Source: Halanaerobium saccharolyticum
Lineage (GTDB): Bacteria > Bacillota > Halanaerobiia > Halanaerobiales > Halanaerobiaceae
Assembly (NCBI RefSeq): GCF_004362045.1
Contig: NZ_SNWX01000004.1
Location: forward strand, 1-42,053
DNA: 42,053 bases
Direction: 5' to 3'
The notes beneath the pieces are model-generated. The model was not told where the DNA came from. It saw only the letters and a list, made by a program, of their open reading frames with translations, and did not search any database. Numbering within the stretch: the first letter of the stretch is position 1; every line of letters begins with the position of its first letter. Position numbers and translations under genes: made by a program. Shown piece by piece: positions 1 to 42,053 of this stretch.

Positions 1-14
1 AGGGGGAGGGATTC

Positions 15-29
15 CTGCATTTAATGCAG
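15..29. repeat. Short inverted repeat upstream of the first gene
   Basis: CTGCATT and AATGCAG arms meet around a single central T, which gives a perfect 15-bp palindrome (or a 6-bp hairpin with a TTA loop). No T-run follows, so it is not an obvious terminator. It could be an operator or the end of an upstream transcription unit that lies outside the window. Confidence 0.25.
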
Positions 30-119
30 ATTTCTAACCTGACAACCATGATAACTATTAATATTTTTAAAAAAACTATTAGATTTGACGTAACGTAATG
101 AAGCATAGGAGGGATAATA

Positions 120-611
120 ATGTTTGAAAATGAAGAATTTGATTTAGAGGATATTGATTTAGAAGAATTAGATCCTGAAGGTTATTTTAAAGAAAAAGAA
201 AAGCAGCAGCAGAAAAACGAAAAATTGCTGCAGGAGTTCAGGGACTGGCTGCAGGGAAAAGGTCTAACAGATAAAACAGTAAAAAAACATGTGGAAAATA
301 TTGATTTTTACATTAATGAATATCTTACTTATTATGAAGTTCAGGGTCCGGAAGAAGATGTTTATGAGATAGCTTCGTTTCTGGGAGATTGGTTTGTTAG
401 GAAAGCAATGTGGGCCAGCAAAACAGCAATCAAAGACTACTGTGCCGGTTTTAAAAAGTTTTATAAATTTTTAGAAGAAAAAGGTATGATTACCGAAGAG
501 GATTATAAGGAGCTGCTCTCCATAATTAAAGAAAGAAAATCTGATTGGCTGCAAATTGTCTCCCGTTATGATGATCCTGCTGCTGACATTGAAGATGTCT
601 GGGATTTTTAA
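120..611 (+). CDS. SAM-like (recombinase core-binding type) domain protein, no catalytic domain
   Basis: 163 aa. The first ~35 residues are very acidic and Glu/Lys/Gln-rich. Residues ~38-140 read like the helical N-terminal core-binding (phage-integrase SAM-like) domain, with the pattern FRDWL...GLTDKTVKKHVENIDFYI and later AIKDYCAGFKKFYKFL. The catalytic R-K-H-R-H-Y half of a tyrosine recombinase is absent and the protein simply ends with an acidic tail. The start is well supported: AGGAGGG lies a few bases upstream of the ATG. Stand-alone proteins of this kind occur in anaerobic firmicutes without a known function. It could be a DNA-binding accessory protein; the role is an inference. Confidence 0.6.
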   Translation: MFENEEFDLEDIDLEELDPEGYFKEKEKQQQKNEKLLQEFRDWLQGKGLTDKTVKKHVENIDFYINEYLTYYEVQGPEEDVYEIASFLGDWFVRKAMWASKTAIKDYCAGFKKFYKFLEEKGMITEEDYKELLSIIKERKSDWLQIVSRYDDPAADIEDVWDF

Positions 612-671
612 GCCGACTGAGATATAGTTGACTAATCTACTAAACTTTATTAAAATAGATATATATTATAA

Positions 672-2063
672 TTGGTGGTGGTTGAAATTAAAGATAAACG
701 CACGATCTTTTTATTTGTTGGAATTATTGTAGCTTTACTGATCTGGAATCTCAACATCCCAGGTCTTTCTTTAGCCGGACGGAAAATGTTTTCCTTAACT
801 CTGATGACCGTTATTTTCTGGGCGGCCAAGGTGGCTGATTCTGCTTATATAGCTGCTTTGTTTTTAATGTTAATGCTGATTTTTGAGATAGCTCCCCCGG
901 AGGAAGTACTTTCACTCTGGACTTCTCAGACGGTATACCTTGTTATCGGAGCCTATTTAATTGCAGCCGCAGTTGAGCGATCCGGCCTGGGAGAGCGGAT
1001 TGCCTATAAATTTATTATCCGCTTTGTAGACTCCTATCGCTCCATAATTTATTCTATTTTTGCTTTAACTTTTATGATGAGTTTAATTATTCCTCATCCC
1101 TGGCCCCGGGCTTTTATTATTATGTCGGTTATGTCAGTAGTTATAGAAAACGCGGGGATTAATAAAAATGATGCTTCCAAAATCGGGCTGACAGTTTTTG
1201 CAGCTTCAATCCCGATTTCAATGATTTTTTTAACAGGGGAGAGCACCTTAAATTTTATGACCCTGGAATTTGCAGGAGTTGATTTAAGCTGGGGAGGCTG
1301 GTTTTTATACATGGGAGCCCCGGCAGCACTGGCGGCGATTTTGACTCTTTTTGTAATCCTCAAGTTATTTAAACCGGAAGAAGAGGTAGAAATAAATAAG
1401 AAAAAAATTGGCCAGAAACTGCTCGATTTAGGAATGATGTCAGTGGAAGAACAGCGGACGGTTTTCTGGCTGATTGCAGCGGTAGTTTTATGGATGACTG
1501 ATTCTTTTCACGGAGTTGAACTGGGCTGGCTGACCTTAACTATTGCAGTGATGATGAGCCTGCCTTTAACCGGCGATGTTCTCAAAAAAGAAGACTGGGA
1601 TCAGGTACCAATTAAGGTTTTGATTTTTTTAACTGCTGCAGTTGCAATTGGAAAAGTGGGATCTTTAACCGGGATGAATCAGTGGCTGGCCGAGGTTATG
1701 CTGCCAGCAGAAGCACCGGGTAATATGCTCTATTTTGCTTTAATGACAGCAGGGATTTCGATGTTTTTACATATGTTTCTGGGCAGTGTAATTGCGGTGA
1801 TGGGAATAGCTATCCCGGCCTTTATTATCTTTGCCGAAAGTTTTGGCATCAACCCTTTAGTTCCCGCCCTCTTTGTCTATACTGCAATCGGAACCCATTA
1901 TATTTTACCCTTCCACCATCTAAATATTCTGGTCGGAATGGGCAAAGAAAATGGAAATTACAGCGAAAAAGATGTCATTAAACTGGGAATTCCGCTGACC
2001 GCTGTGGCTTTAATTACAATTGCCTTCGAATATTTCTGGTGGCAGTTTACCGGTTTGATCTAA
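672..2063 (+). CDS. SLC13 (DASS)-type sodium:anion symporter family permease
   Basis: 463 aa, almost entirely hydrophobic, with about 11-13 predicted membrane spans. The pattern fits the divalent anion:Na+ symporter/SLC13 group, which imports dicarboxylates, sulfate or related anions with Na+: a GESTLNF segment in the first half, and in the second half a GTHYILPFHHLNIL segment followed by the family-like YSEKDVIKLGIP near the C-terminus. The substrate cannot be told from sequence. The start is uncertain: the frame opens at a TTG followed by two GTG codons inside a GGTGGTGG run that may itself be the ribosome site, and no clean AGGAGG precedes it. It lies in the same orientation as the antiporter gene downstream, which has its own promoter. 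Confidence 0.72.
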   Translation: MVVVEIKDKRTIFLFVGIIVALLIWNLNIPGLSLAGRKMFSLTLMTVIFWAAKVADSAYIAALFLMLMLIFEIAPPEEVLSLWTSQTVYLVIGAYLIAAAVERSGLGERIAYKFIIRFVDSYRSIIYSIFALTFMMSLIIPHPWPRAFIIMSVMSVVIENAGINKNDASKIGLTVFAASIPISMIFLTGESTLNFMTLEFAGVDLSWGGWFLYMGAPAALAAILTLFVILKLFKPEEEVEINKKKIGQKLLDLGMMSVEEQRTVFWLIAAVVLWMTDSFHGVELGWLTLTIAVMMSLPLTGDVLKKEDWDQVPIKVLIFLTAAVAIGKVGSLTGMNQWLAEVMLPAEAPGNMLYFALMTAGISMFLHMFLGSVIAVMGIAIPAFIIFAESFGINPLVPALFVYTAIGTHYILPFHHLNILVGMGKENGNYSEKDVIKLGIPLTAVALITIAFEYFWWQFTGLI

Positions 2064-2138
2064 TAAAAAACGTACACCTACCGTTTACCTGTCGGTTTTT
2101 GTCGAATTACCAGTAAACTAAACTTTTCAGATAATTTG

Positions 2139-2147
2139 TGGTATAAT
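2139..2147 (+). promoter_or_regulatory. Extended -10 promoter for the NhaC-type gene
   Basis: TGGTATAAT matches the extended -10 consensus (TGn-TATAAT) 54 bp before the antiporter start. No good -35 lies 16-18 bp upstream, as is common for extended -10 promoters. Confidence 0.5.
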
Positions 2148-2200
2148 AATAAGCAGTTATTATTTTCAGATATTTTTAAAATAAAATGAGGAGGGAAAGT

Positions 2201-3632
2201 ATGGAATATGGATTTTGGAGTCTTTTACCACCAGTAATTGCAATTTTGCTGGCCCTGACAACAAAACAGGTTTTTATTTCACTTATTTTAGGTATTTTTT
2301 CGGGAACATTAATTTTAACAGATTGGTCACTTTTTGCTGCAATCAATATGACCTTAGAAGAAATTGTGGCGATATTTTCTGAGGCCTGGATAACCAAAAC
2401 TATTATGTTTTCATTTTTAGTGGGAGGACTAATAACTGTGATCTCTGCTTCAGGTGGGGTCCAGGGTTTTATCGATTATTTAACGAAAAAAAGAAATATA
2501 GTTAAGGATAAAAAAGGAGCGCTCCTGCTGGCTTACATAACAGGACTTGTTATTTTTATAGAGTCCTCAATTACTATTTTAGTCTCAGGGACTGTTGCTC
2601 GACCCCTGACTGATAAATTTAAGGTATCCCGGGAAAAACTGGCTTATGTCTGTGACTCAACCTCAGCACCGGTCTGTGCATTGATACCGCTTAACGGCTG
2701 GGGGGCAATGCTGATGGGAGTTATTGGAGTTCAGGTTGCCAATGGAGTTATTGAAGGTAATCCGGCAGCTTTACTTGCCAGATCAATACCTTTTCAGTTT
2801 TATTCCATAATTGCAGTAATCGCGGTTGGTTATTATATTATGACAGGTAAGGACTGGGGACCAATGGCTAAAGCCGAAAAGAGAGCCACCGAAACAGGGA
2901 TGCTTTTAAGAGAAGGAGCAACTCCCATGGTTTCCGAAGAGGCAACTGCTACTCCTCCTAAAGAGGGAGTAATCCCAGATATGTGGAATATGATCCTGCC
3001 AATTGTAGTTTTAATAGCAATGATGCCGATCGGACTTTATATTACAGGTGAGGGAAATATTCTGCAGGGATCAGGTTCAACCTCAGTTTTCTGGGCTGTA
3101 ATCACCGCAGTAACTTTTGCCGGCTTCCTCTATGTTTTAAAAGGAATTATGAATTTAAAAGAATATATTGATTATGTCTACCAGGGTATTGGCGCGATAG
3201 TTCCGGTAGCCATTCTTTTAATCACAGCCTTTGCGATCGGAAATGTAATTGGATATTTAGAAACAGGACAGTATATGGCCTCTCTGGTGGAAGGAAGAGT
3301 AATTGGTGCTTTTGGACCGGCTATAGTCTTTATTATGGCTTCTGCAATGGCTTTTGCCACCGGTACCAGCTTGGGGAACCTTTGGCATTATGATGCCGAT
3401 TGGAATTCAGATGGGTGTTGCTCTGGGAGCTCCTCTGTATCCGACAATTGGGGCTGTGATTTCCGGAGGAATTATGGGAGATCACTGTTCACCGATTTCT
3501 GATACAACTATTCTTTCTTCAATGGCTTCTGCTTCTGACCATATTGATCATGTAAATACACAGCTGCCTTATGCTCTACTTAACGGAGCTCTGGCTTTAG
3601 TGCTTTATCTGGCAGCCGGATTTATAATGTAA
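2201..3632 (+). pseudogene. NhaC-family Na+/H+ antiporter, interrupted by a +1 frameshift
   Basis: The ATG at 2201 is preceded by AGGAGG six bases away; an earlier in-frame ATG at 2186 overlaps that site and is unlikely. The first frame runs normally through membrane spans to ATGTS at about codon 391 and then turns into non-hydrophobic, Cys/Ser-rich sequence. The correct continuation, WGTFGIMMPIGIQMGVALGAPLYP and the antiporter signature GDHCSPISDTTILSSMAS, is in the next frame and ends at 3632. Removing one T of the TT at 3371-3372 restores a single 476-aa protein of normal NhaC-like length. The rest of the sequence looks undamaged, so this is either a recent mutation or a sequencing/assembly error. 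The family exchanges Na+ for H+ across the inner membrane and matters for salt tolerance. Confidence 0.85.
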
Positions 3633-3721
3633 GTGTAAGTACCGGGTACTTAGAAAATATTGGAAATGAAAAATTGTGTTTCTGCAGTTGTGGTATCTCA
3701 ATCAAATAATAAAAATTTAAG

Positions 3722-3746
3722 GGAGAGCTATTGCAGCTCTCCTTTT
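3722..3746 (+). terminator. Rho-independent terminator after the NhaC-type gene
   Basis: GGAGAGCT and AGCTCTCC form a perfect 8-bp stem with a 5-nt loop, followed by TTTT. Confidence 0.85.
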
Positions 3747-3756
3747 GTTCAATTTA

Positions 3757-3765
3757 TGATATACT
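3757..3765 (+). promoter_or_regulatory. Extended -10 promoter for the HAD phosphatase gene
   Basis: TGATATACT fits TGn-TATAAT with one mismatch and lies 55 bp before the start codon and just after the preceding terminator. Confidence 0.45.
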
Positions 3766-3820
3766 GTAGTTATAGTATAAATAAGTATCGATAAAACTTT
3801 AAATAACGGGTGATCAAATA

Positions 3821-4486
3821 ATGATAAATGCTGTAATCTTTGATATGGATGGAACAATTATTGATTCTGAACCAATTTATGAGAAGGTAAATGAAGAAAT
3901 ATACGAAAAATATGGACTTGAGTTAAGCCAGGAAGATCATGATCGTCATCTGGGAGCAAATCTAAAAGATATCTGGACAGATATCCTGGATCGTTATCAG
4001 GTTAAGGAAGAGTATGCTCATTATAAGCTGGAAGATTTTATGGAAGACCATATTCACAGTTCCTATCAGGGACTGGCAGAAAATGAAGAACTGGAACTGA
4101 TGCCTGGAGTTAAAGAATGGTTTGAGTTTTTAAAAGACCACGGCTACAAAATGATAATTGCCTCTTCTTCCTATTCACCGGTGATTGAGCATATCTACCA
4201 GCGTTTTGAGCTGGATCAGTATATGGAAGGTTATGTCGGTGCTGATTCTATAGAAAATGGAAAACCTGCTCCCGATATTTTCCTCAAAGCTGCAGAAAAG
4301 CTGGGAGTTCGGCCGGAAGAGTGTCTGGTGATTGAGGATTCACAGCATGGAGTCCAGGCAGCTTATCAGGCAGGAGCAAAAGTGGTAGCTTTTAATAGGG
4401 CTCAGGATGAGAGTCAGGATTTATCTCAGGCTGATTTGATTATTGAAGAATTTAACCAGGAAAATTTGAATAAGGTTTTAAGGTAA
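3821..4486 (+). CDS. HAD-superfamily hydrolase, beta-phosphoglucomutase/phosphatase-like
   Basis: 221 aa, the usual length for HAD subfamily IA with a helical cap. Motif I is FDMDGT (D8 nucleophile, D10 acid/base), motif II is S115 in IIASSSYSP, motif III is K148 in NGKPAPDIF, and motif IV is E172-D173 in LVIEDSQHG. The family removes phosphate from small phosphorylated metabolites or isomerises sugar phosphates; the substrate cannot be read from sequence. It is a single-gene unit between a terminator upstream and one downstream. GGGTGAT precedes the ATG at a workable distance. Confidence 0.85.
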   Translation: MINAVIFDMDGTIIDSEPIYEKVNEEIYEKYGLELSQEDHDRHLGANLKDIWTDILDRYQVKEEYAHYKLEDFMEDHIHSSYQGLAENEELELMPGVKEWFEFLKDHGYKMIIASSSYSPVIEHIYQRFELDQYMEGYVGADSIENGKPAPDIFLKAAEKLGVRPEECLVIEDSQHGVQAAYQAGAKVVAFNRAQDESQDLSQADLIIEEFNQENLNKVLR

Positions 4487-4492
4487 TTATTA

Positions 4493-4523
4493 AAGGCAGT
4501 TCTTAGTTGAGCTGTCTTTTTTT
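4493..4523 (+). terminator. Rho-independent terminator after the HAD gene
   Basis: AAGGCAGTTC pairs with GAGCTGTCTT (10 bp, two G-U pairs, 6-nt loop) and the 3' arm runs into a stretch of T. Confidence 0.8.
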
Positions 4524-4605
4524 AGTTTTAAAGCAAATAAGCGCGGAAAATAAATAGAAAATTAAATTTTTTGCAGGAGTTTTTAATTTAGCCTTGAATA
4601 TAGTT

Positions 4606-4625
4606 AATGAGGTACGTGTTTCAAA
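4606..4625. promoter_or_regulatory. Operator-like imperfect palindrome upstream of the LacI-type gene
   Basis: AATGAGGTACGTGTTTCAAA shares 15 of 20 positions with the perfect palindrome at 5754-5773, and the common left part GTTAATGA(A/G)GTACGT is nearly identical. It sits just after a TATAGT (4599-4604) that could be a -10 box and 31 bp before the LacI-type start codon. LacI proteins bind even-length palindromes with a central CG, so autoregulation is likely (inference). Confidence 0.55.
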
Positions 4626-4655
4626 ATTATAAAAATTGGCTCAGGTGAATTATTT

Positions 4656-5717
4656 ATGGAAATGAAGAATATAACAATCTCAGATATAGCAGAAGCTTTA
4701 AATTTATCCCGGAGCACAATTGATCGAGTAATAAATAATCGGGGAAGTGTAGCGAAAGAAACCCAGAAAAAGGTTTTAGATTATATAGAAAAAAATGACT
4801 ATAAACCAAATAGGGCTGCCAAACATCTGGCTAAAATGACTAATTGTACGATCGGGATTTCCTATTATCTACCTGAAAAATTTGCAGCTCAAATAAAAAC
4901 TGGAATTGAAGATGTTTATCAGGAATTAAAGGGATATGGTTTAAATTTAATTATTAAAGAAGCATCATCTTTTGCAGAACAAATTGACCAAATTAAAGAG
5001 ATGAAATCAAAAGTAGATGGATTAATGGTTGCTCCCTGGTCGCCTAAAAAAACAAACAGTTTAATTAATAAATTTATTGAGGATAAGATACCTGTTGTAA
5101 CCTTTAATCGAGATGCCCCTGAAAGTAATCGTTTATTTTATTTTGGCTGTGATTATTTTAAAGCAGGTCGGATTTCGGGAGAACTGATTAAAAAAATAAC
5201 TTTAACAGCCGGAAAAATTGCAATTATAAGTAATGATGATGATTTAGTTGGTAAAAGCAGAGTTCAGGGCTTTTATAGTATTTTAAAAGAAAATACTTTT
5301 CATCAAATAATTGGGCCTTTTACAGTTTATGACCATTTTGGGATTAGTGACGCCTATACTCAAAAAGATGTTAATTACATAAAAAAAATTATTGAAGATA
5401 ATCCAGATCTTAAGGCATTTTATGTTGTAAATCAAAGTTTATATTTGGTTGCCAGAGTTGTAAAGGAAATGGGGAAAAAAGATCAGATAAAGGTTATTGG
5501 TTTTGATCTATTCGATAATTTCATTCCCTTTTTAGAAGAGGAAGTAATAGATGCGGTAATCTGCCAGGAACCTTACAGTCAGGGATATTTTCCGGTAAAA
5601 ATTCTTTTTGAAATATTGGTTGAAGATCGGGAAGTGGAAAAGTCAGAATTTATTACTCGTCTGGAAGTTGTGCTCAAAGAAAATCTAAATTATTATCATA
5701 ATTATCATTATCTGTAG
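4656..5717 (+). CDS. LacI-family transcriptional regulator
   Basis: 353 aa. Residues 6-60 are a LacI-type helix-turn-helix and hinge: ITISDIAEALNLSRSTIDRVIN, then an alanine-rich hinge helix at PNRAAKHLA. The remainder (~70-353) is a periplasmic-binding-protein-like sugar sensor. HTH residues SRSTIDR differ from the common SxxTVSR. It is the first gene of the carbohydrate region, and similar palindromes lie before it (4606) and behind it (5754), so it probably controls itself and the following AraR-type gene or operon. A second in-frame ATG two codons on is possible; the ribosome site (TCAGGTGA) is modest. The effector is unknown. Confidence 0.85.
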   Translation: MEMKNITISDIAEALNLSRSTIDRVINNRGSVAKETQKKVLDYIEKNDYKPNRAAKHLAKMTNCTIGISYYLPEKFAAQIKTGIEDVYQELKGYGLNLIIKEASSFAEQIDQIKEMKSKVDGLMVAPWSPKKTNSLINKFIEDKIPVVTFNRDAPESNRLFYFGCDYFKAGRISGELIKKITLTAGKIAIISNDDDLVGKSRVQGFYSILKENTFHQIIGPFTVYDHFGISDAYTQKDVNYIKKIIEDNPDLKAFYVVNQSLYLVARVVKEMGKKDQIKVIGFDLFDNFIPFLEEEVIDAVICQEPYSQGYFPVKILFEILVEDREVEKSEFITRLEVVLKENLNYYHNYHYL

Positions 5718-5753
5718 GATTAACTGATTTATATTATATATTGCTATGGCGTT

Positions 5754-5773
5754 AATGAAGTACGTACTTCATT
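5754..5773. promoter_or_regulatory. Perfect 20-bp palindrome, probable LacI-type operator
   Basis: AATGAAGTACGTACTTCATT is fully self-complementary. It lies 37 bp after the LacI-type gene and 211 bp before the AraR-type regulator, in the control region of the glycosidase locus. It has no following T-run, so it is not a terminator. The related site at 4606 supports recognition by the adjacent LacI protein. Confidence 0.65.
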
Positions 5774-5880
5774 TTTAGGAATTTTAAAAAAATAAATATA
5801 TTGCAGGCCGGATAGTATTTATATCAACAGCAGAACTGAGTTGTTAATTTTCAGAATAAAACATAAATTTAAAAAATTAT

Positions 5881-5909
5881 TTGACAATTAAGCACAAATT
5901 GGTTATTAT
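5881..5909 (+). promoter_or_regulatory. Near-consensus sigma-A promoter for the AraR-type gene
   Basis: TTGACA (5881-5886), a 17-bp spacer and TATTAT (5904-5909). This is the best-matching promoter in the window. Transcription would start near 5916, right at the inverted repeat that follows. Confidence 0.75.
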
Positions 5910-5916
5910 TAATCTA

Positions 5917-5934
5917 TACCGGTCTGAACCGGTA
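5917..5934. promoter_or_regulatory. TACCGGT inverted repeat, probable repressor operator at +1
   Basis: TACCGGT and ACCGGTA arms with a CTGA spacer form an 18-bp inverted repeat immediately downstream of the -10 box. This position would block transcription. The likely binder is the GntR/LacI-hybrid encoded 50 bp downstream (autoregulation, inferred). Confidence 0.6.
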
Positions 5935-5983
5935 CTAAAAATTGCTAATAAACTTATATTGCTAAATAAAAGGCGTGATTATA

Positions 5984-7084
5984 ATGGCTAAAAATTATAG
6001 TTATTTGGATGTAAAAGAAGATCTCAAAAAAAGAATAGAGACCGATAAATATAAAAAAGAAGAGAAAATTCCTTCGGAAAGAAAGTTATCGGAAGAATTT
6101 ATGGTAAGTAGAAATACGGTCAGAAAAGCTATTGAGGAACTAGTATTAGAAAACTATTTAGTTAAAGAACCGGGAAGAGGGACTTTTGTAAGTTCCGAAA
6201 TCAATTCCAATTCTGCTAAAACAAAAACTGGCAATATATTTTTCTTGAGGTGCTTTCATAATAGGTTAAAAAATGGAAACAATGCCTCAAAAATTGGTGA
6301 TGATATTTTTTATCCCCAGGTTGTGGCAGGAATTGATATGATAGCTGCCAAAAATGATTATCACTGTATCTTTAAATATATTTATGAAGATGATATCGAT
6401 CAGAAATTAATTAGTGAAATCAAAGAAAAAGCTGATGGTATTATCTGTGGAGAACTACACAGCACAAAGATGTTGGAAACAATAACTTCAATTAATTTGC
6501 CGGTTGTTTTGATCAGTTCATCAGTTATCAATGATCAGGTAGATGTAGTTGAAATAGATAATTTTACAGGTGCTTTTAACTTAACCAGTCATTTGATTGA
6601 TTTAGGCCATCACAATTTTGCTTTGATTGGTGGTTCTGCTACTAGTCAGCCCTCTAAAGAGAGAAAAAATGGATTTTTTGAAGCATTACAGCAGAATCAG
6701 ATAGAATTTGATCAGAAACATGCAGTTACAAATGGCTGGGATTTTGAAGATGGATATCAGGCAGCTTTAGAAATTTTAGATTTTGAGCAGAGACCGACAG
6801 CAGTTTTTGCGGCCTCTGATCTGCTTGCAATTGGAGCGATTAGCGGTTTTAAAGATCAGGGACTTGCTGTTCCAGATGATATATCTGTGGTTGGTTTTGA
6901 TGACATCGATATGGCCAATCAGATAAAACCGGCTTTAACAACTATGAGAGTCAGGAAAGTCGAAATCGGTAAAGAAGCAGCAAAACTGTTATTTAATAAG
7001 TTTAAAGGTAATGAACGTAGTTATCCGGTAAAAATTACTGTGCCAACCAGATTAATGATCAGGGATTCAGTCAAACAATTGTAG
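5984..7084 (+). CDS. AraR-type regulator: GntR winged helix fused to a LacI-type sugar sensor
   Basis: 366 aa from the ATG at 5984; a GTG three codons earlier is also open, but AAAAGG is better spaced for the ATG. Residues ~4-70 are a GntR winged helix (KIPSERKLSEEFMVSRNTVRKAIEEL...GRGTFV). Residues ~85-366 are a periplasmic-binding-like domain with the LacI-type end AAKLLFNKF...PTRLMIRDSV. This architecture is that of AraR, the arabinose repressor of Bacillus, which fits the arabinofuranosidase gene 37 bp downstream. It probably represses the whole downstream operon through the TACCGGT repeat and is released by a pentose; the exact ligand is inferred. Confidence 0.82.
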   Translation: MAKNYSYLDVKEDLKKRIETDKYKKEEKIPSERKLSEEFMVSRNTVRKAIEELVLENYLVKEPGRGTFVSSEINSNSAKTKTGNIFFLRCFHNRLKNGNNASKIGDDIFYPQVVAGIDMIAAKNDYHCIFKYIYEDDIDQKLISEIKEKADGIICGELHSTKMLETITSINLPVVLISSSVINDQVDVVEIDNFTGAFNLTSHLIDLGHHNFALIGGSATSQPSKERKNGFFEALQQNQIEFDQKHAVTNGWDFEDGYQAALEILDFEQRPTAVFAASDLLAIGAISGFKDQGLAVPDDISVVGFDDIDMANQIKPALTTMRVRKVEIGKEAAKLLFNKFKGNERSYPVKITVPTRLMIRDSVKQL

Positions 7085-7121
7085 ATTTATTGCTGTGAAT
7101 AATAGAAGAGGGGAGAGAATA

Positions 7122-9071
7122 ATGATAAGAAATTATTTAGAGTCAGTTGAGCTTAAAAAGACTAAATTAACCGGCGGATTACTGGCGGAGAAAAATGAGC
7201 TGGTCAGAGAACGGGTGATTCCCTATCAGTGGCAGGCATTAAATGATGAGCTTCCTGATACAGAGCCCAGTCATGCGATTGAGAATTTCAAAATAGCTGC
7301 CGGCAGATCTGAGGGAGAATTTCAGGGTATGGTTTTTCAGGACAGTGATGTGGCAAAATGGCTGGAAGCAGCAGCCTATCAGCTGACAGTTAATCCAGAT
7401 CCGGAACTGGAGAAAAGAGCAGATCAGGTTATTGATTTGATTGGAGAAGCTCAGCAGGAAGATGGCTATTTAAATACATATTTTATAGTTAAAGAACCGG
7501 AGATGAAGTGGAAAAACCTGGCCGAATGCCACGAACTTTACTGTGCCGGCCATCTAATCGAAGCCGCAGTAGCCTATTATCAGGCAACAGGTAAGGATAA
7601 GTTTTTAAAAATTATGCAGAAAAATGCAGATTTAATTGACAGCAAATTTGGGACCGGAGAAAATCAGATTAAAGGGTATCCCGGCCATCAGGAAATAGAA
7701 CTGGCCCTGATAAAGCTGTATAAAGTTACTGGCGAAAAAAGATATAGAGATTTAGCAAAATATTTTATCGACCAGAGGGGAAAAGAACCTTTCTATTTTG
7801 AAAAAGAATGGGAAGAGCGGGGAAAGGTAAATCACTGGCCGGATTTTAAGCAGAATACAGAACGCGAATATTATCAGGCTCAGGCTCCAGTTAGAGAACA
7901 GGAAGCTGCAGTCGGCCATGCAGTCAGAGCCTTATATATGTACAGCGGGATGGCTGATGCTGCCCGAGAAACAGGAGATCAGACTTTAATTGATGCCTGT
8001 AAGAGGCTGTGGAAGAACACCACTCAAAAGCAGATGTATATTACAGGAGGTACCGGCTCCAGTGTTCATGGTGAGTCCTTTACCTTTGATTATGACCTGC
8101 CCAATGATACAGCCTATACTGAAACCTGTGCGGCAGTAGCCCTGGTCTTTTTTGCTCAGCGAATGCTGCATCTGGAGAAAAAGGGGGAATATGCAGATGT
8201 AATGGAAAGAGCTTTATATAATGGGGCATTAAGTGGAATGTCAGAAGACGGTAAGAGGTTCTTTTATGTTAATCCACTGGAAGTTAAACCCGAGATTGCA
8301 GAGAAGCGCCATGATCACCGCCATATTAAGACTCTGAGACAAAAATGGTTTGGCTGTGCCTGCTGCCCTCCAAATCTGGCCCGCTTACTGACTTCCATCG
8401 GCAGCTACATTTATTCCCAAAATGAGGAGGAGCTGTATCTTAATCTTTATAGTAACAGTCAGACAGAAGTCGAATTTAACGGTCAGCAAGTCGAAATTGT
8501 CCAGAAGACTGATTATCCCTGGAATGAAAAGATCGAAATAGAGCTTAAAGCAGAAAAGGAAGTAGAATTTACTTTAGCCTTAAGAATTCCAGGCTGGTGT
8601 AAAAAAGCAGCTTTACAGGTCAACGGCAAAAATATTAATATTCCCGAACATTTAGAGGCTGGGTACTTAAGATTAAAAAGAAGCTGGCAGAATGACAAGA
8701 TAAGTTTAATTTTGAAAATGCCGGCAGAAAAAGTTTATGCCAATCCAGAAGTAAAAGAGGATACAGCAAAAGCAGCTATTCAGCGGGGGCCGCTTGTCTA
8801 TGCTCTCGAAGAAAAGGACAATGGAAATAATCTGGCAGCTATTTACTTAAATGATCAGACAGAATTGAGGCCCGAATTTGAAGAGAAACTTCTGGGTGGA
8901 GTCACTACCATCAAGGCTCAGGCCTCTAAAATTGATGAGTCGGTCTGGACTGGAGAACTCTACAGTACCGAAAAGCCGAAAATGAAAGAGATTGAAATAA
9001 AAGCTGTGCCTTATTACAGCTGGAATAACCGCGGCAGAGGGGAAATGACTGTCTGGTTGAAGTCTAATTAA
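7122..9071 (+). CDS. GH127 beta-L-arabinofuranosidase (DUF1680 family)
   Basis: 649 aa from the ATG at 7122, which follows GAGGGGAGAG; a GTG at 7095 in the same frame lies upstream of that site. The catalytic features of GH127 are all visible: the Glu of HGESF, the zinc ligands E and C of YTETCAA, and the nucleophile Cys plus neighbour in CACCPPN. The enzyme is a zinc-dependent cysteine glycosidase that removes beta-L-arabinofuranose from plant-derived glycans. There is no signal peptide, so it acts in the cytoplasm on imported oligosaccharides. It is directly behind the AraR-type regulator. Specificity inside GH127 is not certain from sequence. Confidence 0.88.
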   Translation: MIRNYLESVELKKTKLTGGLLAEKNELVRERVIPYQWQALNDELPDTEPSHAIENFKIAAGRSEGEFQGMVFQDSDVAKWLEAAAYQLTVNPDPELEKRADQVIDLIGEAQQEDGYLNTYFIVKEPEMKWKNLAECHELYCAGHLIEAAVAYYQATGKDKFLKIMQKNADLIDSKFGTGENQIKGYPGHQEIELALIKLYKVTGEKRYRDLAKYFIDQRGKEPFYFEKEWEERGKVNHWPDFKQNTEREYYQAQAPVREQEAAVGHAVRALYMYSGMADAARETGDQTLIDACKRLWKNTTQKQMYITGGTGSSVHGESFTFDYDLPNDTAYTETCAAVALVFFAQRMLHLEKKGEYADVMERALYNGALSGMSEDGKRFFYVNPLEVKPEIAEKRHDHRHIKTLRQKWFGCACCPPNLARLLTSIGSYIYSQNEEELYLNLYSNSQTEVEFNGQQVEIVQKTDYPWNEKIEIELKAEKEVEFTLALRIPGWCKKAALQVNGKNINIPEHLEAGYLRLKRSWQNDKISLILKMPAEKVYANPEVKEDTAKAAIQRGPLVYALEEKDNGNNLAAIYLNDQTELRPEFEEKLLGGVTTIKAQASKIDESVWTGELYSTEKPKMKEIEIKAVPYYSWNNRGRGEMTVWLKSN

Positions 9072-9139
9072 TGGAAGTTAATTCTAAACTATAATTTTAA
9101 ATTCAGAGTCACGGCTGTACTGCTAAAAGTTGAAATCTA

Positions 9140-9168
9140 CCAGACAAGACTTCTGGCAGTCCAGCCAG
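9140..9168 (+). promoter_or_regulatory. Two overlapping, mutually exclusive hairpins in the GH127-GH31 gap
   Basis: CCAGA/TCTGG (9140-9156) and CTGGC/GCCAG (9153-9168) share four bases, so only one can form at a time. The 200-bp gap 9072-9271 otherwise holds no clear promoter or terminator. They could influence mRNA processing or readthrough between the two genes; this is speculative. Confidence 0.3.
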
Positions 9169-9271
9169 TAAATTACGCTAATTATTATCACAAAAATCGC
9201 AATATTCAAAATAAATTTTATATGGGCTGAGTAGTCCGAAAATAAAATTAATTCAAAAAAGGGGGAGCAGA

Positions 9272-11320
9272 ATGTTTAAGCAGGAAGGAAACAAATTATT
9301 GTATTTGTATGATAACGAAAAAGTAATGGTTGAGCCCTGGGGAGAAAATTCATTAAGAGTGAGAGTTACTCACAATAGTGATTTTAAAAATACAGACTGG
9401 GCTTTACTGCCACCAGAATCTATTGAAGCAGAAATAGAAATCGTAGAAAGTAAAAAAGCAGACACTGATGGTTTATTAGAAATGAATCTGGATGAAGATC
9501 AAAATTATGCGAAAATTAAAAATGGCAAAATAACAGCTGTTTTTAATTCAGCAGGTGTTTTAACTTTCAAAAATGATAAAGGCGAAATCTTGCTTCAGGA
9601 AAACTGGCAGCGCCGAAAAGATAATCCAAGTATGTCACTTAAAAAAAGCGGACGCGAAATGAAAGCTGTGGAGGGAGAAAATTACAGAGCAGTTTACCGC
9701 TTTCAGGCTGATGATCAGGAAAAAATTTATGGAATGGGTCAATATCAGCACAATTATCTGGAACTAAAGGGATGTTCACTGGAGTTAGCTCACCGTAATT
9801 CGCAGGCTTCAGTACCTTTTATGCTGTCCAATAAAGGCTACGGTTTTCTCTGGAATAACCCGGCAATTGGCTCTGTTACTTTTGCCAAGAACGGCACAGA
9901 ATGGATCGCAAAAAGCACAAAACAGGTTGATTACTGGATCACAGCTGGTGATCAGCCTGCAGAAATTGTAGAAAACTACGCAGAGGTAACAGGTAAAGTG
10001 CCCATGATGCCTGATTATGGAATGGGATTCTGGCAGTGTAAATTGAGATACCGGACACAGGAGGAAGTGCTTGAGGTAGCAAGGAAACATAAAGACTTAG
10101 GTCTGCCGATGGATGTAATTGTGGTTGACTTTTTCCACTGGACCCAGCAGGGAGAATATAAGTTTGATCCTGACTGCTGGCCTGATCCCGGAGCAATGAT
10201 CGACGAATTGGAAGAAATGGGAATCAAGGTCATGGTTTCAGTCTGGCCAACAGTTGATTATAGAAGTGAGAATTTTGAAGAAATGATGGAAAAGGGATAT
10301 TTGGTTAGAACAGAACGTGGTGTTAGAGTTACTATGCAGATGTTTGGTCAGGAGGTATTTTTTGATCCTACAAATCCTGAAGCAAGAAAGTACGTCTGGA
10401 ATAAAATCAAAAATAATTACTGGGATAAAGGTGTCAATATTTTCTGGCTTGATGAAGCTGAACCTGAGTACACAGAATATGATTTTGACAATTACCGTTA
10501 CTATCTGGGCTCAAATCTTGAGGTAGGTAATATCTATCCGGTCAAATATGCTAAAGCTTTTTATGATGGCATGAGAGAAGAAGGAATGGAAAATCCGCTA
10601 AACCTGCTTCGCTGTGCCTGGGCCGGAAGTCAGCGTTATGGAGCTTTAGTCTGGTCTGGAGATATTGATTCTACTTTTAATTCTCTGCAGCGTCAGTTAA
10701 GAGCCGGACTCTCAATGGGAATTGCTGGTATTCCCTGGGTAACAACAGATATCGGAGGTTTTCAGGGTGGCAATATAAACGACGAAGATTTCAAAAAACT
10801 ATTAATTCGCTGGTTTGAATTTGGATGTTTTAGTCCGGTCTTTAGATTACATGGTTATCGAATGCCCGGCAGTGACTTTGAAAATGATATGATCTCTGGA
10901 ATCGGCAAATTAGGAAGTGGAGCTGAGAATGAGGTCTGGAGTTACGGTGAAAAGTATTTTAAAATTATGAAAAAATATCTTTTCTTAAGAGAAAGAATTC
11001 GTCCCTATATCTCTAAACAGATGGAAAAAGCACATCAGGACGGAACTCCGGTTATTAGACCATTATTTTATGACTTTCCGGAAGATCAAAAGAGCTGGGA
11101 TATCGATGACCAGTATCTCTTTGGACCGGATCTGCTGGTGGCACCTGTAATTGAAGAGGAAATGTATCAGCGCCAGGTATATTTACCAGCAGGAGCAGAA
11201 TGGAAAGATGCCTGGACAGAAGAGGAATTCAGCGGTGGACAAACAGTAACTGTAAAAGCAGAGCTGGATACTATCCCCTTATTTCTTAAAGATGGTGCTC
11301 AACTGCCAATCAAAGCATAG
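9272..11320 (+). CDS. GH31 family alpha-glycosidase (alpha-xylosidase/alpha-glucosidase type)
   Basis: 682 aa, cytoplasmic (no signal peptide). After an N-terminal beta domain, a TIM barrel starts near residue 245 (MPDYGMGFWQCKLRYRTQEE). The nucleophile is D394 in FWLDEAEPE and the acid/base is D464 in WSGDIDSTF, both standard GH31 positions; the barrel ends with IGGFQGG and SPVFRLHGYR. The WLDEAEPE nucleophile motif and CKLRY are usual in the alpha-xylosidase-like GH31 branch. GGGGGAG precedes the ATG. It lies between GH127 and the sugar importer, so it probably removes alpha-linked xylose or another side sugar from imported oligosaccharides. It differs from the second GH31 at 14563. Confidence 0.88.
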   Translation: MFKQEGNKLLYLYDNEKVMVEPWGENSLRVRVTHNSDFKNTDWALLPPESIEAEIEIVESKKADTDGLLEMNLDEDQNYAKIKNGKITAVFNSAGVLTFKNDKGEILLQENWQRRKDNPSMSLKKSGREMKAVEGENYRAVYRFQADDQEKIYGMGQYQHNYLELKGCSLELAHRNSQASVPFMLSNKGYGFLWNNPAIGSVTFAKNGTEWIAKSTKQVDYWITAGDQPAEIVENYAEVTGKVPMMPDYGMGFWQCKLRYRTQEEVLEVARKHKDLGLPMDVIVVDFFHWTQQGEYKFDPDCWPDPGAMIDELEEMGIKVMVSVWPTVDYRSENFEEMMEKGYLVRTERGVRVTMQMFGQEVFFDPTNPEARKYVWNKIKNNYWDKGVNIFWLDEAEPEYTEYDFDNYRYYLGSNLEVGNIYPVKYAKAFYDGMREEGMENPLNLLRCAWAGSQRYGALVWSGDIDSTFNSLQRQLRAGLSMGIAGIPWVTTDIGGFQGGNINDEDFKKLLIRWFEFGCFSPVFRLHGYRMPGSDFENDMISGIGKLGSGAENEVWSYGEKYFKIMKKYLFLRERIRPYISKQMEKAHQDGTPVIRPLFYDFPEDQKSWDIDDQYLFGPDLLVAPVIEEEMYQRQVYLPAGAEWKDAWTEEEFSGGQTVTVKAELDTIPLFLKDGAQLPIKA

Positions 11321-11437
11321 TTTTTCATTATAAATTACTGAACTAATAGACTTTGAAGCAGGAGGTGAAAAAGCTTTTTGTCGGTTTAAGTTTAAAAAAA
11401 TCTAAGTTATGGATTAAAAAACCTAGGAGGTAAAAAA

Positions 11438-12658
11438 ATGCAAAAACGTTCAGTTTTATTAATTACTCTAATTTCACTGCTCTTAGTCTTAAGTATCCCT
11501 ACAGCCGTTGTGGCTCAGACAACTGTTGATGTCTGGCACTATTTTGCACCCGGAACAAATGCTCTGCGCTGGGCTGTTGACGAATGGAACGGAAGTCATG
11601 AGGATGTTAAAATCAATCACAGATATATACCATTTGCTGACTTTAAACGCGAGGTAACCAAGGCGATTACCACCAATACGGTTCCTGATATTATCTTTGT
11701 TGACAATCCTGATCATGCTCAATATGCAGCCATGGGAGCCCTGGCTGACATTACCGAATATGTGGAAGAATGGGGTCAGGCAGATAAGTATTTTGATGGT
11801 CCCTGGAATTCCACTATGTATGAGGGCAAAAATTATGGTATACCTCAAAACAGTAATACAATAGTTTTATTTTATAATAAAGATATGGTAGAAGCAGCGG
11901 GATTAGAAGGACCACCAGAAACCTGGGCAGACTTTAGAGAATATGCAGAAAAACTGACCAGTAAAGAAGATAATGTTAGAGGTTTATCAATGTGTCTGCG
12001 TAAAGCAGAAGACGGAGTCTTTCAATTCCTTCCTTTTCTGCAGATGGGTGGAGGAGATATCTATAATCTTGACGCCCCGGAAGCAGCTGCTGGTTTAAAA
12101 ATGCTTTCCGATATGTATCAAAATGGCTGGGTAACTCCCGAATCTATTAACTTCGATCAGTCAAGTGCGATGGGGGTTTTTGCCAGTCAGAATTCAGCTA
12201 TGACCATAACTGGACCCTGGGATTTAAGCCAGCTGAAAGATGTTGATTTTAACTGGGATGTTGCCTTACTTCCTTATAAAGAAGATGTTGGAATCAGAGC
12301 TTCAGCCCTGGGAGGAGAAAACTTTGCAATCATGAAAGGTGCCGATAATGTAGAAGAAGCCTGGGAATTTATCAGATGGACTCAACGTAGAGATTTTGTT
12401 GAGCAGATGTATATTAAAGGTGGACGCTTACCTTCCAGAAGTGATGTAGCGGAAGAATCAGACTACTGGAGAGATGATCCAGTACAGCGTACATTCTTAG
12501 AACAATTAGAGTATGCAAAGGCCAGAGGACCTCATCCAAAATGGCCCCAGATTTCAAATGAACTCCAGCTTGCAATGCAGAAAGCATTAACCGGACAGGC
12601 AGCTCCAGAAGAAGCTCTAGCAGAAGCAGCAGCAAATATAGAATCAATACTTGAATAG
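11438..12658 (+). CDS. Sugar ABC transporter solute-binding protein
   Basis: 406 aa. Residues 1-26 are a signal peptide (Lys/Arg start, long hydrophobic core, cleavage after VVA) with no lipobox Cys, so the mature protein would be periplasmic, fitting a diderm cell. The body is an extracellular solute-binding family 1 protein (VDVWHYFAPGTN at the mature start, GIPQNSNTIVLFYNKDMVEAAGL, and GGENFAIMKGADNVEEAWEFIRW). It captures oligosaccharides for the two permeases downstream. AGGAGG lies just upstream of the ATG. A strong hairpin follows the gene, which would favour more binding protein than permease. Confidence 0.9.
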   Translation: MQKRSVLLITLISLLLVLSIPTAVVAQTTVDVWHYFAPGTNALRWAVDEWNGSHEDVKINHRYIPFADFKREVTKAITTNTVPDIIFVDNPDHAQYAAMGALADITEYVEEWGQADKYFDGPWNSTMYEGKNYGIPQNSNTIVLFYNKDMVEAAGLEGPPETWADFREYAEKLTSKEDNVRGLSMCLRKAEDGVFQFLPFLQMGGGDIYNLDAPEAAAGLKMLSDMYQNGWVTPESINFDQSSAMGVFASQNSAMTITGPWDLSQLKDVDFNWDVALLPYKEDVGIRASALGGENFAIMKGADNVEEAWEFIRWTQRRDFVEQMYIKGGRLPSRSDVAEESDYWRDDPVQRTFLEQLEYAKARGPHPKWPQISNELQLAMQKALTGQAAPEEALAEAAANIESILE

Positions 12659-12671
12659 AAATCTCATATCA

Positions 12672-12695
12672 GGGCCCTGGATTTTTCCGGGGCCC
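12672..12695 (+). promoter_or_regulatory. Intercistronic GC-rich hairpin after the binding-protein gene
   Basis: GGGCCCTGG pairs with CCGGGGCCC (9 bp, one G-U) around an ATTTTT loop. No T-run follows, so it is a poor terminator. Such stems behind binding-protein genes protect the upstream mRNA from 3' decay and let some transcription reach the permeases. Confidence 0.65.
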
Positions 12696-12727
12696 AAATT
12701 TAGAAGAAGGAAAGGAGTAGAGTCTAA

Positions 12728-13621
12728 ATGAATTTTAAAAGCTGGATGCGTAAAAAAGGATATTTATATGTATTTTTAGCACCTTCTATTATTTTTATGG
12801 GCATCTTTACAGCTTATCCAATTATCTATAATTTTATTATCAGTCTGCAGGATGTTAATGTAATGACCCTGGCCCAGCCGGATAAGGAATTTGTTGGTTT
12901 AAAAAACTATATTGAAATCATTACTAACCCTACTTTTCTGGAGGTCTTTAAAAACTCAGCTGTTTTTACCCTGGGAAGTGTATTTTTTCAATTTATAATT
13001 GGCTTTGCTTTAGCTATGTTTTTAGTGAAAAAATTTCCCTTAAATAATTTTGTTAGAGGATTTATTGTAGTTGGCTGGGTTATCCCCCCCGTAGTTGTAG
13101 GTACAGTCTGGAAGTGGTTACTAAATACTGATTTTGGTTTAATAAACTATTTTCTTTCCCAATTTCATATCTTAAATAATAATATTAGCTGGCTGACCAA
13201 TCCTGATATGGCAATGATCGGAATCCTAATTGCAAATATCTGGCTGGGAATTCCTTTTAATATGATGCTTTTAATTGGTGGTCTAACCGGTTTACCACAG
13301 ACGGTTTTCGAAGCAGCAGACATTGATGGAGCAAACTGGTTTCAGAAATTATTTTTTCTAACAATTCCAATGCTCAGACAGACTATTTCTGCTACTTTAA
13401 TGCTGGGAATTATTTATACTTTTAAAGTTTTTGCTCTGATCTGGGTGATGACAGGTGGAGGTCCTGTAAATGCGACAAATGTATTACCAACCTGGTCCTA
13501 TCAACTTTCTTTTGATTTTTTCAACTTTAGCCAGGGAGCAGTAGTGGCCAATTTAATGTTTTTACTTATGCTTATATTCTCTATTATTTATATTAATTAT
13601 TCAGCAGGGAGGGAAGATTAA
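12728..13621 (+). CDS. Sugar ABC transporter permease (MalF/UgpA type)
   Basis: 297 aa with six predicted membrane spans; the N-terminal span follows SWMRKKGYLYVFLAPSIIF. The cytoplasmic EAA loop is EAADIDGANWFQKLFFLTIP, which contacts the ATPase. It forms a heterodimer with the product of the next gene, whose ATG overlaps this stop codon by one base. AAGGAG precedes the start. No ATP-binding subunit is encoded in the locus, so a shared MsmK/MalK-type ATPase from elsewhere must energise it (inference from absence). Confidence 0.9.
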   Translation: MNFKSWMRKKGYLYVFLAPSIIFMGIFTAYPIIYNFIISLQDVNVMTLAQPDKEFVGLKNYIEIITNPTFLEVFKNSAVFTLGSVFFQFIIGFALAMFLVKKFPLNNFVRGFIVVGWVIPPVVVGTVWKWLLNTDFGLINYFLSQFHILNNNISWLTNPDMAMIGILIANIWLGIPFNMMLLIGGLTGLPQTVFEAADIDGANWFQKLFFLTIPMLRQTISATLMLGIIYTFKVFALIWVMTGGGPVNATNVLPTWSYQLSFDFFNFSQGAVVANLMFLLMLIFSIIYINYSAGRED

Positions 13622-14448
13622 TGATGAAAAAATTGATGAATAATAAATATCTATATTCAGTGATTGCAATTTTAATTTTAATAATTTATTTTACTCCCCT
13701 GTACTGGATGTTTATTTCTGGTTTTAAACCACCTCAGGATCTTTTTGGGTATCCGCCAAAATTAATACCGACCAATATTACCTTTGAACCGATGCAGGAG
13801 GTTTTTGAATCGGGAGTTTTAAGATATTTAGGAAATAGTTTTTTGATAGCTGGTTCTTCAATGATATTTACGATGATAGTTGCTTCACTTGGAGCTTATG
13901 CAATTGCAAGATTAAAATCCCGCTGGGCAAACTGGATTCTTTTATTTTTCCTGGTAGCCCAGATGTTACCACCGGTTTTGATGGCAACTCCGCTGTTTAT
14001 TATCTTCTATAATATGGGGCTGACCAATACCTATCTGGCAGTTATTCTGGCTAATTCAACGCTGGCGGTTCCCTTTGCAGTAATAATGCTGCGGACAGTT
14101 TTTTTACAGGTTCCAGTTGAGCTCGAAGAAGCTGCCATGATTGACGGCTGTACAAGGCTGCAGACTGTAATTAAGATTACCTTTCCTGTAGCTAAAAGTG
14201 GGATGGTTGTGGTCTCCGTATTTTCATTTATTTTCGCTTTTGGTGATTTTATTTATGCCCTCTCACTGATGAATCAGCAGGAAATGCAGCCGGCAACTGT
14301 TGGTCTTTATAATTTTATGGGCTCTCAGGCTGTACAGTGGAATAGTGTTATGGCCTTTTCTGCCCTCACTGCTCTGCCCTTAATAATTATTTTTATTGTG
14401 CTCCAGAAACGGATTGTGCAGGGACTTTCTGCCGGGGCATTTAAGTAA
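13621..14448 (+). CDS. Sugar ABC transporter permease (MalG/UgpE type)
   Basis: 275 aa, six predicted spans. The EAA loop is EEAAMIDGCTRLQTVIKITFP and the C-terminus ends with QKRIVQGLSAGAFK, typical of MalG-type carbohydrate permeases. Translation is coupled to the upstream permease by a one-base TAATG overlap. It is the partner of the MalF-type protein in the same importer. Confidence 0.9.
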   Translation: MMKKLMNNKYLYSVIAILILIIYFTPLYWMFISGFKPPQDLFGYPPKLIPTNITFEPMQEVFESGVLRYLGNSFLIAGSSMIFTMIVASLGAYAIARLKSRWANWILLFFLVAQMLPPVLMATPLFIIFYNMGLTNTYLAVILANSTLAVPFAVIMLRTVFLQVPVELEEAAMIDGCTRLQTVIKITFPVAKSGMVVVSVFSFIFAFGDFIYALSLMNQQEMQPATVGLYNFMGSQAVQWNSVMAFSALTALPLIIIFIVLQKRIVQGLSAGAFK

Positions 14449-14562
14449 ATTGATTTTAAAATACTGCAGTTTATTATATAATTGAATGAAGTGTTGGTAT
14501 TTTTAATTATAGATTTAAAGTTACTGCATAAAAATTTTAGTAAATTGAAATGGAGGCTGAAA

Positions 14563-16920
14563 ATGAAATTTACCGAAGGATACTGGCTGAGAAGCGAAAA
14601 AGCTAATCCAATTTATGCTTCCCAGGCCTATAAAGTAGAAGAAATAGAAAATGGAATGAAAATTATTGCTCCCGGGCAGAAAATAGAATCCCGGGCCCAG
14701 ACTTTAAATATCGGCACCATAACTCTGGAGTTTAGAGCGGTGGCTGAAAATGTAATTGAAGTTAAAAATTATCACCACCAGGGTTATGATTCGGGTCAGA
14801 TTGAATTTGAGAAAAATAAAGCTCCCCGCCCGGTGGAAGTCACAATTACTGACAAGGAAGCACTGATGGAAGTAGATGATTTAAAGATTAGAGTTGACCG
14901 CGAAAACTGGAAGTATCAGTTTGAAGCAGAGGGAGAAGTATTAACCTCCTGTGGTTTTAGAAACCTGGGCTATCTGCGCTATGATAAAAAAATTTCTTCT
15001 ATGCTGCCTGGTGACAATTATTTAAAAGCAGATTATGATCCCTACATGCTGACAGAATTATCTCTGGCACCGGGAGAATGTGTTTACGGCCTGGGAGAGC
15101 GCTTTACCGCCTTTGTCAAAAATGGGCAGGTAGTTGAGACCTGGAATGAGGATGGAGGAACCTCTTCGCAGGTAGCATATAAGAGTATTCCTTTTTATAT
15201 GACCAGCCGTGGTTATGGAGTTTTTGTTGATCATGCTGACAATATTTCCTTTGAAGTAGCAAGTGAAAAGGTGGAATATGTAGGCTTTTCGGTTCCGGGA
15301 GAGGAGCTGCGCTATAATTTCATTTACGGCAAAAATAACAAAGAGGTTCTCAGCCGCTATACTGAGCTGACCGGAAAACCGGCCTTACCTCCCGCCTGGT
15401 CTTTTGGACTCTGGTTATCGACTTCTTTTACCACCGATTATGATGAAGAAACTACCAGTTCTTTTATCGAAGGAATGGCAGAGCGAGATATTCCGCTGGA
15501 TGTTTTCCATTTTGACTGTTTCTGGATGGAAGAGCTTAACTGGACCAATTTAAAGTGGGATCAGCGAACTTTTCCAGATCCAGAGTCAATGCTGGAGCGT
15601 TATCATCAGAAAGGTTTAAAGGTCTCTGTCTGGATTAATCCCTACATAGCTCAGGAATCAGAAATGTTCAGGGAAGGCTCAGCAAATGATTACCTGCTTA
15701 AGAGAAAAGACGGTAAGGGAATTAAACAGATTGATCACTGGCAGCCGGGAATGGCTCTGGTTGATTTTACCAATCCGGAGGCAGTAAAGTGGTTTCAGAA
15801 AAAATTAAAGGCGCTGCTGAAAATGGGAGTAGATACCTTTAAAACTGATTTTGGCGAAAGAATTCCGGTTGATGTGGAGTACTTTGACGGTTCTGATCCC
15901 AATTCAATGCATAACTATTACACTTATTTATATAATAAGGCAGTTTTTGAAGTTGTGGAAAAAGAAAGAGGAAAAGGCAATGCAGTATTATTTGCCCGCT
16001 CTGCAACTGCAGGCAGTCAGAAGTTCCCGGTTCACTGGGGAGGAGATAGCTCGGCCAGTTATGCTTCGATGGCTGAAACCCTGCGCGGAGGCCTCTCTTT
16101 TGCAATGTCCGGTTTTTCTTTCTGGTCTCATGATATTGGTGGTTTTGAACAGACAACCACCCCTGATTTATATAAGCGCTGGGTTCAGTTTGGGCTTCTT
16201 TCCAGTCACAGCCGGCTGCATGGTTCCGAGAGCTACCGAGTTCCCTGGCTTTTTGATGAGGAAGCTTCTAAAGTTTTAGAAAAGTTTACTAAACTGAAAA
16301 TGAGATTGATGCCCTATCTTTATTCAATGTCGGTTCAGGCTCAAAATACAGGAATTCCAGTAATGAGGCCTCTGATTTTAGAGTTTGATCAGGATTCAGC
16401 AGTTAAATATCTGGATATGCAGTACATGCTGGGAGATTCACTGCTGGTGGCTCCAATTTTTAATCAAAATGGTAAAGCAGAATATTATCTACCGGCAGGG
16501 AAATGGACCCATTATCTAAATGGTGAAGTTAAAGTGGGAGGCCGCTGGTATCAGGAAGAATATGATTATTTTTCTCTGCCACTATTTGTCAGAGAAAACA
16601 GCCTGATTGCCGAAGGTGCAAGGGATGATCAGGCTGAATATGATTATCTTAAGGGAGTTAGTCTCCATTTGTATCAGCTGCAGGAAGGTCAGGAAGCTGC
16701 CGTAGAATTAGTAAATACTGATGGAAAAATAGTTAACCGAGTTACAGCTATAAGAAACAATGACAGGCTAGAATTTAAACTGGAGCAGCTGGAAGAGAAG
16801 ATGAAGCTCATTTTGCATGCTGTTTCTGAAGTCAAAGCAGTAGAGGGTGGAAGCTATGTCCCAGAGGATAACAGGATTGTAATTACTCCCTCGGCAAAGA
16901 AGATAATTGTTGAATTATAA
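14563..16920 (+). CDS. yicI: GH31 alpha-xylosidase, YicI type
   Basis: 785 aa from the ATG at 14563, which follows GGAGG; upstream in-frame ATG/TTG codons have no ribosome site, and the chosen N-terminus MKFTEGYWLR matches the way YicI proteins start. The nucleophile is D429 in KTDFGERIP and the acid/base is D495 in HWGGDSSAS, spaced 66 residues as in E. coli YicI (D416/D482). The enzyme releases alpha-xylose from the non-reducing end of isoprimeverose and xyloglucan oligosaccharides in the cytoplasm. It is the last gene of the sugar operon and is followed by a terminator. It strongly supports xyloglucan-type substrates for the locus. Confidence 0.92.
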   Translation: MKFTEGYWLRSEKANPIYASQAYKVEEIENGMKIIAPGQKIESRAQTLNIGTITLEFRAVAENVIEVKNYHHQGYDSGQIEFEKNKAPRPVEVTITDKEALMEVDDLKIRVDRENWKYQFEAEGEVLTSCGFRNLGYLRYDKKISSMLPGDNYLKADYDPYMLTELSLAPGECVYGLGERFTAFVKNGQVVETWNEDGGTSSQVAYKSIPFYMTSRGYGVFVDHADNISFEVASEKVEYVGFSVPGEELRYNFIYGKNNKEVLSRYTELTGKPALPPAWSFGLWLSTSFTTDYDEETTSSFIEGMAERDIPLDVFHFDCFWMEELNWTNLKWDQRTFPDPESMLERYHQKGLKVSVWINPYIAQESEMFREGSANDYLLKRKDGKGIKQIDHWQPGMALVDFTNPEAVKWFQKKLKALLKMGVDTFKTDFGERIPVDVEYFDGSDPNSMHNYYTYLYNKAVFEVVEKERGKGNAVLFARSATAGSQKFPVHWGGDSSASYASMAETLRGGLSFAMSGFSFWSHDIGGFEQTTTPDLYKRWVQFGLLSSHSRLHGSESYRVPWLFDEEASKVLEKFTKLKMRLMPYLYSMSVQAQNTGIPVMRPLILEFDQDSAVKYLDMQYMLGDSLLVAPIFNQNGKAEYYLPAGKWTHYLNGEVKVGGRWYQEEYDYFSLPLFVRENSLIAEGARDDQAEYDYLKGVSLHLYQLQEGQEAAVELVNTDGKIVNRVTAIRNNDRLEFKLEQLEEKMKLILHAVSEVKAVEGGSYVPEDNRIVITPSAKKIIVEL

Positions 16921-16946
16921 AAGTAGACATATAATAATTTAAGTGA

Positions 16947-16973
16947 GACAGCTCTGAGAGGGGCTGCCTTTTT
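16947..16973 (+). terminator. Terminator after the alpha-xylosidase gene
   Basis: GACAGCTC pairs with GGGCTGCC (one mismatch, one G-U) and is followed by TTTTT. It closes the carbohydrate operon. Confidence 0.65.
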
Positions 16974-17054
16974 CTAACTGGTAGAGTAAAGCTGGCTGTG
17001 TTATAATAAATTTAAGTGAACTAAAGAATTTTTCTTAGAGGATGGTGACTGTTA

Positions 17055-18752
17055 ATGCTAAAAATACCATATGGGATCAGTAGTTTTGCAGAGTTAAGAA
17101 ACGAAAATTATTTTTACGCTGACAAAACACAATATATTGAGCTGCTGGAAAGTTATGGGGAAAAGTATATTTTCTTTTTACGCCCCCGTCGTTTTGGTAA
17201 AACTTTATTTTTATCAACTTTAGAAAATTATTATGATCTTAATAAAAAAGAAGAATTTGCAGAGTTGTTCTCTGATCTGTATATAGAAAAAAATAAAACA
17301 AAACTGGCTAACAGTTATCATATTTTACGCTTTGATTTCTCCAGTGTTGCTACAACTTCTGAAGAAGAATTATTATATACATTTTTAGTTAAAGTCCAGA
17401 AAGCAATTGAAGTATTTATCAATAAATATGATTTAGATCTGCAGTGTCCTGAAAGTCATGATCCGGCAAGTATGCTAAATCTATTTATGGCCCGGGTACA
17501 GAGTAAAATTGATCAGGAAATATATGTTTTAATCGATGAATACGATCAATTTGCAAATGAAATGCTGGGAGAAGACAATTCTAAATTCAAAAAGGCAGTT
17601 TCGCAAACAGGGTTTGTCCGCAGATTTTATCAGGCTCTAAAAGAAGCAACAGCAGATGGGGTAGTGGATCGGATTTTTGCAACTGGAGTTAGTCCAATTA
17701 CTTTAGACAGTATGACCAGTGGTTTTAATATTGCTGCTAAATTGACTAGAGAACCTGAGTTAAATGAAATGATGGGTTTTACAGCTGGAGAATTGAAACC
17801 ATTGTTAAACAGTCTGGACATTTCAAAAGCAGAAGGATATAATTTAATGGATAAATTAAAAGAATATTATAATGGCTATCTCTTTCATCAGGATGCTGAA
17901 TCAAAGGTATTTAACAGTGACATGGTTTTATACTTCTTTAAATATTATCTGCGGCAGCATAAAGAGCCAGAAGATTTAATTGACAGTAATATCAGCAGTG
18001 ACTATCGCAAATTAGAGCAGCTATTTGCTTTAAATGAAGAAGAAAAAACTAATGAGATTTTAGAAAGTATTTTAAATGAAGAACTGCAGGATGTGGTATT
18101 TACAAGGGAATTCAGCCTGGACAACCGCTTTAATGCAGATGACTTTAAATCACTATTGTTTTATTTAGGGTTTTTAACAATTAAAGAAAAGACTCCGGTC
18201 AATATTAAGCTGGGGCTACCTAATTATGCGATTAAAGAGATTTATTTTGAATTTTTCAGTAAAATAATTGAAGATTATTCAGGTCAGGAAATATTTTCTT
18301 CAGAAACCAGAAAAACTGTAGCTGAGCTTGCCTTAAATGGTAATATTGAGCCTTTAGTAGAAGAAATCGAAGTAATTTTAAATTCTTTATCAAACCGGGA
18401 TTTGATTTTATTTGATGAGAAATATATAAAATTATTATTTATCAGCTATTTAATGCTGAGCAAGTTTTATAATGTAAAAAGTGAATATGAGGTTGAAAGT
18501 GGCTATATAGATCTGGTATTATTCAAAAAAGAAATAGAAGCTGTTAATTATGAAGCTTTAATTGAATTAAAGTATATTAAAAAAAGTGATTATCAAAAGC
18601 AAAAATCAAAGTTACTGTCTGAAAAGATTAAGGAAGCAAAAAATCAGCTATTCGGTTATGGAGAAGCTGAAGAATTCAAACAGAAAGATAACTTAAAAAA
18701 GTGGATAATTATCTTTGCCGGTGCAGATGTTGCTCACCTGGAAGAAATATAA
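17055..18752 (+). CDS. AAA-ATPase-like protein with C-terminal PD-(D/E)XK nuclease domain
   Basis: 565 aa. The N-terminus (IPYGISSFAELRNENYFYADKT) and Walker A region FLRPRRFGKTLF at 41-52, with Walker B YVLIDEYDQF near 155-166, define the AAA-ATPase-like (pfam09820) family. The C-terminal third carries a PD-(D/E)XK pattern: ESGYIDLVLF (Asp) and YEALIELKYIKK (Glu-x-Lys). Such genes occur in many copies in anaerobes; a role in mobile-element biology or defence is suspected but unproven. A truncated paralogue lies at 26216 on the other strand. Its stop codon is followed in the same frame by the tail of a response-regulator gene, which suggests that this gene was inserted there. Confidence 0.85.
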   Translation: MLKIPYGISSFAELRNENYFYADKTQYIELLESYGEKYIFFLRPRRFGKTLFLSTLENYYDLNKKEEFAELFSDLYIEKNKTKLANSYHILRFDFSSVATTSEEELLYTFLVKVQKAIEVFINKYDLDLQCPESHDPASMLNLFMARVQSKIDQEIYVLIDEYDQFANEMLGEDNSKFKKAVSQTGFVRRFYQALKEATADGVVDRIFATGVSPITLDSMTSGFNIAAKLTREPELNEMMGFTAGELKPLLNSLDISKAEGYNLMDKLKEYYNGYLFHQDAESKVFNSDMVLYFFKYYLRQHKEPEDLIDSNISSDYRKLEQLFALNEEEKTNEILESILNEELQDVVFTREFSLDNRFNADDFKSLLFYLGFLTIKEKTPVNIKLGLPNYAIKEIYFEFFSKIIEDYSGQEIFSSETRKTVAELALNGNIEPLVEEIEVILNSLSNRDLILFDEKYIKLLFISYLMLSKFYNVKSEYEVESGYIDLVLFKKEIEAVNYEALIELKYIKKSDYQKQKSKLLSEKIKEAKNQLFGYGEAEEFKQKDNLKKWIIIFAGADVAHLEEI

Positions 18753-18821
18753 TTTGGAGCAGAAGCCGGCGAATATATTCAGACGGTCTGGGGAATTGGC
18801 TATAAGTTTGTTGCCCGGTGA
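18753..18821 (+). pseudogene. C-terminal remnant of an OmpR/PhoB-family response regulator
   Basis: Directly after the TAA of the ATPase gene the same frame reads GAEAGEYIQTVWGIGYKFVAR and then stops. YIxTVWGIGYKF is the hallmark end of the winged-helix DNA-binding domain of OmpR-type regulators. Only the last ~22 codons survive, and no start codon or receiver domain is present. The terminator just downstream would have belonged to the lost gene. This marks an insertion or deletion boundary. Confidence 0.75.
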
Positions 18822-18827
18822 AAAAGT

Positions 18828-18863
18828 AAAGCTGCCCGGAGCAGAGTGGTGGCTTTATTTTTT
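18828..18863 (+). terminator. Terminator of the lost response-regulator gene
   Basis: AAAGCTGCC pairs imperfectly with GGTGGCTTT (7 of 9 bp) and is followed by ATTTTTTT. It now serves the AAA-ATPase-like gene. Confidence 0.6.
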
Positions 18864-18913
18864 ACACTAATTAGATAAATTTGTAAATTATACTTAAAAT
18901 TTCTTCTAAAAAA

Positions 18914-18922
18914 TGTTATAAT
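18914..18922 (+). promoter_or_regulatory. Extended -10 promoter for the integrase gene
   Basis: TGTTATAAT matches TGn-TATAAT exactly, 60 bp before the start codon. Confidence 0.5.
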
Positions 18923-18981
18923 ATAGATAAAGTAAAACTTTTCCAACAAATCTTATTAAATGACTGCAGAGGGGTGATCTG

Positions 18982-19527
18982 ATGAATAAAGTTGAGCCGA
19001 TCAGAGATAAGGATAAAATTGAAGAGATAAAAAATATTTTGCGTCAGCAGAGCTACCGCAACTATATTCTTTTTGTGCTGGGAATCAACACCGGGCTGAG
19101 GATTAGTGATATGCTGAAGCTGAAGGTCGAAGATGTCCGCAATAAAACTCACATTGTAATCAGAGAGCAGAAAACTTCCAAAAACAAGCGGTTTTTGATT
19201 AACTCTAACCTGCGCCGGGAACTGGAAGACTACTGCCAGGATATGCGAGCAGAAGAGCATCTCTTTCAGAGTCGGATTGGGACCAATAAACCGCTAACCC
19301 GTTTTCAGGCCTACAGGATTTTTAGTGAAACTGGTCGCAAAGCTGGCCTGGATAACATTGGCTGTCATTCGACCCGTAAAACTTTTGGCTATCATCATTA
19401 CCAGAAGAATAAGGATGTGGCCCTGCTGCAGAAACTGTTTAACCATTCTTCTCCCAGTATTACCTTAGACTATATTGGGATTACTCAGGATTTAATGGAC
19501 AGCTCAATTGAGAATTTTACGCTTTAG
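18982..19527 (+). CDS. Short tyrosine recombinase (catalytic domain only)
   Basis: 181 aa. All catalytic residues of the tyrosine recombinases are visible in order: Arg in NTGLRISDM, Lys in EQKTSKNKR, HxxR in HSTRKTFGYHH, His in LFNHSSPS, and Tyr in TLDYIGI. The N-terminal SAM-like core-binding domain of full-length integrases (~300 aa) is absent. The ATG follows GAGGGGTGAT. Short recombinases of this kind are common in firmicutes. No att repeats could be assigned to it. It faces the alkaline phosphatase gene and shares a terminator with it. Confidence 0.85.
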   Translation: MNKVEPIRDKDKIEEIKNILRQQSYRNYILFVLGINTGLRISDMLKLKVEDVRNKTHIVIREQKTSKNKRFLINSNLRRELEDYCQDMRAEEHLFQSRIGTNKPLTRFQAYRIFSETGRKAGLDNIGCHSTRKTFGYHHYQKNKDVALLQKLFNHSSPSITLDYIGITQDLMDSSIENFTL

Positions 19528-19558
19528 ATAAAAATTCAAAATTTGCTTTTAAATTAAC

Positions 19559-19586
19559 TAAGCTCTACCCCAAAGAGTAGAGCTTA
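19559..19586. terminator. Bidirectional hairpin between convergent genes
   Basis: TAAGCTCTAC and GTAGAGCTTA form a perfect 10-bp stem with an 8-nt loop, between the recombinase (+) and the alkaline phosphatase (-). T-runs are short on both strands. Confidence 0.65.
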
Positions 19587-19618
19587 ATAATTAATCAAAA
19601 TTAGATTTTGTTTTAGAT

Positions 19619-20869
19619 CTACTGCATAACTTTTTTCATAATTTTAAAAATATCTGTATTATCCAGCGGTTGAGCTACAAGCTCACTACCAGGTCCCTGG
19701 CTCCAGGTAGGTACATCGCCCCCAGTATGGTCTTCACTTGTCCAGCCGGATTCAACTTTTTCACTCTGGCTGCTTAAACTTCCATATGGTCCGGCAATTC
19801 TAAATCCGCCAGTATCATGATCTGGAGCAATTATTACTAGAGTTTCTGATTTACGCAGAGGACTTTGCTCAATCCAGTCAAGAACGGTCTCAACTGATTT
19901 ATCAAAGCCCAGCATTTCAGCCAGCTCATAGTCAAGAGCATTACCATGTCCTGCCCAGTCTATTTGAGATCCCTCCACCATTAAGAAAAATCCATCAGAA
20001 TCTTTTTCCAGAGTTTTAAGTGCGGTTTCTGTCATTTCAGCCAGAGTTGGTTCTTCTTCTGGATATTCCGGGAAAGCATTACCTTCACTGTCTTTAAGTC
20101 CAAATTTATTTAATCTAAATAACTCAGGAGTTTTACCTTTATCATAAGCTGTAAACATACCAAATATTTTTTTACTCTCTTTATTTTGAGCAAGTTTCAT
20201 TTCTGATTCATTATCAACAGTCAGATAAGCATTTTCTCTGGCTAAATCTGCCATTGCTTCATTACTCTGAAGATTATTATATGATTTTTCAAACTGCTGA
20301 GCGTTATATTCATCACTCGTACCATAGACTCCTCCACCCAGCACTACTTCTACCTCAGTTTCTTCTATATATTGGCGGGCAATTTCTGCTCCACAGTATC
20401 TAACAGGTACATGAGACCCAAAGGTTGCAGGTGTAGCATGAGATATCTGAGATGTGGCTACCAGACCTGTGGCTTTATTTAAATCCTTAGCAATCTCAAG
20501 AATTGTTTTGGACTTTTTCTCGATGTCCATAAGTTCTCCATTGACTGAATGGGCACTTACTTCGCGATTATTATGTTTTTCTCCGGTTGCCATAGCAGAA
20601 CCGGCAGCGGCGGAATCAGTGACAGTAGAATTAGCTGAATATGTTCTGATATAACCAATATTATTGAGTTTTTCCATTGCCAGAGGTTCACCATCAGGAC
20701 CATTTTTAAGTATTCGGGCTGCAGTTACAATATCCATGCTCATTCCATCTGGAATCATTAAAATAACATTTTTGGCAGTACTGGCATCGGCAGCATTTGC
20801 AGCAGTAAAAGATGTTACTGTGAGTAAAGCAATAAACAGAAATAATATTAAAGACTTCTTAAATTTCAT
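19619..20869 (-). CDS. Secreted alkaline phosphatase (PhoA family)
   Basis: 416 aa. A signal peptide (KFKK, hydrophobic core, ANA-A cleavage near residue 26) sends it to the periplasm. D41 in MIPDGM binds metal; the nucleophile is S86 in VTDSAAAGSAMATG. Metal ligands are seen in VEGSQIDWAGHGN and APDHDTGG, and the last His is in SEDHTGGDVP. It hydrolyses phosphate monoesters during phosphate scavenging. AGGGGGAAA lies upstream of the ATG on the minus strand. No clear PhoP box was recognised. It forms a single-gene unit. Confidence 0.9.
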   Translation of the reverse strand: MKFKKSLILFLFIALLTVTSFTAANAADASTAKNVILMIPDGMSMDIVTAARILKNGPDGEPLAMEKLNNIGYIRTYSANSTVTDSAAAGSAMATGEKHNNREVSAHSVNGELMDIEKKSKTILEIAKDLNKATGLVATSQISHATPATFGSHVPVRYCGAEIARQYIEETEVEVVLGGGVYGTSDEYNAQQFEKSYNNLQSNEAMADLARENAYLTVDNESEMKLAQNKESKKIFGMFTAYDKGKTPELFRLNKFGLKDSEGNAFPEYPEEEPTLAEMTETALKTLEKDSDGFFLMVEGSQIDWAGHGNALDYELAEMLGFDKSVETVLDWIEQSPLRKSETLVIIAPDHDTGGFRIAGPYGSLSSQSEKVESGWTSEDHTGGDVPTWSQGPGSELVAQPLDNTDIFKIMKKVMQ

Positions 20870-21144
20870 CTAATATTTCCCCCTTTGGTTATTAAGTAAA
20901 TTGATTTTGAGCTTTTCAGTTTCAGAACTACATTTTACCACAAATTTAATTAAGAATATTAAACTTTACTGTTTTCACCCCCATAAAGTTTTGTTTTTTT
21001 CATTATTCTATCTTATATATATTATTACAGGTAATTATTACGAAATCATTACCGACATGTTAAAATGTGGTAAATTCTAAGATGATAGTGAAATTTATTC
21101 GATAAATGGAAAATTTCTTAAATCAAGAAATTAATATTATAACA
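20870..21144. other. Divergent intergenic region
   Basis: AT-rich spacer between the alkaline phosphatase (-) and the toxin-antitoxin operon (+). It holds an 8-bp inverted repeat, AATTTCTT/AAGAAATT, at 21112-21132. On the minus strand that hairpin is followed by TTTTCC and could act as a weak terminator. No reading frame of note is present. Confidence 0.4.
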
Positions 21145-21181
21145 TTGTAAATTAAATCATTTTGTAATACAATAGTATTAC
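21145..21181 (+). promoter_or_regulatory. Promoter with overlapping operator of the RHH-PIN module
   Basis: TTGTAA (21145-21150), a 17-bp spacer and TACAAT (21168-21173). The -10 is buried in a perfect inverted repeat GTAATAC-AATA-GTATTAC (21164-21181) that ends at the ribosome site GGAGG. This is the layout expected for autorepression by a ribbon-helix-helix antitoxin. Confidence 0.7.
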
Positions 21182-21194
21182 GGAGGTGGGTTTA

Positions 21195-21443
21195 ATGATT
21201 AGTGTTAGACTTCCAGAAGAATTAGAGAAAAAGCTAAATCAATTAGCAGAGTCTGAAAATGTCACCAAGACTTATCTGGTTAAAGAAGCTTTAAATAAAT
21301 ATATTGCAGAAAAAGAAGAGAAAAAGGATTCCTATCAATTAGGCAAAGATTTATTTGGAAGGCATGGAAGTAAGGAAGGCGATCTTTCAACTACCTACAA
21401 GAAGAGAGTGAGTGATAAAATTTATGAAAAATACTCTCGTTGA
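21195..21443 (+). CDS. Ribbon-helix-helix (CopG/Arc-type) antitoxin
   Basis: 82 aa from the ATG at 21195, correctly spaced behind GGAGGTGG; a GTG at 21186 overlaps that site. ISVRLPEELEKKLNQLAESENVTKTYLVKEALNKYI is a typical RHH domain (beta strand ISVRL, helix, turn, helix). The charged C-terminal ~40 residues would neutralise the toxin. It overlaps the PIN toxin gene by 20 bp and probably represses the operon through the inverted repeat at 21164-21181. Confidence 0.85.
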   Translation: MISVRLPEELEKKLNQLAESENVTKTYLVKEALNKYIAEKEEKKDSYQLGKDLFGRHGSKEGDLSTTYKKRVSDKIYEKYSR

Positions 21444-21840
21444 TGCTGGCCCATTGATTGCTCTTTTTGATAAAGACGATATTTATCATCAGCAAATTTT
21501 AGAGTTTTTGAAGTCATATAATTGCCATTTATATACTACCTGGCCGGTAATAACAGAAACTCTTCACATGCTCAGTTTTTCAACAGAAGTACAGCTAGAT
21601 TTTTTAAACTGGCTGGACCGGGGTGGATTAAGAGTTTTAAATTTTGATCAAAGAGTTTTAAAGCGGGTAATTAGTTTAACTAAAAAACATAATGATTCAC
21701 CTGTTGATTTTGCTGATGCTTCACTGGTAGCATTGGCAGAAAGAGAAGATATTAAGGACATTATTTCCATTGATTCTGATTTTGATGTTTATAAAACAAA
21801 GAAAAATACTTTTTTAAATAATATTTTTCTCAGCAGTTAA
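21424..21840 (+). CDS. PIN-domain toxin (VapC-like ribonuclease)
   Basis: 138 aa from the ATG at 21424; a GTG at 21412 is an alternative. PIN acidic residues are visible: D in TLVDAGPLIALFD, E in VITETLHML, D in SPVDFADASLVALAE, and D in ISIDSDFDVYK. PIN toxins cleave RNA, often tRNA, with Mg2+. It is paired with the RHH antitoxin encoded upstream (overlapping genes), so it is a type II module with an RHH rather than an AbrB-type antitoxin. Confidence 0.85.
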   Translation: MKNTLVDAGPLIALFDKDDIYHQQILEFLKSYNCHLYTTWPVITETLHMLSFSTEVQLDFLNWLDRGGLRVLNFDQRVLKRVISLTKKHNDSPVDFADASLVALAEREDIKDIISIDSDFDVYKTKKNTFLNNIFLSS

Positions 21841-21882
21841 ACTAAGATTGTAATCAGGAATTAAATAAAGAGGGTGTAGATT

Positions 21883-22302
21883 ATGCTGCCTGAAAATACA
21901 GATGTGCTTATAACTAAGCTTGAGAATCTGGAAGAATATATTAATGATCTGGATGAGTATAGAGAAATAGATTCTGAAAAAATAGTGAAAGATAAATTGA
22001 TTTTCAGATATTTAACAAGAACACTGTATTTGGCTGTAGATACTATGCTGGATATTGGCTGCTGCATTATTAGTAGCGAGCGGCAAGAGAATCCAGGTGA
22101 TAACAGTCAAATTATTAAAATTTTGACTGAAGATAATATTGTAAAGAAGAATGAAGATAATTATATTAAGCTGGCTGAATTTAGGGATTCAATAGGATAT
22201 GATTCTAAAGATATAGATCCTGAGATTTTACTGATGATCATTAAAGAAAATTTAAGTGACTTAAAGGCTATTTTTAGGTGGTATAAGGAGTATATTGATT
22301 AA
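21883..22302 (+). CDS. HepT-like HEPN-domain protein with altered active site
   Basis: 139 aa, all helical. It follows the HepT (DUF86) pattern: AVDTMLDIGCCIIS in the first half and AEFRDSIGYDS near residues 98-108. In active HepT this second motif is R-x4-H-x-Y (RNxxVHxY). Here R101 is kept but the catalytic His position is Tyr (Y106), so the RNase activity is probably lost. Its stop overlaps the ATG of the fused MntA-HepT gene downstream by one base. It may act as an inactive partner or inhibitor of the active fusion; this is an inference. Confidence 0.75.
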   Translation: MLPENTDVLITKLENLEEYINDLDEYREIDSEKIVKDKLIFRYLTRTLYLAVDTMLDIGCCIISSERQENPGDNSQIIKILTEDNIVKKNEDNYIKLAEFRDSIGYDSKDIDPEILLMIIKENLSDLKAIFRWYKEYID

Positions 22303-23171
22303 TGCCTTCAATTCAGGACGGTGAGATCATGGAAAAGTTAAAAAGAAAACTTGAGCCTGAGCTTAAAGAAAATATAGCTGATTTCTTAAAAAAAGAAGTA
22401 AATGTTAAGCTGGCATTCATTTTTGGCTCTTATGGCACGAAGTATCAAAATACCGATAGTGATCTGGATTTAGCTGTGTTTTTTGATGATCCACCGGAGA
22501 TCCTCGAGCAGATGGAGCTGGCAGCACGCCTGGAATTAGAGTTAGGAAAATATGATATTGATTTAATCAATTTAAATAATGTTAAGATAGATTTTAAGTA
22601 TGAAGTAGTTACAGGTGGAAAGTTAATTTACAGCAGAGATGAAATTGAGACTGCTGAGTTTAAAGAAGAGGTTTTAAGATTTGGTTCAGAGGCTGAAGGA
22701 TTTGAATATAATTTTAAGGAAGAGTATATCGCAGCAATTAAGGAGAAAGCAACAGAAATAAATTATGATCGGATAGCAGAGAAAATAAAGTTTATCAAAG
22801 ATAATTTAAAAAAGTTGAAAGAACTAGCTGAACTTGAAAAGAAAGATTTTTTGAGTGATTTTAGAAACTATGATACTGCAAAGTATAATCTGCAGGCAGC
22901 AGTAGAAGCTATGCTGGATATAACAGCACATATTATTTCTCGAGAAGGATATACAAGTCCTAATACAAGTGCTGATTCTTTTAGAATACTTGCTGATGAG
23001 GGGATTATTGAGGAAGATATGCTGTTAAAGTTTGTTAAAATGACTAAATTTAAAAATAGAATTGTTCATCTCTATGATCAAATTGATGAAGAATATATTT
23101 ATCGGATCATAAATAATCATCTGTCAGATATAGAAAGTTTTGTTGATTTAATTGTCAATAGATATTTCTAA
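22302..23171 (+). CDS. Fused MntA nucleotidyltransferase - HepT HEPN protein
   Basis: 289 aa (a second start at 22329 would give 280). Residues ~35-110 are a minimal nucleotidyltransferase: FGSYGTKYQNTDSDLDLAVFF (GS motif, D54 and D56) and the third acid in YDIDLIN. Residues ~155-289 are a HEPN domain with MLDITAHIIS and KNRIVHLYDQID (H256, Y258; the usual Arg of RNxxVHxY is K251). In known MntA-HepT systems these are two proteins: MntA AMPylates the Tyr of HxY to silence the HepT RNase. Here both activities lie in one chain. Its start codon overlaps the stop of the HepT-like gene. Confidence 0.8.
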   Translation: MPSIQDGEIMEKLKRKLEPELKENIADFLKKEVNVKLAFIFGSYGTKYQNTDSDLDLAVFFDDPPEILEQMELAARLELELGKYDIDLINLNNVKIDFKYEVVTGGKLIYSRDEIETAEFKEEVLRFGSEAEGFEYNFKEEYIAAIKEKATEINYDRIAEKIKFIKDNLKKLKELAELEKKDFLSDFRNYDTAKYNLQAAVEAMLDITAHIISREGYTSPNTSADSFRILADEGIIEEDMLLKFVKMTKFKNRIVHLYDQIDEEYIYRIINNHLSDIESFVDLIVNRYF

Positions 23172-23226
23172 TTTGTTTCTAATATTTTTTTAAAGTATTT
23201 TTAATCAATAGCTGCTATTATATAAT

Positions 23227-23350
23227 TAAGCTAAAAGAAATAAAGTTTATCCCCTTTTTGAAGCTGCTGCAGAGAGCAGCTATAACATAAATTAAAGTAC
23301 TAGATACTTTTCTCCTTGTTTTTACCGCCCTTTTCCCGGGGCGGTTTTTT
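23227..23350 (+). ncRNA. Candidate structured leader or small RNA with three hairpins
   Basis: Three consecutive stems are seen: AGCTGCT/AGCAGCT (23262-23281), AAAGTA/TACTTT (23294-23310) and a perfect terminator ACCGCCC/GGGCGGT plus TTTTTT (23324-23350). A TATAAT at 23221-23226 could start transcription, though its -35 is poor. The next gene has its own promoter after the terminator, so this may be an independent small RNA or just the long 3' end of the MntA-HepT operon. Confidence 0.4.
23324..23350 (+). terminator. Strong rho-independent terminator before the glycerol dehydrogenase gene
   Basis: ACCGCCC and GGGCGGT pair perfectly around an 8-nt loop and are followed by six T. Confidence 0.9.
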
Positions 23351-23381
23351 ATGTTTAATAAATTTCTAATCAAAAATTAAC

Positions 23382-23410
23382 TTGTTAAAAACTAATATTT
23401 ATTCTATAAT
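23382..23410 (+). promoter_or_regulatory. Promoter of the glycerol dehydrogenase gene
   Basis: TTGTTA (23382-23387), a 17-bp spacer and a perfect TATAAT (23405-23410), 37 bp before the start codon. Confidence 0.7.
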
Positions 23411-23446
23411 TAAATTGTGAAATAAATATCAAAAGGAGTGATAATG

Positions 23447-24517
23447 ATGACAAAAGTAATGACATCTCCAGGGAAGTATGTTCAGGGCAAAAAAGTAATT
23501 GAGGAAATGAGAGATTATATCAAAGATCTAGGAACTAAGGCCTTAATCATTGCTGATCCAATTGTAGAAGAACTCTTTTTTGATCAATTAGAAGTGGGAC
23601 TAACGAATTTCGATTATGAAATCGAATATTTTAATGGCGAATGCTCAAAAGTAGAAATCAAAAGACTGGAAGAAAAGGCTGTAGAAAAAGGAGCAGAGAT
23701 GGTAATCGGAATGGGTGGTGGAAAAACTTTAGATACAGCTAAGGCAGCTGCTCATTATGCTGATTTACCTGTAGTAATTGTACCCACAATTGCTGCTACA
23801 GACGCACCATGTAGCGCTTTATCTGTTATTTATACTGAAGAGGGAGTTTTTGAAGAATATTTATTTTTACCCAAAAACCCTGATGTAGTAATAGTTGATA
23901 CAAAAATTGTAGCTCAGGCACCGGTCAGGTTCTTAGTTTCAGGAATGGGAGATGCACTGGCGACCTACTTTGAAGCTGCTGCTTCTGCACTTACTAAAAC
24001 CACTGCAATGTCAGGTGGGGCTCCGACAATGACAGCTCAAAATCTGGCTGAACTCTGCTATAATACTCTGCTTAAGTATGGGGAAAGTGCTAAAAAAGCT
24101 GCTGAAGCCGGTGTAGTAACAGAAGCTTTAGAAAAAATAGTAGAAGCCAATACTTTACTTAGTGGGCTGGGTTTTGAAAGTGGAGGTTTAGCTGCGGCTC
24201 ATGCAATTCATAATGGATTTACAGTTCTGGAAGAAACTCATGCTAAAACTCATGGAGAAAAAGTTGCTTATTCTACTTTAGTCCAAATGGTATTGGAAGA
24301 TAGAGATCCCGCAGAAATTGAAATGGTAATGAATTTCTGCAGAAGAATTGGGCTGCCTACTACACTTGCTGATCTGGGGATTACAGATGTCAGTGAAGAA
24401 AAAATTCTTCAGGTGGCCGAAGCCAGCTGTGCTGAAGATGAGACAATTCATAATATGCCTTTTGCAGTAGATGCTGAGATGGTCAAAGATGCTATTCTGG
24501 CAGTTGACGCACTTTAA
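23447..24517 (+). CDS. gldA: Glycerol dehydrogenase (NAD-dependent, iron/zinc alcohol dehydrogenase family)
   Basis: 356 aa from the second of two adjacent ATG codons; AAAAGGAG lies 8 bases upstream. The N-terminus TKVMTSPGKYVQGK, the NAD-binding GMGGGKTLDTAKA and the TDAPCSALSVIYT segment are those of GldA. Metal ligands are the Asp of GMGDALATYFEA and the His of AAAHAIHNG and THGEKVAY. The enzyme oxidises glycerol to dihydroxyacetone with NAD+ in the cytoplasm, or runs in reverse. It is a single-gene unit with its own promoter and terminator. Glycerol is a common osmolyte-derived carbon source in saline habitats (context, inferred). Confidence 0.93.
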   Translation: MTKVMTSPGKYVQGKKVIEEMRDYIKDLGTKALIIADPIVEELFFDQLEVGLTNFDYEIEYFNGECSKVEIKRLEEKAVEKGAEMVIGMGGGKTLDTAKAAAHYADLPVVIVPTIAATDAPCSALSVIYTEEGVFEEYLFLPKNPDVVIVDTKIVAQAPVRFLVSGMGDALATYFEAAASALTKTTAMSGGAPTMTAQNLAELCYNTLLKYGESAKKAAEAGVVTEALEKIVEANTLLSGLGFESGGLAAAHAIHNGFTVLEETHAKTHGEKVAYSTLVQMVLEDRDPAEIEMVMNFCRRIGLPTTLADLGITDVSEEKILQVAEASCAEDETIHNMPFAVDAEMVKDAILAVDAL

Positions 24518-24639
24518 ATTATAGGCTCTAAGCAGCTGATTTGATATAAATTGACAGTTTAACTAGAATTAGATATCCTTAATAACTCTAATGATTTAAA
24601 TAATTAATATTTATTTAAAAACGCCCTTTTGCTGATATG

Positions 24640-24700
24640 ATCCCCTTATGGTAGACAGATTAAATAATAAAAATCTGTTTATCAGAAAGGGGATTTTTTA
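24640..24700 (+). terminator. Unusually long hairpin terminator
   Basis: ATCCCCTT pairs with AAGGGGAT, then after a small internal loop TGGTAG pairs with TTATCA (two G-U pairs) and ACAGATT pairs with AATCTGT around a 10-nt A-rich loop. That is about 21 bp in one arm, followed by TTTTTT. It ends the glycerol dehydrogenase transcript ~120 bp past the stop codon. Confidence 0.75.
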
Positions 24701-24720
24701 TTTATAAATTTCTTTTTAGT

Positions 24721-24729
24721 TGGTATAAT
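24721..24729 (+). promoter_or_regulatory. Extended -10 promoter for the gene at 24788
   Basis: TGGTATAAT fits TGn-TATAAT exactly, 59 bp upstream of the start codon and after the long terminator. Confidence 0.5.
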
Positions 24730-24787
24730 ACATATATACGTTAAATAATACCTATAGTCTTTATTCGGTCCTTAAAAGGGGGTCAAA

Positions 24788-26059
24788 ATGGAAAAGAAAA
24801 CACTATCTCAAAAGCTTTATTTTTTGGAAGGAATGTCGGTCGATAAGATTTCCAGTCTGCTGGATTTAAGAAAATCAGAGGTAGAGGATTATATTAAGCA
24901 GCAGGATAATTTTCAGATTAAGAGTGGGCAGGGAAGCTATGAATTTAGAGTATTGAAAGGAGATTCAATTTCCAAATACAGTGCGGCTAATTATAAACCA
25001 TTTTTTGATTCTATACTTGATCAGTCGAATATTATAAGTGATTTTGAAAGATATTACAGAAAATATGATATTCTGGGCATACCAGAGATTAGAACTTTTC
25101 TGAAATATTTTTTTGGAGATGCTTTAATTACTGATAATTATAAGGGTAGTTTTAGATATATTTTTGAAATTAAACCTAAAGATATAGATGAGTATCAGGA
25201 TGAGATTTTTTTGTTTTCAATTCTTGATATTAAAGGTGGTTTGAATTTTCATATTTTTAACAGGCAAGAACAGGATAATCCAGCTGAATTATCAGAGTTT
25301 GAGATTGAAACTATTGAGTTTTTCTTTATAGCCTTGATTAAAAATGCTGCTAATTTTGTTAGAGAAAATGAGCTTCAGATCAAGGATTTTTACGATACAA
25401 TTTATGACCCACCATGTGTTTATGGATATCAGAATAATGAAGCCTTTTTTAAAAGTTTTGATAATAGGGATGATTTTAATCTTGAGCGCCGAGAATTAGA
25501 AAAAGAGCTGAACAAAGAAATAGAAATTATGGGTGAGAAAAATATTCCAGCAGCTCAAATGATTGCTCAGGCCAATCAGGAAGTTCAAAACTATGAGCTG
25601 ACAAAATTGTATGAGAAAGTCTATATTAATATTGGAGATGTGATACTGGATAATAGATTTGTCCTCAGAAAATATCCTGAGATCTATAAAGTTCTGCATG
25701 ATCTGACAAAATACTGTCTTCTGGTTAATTTATTTTTAGATTCAGAAACAGACTTAGCTGAACAGAGGGTTAACGGATATTTTAAAGCAGAAACTGTTGA
25801 AACAATTGCTGATAAAGCAATTATTTTGCTGGCTGAAGCAACTAAAGATTTTTTAGGGGTCAACTATTCTCCGGCAGCTCTGGATTATATTTTCTCCAAC
25901 TATAGAGCGGAAGTCAAAGAGCTGCTGGAAGCAGACGACTATCAGGATATTAAAAAGATTAATGATGCTGTGATTGATGAAAGAATTTATCCTGAGTTTT
26001 TTGGCTACAAAGTAGTCGGCTTCTGGGATCTCCCTGATAAAAACTTTTTAGGGTGTTAA
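24788..26059 (+). CDS. Protein of unknown function with N-terminal HTH-like segment
   Basis: 423 aa; not recognised. Residues ~7-37 (KLYFLEGMSVDKISSLLDL, then KSEVEDYI) look like a sigma-region-4 or Trp-repressor-like helix-turn-helix. The rest is a mixed, acidic, Tyr/Phe-rich sequence with no known catalytic motif; residues ~235-260 (LERRELEKELNKEIEIMGEKN) may form a coiled coil. AAAGGGGG precedes the ATG. The C-terminal end, about FWDLPDKNFLGC, overlaps the point where a truncated AAA-ATPase gene on the other strand loses homology, so the last residues may be junction-derived and the native protein could have been longer. Confidence 0.6.
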   Translation: MEKKTLSQKLYFLEGMSVDKISSLLDLRKSEVEDYIKQQDNFQIKSGQGSYEFRVLKGDSISKYSAANYKPFFDSILDQSNIISDFERYYRKYDILGIPEIRTFLKYFFGDALITDNYKGSFRYIFEIKPKDIDEYQDEIFLFSILDIKGGLNFHIFNRQEQDNPAELSEFEIETIEFFFIALIKNAANFVRENELQIKDFYDTIYDPPCVYGYQNNEAFFKSFDNRDDFNLERRELEKELNKEIEIMGEKNIPAAQMIAQANQEVQNYELTKLYEKVYINIGDVILDNRFVLRKYPEIYKVLHDLTKYCLLVNLFLDSETDLAEQRVNGYFKAETVETIADKAIILLAEATKDFLGVNYSPAALDYIFSNYRAEVKELLEADDYQDIKKINDAVIDERIYPEFFGYKVVGFWDLPDKNFLGC

Positions 26060-26216
26060 CAAATAAGGACTTACCAAAACGGCGGGGACGGTTGAGCAGA
26101 AAAAACTTTTCCTCACTGCTTGCGATTTTGTAGACAAATTCTGTTTTGTCGATATATAGAGAATTGCTTTCTATAATGGACTTAAAATAGGCCCGGTCAG
26201 TTACTAAATCCTGCAT
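25959..26216 (-). pseudogene. Truncated 5' fragment of an AAA-ATPase-like gene
   Basis: The minus-strand frame starts with a good ribosome site (GGAGGT) and encodes DRAYFKSIIESNSLYIDKT, then the Walker A region LLNRPRRFGKSLFVNTLKSFYQG, the same start as the AAA-ATPase-like gene at 17055. After about codon 62 (near 26031) the sequence loses all similarity and runs antisense into the 3' end of the unknown gene at 24788, ending at residue 85. An intact family member has more than 500 residues, so only the promoter-proximal tenth remains. Confidence 0.8.
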
Positions 26217-26342
26217 TGGTTTACCTCCATTTATTGATTAGCCAAAGTATCTAAGACATCTTTATCTTTATCATATATTGATGAGAATTTTTGGTCAAGT
26301 TTGTTTAAATTCAATTTTTATATTTATAATCTTAAACTTAGG

Positions 26343-26351
26343 TGTTATAAT
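26343..26351 (+). promoter_or_regulatory. Extended -10 promoter for the nucleotidyltransferase-wHTH pair
   Basis: TGTTATAAT matches TGn-TATAAT, 41 bp upstream of the ATG at 26392. Confidence 0.5.
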
Positions 26352-26391
26352 ATGATTAGTGTTAAGTTTTCACTATAAGGAGATATCAATT

Positions 26392-26703
26392 ATGAATCTT
26401 TCACAGGATGAGAAAGAAAAGATCAAAGACATATTAAATAAACACAATATTAAAAGAGCTGGAATATTTGGTTCCTATGCTCGCGGTGAAGCAGTTAATG
26501 GTAAAAGTGATCTTGATTTAATCGTAGAACTTTCTCAAAATAATTTGTTTGAATTAACCGCTGTAAAATTGGATATTGAAGAAGCTCTTGGCATATCAGT
26601 TGATATTATCACTTATAGTGGGTTAAAAAAATTTGCAAAAAAAGAAGATTTCAAAAAAGAAGTAATTAGAGATCAGGAGTCGTTAATATGGAAGAAAAAA
26701 TAA
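26392..26703 (+). CDS. Minimal nucleotidyltransferase (MntA-like)
   Basis: 103 aa from the ATG at 26392, 9 bases behind AAGGAGAT; an upstream in-frame ATG has no ribosome site. The MNT core is complete: IFGSYARGEAVNGKSDLDLIVEL (GS at 27-28, D40, D42) and the third acid D71 in SVDIITY. Members of this family are antitoxins that AMPylate HepT partners. Here no HEPN gene follows. The gene instead overlaps by 16 bp a winged-helix protein gene, an unusual pairing. Confidence 0.85.
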   Translation: MNLSQDEKEKIKDILNKHNIKRAGIFGSYARGEAVNGKSDLDLIVELSQNNLFELTAVKLDIEEALGISVDIITYSGLKKFAKKEDFKKEVIRDQESLIWKKK

Positions 26704-27197
26704 CAGATATTTTAAATATATTAAACAGCAAAGATAGTCCTTCCCAGCGGGAAATAGCAAAAGAGGCCGGTATTTCTTTAGGTCTGGTTAATACCCTGCT
26801 TAAAAAGTGTGCTAAAAAGGGTCTGATTAAAATTGAAAGGCTTAATTCCCGGAATATTAAATACATCTTAACCCCGGCTGGTATTAAAGAAAAAACTAAA
26901 AAGACTATTAGATATGTTAAAAAATCTTATCAGGCAATTAAAGAAATTGAGGCTGAGGTGCTAAAATTGGCAGCCCGGGCTGAAAAAGAGGATAAAGATC
27001 TTTATCTTTACAGTGATGAAGAGGAAGATGAGATCCTGGATCTGGTTTCTTTAGTCTTAAGGGAAAACAATTTGGATTTTGAAGTATTTACTGCAGAAGA
27101 AGAGCTGGCCAGGATTAATAAAGAGGAGAGCCTGCTTCTGCACTGGGATCCGGATTTAAAGGTGGAGCATCTGGAGCCGGTAAATATCTTTATTTAA
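26688..27197 (+). CDS. Winged-helix (MarR-like) DNA-binding protein
   Basis: 169 aa. Residues ~1-65 form a winged helix: ILNILNSKDSPSQREIAKEAGISLGLVNTLLKKCAKKGLIKIE, then a wing SRNIKYILTPAGIKEK. Residues ~70-105 are a lysine/glutamate-rich helix. The acidic C-terminal part (~110-169) has an Asp/Glu-rich strand-helix pattern (LDLVSLVLRENNLDFEVF) of unknown role. It is translationally coupled to the nucleotidyltransferase gene (16-bp overlap, AGGAG inside the upstream gene), so the two proteins probably work together. Its 3' end overlaps the convergent Fic gene by 4 bp. Confidence 0.75.
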   Translation: MEEKITDILNILNSKDSPSQREIAKEAGISLGLVNTLLKKCAKKGLIKIERLNSRNIKYILTPAGIKEKTKKTIRYVKKSYQAIKEIEAEVLKLAARAEKEDKDLYLYSDEEEDEILDLVSLVLRENNLDFEVFTAEEELARINKEESLLLHWDPDLKVEHLEPVNIFI

Positions 27198-27925
27198 CTA
27201 ATTATATCTAAATAGATGTCTAAACTCCTATTTAAAGATGCAGATACTAAGTCAATAAAGTCACTATAGTCGCCAGTAGTATGTGCTTTATCTAAGCTTT
27301 CATAGTATTTAACTCTATCTTCGTTTCTAATAATTATCATTGGATAACCAGCTTTTATTAATTCAAAATTTAATAATATTCTGGCTGTTCTACCGTTTCC
27401 ATCAATAAATGGATGTATTTTAACAAAATCAGTGTGTAATCTGGCAGCTTTTTCTATTGTATGAAGAGTTGAGCCTTTATCATAATACCAATTAATTAGT
27501 TCTTCCATTTGATCATGAATAAAAACTGGTGCTGGAGGTACATGTTCAGCTCCACTTATTACTACTTTCTGATTTCTATATTTACCTGCATTTTCATCAT
27601 CTATGCCTTTAAGTATTAGATAGTGTATATTTTTTATTTGTCTTTCTGAAAGTTTATCTTCTTTATTAATTATATCTTCCATGTAATTAATAGCTTCTTT
27701 ATGATTTACAACTTCCAAATGTTCTTTTAATGTTTTTCCACCTATAGTTATACCATCCTCCAGCACTACTTTTGTTTCTGATAAGGTTAAAGTGTTACCT
27801 TCAATTGCATTTGAATTATATGTCCATTCCAAAAGGAGTTTTTCTCTTAAGCTTTTTAAAGTGTTTTTTGGTAGTGGTCTTTTTTTATCAATTTTTCTCT
27901 TTTTCTGATCAATATTATCAAACAT
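27194..27925 (-). CDS. Fic-family AMP-transferase with built-in inhibitory motif
   Basis: 243 aa. The Fic active-site loop is HPFIDGNGRTAR (171-182). Near the N-terminus, SNAIEGN (38-44) is the (S/T)xxxE(G/N) inhibitory helix that blocks ATP binding, as in class II Fic proteins, so the enzyme carries its own antitoxin-like switch. Fic proteins move AMP or related groups to hydroxyl side chains of target proteins. The start has AAGGAGG upstream on the minus strand. It is a single gene with its own promoter. An orphan VbhA-like Fic antitoxin lies 5 kb away (33129) and may or may not be related. Confidence 0.9.
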   Translation of the reverse strand: MFDNIDQKKRKIDKKRPLPKNTLKSLREKLLLEWTYNSNAIEGNTLTLSETKVVLEDGITIGGKTLKEHLEVVNHKEAINYMEDIINKEDKLSERQIKNIHYLILKGIDDENAGKYRNQKVVISGAEHVPPAPVFIHDQMEELINWYYDKGSTLHTIEKAARLHTDFVKIHPFIDGNGRTARILLNFELIKAGYPMIIIRNEDRVKYYESLDKAHTTGDYSDFIDLVSASLNRSLDIYLDIIS

Positions 27926-27995
27926 AATTAAGGTCCTCCTTAGATATCTGAAATCCCTGAATCTTTTTCATTAGTATCACCTATTCACGTATATA

Positions 27996-28024
27996 ATTAT
28001 ATCACGGCATGTGGAGCTATACAA
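27996..28024 (-). promoter_or_regulatory. Promoter of the Fic gene (minus strand)
   Basis: On the minus strand TTGTAT (28019-28024), a 17-bp spacer and a perfect TATAAT (27996-28001), about 70 bp before the Fic start. Confidence 0.6.
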
Positions 28025-28067
28025 CGGCAGTATTAAGCTTTTTTACCTGGATTTCGAATAATTTAAA

Positions 28068-28076
28068 TGCTATAAT
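28068..28076 (+). promoter_or_regulatory. Extended -10 promoter before the AbrB-like mini-gene
   Basis: TGCTATAAT fits TGn-TATAAT and lies 20 bp before the ATG at 28096. It may also drive the chaperone operon that follows without a terminator. Confidence 0.5.
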
Positions 28077-28095
28077 ATGATTGAGGTGATCGACT

Positions 28096-28197
28096 ATGAA
28101 AACTGAAAAACTAAGAAAAGTTGGTGACAGCTACGTTTTTACTATTCCAAAAGAGCTTATAGAAAAATATAAAATACAAAATCGAGAGGAACTATAA
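28096..28197 (+). CDS. Short AbrB/MazE-type antitoxin remnant with a VapB-derived end
   Basis: 33 aa. The ATG follows GAGGTGAT. LRKVGDSYVFTIPKELIEKYKI is the swapped-hairpin DNA-binding strand pattern of AbrB/MazE-type antitoxins. The last residues QNREEL and the bases beyond the stop are identical, over 29 bp (28175-28203), to the end of the vapB gene at 32412-32440. No toxin gene follows. The gene is therefore a chimera left by recombination between two antitoxin loci. It still has a promoter and a ribosome site and could make a small DNA-binding peptide. Confidence 0.65.
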   Translation: MKTEKLRKVGDSYVFTIPKELIEKYKIQNREEL

Positions 28198-28220
28198 TTA
28201 TGAGTCTTGGAGGCTGAGAT

Positions 28221-28841
28221 ATGAATTGGAAATTCTGGCAGAATGATGACCAAAAAAAACTTTTAGAGAAAATAGAGAAATTAACTGAAAAAGTAAATTC
28301 CATGGAAGAAAAAATTAATGATTTAGATAAGTCAGAGAAAAAAATGAACCGCTTACAGTATAAACAGAATCAGGATCTTTTCAAAAAAATTGATGAACTT
28401 TCACAGCTGGTTGATCAACAGAGCCTTGATCAGGAATTAATCTCTAAATTAAAAAGTAGAGTTGATAGTTACAGCTTAAATGTCGAAAACAGCAGCAGAA
28501 AAATAATTGAGCTCATTGATGAGTTTGACCTGCTTAAAAGAGGTCTGGATAGTGATGAAAATAGCTGGAGTAGTTTACTGAAAAACTGGAGTCAGAGACT
28601 GCTTAAACTGTTGGAGCAAAATGATATCTATCAGCTGAAATTAAAAGAAAAAGAATTTGATCCCCGTCAGGCGGAAGCCTTAACCACTGTAAATTCGGAA
28701 GCTCTAACGGAATATCCGCAGCAGCAGGTTTCAAATTATAAAAACAATCAGATTGTTGAAGTTATCAAACGGGGTTATCAGGATCAGGAAGAAAATATAT
28801 TACGCAAATCACAGGTAGTTGTCTATAAGGAGGCCAAATAA
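28221..28841 (+). CDS. GrpE-like nucleotide exchange factor with long coiled coil
   Basis: 206 aa. Residues ~10-85 are a coiled coil ([21 protein letters not shown]...). The C-terminal ~35 residues, [26 protein letters not shown], match the GrpE beta domain that ends IVEVLRPGYxxxxxVLRPAxVxV. GrpE opens the Hsp70 nucleotide pocket to release ADP. The central helical part differs strongly from housekeeping GrpE. GGAGG precedes the start. It is the first gene of a three-gene unit; its stop overlaps the Hsp70 start by one base. The Hsp70 next door supports the call. Confidence 0.75.
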
Positions 28842-30709
28842 TGACTAAAGATCGTTTTAGACCGGTGGTGGGGATTGATCTGGGGACTACTAACTCGTCA
28901 CTTGCAGCTATTATTGAGGGAGAAGCTACGGTTATAACTCTCCTCAAAGAAAGCAGCCCGCTGCTGCCCTCAGTAGTTCATATTGATCAGGTGGGAGAGG
29001 TAATTGTTGGTGGTGATGCTAAATCAGCTCTGGTGGCGATGCCTGAGAGAACAATAGCAGAGGTTAAAAGAAAAATGGGCGAAAATGAAATGCTTGAAAT
29101 TGCAGATCAAAAGCTGCTGCCGGAGGAAATATCAGCCTTAATCTTAAAAGAACTAAAAAAATATGTTGATCAGATTTATGGTGAGGAAGTAGAAAAAGAA
29201 GCAGTGATTACAGTCCCTGCCTATTTTACTGATCAGCAGCGTCAGGCTACCAAAAAAGCTGGTGAACTGGCAGGTTTTGTAGTTGAAAGAATAATTAATG
29301 AGCCAACAGCAGCTGCTATGGCCTATGGTCTCGACAAACTTGACGATGATCACCAGTTTCTGGTCTATGATCTGGGGGGAGGGACCTTTGATGTCTCTGT
29401 TCTGGAATTAATGGGTGGAATCCTGGAAGTTAAAGCCTCGGCAGGTAATAAAGATCTGGGTGGTTCTGATTTTGACAGACTGCTCCTGGATTATTTTTCT
29501 GAAAAAATTATAGAAGAAAGCGGTCTGGACCCAAGAAAAGATCTCAGCGCCTGTGCCCGTCTAAAAGAAGAAGCAGAAAAAGCAAAAATAAAATTATCAG
29601 ATCAAAAACAAGTTCAGGTTTCTATACCGGCTCTGATGGTAAAAAATAACCAGCCGGTTGCCTTTGAGATGGAAATAAGCAGAAAAGAATTTATCGACTT
29701 AATTGATAATTTGCTTAAAGAGACTTTAAATAGTGTTAAGAATGTACTGGAAGATGCGGAACTGCTTCCGGATGAGATTGAGCAGGTGATTTTAGTTGGC
29801 GGTTCAACCAGAATCCCGAGGGTCAGAGAACTTCTGCGTGACTTTTTTGATCAGGAACCCCATAGTGAGATAGATCCTGATCAGGCGGTAGCAAAAGGGG
29901 CAGGTGTTCAGGCGGGTATAAAAGCAGGTCTGCTTTCTGATAGTGGGATGATAGTTACAGATGTTGCTCCCTATTCACTGGGGATAGAGGTACTTAAAGA
30001 CCAGGGTATTCTGGGCTTTAAACCGGGGGGTTTTGAAAGTATTATTGACAGAAATACAACGATTCCAACCAGTAAAACAAAAGTATTTACTACAACTTTT
30101 GATAATCAGGAAGAAGTTAAAATTAAAATTTACCAGGGTGAAGGTGACTGGGTAGAAGAAAACCATTATCTGGGAGAATTTATTCTGGATGGGATTCCAG
30201 CTAAAAGAGCCGGTGAAGAAAAAATTGCGGTTAGCTTAAATTATAATATTAACGGAATCCTTGATGTAACTGCCAGATCAGTTTCTACAGACAAAGAAAT
30301 GCAGCTTACTGTCCAGGATGCAGTTGACCGAAAATCAGAAGAATCATATCAGGAAAGCCTGGAGCGGCTGGAAAACTTTCAGAAAGAGATTGCAGGAATG
30401 GCAGGGGATGCCGAAAACAACCTGCAAAAAATTGAATATAACCCGGATCTATCTGAAGATATTGAGGAGTCAGAACTTGATGATTTTGCAGCAGAGGGTG
30501 AGGATTTTAAAGGACTGGCTTTAGAAGCAGAAAATTTAAAAGAGCGGGCCGGAGAATTATTTGTAGAAAATGAGAATATCAGCCGCTCAGAATTTAAGTC
30601 TATGCTTAAAAGACTTGATCAGGCTCTTGCGAGCGGGGAAAAAGACAAATTGCGGCAGGCTCTGGAAGAAGTTTTCGAAGAAATTCTGGATTTAGAAATG
30701 GGGGAATAA
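28841..30709 (+). CDS. Hsp70-family chaperone (DnaK-like, specialised paralogue)
   Basis: 622 aa. ATPase domain: phosphate-1 loop [12 protein letters not shown] (9-20), [12 protein letters not shown] (153-164), [17 protein letters not shown] (174-190) and [16 protein letters not shown] (317-332). The substrate-binding beta domain runs from [12 protein letters not shown] (374-385) to ILDVTARS (473-480), and an acidic lid follows to the end. The linker is VTDVAP rather than the hydrophobic DVLLLDVTP of DnaK, so interdomain signalling may differ. AAGGAGG precedes the ATG. It is flanked by its own GrpE-like and J-like genes, all closely spaced, so it is not the housekeeping dnaK. Confidence 0.92.
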
Positions 30710-30715
30710 TATTTT

Positions 30716-32092
30716 ATGAAATTAAAAAACAGTGTTTTTAAGAGTTCAAATCTCTACCGTATTCTGGGTACAAATTCTAATGCGGGGGAGGAATTAATTA
30801 AGCAGAGATATCTGGAAAAGGTTCGAGAATTTCCACCGGAAGAAAATCCGGAAGAGTTTAAGGTAATTAGAGAGGCCTATGATACTCTAAAAGATCCTTT
30901 TAAAAGAAGTGGCTATGATTTAGAAACTAAATATCAGGGTAAGGCCTCAAAACTTTTGCAGGAAGCATTAGATTATATGGAGTGGGGGAAAATTGAAGAG
31001 GCAGAATTTCTTTTAAACAAAGCAGCGGAACTTGCTGCTGATAATTTATATATTTTAAGATTCAAGGCAGAACTTGCTGTAATAAAAGGAGATATAAATC
31101 TTTTTAATGATATTTTTGAACAGCTGGAAGAACTTTTTCCTAAAAAGCAGGAGTATTTACTGCTGTTGAATAAAATTGTTCTGCTTCTGGAATCAGAACA
31201 ATACCCCAAATATGCTCATAGAGTTCTAAAAGAAATGGAGAAGAAATTTCCAGATAGAAAATCAGAAATGACAGATATCTATCTCGATATTTATGATCAG
31301 CAGGGAAAGTTTAATAAAATCTGGAATCTTTTATCAAATGAATTAAAAACTTTTTCGGAGCCTGATGAAGATAATATCCGACATTTTTTAACAGCAATTG
31401 CTCTGATAAATAAATACGAAAAATGGGAGAAAAAAGACAGCCTGATTGCTTTAACAGAGTCTTTTATAGAAAAGATAAATGCAGATCAGGAATTAAGAGA
31501 TTATATTATTTATGTTCTTGATGAAAATTACTTTGAAGCAGAAGAACATGGTGATATTAAGGCTCAATTATATATTACAGAACTGCTTATGTTATTTGAA
31601 GATGATCCCAATCTAGAGCTTGAATATAAAAAATTACAGCTGACAGAAAAGATTTTAAATGAAGTTGACAAAATGACTGCAGATCCTAAGTTATCCCCCT
31701 ATATTTTCTATACGGGAACCAGGTTATTTTTTAACTGGGCCTATGAAGAGCTGGATCCGGAAACTTTTGTAGATTTCCCAGACAAATATGCTATGCAGAA
31801 CTTTAAAGAAGAATACTCAGCAAATTTACAGGCAGTAAAAAGATTGAAAAAGAAGTATCCCAGAATGTATGATACTTTTAGAAATGAATGGGATGAAATT
31901 GCCGCTAACTGTCGTGAACAGCTTAACAACAGGCAGCTTTCTCTATTTGAAAAGCAGAAAAAAGTAAATAGGGACTCTGATTACAAAGAGCTGGCATCAG
32001 GGCAAATTGTTAGCAAAAATAAGGTGGGCCGCAATGATCCCTGTCCCTGCGGCAGTGGTAAAAAATATAAAAAATGCTGTCTTAATAAATAA
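30716..32092 (+). CDS. J-like domain protein without HPD motif, C-terminal SEC-C zinc motif
   Basis: 458 aa. Residues 13-70 follow the J-domain layout ([25 protein letters not shown], then [23 protein letters not shown]), but the loop that should hold HPD reads FPPEEN (39-44). HPD is essential for stimulating Hsp70 ATPase in known J proteins. Residues ~75-420 are helical and repeat-like (TPR-like, e.g. [24 protein letters not shown]). The end, [17 protein letters not shown], is a SEC-C zinc motif as at the C-terminus of SecA, where it can contact SecB or ribosomes. It starts 6 bp after the Hsp70 stop. It is probably the client-recognition partner of this Hsp70. Confidence 0.82.
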
Positions 32093-32118
32093 CATATTAT
32101 GATTCTTAGAAACTCTAA

Positions 32119-32141
32119 AAGGGGACTATAATTGTCTCCTT
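32119..32141 (+). terminator. Weak stem-loop after the chaperone operon
   Basis: AAGGGGAC pairs with GTCTCCTT (8 bp, one G-U). There is no T-run after it and its end merges with the -35 box of the vapBC promoter, so termination may be partial. Confidence 0.4.
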
Positions 32142-32180
32142 GACAAAGAACTTCACAATGATATATACTTAAATATATAC
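32140..32180 (+). promoter_or_regulatory. vapBC promoter and operator
   Basis: A perfect TTGACA (32140-32145), an 18-bp spacer and TATACT (32164-32169). Two direct copies of ATATATAC separated by TTAA (32161-32180) cover the -10 and start region, the usual place for VapB binding. Confidence 0.65.
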
Positions 32181-32203
32181 CAAACTGGAAGGAGATGGTT
32201 ATC

Positions 32204-32434
32204 ATGGATGTTGCAAAAATATTTAAAAATGGTAGAAGCCAGGCGGTTCGTCTTCCTAAAAAATATCGTTTTAATGATGAATCTGAAGTTTTTGTTAATA
32301 AAATTGGTGATTTTGTTATGTTGATTCCAAAAGACAGCAAATGGGAAACTCTCACTAAGAGTTTAGATAGTTTTTCTGATGATTTTTTAGAAAATAGAAA
32401 TCAACCAGAACTACAAAATCGAGAGGAACTATAA
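32204..32434 (+). CDS. vapB: VapB antitoxin (AbrB-type)
   Basis: 76 aa from the ATG at 32204, correctly spaced behind GGAAGGAG; an ATG at 32195 touches that site. AKIFKNGRSQAVRLPKKYRF is the classic VapB swapped-hairpin start, and the C-terminal ~35 residues, ending NQPELQNREEL, bind the toxin. The 3' end is copied at 28175-28203. It pairs with vapC, two bases downstream. Confidence 0.9.
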   Translation: MDVAKIFKNGRSQAVRLPKKYRFNDESEVFVNKIGDFVMLIPKDSKWETLTKSLDSFSDDFLENRNQPELQNREEL

Positions 32435-32436
32435 TT

Positions 32437-32838
32437 ATGAAATATATGCTTGACACTAATATATGTATTTATATAATTAAAGAAAAACCCAAAAAAGTTC
32501 TTGATAAATTTCAAACTTGTAATATTGGTGATATTTGTATTTCTATGGTTACATTTGCTGAATTACAATATGGTGTTGAAAAAAGTCAATATAAAGACAA
32601 AAATCAAACAGCTTTAGCAAGTTTTCTTGGTCCAATTGAAATATTACCTTTTGAACAGAATGCAGCTATAAAATATGGAAGTATTAGAGCAGATCTAGAA
32701 AATCAAGGCAGGATTATAGGAGCCTATGATTTAATGATAGGTGCTCATGCTATAGCAGAAAACTTGATTTTAGTTACAAATAATACAAAAGAATTTAAAA
32801 GAATTACAGATCTTTCTTTTGAAAATTGGGCTAAATAA
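32437..32838 (+). CDS. vapC: VapC toxin (PIN-domain ribonuclease)
   Basis: 133 aa. The PIN residues are D in YMLDTNICIYII, E in TFAELQYGVEKS, and D in GAYDLMIGAHAIAENLILVTNN. It is the tRNA- or rRNA-cleaving partner of the upstream VapB. GAGAGGAAC before the ATG serves as ribosome site inside the vapB end. The module looks intact. Confidence 0.92.
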   Translation: MKYMLDTNICIYIIKEKPKKVLDKFQTCNIGDICISMVTFAELQYGVEKSQYKDKNQTALASFLGPIEILPFEQNAAIKYGSIRADLENQGRIIGAYDLMIGAHAIAENLILVTNNTKEFKRITDLSFENWAK

Positions 32839-32906
32839 ATAGAATTACTATTTCCTATAATGTATCTGGAATTTTAACTTGTTCTTGTTTCCGCTTGCTG
32901 GAATCA

Positions 32907-32935
32907 TTGATATAGTCAAATTTAAGGTATATAAT
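32907..32935 (+). promoter_or_regulatory. Strong promoter of a candidate small RNA
   Basis: TTGATA (32907-32912), an exact 17-bp spacer and TATAAT (32930-32935), with no protein start downstream on this strand before a terminator. Confidence 0.65.
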
Positions 32936-32941
32936 TATTAG

Positions 32942-33026
32942 ATACGGTAGTTTCCCGAGGGTAGCGGAAAACTTTAAAAGAGAGAATACTACTCAATTGT
33001 ATTCCTCCATAAAGGAGGATTTTTTT
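32942..33026 (+). ncRNA. Candidate small RNA of about 85 nt
   Basis: Transcription from the near-consensus promoter would begin near 32942 and end at a clean terminator (TCCTCC-ATAAA-GGAGGA then seven T, 33003-33026). No start codon with a ribosome site occurs inside. A 5' stem pairs AGTTTCC with GGAAAACT (one bulge), and GAATAC/GTATTC (32984-33004) overlaps the terminator stem by two bases. The terminator's CCTCC arm is complementary to ribosome binding sites. It lies between vapC and the VbhA-like gene. I do not recognise the family. Confidence 0.55.
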
Positions 33027-33128
33027 AAAAGTTGAATTATATGTTTCTGGCATCAGTTTCAGATGTCAAAATGGATATAAGCATAGATTTGCCACTAATA
33101 TTGATAGAATTTTTTTAACAATTAATTC

Positions 33129-33317
33129 TTAACCTGACTGTTTGCCTTTTATATATTCAGTAATAATATCGATTGCTTCTTCGCTTGATATTTCTCCCTT
33201 TAAATATTTTTCTCCGATGATCACACTAAGTTCATCCACTTCAATATTTTCTACAGCCAATGATGCCCTGACATTTTCTATTGCCTCTTTAATTCCTTTG
33301 CTGCTCATTCTCTTCAT
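33129..33317 (-). CDS. VbhA-like antitoxin (Fic inhibitor), orphan
   Basis: 62 aa, helical. IENVRASLAVENIEVDELSVIIGEKYLKGEISSEEAIDII follows the antitoxin-VbhA pattern: the inhibitory (S/T)xxxE(G/N) motif is S-LAV-E-N, followed by the LxGEIS-EEAI hairpin. VbhA-type proteins bind a Fic toxin (VbhT) and block its ATP site. The Fic gene expected next to it is missing: downstream (lower coordinates) lies the small RNA locus. AAAGGA precedes the first ATG. The Fic enzyme at 27194 already has its own inhibitory motif, so this antitoxin is probably an orphan. Confidence 0.7.
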   Translation of the reverse strand: MKRMSSKGIKEAIENVRASLAVENIEVDELSVIIGEKYLKGEISSEEAIDIITEYIKGKQSG

Positions 33318-33351
33318 TTGAGATTATCCTTTCTTTATTAATTATATTTAG

Positions 33352-33639
33352 AATGATATAATATCAGTTTTTAATATTGATAATCTGGATGAGCTGAAAA
33401 GAGATTTAGGAAATTGCTCAATCTGCAAAGGGAATTTAGAAATAGGAAATGTAAATCATATTGCTGATCTTGATAATTTCATTATTATTATTAAAAATGT
33501 TCCTGCTAATGTTTGTAAACAATGTGGTGAATATTATTTAGAGCAGAATGTGGCTTTAGAAATTGAAAAGATTATTGATAATTATAGAGAAAATGCTGCT
33601 GAAGTAATAATTATTAATTATTTTGATGTAGTTGTTTAA
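33352..33639 (+). pseudogene. YgiT/MqsA-type zinc-finger antitoxin remnant
   Basis: A frame open from 33352 to the TAA at 33637 encodes CSICKGNLEIGNVNHIADL, then IIIIKNVPANVCKQCGEYYL and a tail ending VIIINYFDVVV. The two CxxC pairs and NVPANVCKQCGE are the YgiT-type zinc finger of MqsA-family antitoxins and related DUF4258-toxin partners. No ATG, GTG or TTG start with a ribosome site exists in frame, and the toxin gene is absent, so the 5' end has been lost. It could be expressed only from a rare start codon. Confidence 0.7.
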
Positions 33640-33767
33640 TGATTTAATAGGATAGATGACTAATAGCAGTGATGATAAATCAAGATGAACTATTGCTGGA
33701 AGTTTCCTGAAATTATTTAGTTTCAGATACAGATTACAGATTTTAATTAAGTACACCAAAAAAAAGT

Positions 33768-33796
33768 TTTACTAATACACTAAAATTAGATATAAT
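33768..33796 (+). promoter_or_regulatory. Promoter of the AbiE-type module
   Basis: TTTACT (33768-33773), a 17-bp spacer and a perfect TATAAT (33791-33796), 30 bp before abiEi. Confidence 0.6.
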
Positions 33797-33825
33797 TATA
33801 GCGTAAAAGTAAAAGAGGTGTAGAT

Positions 33826-34419
33826 ATGGATTATCAAAAAGAATTAAAAAAGGTAATTGATAAAAATAATGGTATTATTATGAGTGAAGATCTGAAAGAA
33901 TATAATATTCCCCGGCAGTATTTAAGTCGTTTTTTAAAAGAAAATAAGCTAGAAAAAGTAGAACGAGGAGTCTATACTACTCCTGAGACTTTTAATGATG
34001 AGATGTATATTCTGCAGCAAAAAAATAAAAGGATTATATTTTCTCATGAAACATCATTATTTTTACATGATTTAATTGACAGGGATCCCTTAACTTATAC
34101 TGTAACAGTTCCATATGGATATAATGCTTCTCACTTAAAAGAACGAGGGGTTGAAGTCCATACTGTTAAAAAAGAATTTTACTCTATTGGAGTTATTGAA
34201 AAAGAAACAAATTTTGGCCGGACGATTAAAGTCTATAATAAAGAAAGAACTATTTGTGATATTTTAAAAAATCGCAACAATATGGATCCTTCACTTCTAA
34301 ATACTGCAATTAAAAATTACTTGACAGGTAAAGGCAAAAATATTCCTAAACTTCTCGATTATTCAAAAAAATTAAGGATTAAAACAATTCTTAGAAGATA
34401 TCTGGAGATGTTTTTATGA
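33826..34419 (+). CDS. AbiEi-family type IV antitoxin/repressor
   Basis: 197 aa. The N-terminal winged helix (KNNGIIMSEDLKEYNIPRQYLSRFLKENKLEKVERGVY) and the following FSHETSLFLHDLIDRDP and TICDILKNRNNMDPSLLNTAIKNY segments are those of AbiEi antitoxins, which repress the operon and counter the AbiEii nucleotidyltransferase. AGAGGTG precedes the start. Its stop overlaps the ATG of the toxin gene (ATGA), a coupled pair. The toxin gene carries a frameshift, so this may now act without a toxin. Confidence 0.87.
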   Translation: MDYQKELKKVIDKNNGIIMSEDLKEYNIPRQYLSRFLKENKLEKVERGVYTTPETFNDEMYILQQKNKRIIFSHETSLFLHDLIDRDPLTYTVTVPYGYNASHLKERGVEVHTVKKEFYSIGVIEKETNFGRTIKVYNKERTICDILKNRNNMDPSLLNTAIKNYLTGKGKNIPKLLDYSKKLRIKTILRRYLEMFL

Positions 34420-35266
34420 AAAATTTAATGCAGTTAAAAGATTTAGTTAATAATTTAGCCAAAGAAAAAAGATAAACAGTCAGGTATTGTTAAGAAATTA
34501 CATGATGCAGAGACTCTTATATAAGATTGCAAAATCTAGATATAATAATAATTTTATTTTAAAAGGTGGTATGTTAGTTTCCTCTTTAGTTGGGATAGGA
34601 GAAAGAAGCACAGTTGATTTAGATGCTACTGTTAAGTCAATAGAGTTAAACGAGGATAAGTTAGTAGAAATTTTTAATGAGATATTTAGTTCTGCTACAG
34701 CTGATGAAATCAAATTTGAAATTAATAGGATTGAAGAAATTAGAGCTGAAGATCAGTATAAGGGTTTTAGGATAGCTCTGACTGCCTTAATGGAAAATGC
34801 AAGAATACCTCTAAAGCTAGATTTGACAACTGGTGATCAAATAACTCCTGGAGAAATTAGATATAACTACAAATTATTATTTGAAGATCAAAAAATTGAA
34901 ATTTCATCTTATAATATTGAAACTTTATTAGCAGAAAAATTAGAAACAATTATTAGTAGATCCACTGCTAATACAAGAATGAGAGATTTCTATGATGTGT
35001 ATATATTATTTTTGAATTATAAAAAAGAAATAGATTTCAAAATTTTAAAATTGGCTCTTCTGGAAACTTCTAAATATCGGGGATCATATAAAAATATTGT
35101 TAATGGAGAGCAGATACTAAAAGATATTTTTGAAAGTGATTTTCTGTTAGATCACTGGAGAAGCTATAGTAGGAAATATAACTATGCTAAAAACATAGAT
35201 TTTGAAGATTTAGAAGAAAAACTAATGAATTTGTGGAATTTGATTAATGAGAGTAGAATGTCATAG
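34416..35266 (+). pseudogene. AbiEii-type nucleotidyltransferase toxin, frameshifted in a poly-A run
   Basis: The natural start is the ATG at 34416 overlapping the abiEi stop: NLMQLKDLVNNLAKEK, after which the frame hits TAA. The rest, INSQVLLRNYMMQRLLYKIA, continues in another frame to 35266. Adding one A to the six-A run 34465-34470 restores one protein of ~283 aa. The toxin core is intact: FILKGGMLVSSLVGIGERSTVDLDATVK (GGxxL and DxD) and YNIETLLAEKLETIISR. From the downstream ATG/TTG codons a product of ~250 aa lacking the first helix might still be made. Polymerase or ribosome slippage on the A-run is a possible rescue. Confidence 0.8.
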
Positions 35267-35326
35267 AATTAAAGTTCTGATTTTTTACCGGAGGTAGATG
35301 TAGATAAATAAATAGCTACCAAAAAG

Positions 35327-35350
35327 AAAGAGCAGCATAGACTGCTCTTT
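35327..35350. terminator. Perfect hairpin at the 3' end of the Rpn pseudogene
   Basis: AAAGAGCAG and CTGCTCTTT (9 bp, 6-nt loop) between abiEii and the convergent Rpn pseudogene; it overlaps the latter's stop. A near-identical hairpin stands behind the intact Rpn gene at 37238-37261. Confidence 0.75.
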
Positions 35351-36105
35351 AGTTTAAATATTTTTTTAAATCCTCAATTGATTCAATGTTTAACAGATTA
35401 TCTCTAATTATTTTTAAAGTTCCAATCTCATTATTATAAAGGGATTTTTTTAATTCTGGGGGGAATGAATCAATATTAAATTTTTTTACCGTCAAACTTA
35501 CTATCGTTTCTATAAGTTCTTCTTTTCTACTTTCTTTCATTCCTTCTTTTATTCCTTCTAATTTACCCTCTTCCCGCAACTTATTAGCTGTAGACATGAA
35601 AGTCTCACTCCTTTCGGGAATAATAGTATCTACCTTATTTTTCATAATATCTACATTGTAATCTACAATTTCAAGTATATATTTCAAGCCAACTGTAAAA
35701 TATTCTAAAACAGTCTATGTATCTCTTAGTTTTTTGATTAATTCAAGAATTTCCTCGAACTGCTGACCGAAATTATCTTTAACAAAAGCACTATATAGAA
35801 TTTTTAAAGTTATCTGCAGCTGAATGCTACCTATAATTTGTTGATCAGTGTATTTAGAGAAAAAAATAAGTATTCAAAATTCGGAATGAACTTTTCAGTA
35901 TTCGGCTGAGTATTGACCATTGAAATGAACCTCTTATCTATATTATACCTCTTTCCCCCATGGTGAATCAAGAGGGGGGAGGACCACTGGCAGTTTGCCA
36001 GAATTGTTTTGTTTTAAATATAGATCCCAGATTTTAGTAATGTATTTCAGCAGTTGAAGCGAGACTTCTTTATCTGGGTAGCTCTTGTGTTCAATTAAAT
36101 CCAGG
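35349..36105 (-). pseudogene. Decayed Rpn-family (PD-(D/E)XK) nuclease/transposase copy
   Basis: The minus strand is similar along most of its length to the intact Rpn gene at 37260-38270. From the 3' end it reads ERSETFMSTANKLREEGKLEGIKEG and KYILEIVDYN, then meets an in-frame TAG (35715-35717), a frame change near 35865, and stretches such as KFIPNFEYL, LLIHHGGKRYNID and EHKSYPDKEVSLQLLKYI. It ends abruptly near 36105; the N-terminal catalytic third is missing. An open 112-aa C-terminal piece (35349-35687) survives but has no nuclease residues. Confidence 0.85.
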
Positions 36106-36112
36106 CTAATTC
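36084..36112. repeat. 29-bp direct repeat, copy 1
   Basis: Matches 38358-38386 at 26 of 29 positions (starts CTTGTGTTCAATTAAAT, ends GCTAATTC). Copy 1 spans the broken end of the Rpn pseudogene and the start of the XRE gene. Confidence 0.7.
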
Positions 36113-36429
36113 TAGATGTAATATCAATGAGCCAAACTGATTTAGCTGAAAGATTAGGGACCTCACGTCAAATGATTAATAAGATTATACATGGTAGAAA
36201 AAATATTACTCTTACAGAAATCAAAGAAATTGCTCAAATATTAAACCTTGATGTTAATGAACTAATGGAAGAAGATCAAGAATTATCAGAAGATCCTGTG
36301 GTTGCATTTATGGGCAGTGTGAAGACTAAAGCAGCAGAGGAAGGCTTAAGAACTGCGAAAAAAGCAATGGATTTAATAATATTCCACCGTGATATCCAGG
36401 AAGAATTTAACAATATACTAAATGAGTAG
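36085..36429 (+). CDS. XRE-family HTH regulator with disturbed 5' end
   Basis: 114 aa if started at the TTG at 36085, 100 aa from the ATG at 36127. SQTDLAERLGTSRQMINKIIHGRKNITLTEIKEIAQIL is a Cro/CI-type helix-turn-helix. Helix 1 (SRLILDVIS) lies before the ATG, so the longer form is structurally better, but neither start has a convincing ribosome site, and the first codons fall within the repeat left by the Rpn fragment. The original start was probably replaced by that rearrangement. It is paired with an ImmA/IrrE peptidase gene, ten bases downstream, a known regulator/peptidase arrangement. Confidence 0.65.
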   Translation: MCSIKSRLILDVISMSQTDLAERLGTSRQMINKIIHGRKNITLTEIKEIAQILNLDVNELMEEDQELSEDPVVAFMGSVKTKAAEEGLRTAKKAMDLIIFHRDIQEEFNNILNE

Positions 36430-36438
36430 GTGAATGAA

Positions 36439-37227
36439 ATGATTATTTTAGATAAAACAATTAAGAAAGTTAGTCCTGATATTTTTAAAGCCGTAGAAAA
36501 AGAGGTGCTATATTTTCAAAATGAATTTGTAGGTTCCGATGATTTAATACTTCAGGATGATATTTTTAGAGTTTTAGAAGATATTGATGATCTAAGCATT
36601 ATTATGTTTCCTATTGAAGATGAAGAGTTTTGCGGCTTTTTGTTTGAATATCGCGGAGAAAACTTTATCTATATTAATACTTTTTTACCATTTGAAAAAC
36701 AAATTTTTACTGCTGCTCACGAATTATATCATTACTTAGTTAATGGAAAAAAAGAATTTTTAGATTTAGAAACAATCGATGAGGATAAAGAACTTGATCT
36801 AGAAGAAAGTAAAGCTAATCTCTTTGCAGCATTATTATTGGTGCCTAAAGATGTTTTAAACAAACAGCTTAATCTTTTGAAAACAAAAAAATCTGCTGAT
36901 CTAACTATATTGAAAATAATAAAGTTAATGAATATTTTTGCAGTGCCGTTTAAAACGATTATTTTAAGATTATTTGAAATTGAATTATTAACTGAAAAAG
37001 AAACAAAAGATTGGCTTGATATTGCTGCTCGCAATCCAGAAAAAGGAATTCTATATCAAATAAAGAAACACAAAATTGGAGAGAGATGGCAGAAAAGAAC
37101 AAAGCATGTTAAATTAAGTAATTTAAAAGCTCTAATAATTGATAATGATGAAATGGAGCTCCTACCAGAAGAAAAAATCAATAAGGATCTGTCTTTTTTG
37201 GCTGGGATAGATATCGATGAAGAATAA
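36439..37227 (+). CDS. ImmA/IrrE-type zinc metallopeptidase
   Basis: 262 aa from the ATG at 36439, behind TAGGTGA; GTG at 36430 is an alternative. The active site is HELYH in TAAHELYHYLVNGKK (HExxH) with the third ligand Glu in LEESKANLFAALLLVPKDV. In phages and mobile elements ImmA cleaves the partner XRE repressor after a stress signal, which is likely here for the upstream XRE protein. The acidic ~90-residue extension after residue 170 is not part of the core. It is followed by a terminator shared with the convergent Rpn gene. Confidence 0.87.
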   Translation: MIILDKTIKKVSPDIFKAVEKEVLYFQNEFVGSDDLILQDDIFRVLEDIDDLSIIMFPIEDEEFCGFLFEYRGENFIYINTFLPFEKQIFTAAHELYHYLVNGKKEFLDLETIDEDKELDLEESKANLFAALLLVPKDVLNKQLNLLKTKKSADLTILKIIKLMNIFAVPFKTIILRLFEIELLTEKETKDWLDIAARNPEKGILYQIKKHKIGERWQKRTKHVKLSNLKALIIDNDEMELLPEEKINKDLSFLAGIDIDEE

Positions 37228-37237
37228 CTAAAAAAAG

Positions 37238-37261
37238 AAAGAGCAGAAAAGACTGCTCTTT
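37238..37261. terminator. Bidirectional hairpin between ImmA-type and Rpn genes
   Basis: AAAGAGCAG and CTGCTCTTT pair perfectly (9 bp, 6-nt loop). It is homologous to 35327-35350, so it was duplicated together with the Rpn gene. Confidence 0.75.
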
Positions 37262-38270
37262 AGTTTAAGTATTCTTCTAAATCTTCAAGTGATTCAATGT
37301 TAATAATATCCTTTAATAAATCAGTGCGAATTTCTCTTAAAACAATTAAATCTAATTTATTAAGTTTACTCTCAAGATTGTCCGGAAGCTTATCTATTGG
37401 TAGCTTATCCTTTATTAAGATTGAAATAGTTTCAATTAATTCTTGTTTTCTACCCTCTTTCATTCCTTCTTTTCTACCTTCTTTAATCCCTTTTTTAATT
37501 CCATCTAATTTACCTTCTTCACGCAATTTATTAGCTGTAGACATGAAAGTCTCACTCCTTTCGGGGATGATTAAATTAACTTTATCATGCATAATATCAA
37601 AATCATAATCCTTAATTTCCAGTATATATTTCATTCCTGTTGTGAAGTATTCTAAAATAGTCTTAGTATCATTCAACTTTTTGATCAATTTTAATATGTC
37701 AGCAAATATTTTATCGTAATCATTATCAATAAAACTTGTGTGTAGTATTTTTAAAACTATTTGTAACTGAATACTTCCTATAATCTCCAGATCATTATAC
37801 TTAGAAAAGTCAAAAAGCAAATATTCAAAGTCTGGAATAAATTTTTCTGTATTTGCTTGAATATTAAACTTGGAGCTGAATCTCTTATCTATATTATACC
37901 TCTTCCCCCCATGGTAAATCAAGAGGGGAATTACCAGTGGCAGTTTTTCTTCATCATAATGATCCTGGTGATGTTCCCAGATCAGGACCATATATTGAAG
38001 AAGTTGAAAAGAAACATCTTTATCAGGAAAACTTTTGTGTTCAAAAAGGCAGTAGATATAGGCATTTTGTTTATTTAATTCAACTCGATAAACAACATCA
38101 GAAAAATATTTTTTTAGGCGTTTATTAACAAATGATTTCTTAGAAATTTGTAACTTATCGAGATTAATTAAATCCAACAATTCCTGTGGTAAGTAGTTTT
38201 TAATAAAATCTTCTGCAACCACCTTCTTTTCAAACATTTCTTGAAAAAACCTATCATGGGGAGTTTGCAT
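37260..38270 (-). CDS. Rpn-family recombination-promoting nuclease/putative transposase
   Basis: 336 aa, intact. It starts with HDRFFQEMF, the family signature; the PD-(D/E)XK core shows D in KYFSDVVYRVEL and E-x-K in YIYCLFEHKSF. Residues ~254-276 carry short repeats of the KEGxKEG type, which look prone to expansion and contraction. Rpn proteins (RpnA of E. coli) are DNA nucleases that raise RecA-independent recombination, and were formerly called transposase-31. AGAGG precedes the start on the minus strand. A decayed copy with the same terminator lies 1.5 kb away. Confidence 0.88.
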   Translation of the reverse strand: MQTPHDRFFQEMFEKKVVAEDFIKNYLPQELLDLINLDKLQISKKSFVNKRLKKYFSDVVYRVELNKQNAYIYCLFEHKSFPDKDVSFQLLQYMVLIWEHHQDHYDEEKLPLVIPLLIYHGGKRYNIDKRFSSKFNIQANTEKFIPDFEYLLFDFSKYNDLEIIGSIQLQIVLKILHTSFIDNDYDKIFADILKLIKKLNDTKTILEYFTTGMKYILEIKDYDFDIMHDKVNLIIPERSETFMSTANKLREEGKLDGIKKGIKEGRKEGMKEGRKQELIETISILIKDKLPIDKLPDNLESKLNKLDLIVLREIRTDLLKDIINIESLEDLEEYLN

Positions 38271-38280
38271 TTTTCCAACC

Positions 38281-38662
38281 TCTTTCTCTTAGAATTTTAT
38301 CTTTAAAAAGATAAGACCTGAGAAATAATCTCTAAGTATATTATATCACAAAACGAACTTGTGTTCAATTAAATTTAAGCTAATTCGACAAAAAAACAGA
38401 GAAATATTAATTGATTTTAAGACAAGAGTGTATTATAATAAAAGTTGTTAAGAAATTGAACATGTTAGTTTGATATAAATAATAAAAACGATCAAGTAAA
38501 AAAAGAAAGAGCAAAAATGACAACCGATGTCACAGAGATTGTTAACTGAAAAGTTTTGCTTTGTAATTCGACAAAATTAGATACTCTAATTATTTGATGT
38601 ATCTTAAATAATGTTATAAAATAAAGATTGTGACCGACAGAAAGTGTTATATGAAATATGAC
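38281..38662. other. Non-coding spacer with repeat debris
   Basis: No gene seen. It contains copy 2 of the 29-bp repeat (38358-38386), a fragment like the left half of the Rpn terminator (about 38499-38513), the decamer CCGATGTCAC (38524-38533) that recurs in both 180-bp repeats, and the left arm of the palindrome TGACATC-C-GATGTCA (38659-38673). The region looks like a recombination junction. Confidence 0.5.
38358..38386. repeat. 29-bp direct repeat, copy 2
   Basis: 26 of 29 bases match 36084-36112. It lies ~90 bp upstream of the intact Rpn gene. With copy 1 it brackets the XRE-ImmA-Rpn segment of 2.3 kb. Confidence 0.7.
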
Positions 38663-38841
38663 ATCCGATGTCACGAATAAAATCTTAACTCAGGTACGTT
38701 GACAATTGAATATGTATGAAAATCTTTGGAACCGGGGTTTTCATATGGGAAGATGAACTGAGTTAGAGGTTTAAAAAACTATGATATAAGTTCAAGGATC
38801 AGGTTATTTTTTTAGCAATACACTTTGATCTCAACAAAGTG
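38663..38841 (+). repeat. 180-bp structured direct repeat, copy A
   Basis: Nearly identical to 40560-40739 (a one-base indel and a handful of substitutions). Stem A: TAACTCAG (38686-38693) with CTGAGTTA (38758-38765). Stem B inside it: TATGAAAATC (38715-38724) with GGTTTTCATA (38736-38745), 11-nt loop. Stem C: CACTTTG with CAAAGTG (38821-38841). There is no coding frame. It may be a structured RNA, a recombination site, or both. The strand is given by analogy with the flanked genes. Confidence 0.85.
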
Positions 38842-38887
38842 AATGCAGGGATTTATAAAATTTTAATAGAGTACTTGATTTTTGGTT

Positions 38888-38987
38888 TTGAGAGGATTAT
38901 ATTTACTATATAAGATAATAAACCCCTGTCAAATCGAAGTCTCAAGTTCCACCTGGGATATTAATGTAGATGAGATGGGGCTTTTTT
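38888..38987 (+). promoter_or_regulatory. Possible promoter plus short structured transcript ending in a T-run
   Basis: TTGAGA (38888-38893), a 17-bp spacer and TAAGAT (38911-38916). About 65 nt follow, ending in GATGGGGCTTTTTT (T-run 38982-38987), with CCCC (38923-38926) able to pair with GGGG (38977-38980) and a weak inner TTCC/GGGA stem. It could be a small RNA or an attenuated leader for the cassette. The evidence is moderate at best. Confidence 0.35.
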
Positions 38988-39001
38988 CTTTAGTATCTGG
39001 T

Positions 39002-39019
39002 ATTCTATCATAATAGAAT
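39002..39019. promoter_or_regulatory. Inverted repeat upstream of the cassette
   Basis: ATTCTAT and ATAGAAT with a CATA spacer, 85 bp before the first cassette gene, and followed by a TATAAT (39054-39059). It may be an operator for autoregulation of the cassette. Confidence 0.4.
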
Positions 39020-39103
39020 CTTAAGCTAAAAAGCAGGATTATTCTGAGTAATGTATAATTAAATAAGTGTAGGAACTATTAGTTTCGCGAAAGGAGAAAT
39101 TAT

Positions 39104-39721
39104 ATGAATTTAGATTACTTTAAATTAAATGTTTCTCAAAATGTTGGTCAGATTTCCAAAAAGAAACTTTCGCTACTTAAAGAAATATTAAGTGCAGAAT
39201 ATCCTGAAGTTCAAAGACTTGATAATGGTGGATATATTTTTTTAAACTTAAATGAAAAGAGTAACTTTTTAATATTACCCAATCAAGTATCAGCTAATTT
39301 TGATAAAATACCTGAAACTTTTGATTTTAATTCTGATGTCAAAAAACCACTGCTTCAGATATTTGAGGCTTTGATTTTTGAAGAAGAGGTAAAAGCTTCA
39401 GCCAGATTTAATTTTTTAAAAGATACCAGCAATTCTTTTGAAAAATCTCTGGACTTAATTGATAATGAAAAGAAAAAAAGCAAACTAAATGAAAAAGGAA
39501 TAATTGGTACAGGTTATAGATTTTTAAGAGAAGGACAATTTGGTGGAATATCAGAAATTAAGATTGAACCACTGATTGATGACAAATCAAAGTGGTTTAT
39601 TGAATCTATCATAAATATAAATAATGACACAAATATTAATGCAGTTTTAAAATATATAAATGAAGAAATTAATTCATTTGAATTGGAATACGATGATTTG
39701 ATTGATTTGTATACGAACTAG
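39104..39721 (+). CDS. Unknown protein, first gene of the repeat-bracketed cassette
   Basis: 205 aa; not firmly recognised. No signal peptide or membrane span. The N-terminal ~75 residues form a strand/helix domain (LNEKSNFLILPNQVSANFD). The C-terminal half has a beta-rich, conserved-looking stretch GIIGTGYRFLREGQFGGISEIKIEPLIDDKSKWFIES that recalls the sporadically distributed TIGR04255-type proteins, which are often found near defence genes; this likeness is from memory and uncertain. GAAAGGAG precedes the ATG. A 59-aa gene follows 15 bp downstream, so the three cassette genes form one operon. Confidence 0.6.
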   Translation: MNLDYFKLNVSQNVGQISKKKLSLLKEILSAEYPEVQRLDNGGYIFLNLNEKSNFLILPNQVSANFDKIPETFDFNSDVKKPLLQIFEALIFEEEVKASARFNFLKDTSNSFEKSLDLIDNEKKKSKLNEKGIIGTGYRFLREGQFGGISEIKIEPLIDDKSKWFIESIININNDTNINAVLKYINEEINSFELEYDDLIDLYTN

Positions 39722-39736
39722 AAAGGAGTTTATTTT

Positions 39737-39916
39737 ATGAATAAACTTTCTTGTAGAGAGCAATTAAATAAAAGAAATATTAATTCTGAAAACAAGGCAC
39801 AGAGAATTAAGCTGCTTAGAGAAAATCTCTTTGTTCTCAAAGATGACTGCAAAATAGATTATAAAAACGGCAAAAAATCTTTAGAGGGATTGAGGGGGAG
39901 AACCGGTGGGAAATAA
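39737..39916 (+). CDS. Small 59-aa protein, possible antitoxin of the PIN protein
   Basis: 59 aa, very basic (Lys/Arg-rich), starting NKLSCREQLNKRNINSEN and ending RGRTGGK. AAAGGAG stands 8 bases before its ATG, as strong as for its neighbours. Its end overlaps the GTG start of the PIN gene by 11 bp, and GGGGAG for that gene lies inside it. Tight overlap in front of a PIN gene is the position of a cognate antitoxin, but the sequence matches no antitoxin fold I recognise. It could instead be a nucleic-acid-binding peptide. Confidence 0.6.
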   Translation: MNKLSCREQLNKRNINSENKAQRIKLLRENLFVLKDDCKIDYKNGKKSLEGLRGRTGGK

Positions 39917-40538
39917 TTCTCCGTCCTTTTTTTCGATAAGAGAAAATAACTTAGATAATATTACGATACCGGAATCAATATATTTAGATACCAGTTTTAT
40001 TTATGAAATATACCATCCAAATAGCAGGTATAATAATGATTGTATAAACTTTATGGAAAAAGCAATAACGGAAAATAACACTTTGTTTTCTGTTTCTCAA
40101 CATGTAATGGCTGAATTAGAGCATATCTTACACAATAACTTATATGAAGTTGTAAAAGGAAATAATAATATCAACAATAAAGAGGATATTAATTATAGAA
40201 AAATTGTTGATCAAGAATATAAAAGAATAAGTAATGCATTATATAAAAGCGGGATTTGTTTTATTGAACCTCTTCAAGACCAGGAATATAGTGATTTAAG
40301 ACATGCAATTGGTACATTATATGGGCTGGGTTCCTATGATTCAATTCATGTTACATCCATGTTAGTGAGTGGAGAAAACTCTATTGCTGCTGTTGATGGA
40401 CATTTTACAAACGTACCTCATATTAATTCTTATGGACCTTCATGGGGATATCAGAATGATCAAAATTCTACTTTCAAAGAGTATTCAGATGAAATAATTG
40501 ATGATATATTTGATGAATATGATAGTTTAAATTCATAA
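39906..40538 (+). CDS. PIN-domain protein of the cassette
   Basis: 210 aa, starting at GTG with GGGGAG seven bases upstream. The PIN acids are D in IYLDTSFIYEIY, E in HVMAELEHIL, D in LGSYDSIHVTSML and D in IAAVDGHF. The long insert between the second and third motifs (residues ~75-120) and the acidic tail (YSDEIIDDIFDEYD) are unlike short VapC toxins. It is probably a Mg2+-dependent ribonuclease. It is the last gene of the cassette; the second 180-bp repeat begins 21 bp after its stop. Confidence 0.8.
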   Translation: MGNNSPSFFSIRENNLDNITIPESIYLDTSFIYEIYHPNSRYNNDCINFMEKAITENNTLFSVSQHVMAELEHILHNNLYEVVKGNNNINNKEDINYRKIVDQEYKRISNALYKSGICFIEPLQDQEYSDLRHAIGTLYGLGSYDSIHVTSMLVSGENSIAAVDGHFTNVPHINSYGPSWGYQNDQNSTFKEYSDEIIDDIFDEYDSLNS

Positions 40539-40559
40539 AATTATTATCTGAGATATAAA

Positions 40560-40739
40560 ATCCGATGTCACGAAATAGAATCTTAACTCAGGTACGTTGA
40601 CAATTGAATATGTATGAAAATCTTTGGAACCGGGGTTTTCATATGGGAAGATGAACTGGGTTAGAGGTTTAAAAAACTATGATATAAGTTCAAGAAGCAG
40701 GTTATTTTTTTAGCAATACACTTTGATCTCAACAAAGTG
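40560..40739 (+). repeat. 180-bp structured direct repeat, copy B
   Basis: Same orientation as copy A, offset by 1,898 bp after a one-base indel near the start. All three stems are kept: A at 40584-40591/40656-40663, B at 40613-40622/40634-40643, C at 40719-40739. In stem A the right arm reads CTGGGTTA, turning a U-A pair into U-G, so pairing is preserved. Confidence 0.85.
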
Positions 40740-40991
40740 GACATAGTGTTGAGGTGGGGCAGAGGTTTAGAGTGAATATAAATAATATATAAATTAGTTT
40801 TTTATATTTAAATCTCGAGAGAGGTTTTGATGTAAAAAACTATTTTTTTATGTGTAGAGAATATTATATATCGGTATTGATTCCTTCTTTTATTATGGTG
40901 ATTTTTTGATTTATAAACTCTTCATAATGGAAGATTACTTCATGCAAAATAATAAATAATTATAATTGAATGTTAGTAAGGAGTGGAAAAT
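40740..40991. other. AT-rich spacer before the capsule locus
   Basis: No gene or clear promoter pair recognised. The region is rich in T-runs and includes the ribosome site AAGGAG (40978-40983) of the next gene. Confidence 0.4.
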
Positions 40992-42011
40992 ATGTTTAGA
41001 AATAAAACACTTTTAATAACAGGTGGTACAGGTTCATTTGGTAATGCAGTTTTAAAAAGATTTTTAGACACAGATATTAAAGAAATAAGAATCTTTTCTC
41101 GTGATGAAAAGAAACAGAATGATATGCGAAAAAAATATAAAAATGATAAAATAAAGTTTTTTATTGGAAATGTAAGAGATGAGAATAGTTTAAGAGATGC
41201 TATGCATGGAGTAGATTACATTTTTCATGCTGCAGCTTTAAAACAGGTTCCTTCCTGTGAATTCTTTCCAGTCGAAGCTGTTAAAACAAATACTTTAGGA
41301 ACAAATAATGTACTTAATGCTGCTGTAGCCAGTGGGGTAGAAAAAGTTATCTGTTTATCCACTGATAAAGCAGCCTATCCAATTAATGCGATGGGAATAT
41401 CTAAAGCTATGATGGAAAAAGTATTTGTAGCTAAGTCACAAAAATTATCTACAGAAGAAACAATTATCTGTGGAACCCGTTATGGTAATGTAATGGCTTC
41501 TCGTGGTTCAGTAATTCCATTATTTATCAAACAGATAAAAGATGGTGATCCAATCACTGTAACCAATCCAGATATGACAAGATTTTTAATGAAACTAGAA
41601 GAAGCAGTAGAATTAGTGCTTTTTGCCTATGAGAATGCTGAAGCAGGAGATATAATGGTGCAGAAAGCTCCAGCCTGTACAATTGGAGATCTAGCTCAGG
41701 CAATTAAGGAATTATTTAATGCTGATAACGAAATTAAAATTATTGGTACCAGACACGGAGAGAAATTATTTGAAACCCTACTTACTAAAGAAGAATATTT
41801 AGTAGCTGAAGATCTTGGTGGTTTCTTTAGAGTACCCGCTGATACCAGAGACTTAAATTATGATAAATATTTTGTAGAAGGAGAAGAAGAACTCTCTGGT
41901 AATAAAGAATATAATTCTCACAATACAAAGAGATTAACTATAGAAGAAATAAAAGAAAAATTATTAGAACTTGATTATGTACAGAATGAATTAAATAATT
42001 GGCCTGAATAA
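40992..42011 (+). CDS. capE: UDP-GlcNAc 4,6-dehydratase/5-epimerase (CapE/FnlA type)
   Basis: 339 aa from the ATG at 40992, eight bases behind AAGGAG; a GTG at 40983 overlaps that site. Rossmann motif TGGTGSFG near the N-terminus binds NAD(P); STDKAAYPINAMGISKAMMEK holds the SDR catalytic region with the Met-Gly-x-x-x-K variant of this subfamily, and GTRYGNVMASRGSVIPLF follows. The enzyme converts UDP-GlcNAc into a 6-deoxy-4-keto intermediate on the way to UDP-N-acetyl-L-fucosamine-type sugars for capsule or O-antigen. The next gene starts 17 bp later with an NAD-binding start, fitting the CapE-CapF order. A FlaA1-type role is less likely. Confidence 0.85.
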   Translation: MFRNKTLLITGGTGSFGNAVLKRFLDTDIKEIRIFSRDEKKQNDMRKKYKNDKIKFFIGNVRDENSLRDAMHGVDYIFHAAALKQVPSCEFFPVEAVKTNTLGTNNVLNAAVASGVEKVICLSTDKAAYPINAMGISKAMMEKVFVAKSQKLSTEETIICGTRYGNVMASRGSVIPLFIKQIKDGDPITVTNPDMTRFLMKLEEAVELVLFAYENAEAGDIMVQKAPACTIGDLAQAIKELFNADNEIKIIGTRHGEKLFETLLTKEEYLVAEDLGGFFRVPADTRDLNYDKYFVEGEEELSGNKEYNSHNTKRLTIEEIKEKLLELDYVQNELNNWPE

Positions 42012-42028
42012 AGGAAGGTTGATCTTTA

Positions 42029-42053
42029 ATGAAAATATTAGTAACAGGTTCAG
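42029..42053 (+). CDS. Start of an NAD-dependent epimerase/reductase gene (partial)
   Basis: Only MKILVTGS is in the window; the gene is cut by the window end. The ILVTG beginning is a Rossmann fold, and its place behind capE suggests the CapF-type reductase. AAGGAAGG lies upstream. The function is inferred from context alone. Confidence 0.5.

Follow-up and report, generated by a model that had tools for sequence, protein, structure and literature searches.

Disrupted bacterial genes are rapidly removed by deletion, as described by Kuo and Ochman (2010, PMC2916853), and deletion scars and young pseudogenes take the form of a fragment left between intact neighbours after gene removal. Here we describe a scar of the same form in Halanaerobium saccharolyticum, in a 42,053-nt stretch hereafter called the window (genome G000, contig C4, NZ_SNWX01000004.1, positions 1-42,053). 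It does not differ in kind from such scars; going by the nearest relative, a functional-looking unit of four ORFs was removed here and not a decayed gene. Two other described systems resemble parts of this unit. PhoB/PhoR-type (PnpS/WalK-like) systems combine a regulator that has receiver and Trans_reg_C domains with a kinase that has HAMP, PAS, HisKA and HATPase_c domains, and the lost regulator and kinase have the same architecture. In contrast to those systems, the lost pair falls below all curated cut-offs and, in the loci read, is linked to a gene combining a 5'-nucleotidase C-terminal domain with a LysM domain (nucC-LysM), not to pst genes. In 5'-nucleotidases the C-terminal part contributes the side of the active site where the base is bound. 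This domain of the UshA-type enzymes aligns to nucC-LysM, including the FPQxSG and GGDG stretches, whereas nucC-LysM has no catalytic metallophosphatase domain and carries a LysM domain at its end.

Translation of window 17055-18824 gave a 565-aa ATPase, a TAA stop codon (18750-18752) and, with the frame unchanged, F-GAEAGEYIQTVWGIGYKFVAR followed by TGA. The coding part of this tail, 18756-18818, is identical at 21 of 21 residues to residues 205-225 of the intact OmpR/PhoB-type response regulator of the nearest relative, H. saccharolyticum MSL 17.2 (genome G003; reference locus L014, NZ_QLME01000001.1). Translation, the L014 comparison and a Pfam match all identify 18756-18821 (forward strand) as the last 21 codons plus the stop of such a regulator gene, confirming that, as the initial annotation proposed, a response-regulator gene has left its ghost here. 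That annotation counted 22 codons; the tail is real and stands in frame behind the ATPase stop, but the first codon (TTT, 18753-18755) belongs to the ATPase side and sequence from the regulator begins only at 18756 or 18757, leaving 21. Over the 20 residues and stop compared, the DNA differs from the L014 regulator gene by three synonymous differences and no amino-acid change, and chance resemblance to a regulator is excluded at the DNA level. The 22-codon tail matched positions 62-77 of 77 in the Pfam Trans_reg_C profile (E = 0.0025), the C-terminal end of the winged helix that would be expected of an OmpR/PhoB-type remnant; its 18.3 bits lie below the curated cut-off of 26.2 because just 22 aa remain. 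A receiver domain with a phospho-acceptor is absent from the window locus and present in the ortholog at L014 9163-9840, and the tail is therefore a remnant and not a working regulator. Since the tail would share the ATPase frame by chance in one case out of three, the shared frame carries little weight. Reading of the sequence revealed no in-frame ATG, GTG or TTG in the tail. Lacking a start codon and lying behind a stop codon, it is very probably untranslated, and the remnant is probably inert.

A DNA search for the tail and its flanks covered 61 genomes: the window's own, 11 of the same genus and the remainder more distant. The tail and right flank were matched at G003:C1:232164-232388, while the ATPase gene was found to end at G003:C1:236731-236785. 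DNA alignment with the L014 locus gave two collinear blocks, in which window 14563-18756 corresponds to L014 1239-5432 at 92.1% identity and window 18756-21187 to L014 9775-12202 at 93.3%. Base-by-base comparison with L014 5429-5432 placed the last aligned bases of the ATPase side, TTTG, at 18753-18756 (forward strand), and the blocks meet at 18756, where one G is common to both sides. Between the two flanks, L014 has an extra 4343 bp (5433-9775) that are missing in the window; the relative is 7-8% diverged, so this size and the one-base overlap are values of a proxy ancestor. Within the missing segment are the ATPase terminator, an oppositely oriented ORF of 171 aa, the nucC-LysM gene, the histidine-kinase gene and codons 1-204 of the regulator gene.

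These comparisons show directly which segment is missing, where the junction lies, that the ATPase gene is intact and that relatives keep the whole unit, and the event behind these differences was almost certainly one deletion of ~4343 bp in the window's Halanaerobium lineage that left the regulator tail behind the ATPase gene. The deletion would span from four bases behind the ATPase stop to codon 204 of the response-regulator gene, removing everything listed above, including the first nine tenths of the regulator gene; 21 regulator codons, the regulator stop and the regulator terminator would be left behind the ATPase. A deletion next to the ATPase gene was one of two causes offered by the initial annotation, and the two collinear blocks meeting at 18756 bear it out. 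Across 12 Halanaerobium genomes (the window's own and 11 others), the unit of nucC-LysM, kinase and regulator is intact in six (G002, G003, G007, G008, G009 and G011), and the three genes are neighbours in the same order in 6/6 loci read. A recombinase gene directly follows the regulator in five of these six loci (not in G011). The direction of change would be loss and not gain, because the unit is intact and in the same order in half of the genomes and the recombinase stands behind the regulator as it stands behind the scar. Loss in the window lineage is accordingly the simplest reading, which a 4.3-kb insertion completing a regulator gene in G003 is not. An intact regulator at the same spot in relatives, the check proposed in the initial annotation, was thus found, and the outcome that it had named as adverse, no response regulator in any genome, did not occur. 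Compared with its L014 counterpart over 566 codons, the ATPase gene has amino-acid changes in 24 codons as well as 79 synonymous differences. The changes in the tail, three synonymous and none nonsynonymous, suggest little neutral time since the loss, but their number is small and some of them arose on the relative's branch. The scar is a well-resolved deletion of an ordinary kind, a case of gene loss, and a clean example of an apparent fusion with a gene ghost resolved by one relative. Among the matches listed for the pseudogene and deletion literature there was one Halanaerobium paper, on IS200/IS605 elements.

The left flank of the scar is an intact gene (17055-18752, forward strand), unaltered by the deletion, for a 565-aa protein with AAA-ATPase_like (PF09820, E = 2.1e-56) and PDDEXK_9 (PF08011, E = 1.7e-17) domains. 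Its ortholog in G003 is 96% identical, is also 565 aa long and has the same place, the same stop and the same upstream GH31 gene. A different origin of the tail would be insertion of the ATPase gene into the regulator gene, or recombination between the two, so that the ATPase took the place of most of the regulator; this was the other cause that the initial annotation had offered. This would suit the patchy distribution of the ATPase, found at ≥ 88% identity in three of 13 genomes searched (G000, G003 and G001, in a search that left out G009 to G013), and the G001 ATPase, which in the stretch read has other neighbours on both sides and loses identity soon after the stop codon. It is scarcely credible given L014, where this ATPase gene stands at the corresponding position behind the same GH31 gene and a complete regulator lies 4.3 kb downstream; nor are relatives without the ATPase gene needed to reveal the regulator, as had been supposed, since L014 carries both. 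Because the relative has an ATPase of the same length at 96% identity, the gene was neither inserted into the regulator nor fused with it. The description "fused in frame" comes down to adjacency: no single open frame runs across both genes, which are separated by the TAA at 18750-18752; the ATPase ends at its own stop, with the same length as in L014, and the tail has no start codon. Other ATPase-like sequences were also seen. A partial copy at G003:C1:271264-271683 covers query residues 306-445 at 84% identity in an open frame of 154 aa, and for a paralog on C1 both matching pieces lie inside one open frame of 590 aa.

With the deletion, a terminator-like hairpin of the lost regulator gene (18822-18862, forward strand, by folding) is now the first behind the ATPase gene. 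Folded as 18818-18862, it has an energy of -17 kcal/mol and z = -4.06, with 0/200 shuffles as good, and the homologous regulator hairpin in the relative (L014 9838-9885) has z = -3.49. Directly behind the ATPase gene, the relative has a stronger terminator-like hairpin (L014 5436-5500, z = -8.10), and this one is part of the missing segment. These predictions indicate that the ATPase gene exchanged its own terminator for that of the regulator by the deletion; the only consequence predicted for the ATPase is a transcript ending at the regulator's terminator. The tail might then have been kept for function, with the regulator's terminator serving the ATPase gene and the remnant retained for that purpose, a suggestion favoured both by the well-formed hairpin and by the location of the ATPase's own hairpin in the missing segment. 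We regard it as unlikely, as it explains the hairpin only and not the 21 codons, and a recent loss equally explains the lack of decay.

The two ends of the deletion were compared over 60 bases on either side. No direct repeat of ≥ 8 bases links them, the only repeats being two 7-mers at unmatched offsets, and there was no inverted match of ≥ 8 bases. A repeat-mediated deletion is hence not supported, and the break was probably joined without homology. Elsewhere in the window's own genome, the 4343-bp segment gave five short matches only (47-72 bases, 75-81%; 40 of 224 candidates scored), and protein searches gave paralogs only, the best at 44% for the regulator, 30% for the kinase and 36% for nucC-LysM. 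By these protein searches and scored DNA candidates the segment is not found elsewhere in the genome, and translocation of the unit was rejected. The junction rests on one draft assembly of the window strain (3.36 Mb, 99.89% complete, contamination estimate 3.79%), and its 79 contigs invite the question of whether the 4.3 kb are present in the strain and were dropped in assembly. Such an artefact is most improbable: the segment is unique sequence without end repeats that could lead an assembler to bypass it, the match to the relative is equally good on either flank, and the segment is on no contig. A misjoin alone would have left it on another contig of so complete an assembly, and its absence from all of them speaks against misassembly.

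The right flank of the scar is the short tyrosine recombinase gene (18982-19527, forward strand; 181 aa; PF00589, E = 1.8e-25), whose product matches the C-terminal part only of Xer models. Tyrosine recombinases recombine between matching core sites. It is very unlikely that this recombinase made the deletions at the locus. In its favour, the losses in the window and in H. congolense (described below) both end within ~230 bases upstream of the recombinase gene, and gene content on either side of the gene varies between species; but the two losses have different ends, the window junction has no shared core or repeat, and the only inverted pair near the gene is a weak one (23 nt, 74%), with one arm in the gene and the other behind it. 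A recombinase-run invertible element was also considered and rejected, as the window region holds only weak inverted pairs. In L014, a perfect 16-nt inverted pair behind the recombinase gene looks like a terminator. Recombinase paralogs at 68-71% identity occur in several Halanaerobium genomes, with two more in the window's own genome (contigs C17 and C14), and some have two kinds of ORF beside them, one MarR-like with a winged helix and one flippase-like (ORFs read at L056). An unrooted tree of seven recombinase genes set those of G000, G003 and G005 apart from the other four with a support of 100, the order within the three being supported at 70. Further to the right, window 21412-23171 has a gene for a PIN-domain protein and a nucleotidyltransferase/HepT-like fusion gene, along with a 139-aa ORF that is similar to the HepT-like half of the gene next to it. 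These genes are toxin-antitoxin-like, and gene content there varies between species.

From comparison of the loci, H. congolense seems to have lost the unit separately, leaving a different remnant. The recombinase and phoA proteins of its locus (G005, L072) are 95-96% identical to those of L014, and to their left lies an EamA/PTS region resembling the one left of the unit in G008 (L072 5498-9840 versus G008, 80.6%). The EamA neighbour was found in 6/21 genomes, four of them in the genus and one of these four a partial match. There are 188 bases between the EamA/PTS region and the recombinase promoter, and the match to L014 resumes at 10029. The first part of these 188 bases, taken with the few that precede it (L072 9833-9902), is similar at 73-75% to the beginning of the 171-aa ORF gene (E = 2.7e-9 for G009, 4.0e-7 for G002 and 9.7e-9 for G008), which by our count is about the first 16 codons. 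The same remnant gave no significant collinear match to G003, the closest genome with the 171-aa ORF gene (best collinear E = 0.13). L072:9833-10028 consists of this remnant and 126 bases without a match, where relatives have the kinase/regulator unit. Since the left flanks of the window and H. congolense losses differ, the simplest view is that the two were independent. That two lineages lost the unit by different routes suggests that its benefit may depend on habitat.

In L014, domain searches identified three of the four ORFs of the lost unit. The first, the 171-aa ORF after the ATPase gene and on the other strand to it, has no Pfam or NCBIfam match. It is followed by nucC-LysM (L014:6377-7300), whose 307 aa comprise a 5'-nucleotidase C-terminal domain and LysM; by a 593-aa histidine kinase with HAMP, PAS, HisKA and HATPase_c domains, encoded between nucC-LysM and the regulator; and by the 225-aa response regulator with Response_reg and Trans_reg_C domains (L014 9163-9840). 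Both the 171-aa ORF and nucC-LysM start with signal-peptide-like stretches, as predicted by eye. Across the six genomes with an intact unit, identity to the query was 75-100% for the regulator, 59-100% for the kinase and 50-100% for nucC-LysM. The five other genomes, G001 (75% complete), G004, G005, G006 and G010, had no regulator match of ≥ 75%; in G001, G004, G006 and G010 the unit may have been lost or may never have been present. Among solved structures, nucC-LysM matched 5'-nucleotidases in their C-terminal parts (2z1a, E = 1.2e-23; UshA 1ho5, E = 1.6e-17), and in its orthologs (6/6 aligned) GGDG is invariant and FPQxSG is conserved (invariant or nearly so). It is plausible from these features that nucC-LysM would be an exported binding protein feeding the kinase. 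More tentatively, and with considerable doubt, the lost unit might be an undescribed system sensing extracellular nucleotides or nucleosides, in which an exported nucC domain lacking its catalytic half, tethered to the wall by LysM, would bind a nucleotide without cutting and inform the PAS/HAMP kinase and OmpR-type regulator; the unit would be dispensable, Halanaerobium having lost it on at least two occasions through different deletions at one locus. Among the matches listed for Halanaerobium and histidine kinase, no title or abstract opening concerned the lost unit, and among those listed for extracellular nucleotides and two-component systems none concerned the nucC-LysM/kinase/regulator arrangement. 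A nucleotidase binding domain without the enzyme, linked to a sensor kinase, would be worth a test in species that keep the unit.

The initial annotation had also tentatively suggested that the lost regulator was matched to the alkaline phosphatase as a PhoB-type regulator, and neither gene neighbourhood nor the PhoB cut-off supports this. The alkaline phosphatase gene, phoA, lies beside the recombinase gene in three of the seven loci that have the recombinase (the window, L014 and L072). It is absent in four of the five loci with both an intact regulator and the recombinase (L013, L015, L073 and L074) and, in the stretches read, is adjacent in one of the six intact-regulator loci (L014; not L013, L015, L071, L073 or L074). 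A link to alkaline phosphatase was therefore rejected on gene neighbourhood. The best model for the intact regulator ortholog was PhoB (TIGR02154), at 218.5 bits under a curated cut-off of 296.2. For the lost kinase the best NCBIfam models were WalK, PnpS and PhoR, with scores under the cut-offs (WalK 329.6 of 725; PnpS 319.1 of 400). Contig C31 of the window's genome encodes another regulator/kinase pair, which scored 258.7 of 296.2 for PhoB, below the cut-off, and 427.0 for PnpS, above the cut-off of 400. This PhoB/PhoR-like pair lies ~3.5 kb before genes passing the PstS, PstC, PstA and PstB cut-offs. Because this pair near pstSCAB has been kept, it is unlikely that phosphate control was lost through the window deletion. 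The interval between the pair and pstSCAB is occupied by a gene for an ACR3-type transporter and a second gene that is also transporter-like. The stretch as a whole (L080:3466-15835, G000:C31), with a Na/Pi cotransporter-like gene, the PhoB/PhoR-like pair, the ACR3-type arsenite efflux gene and pstSCAB, forms a phosphate/arsenate neighbourhood.
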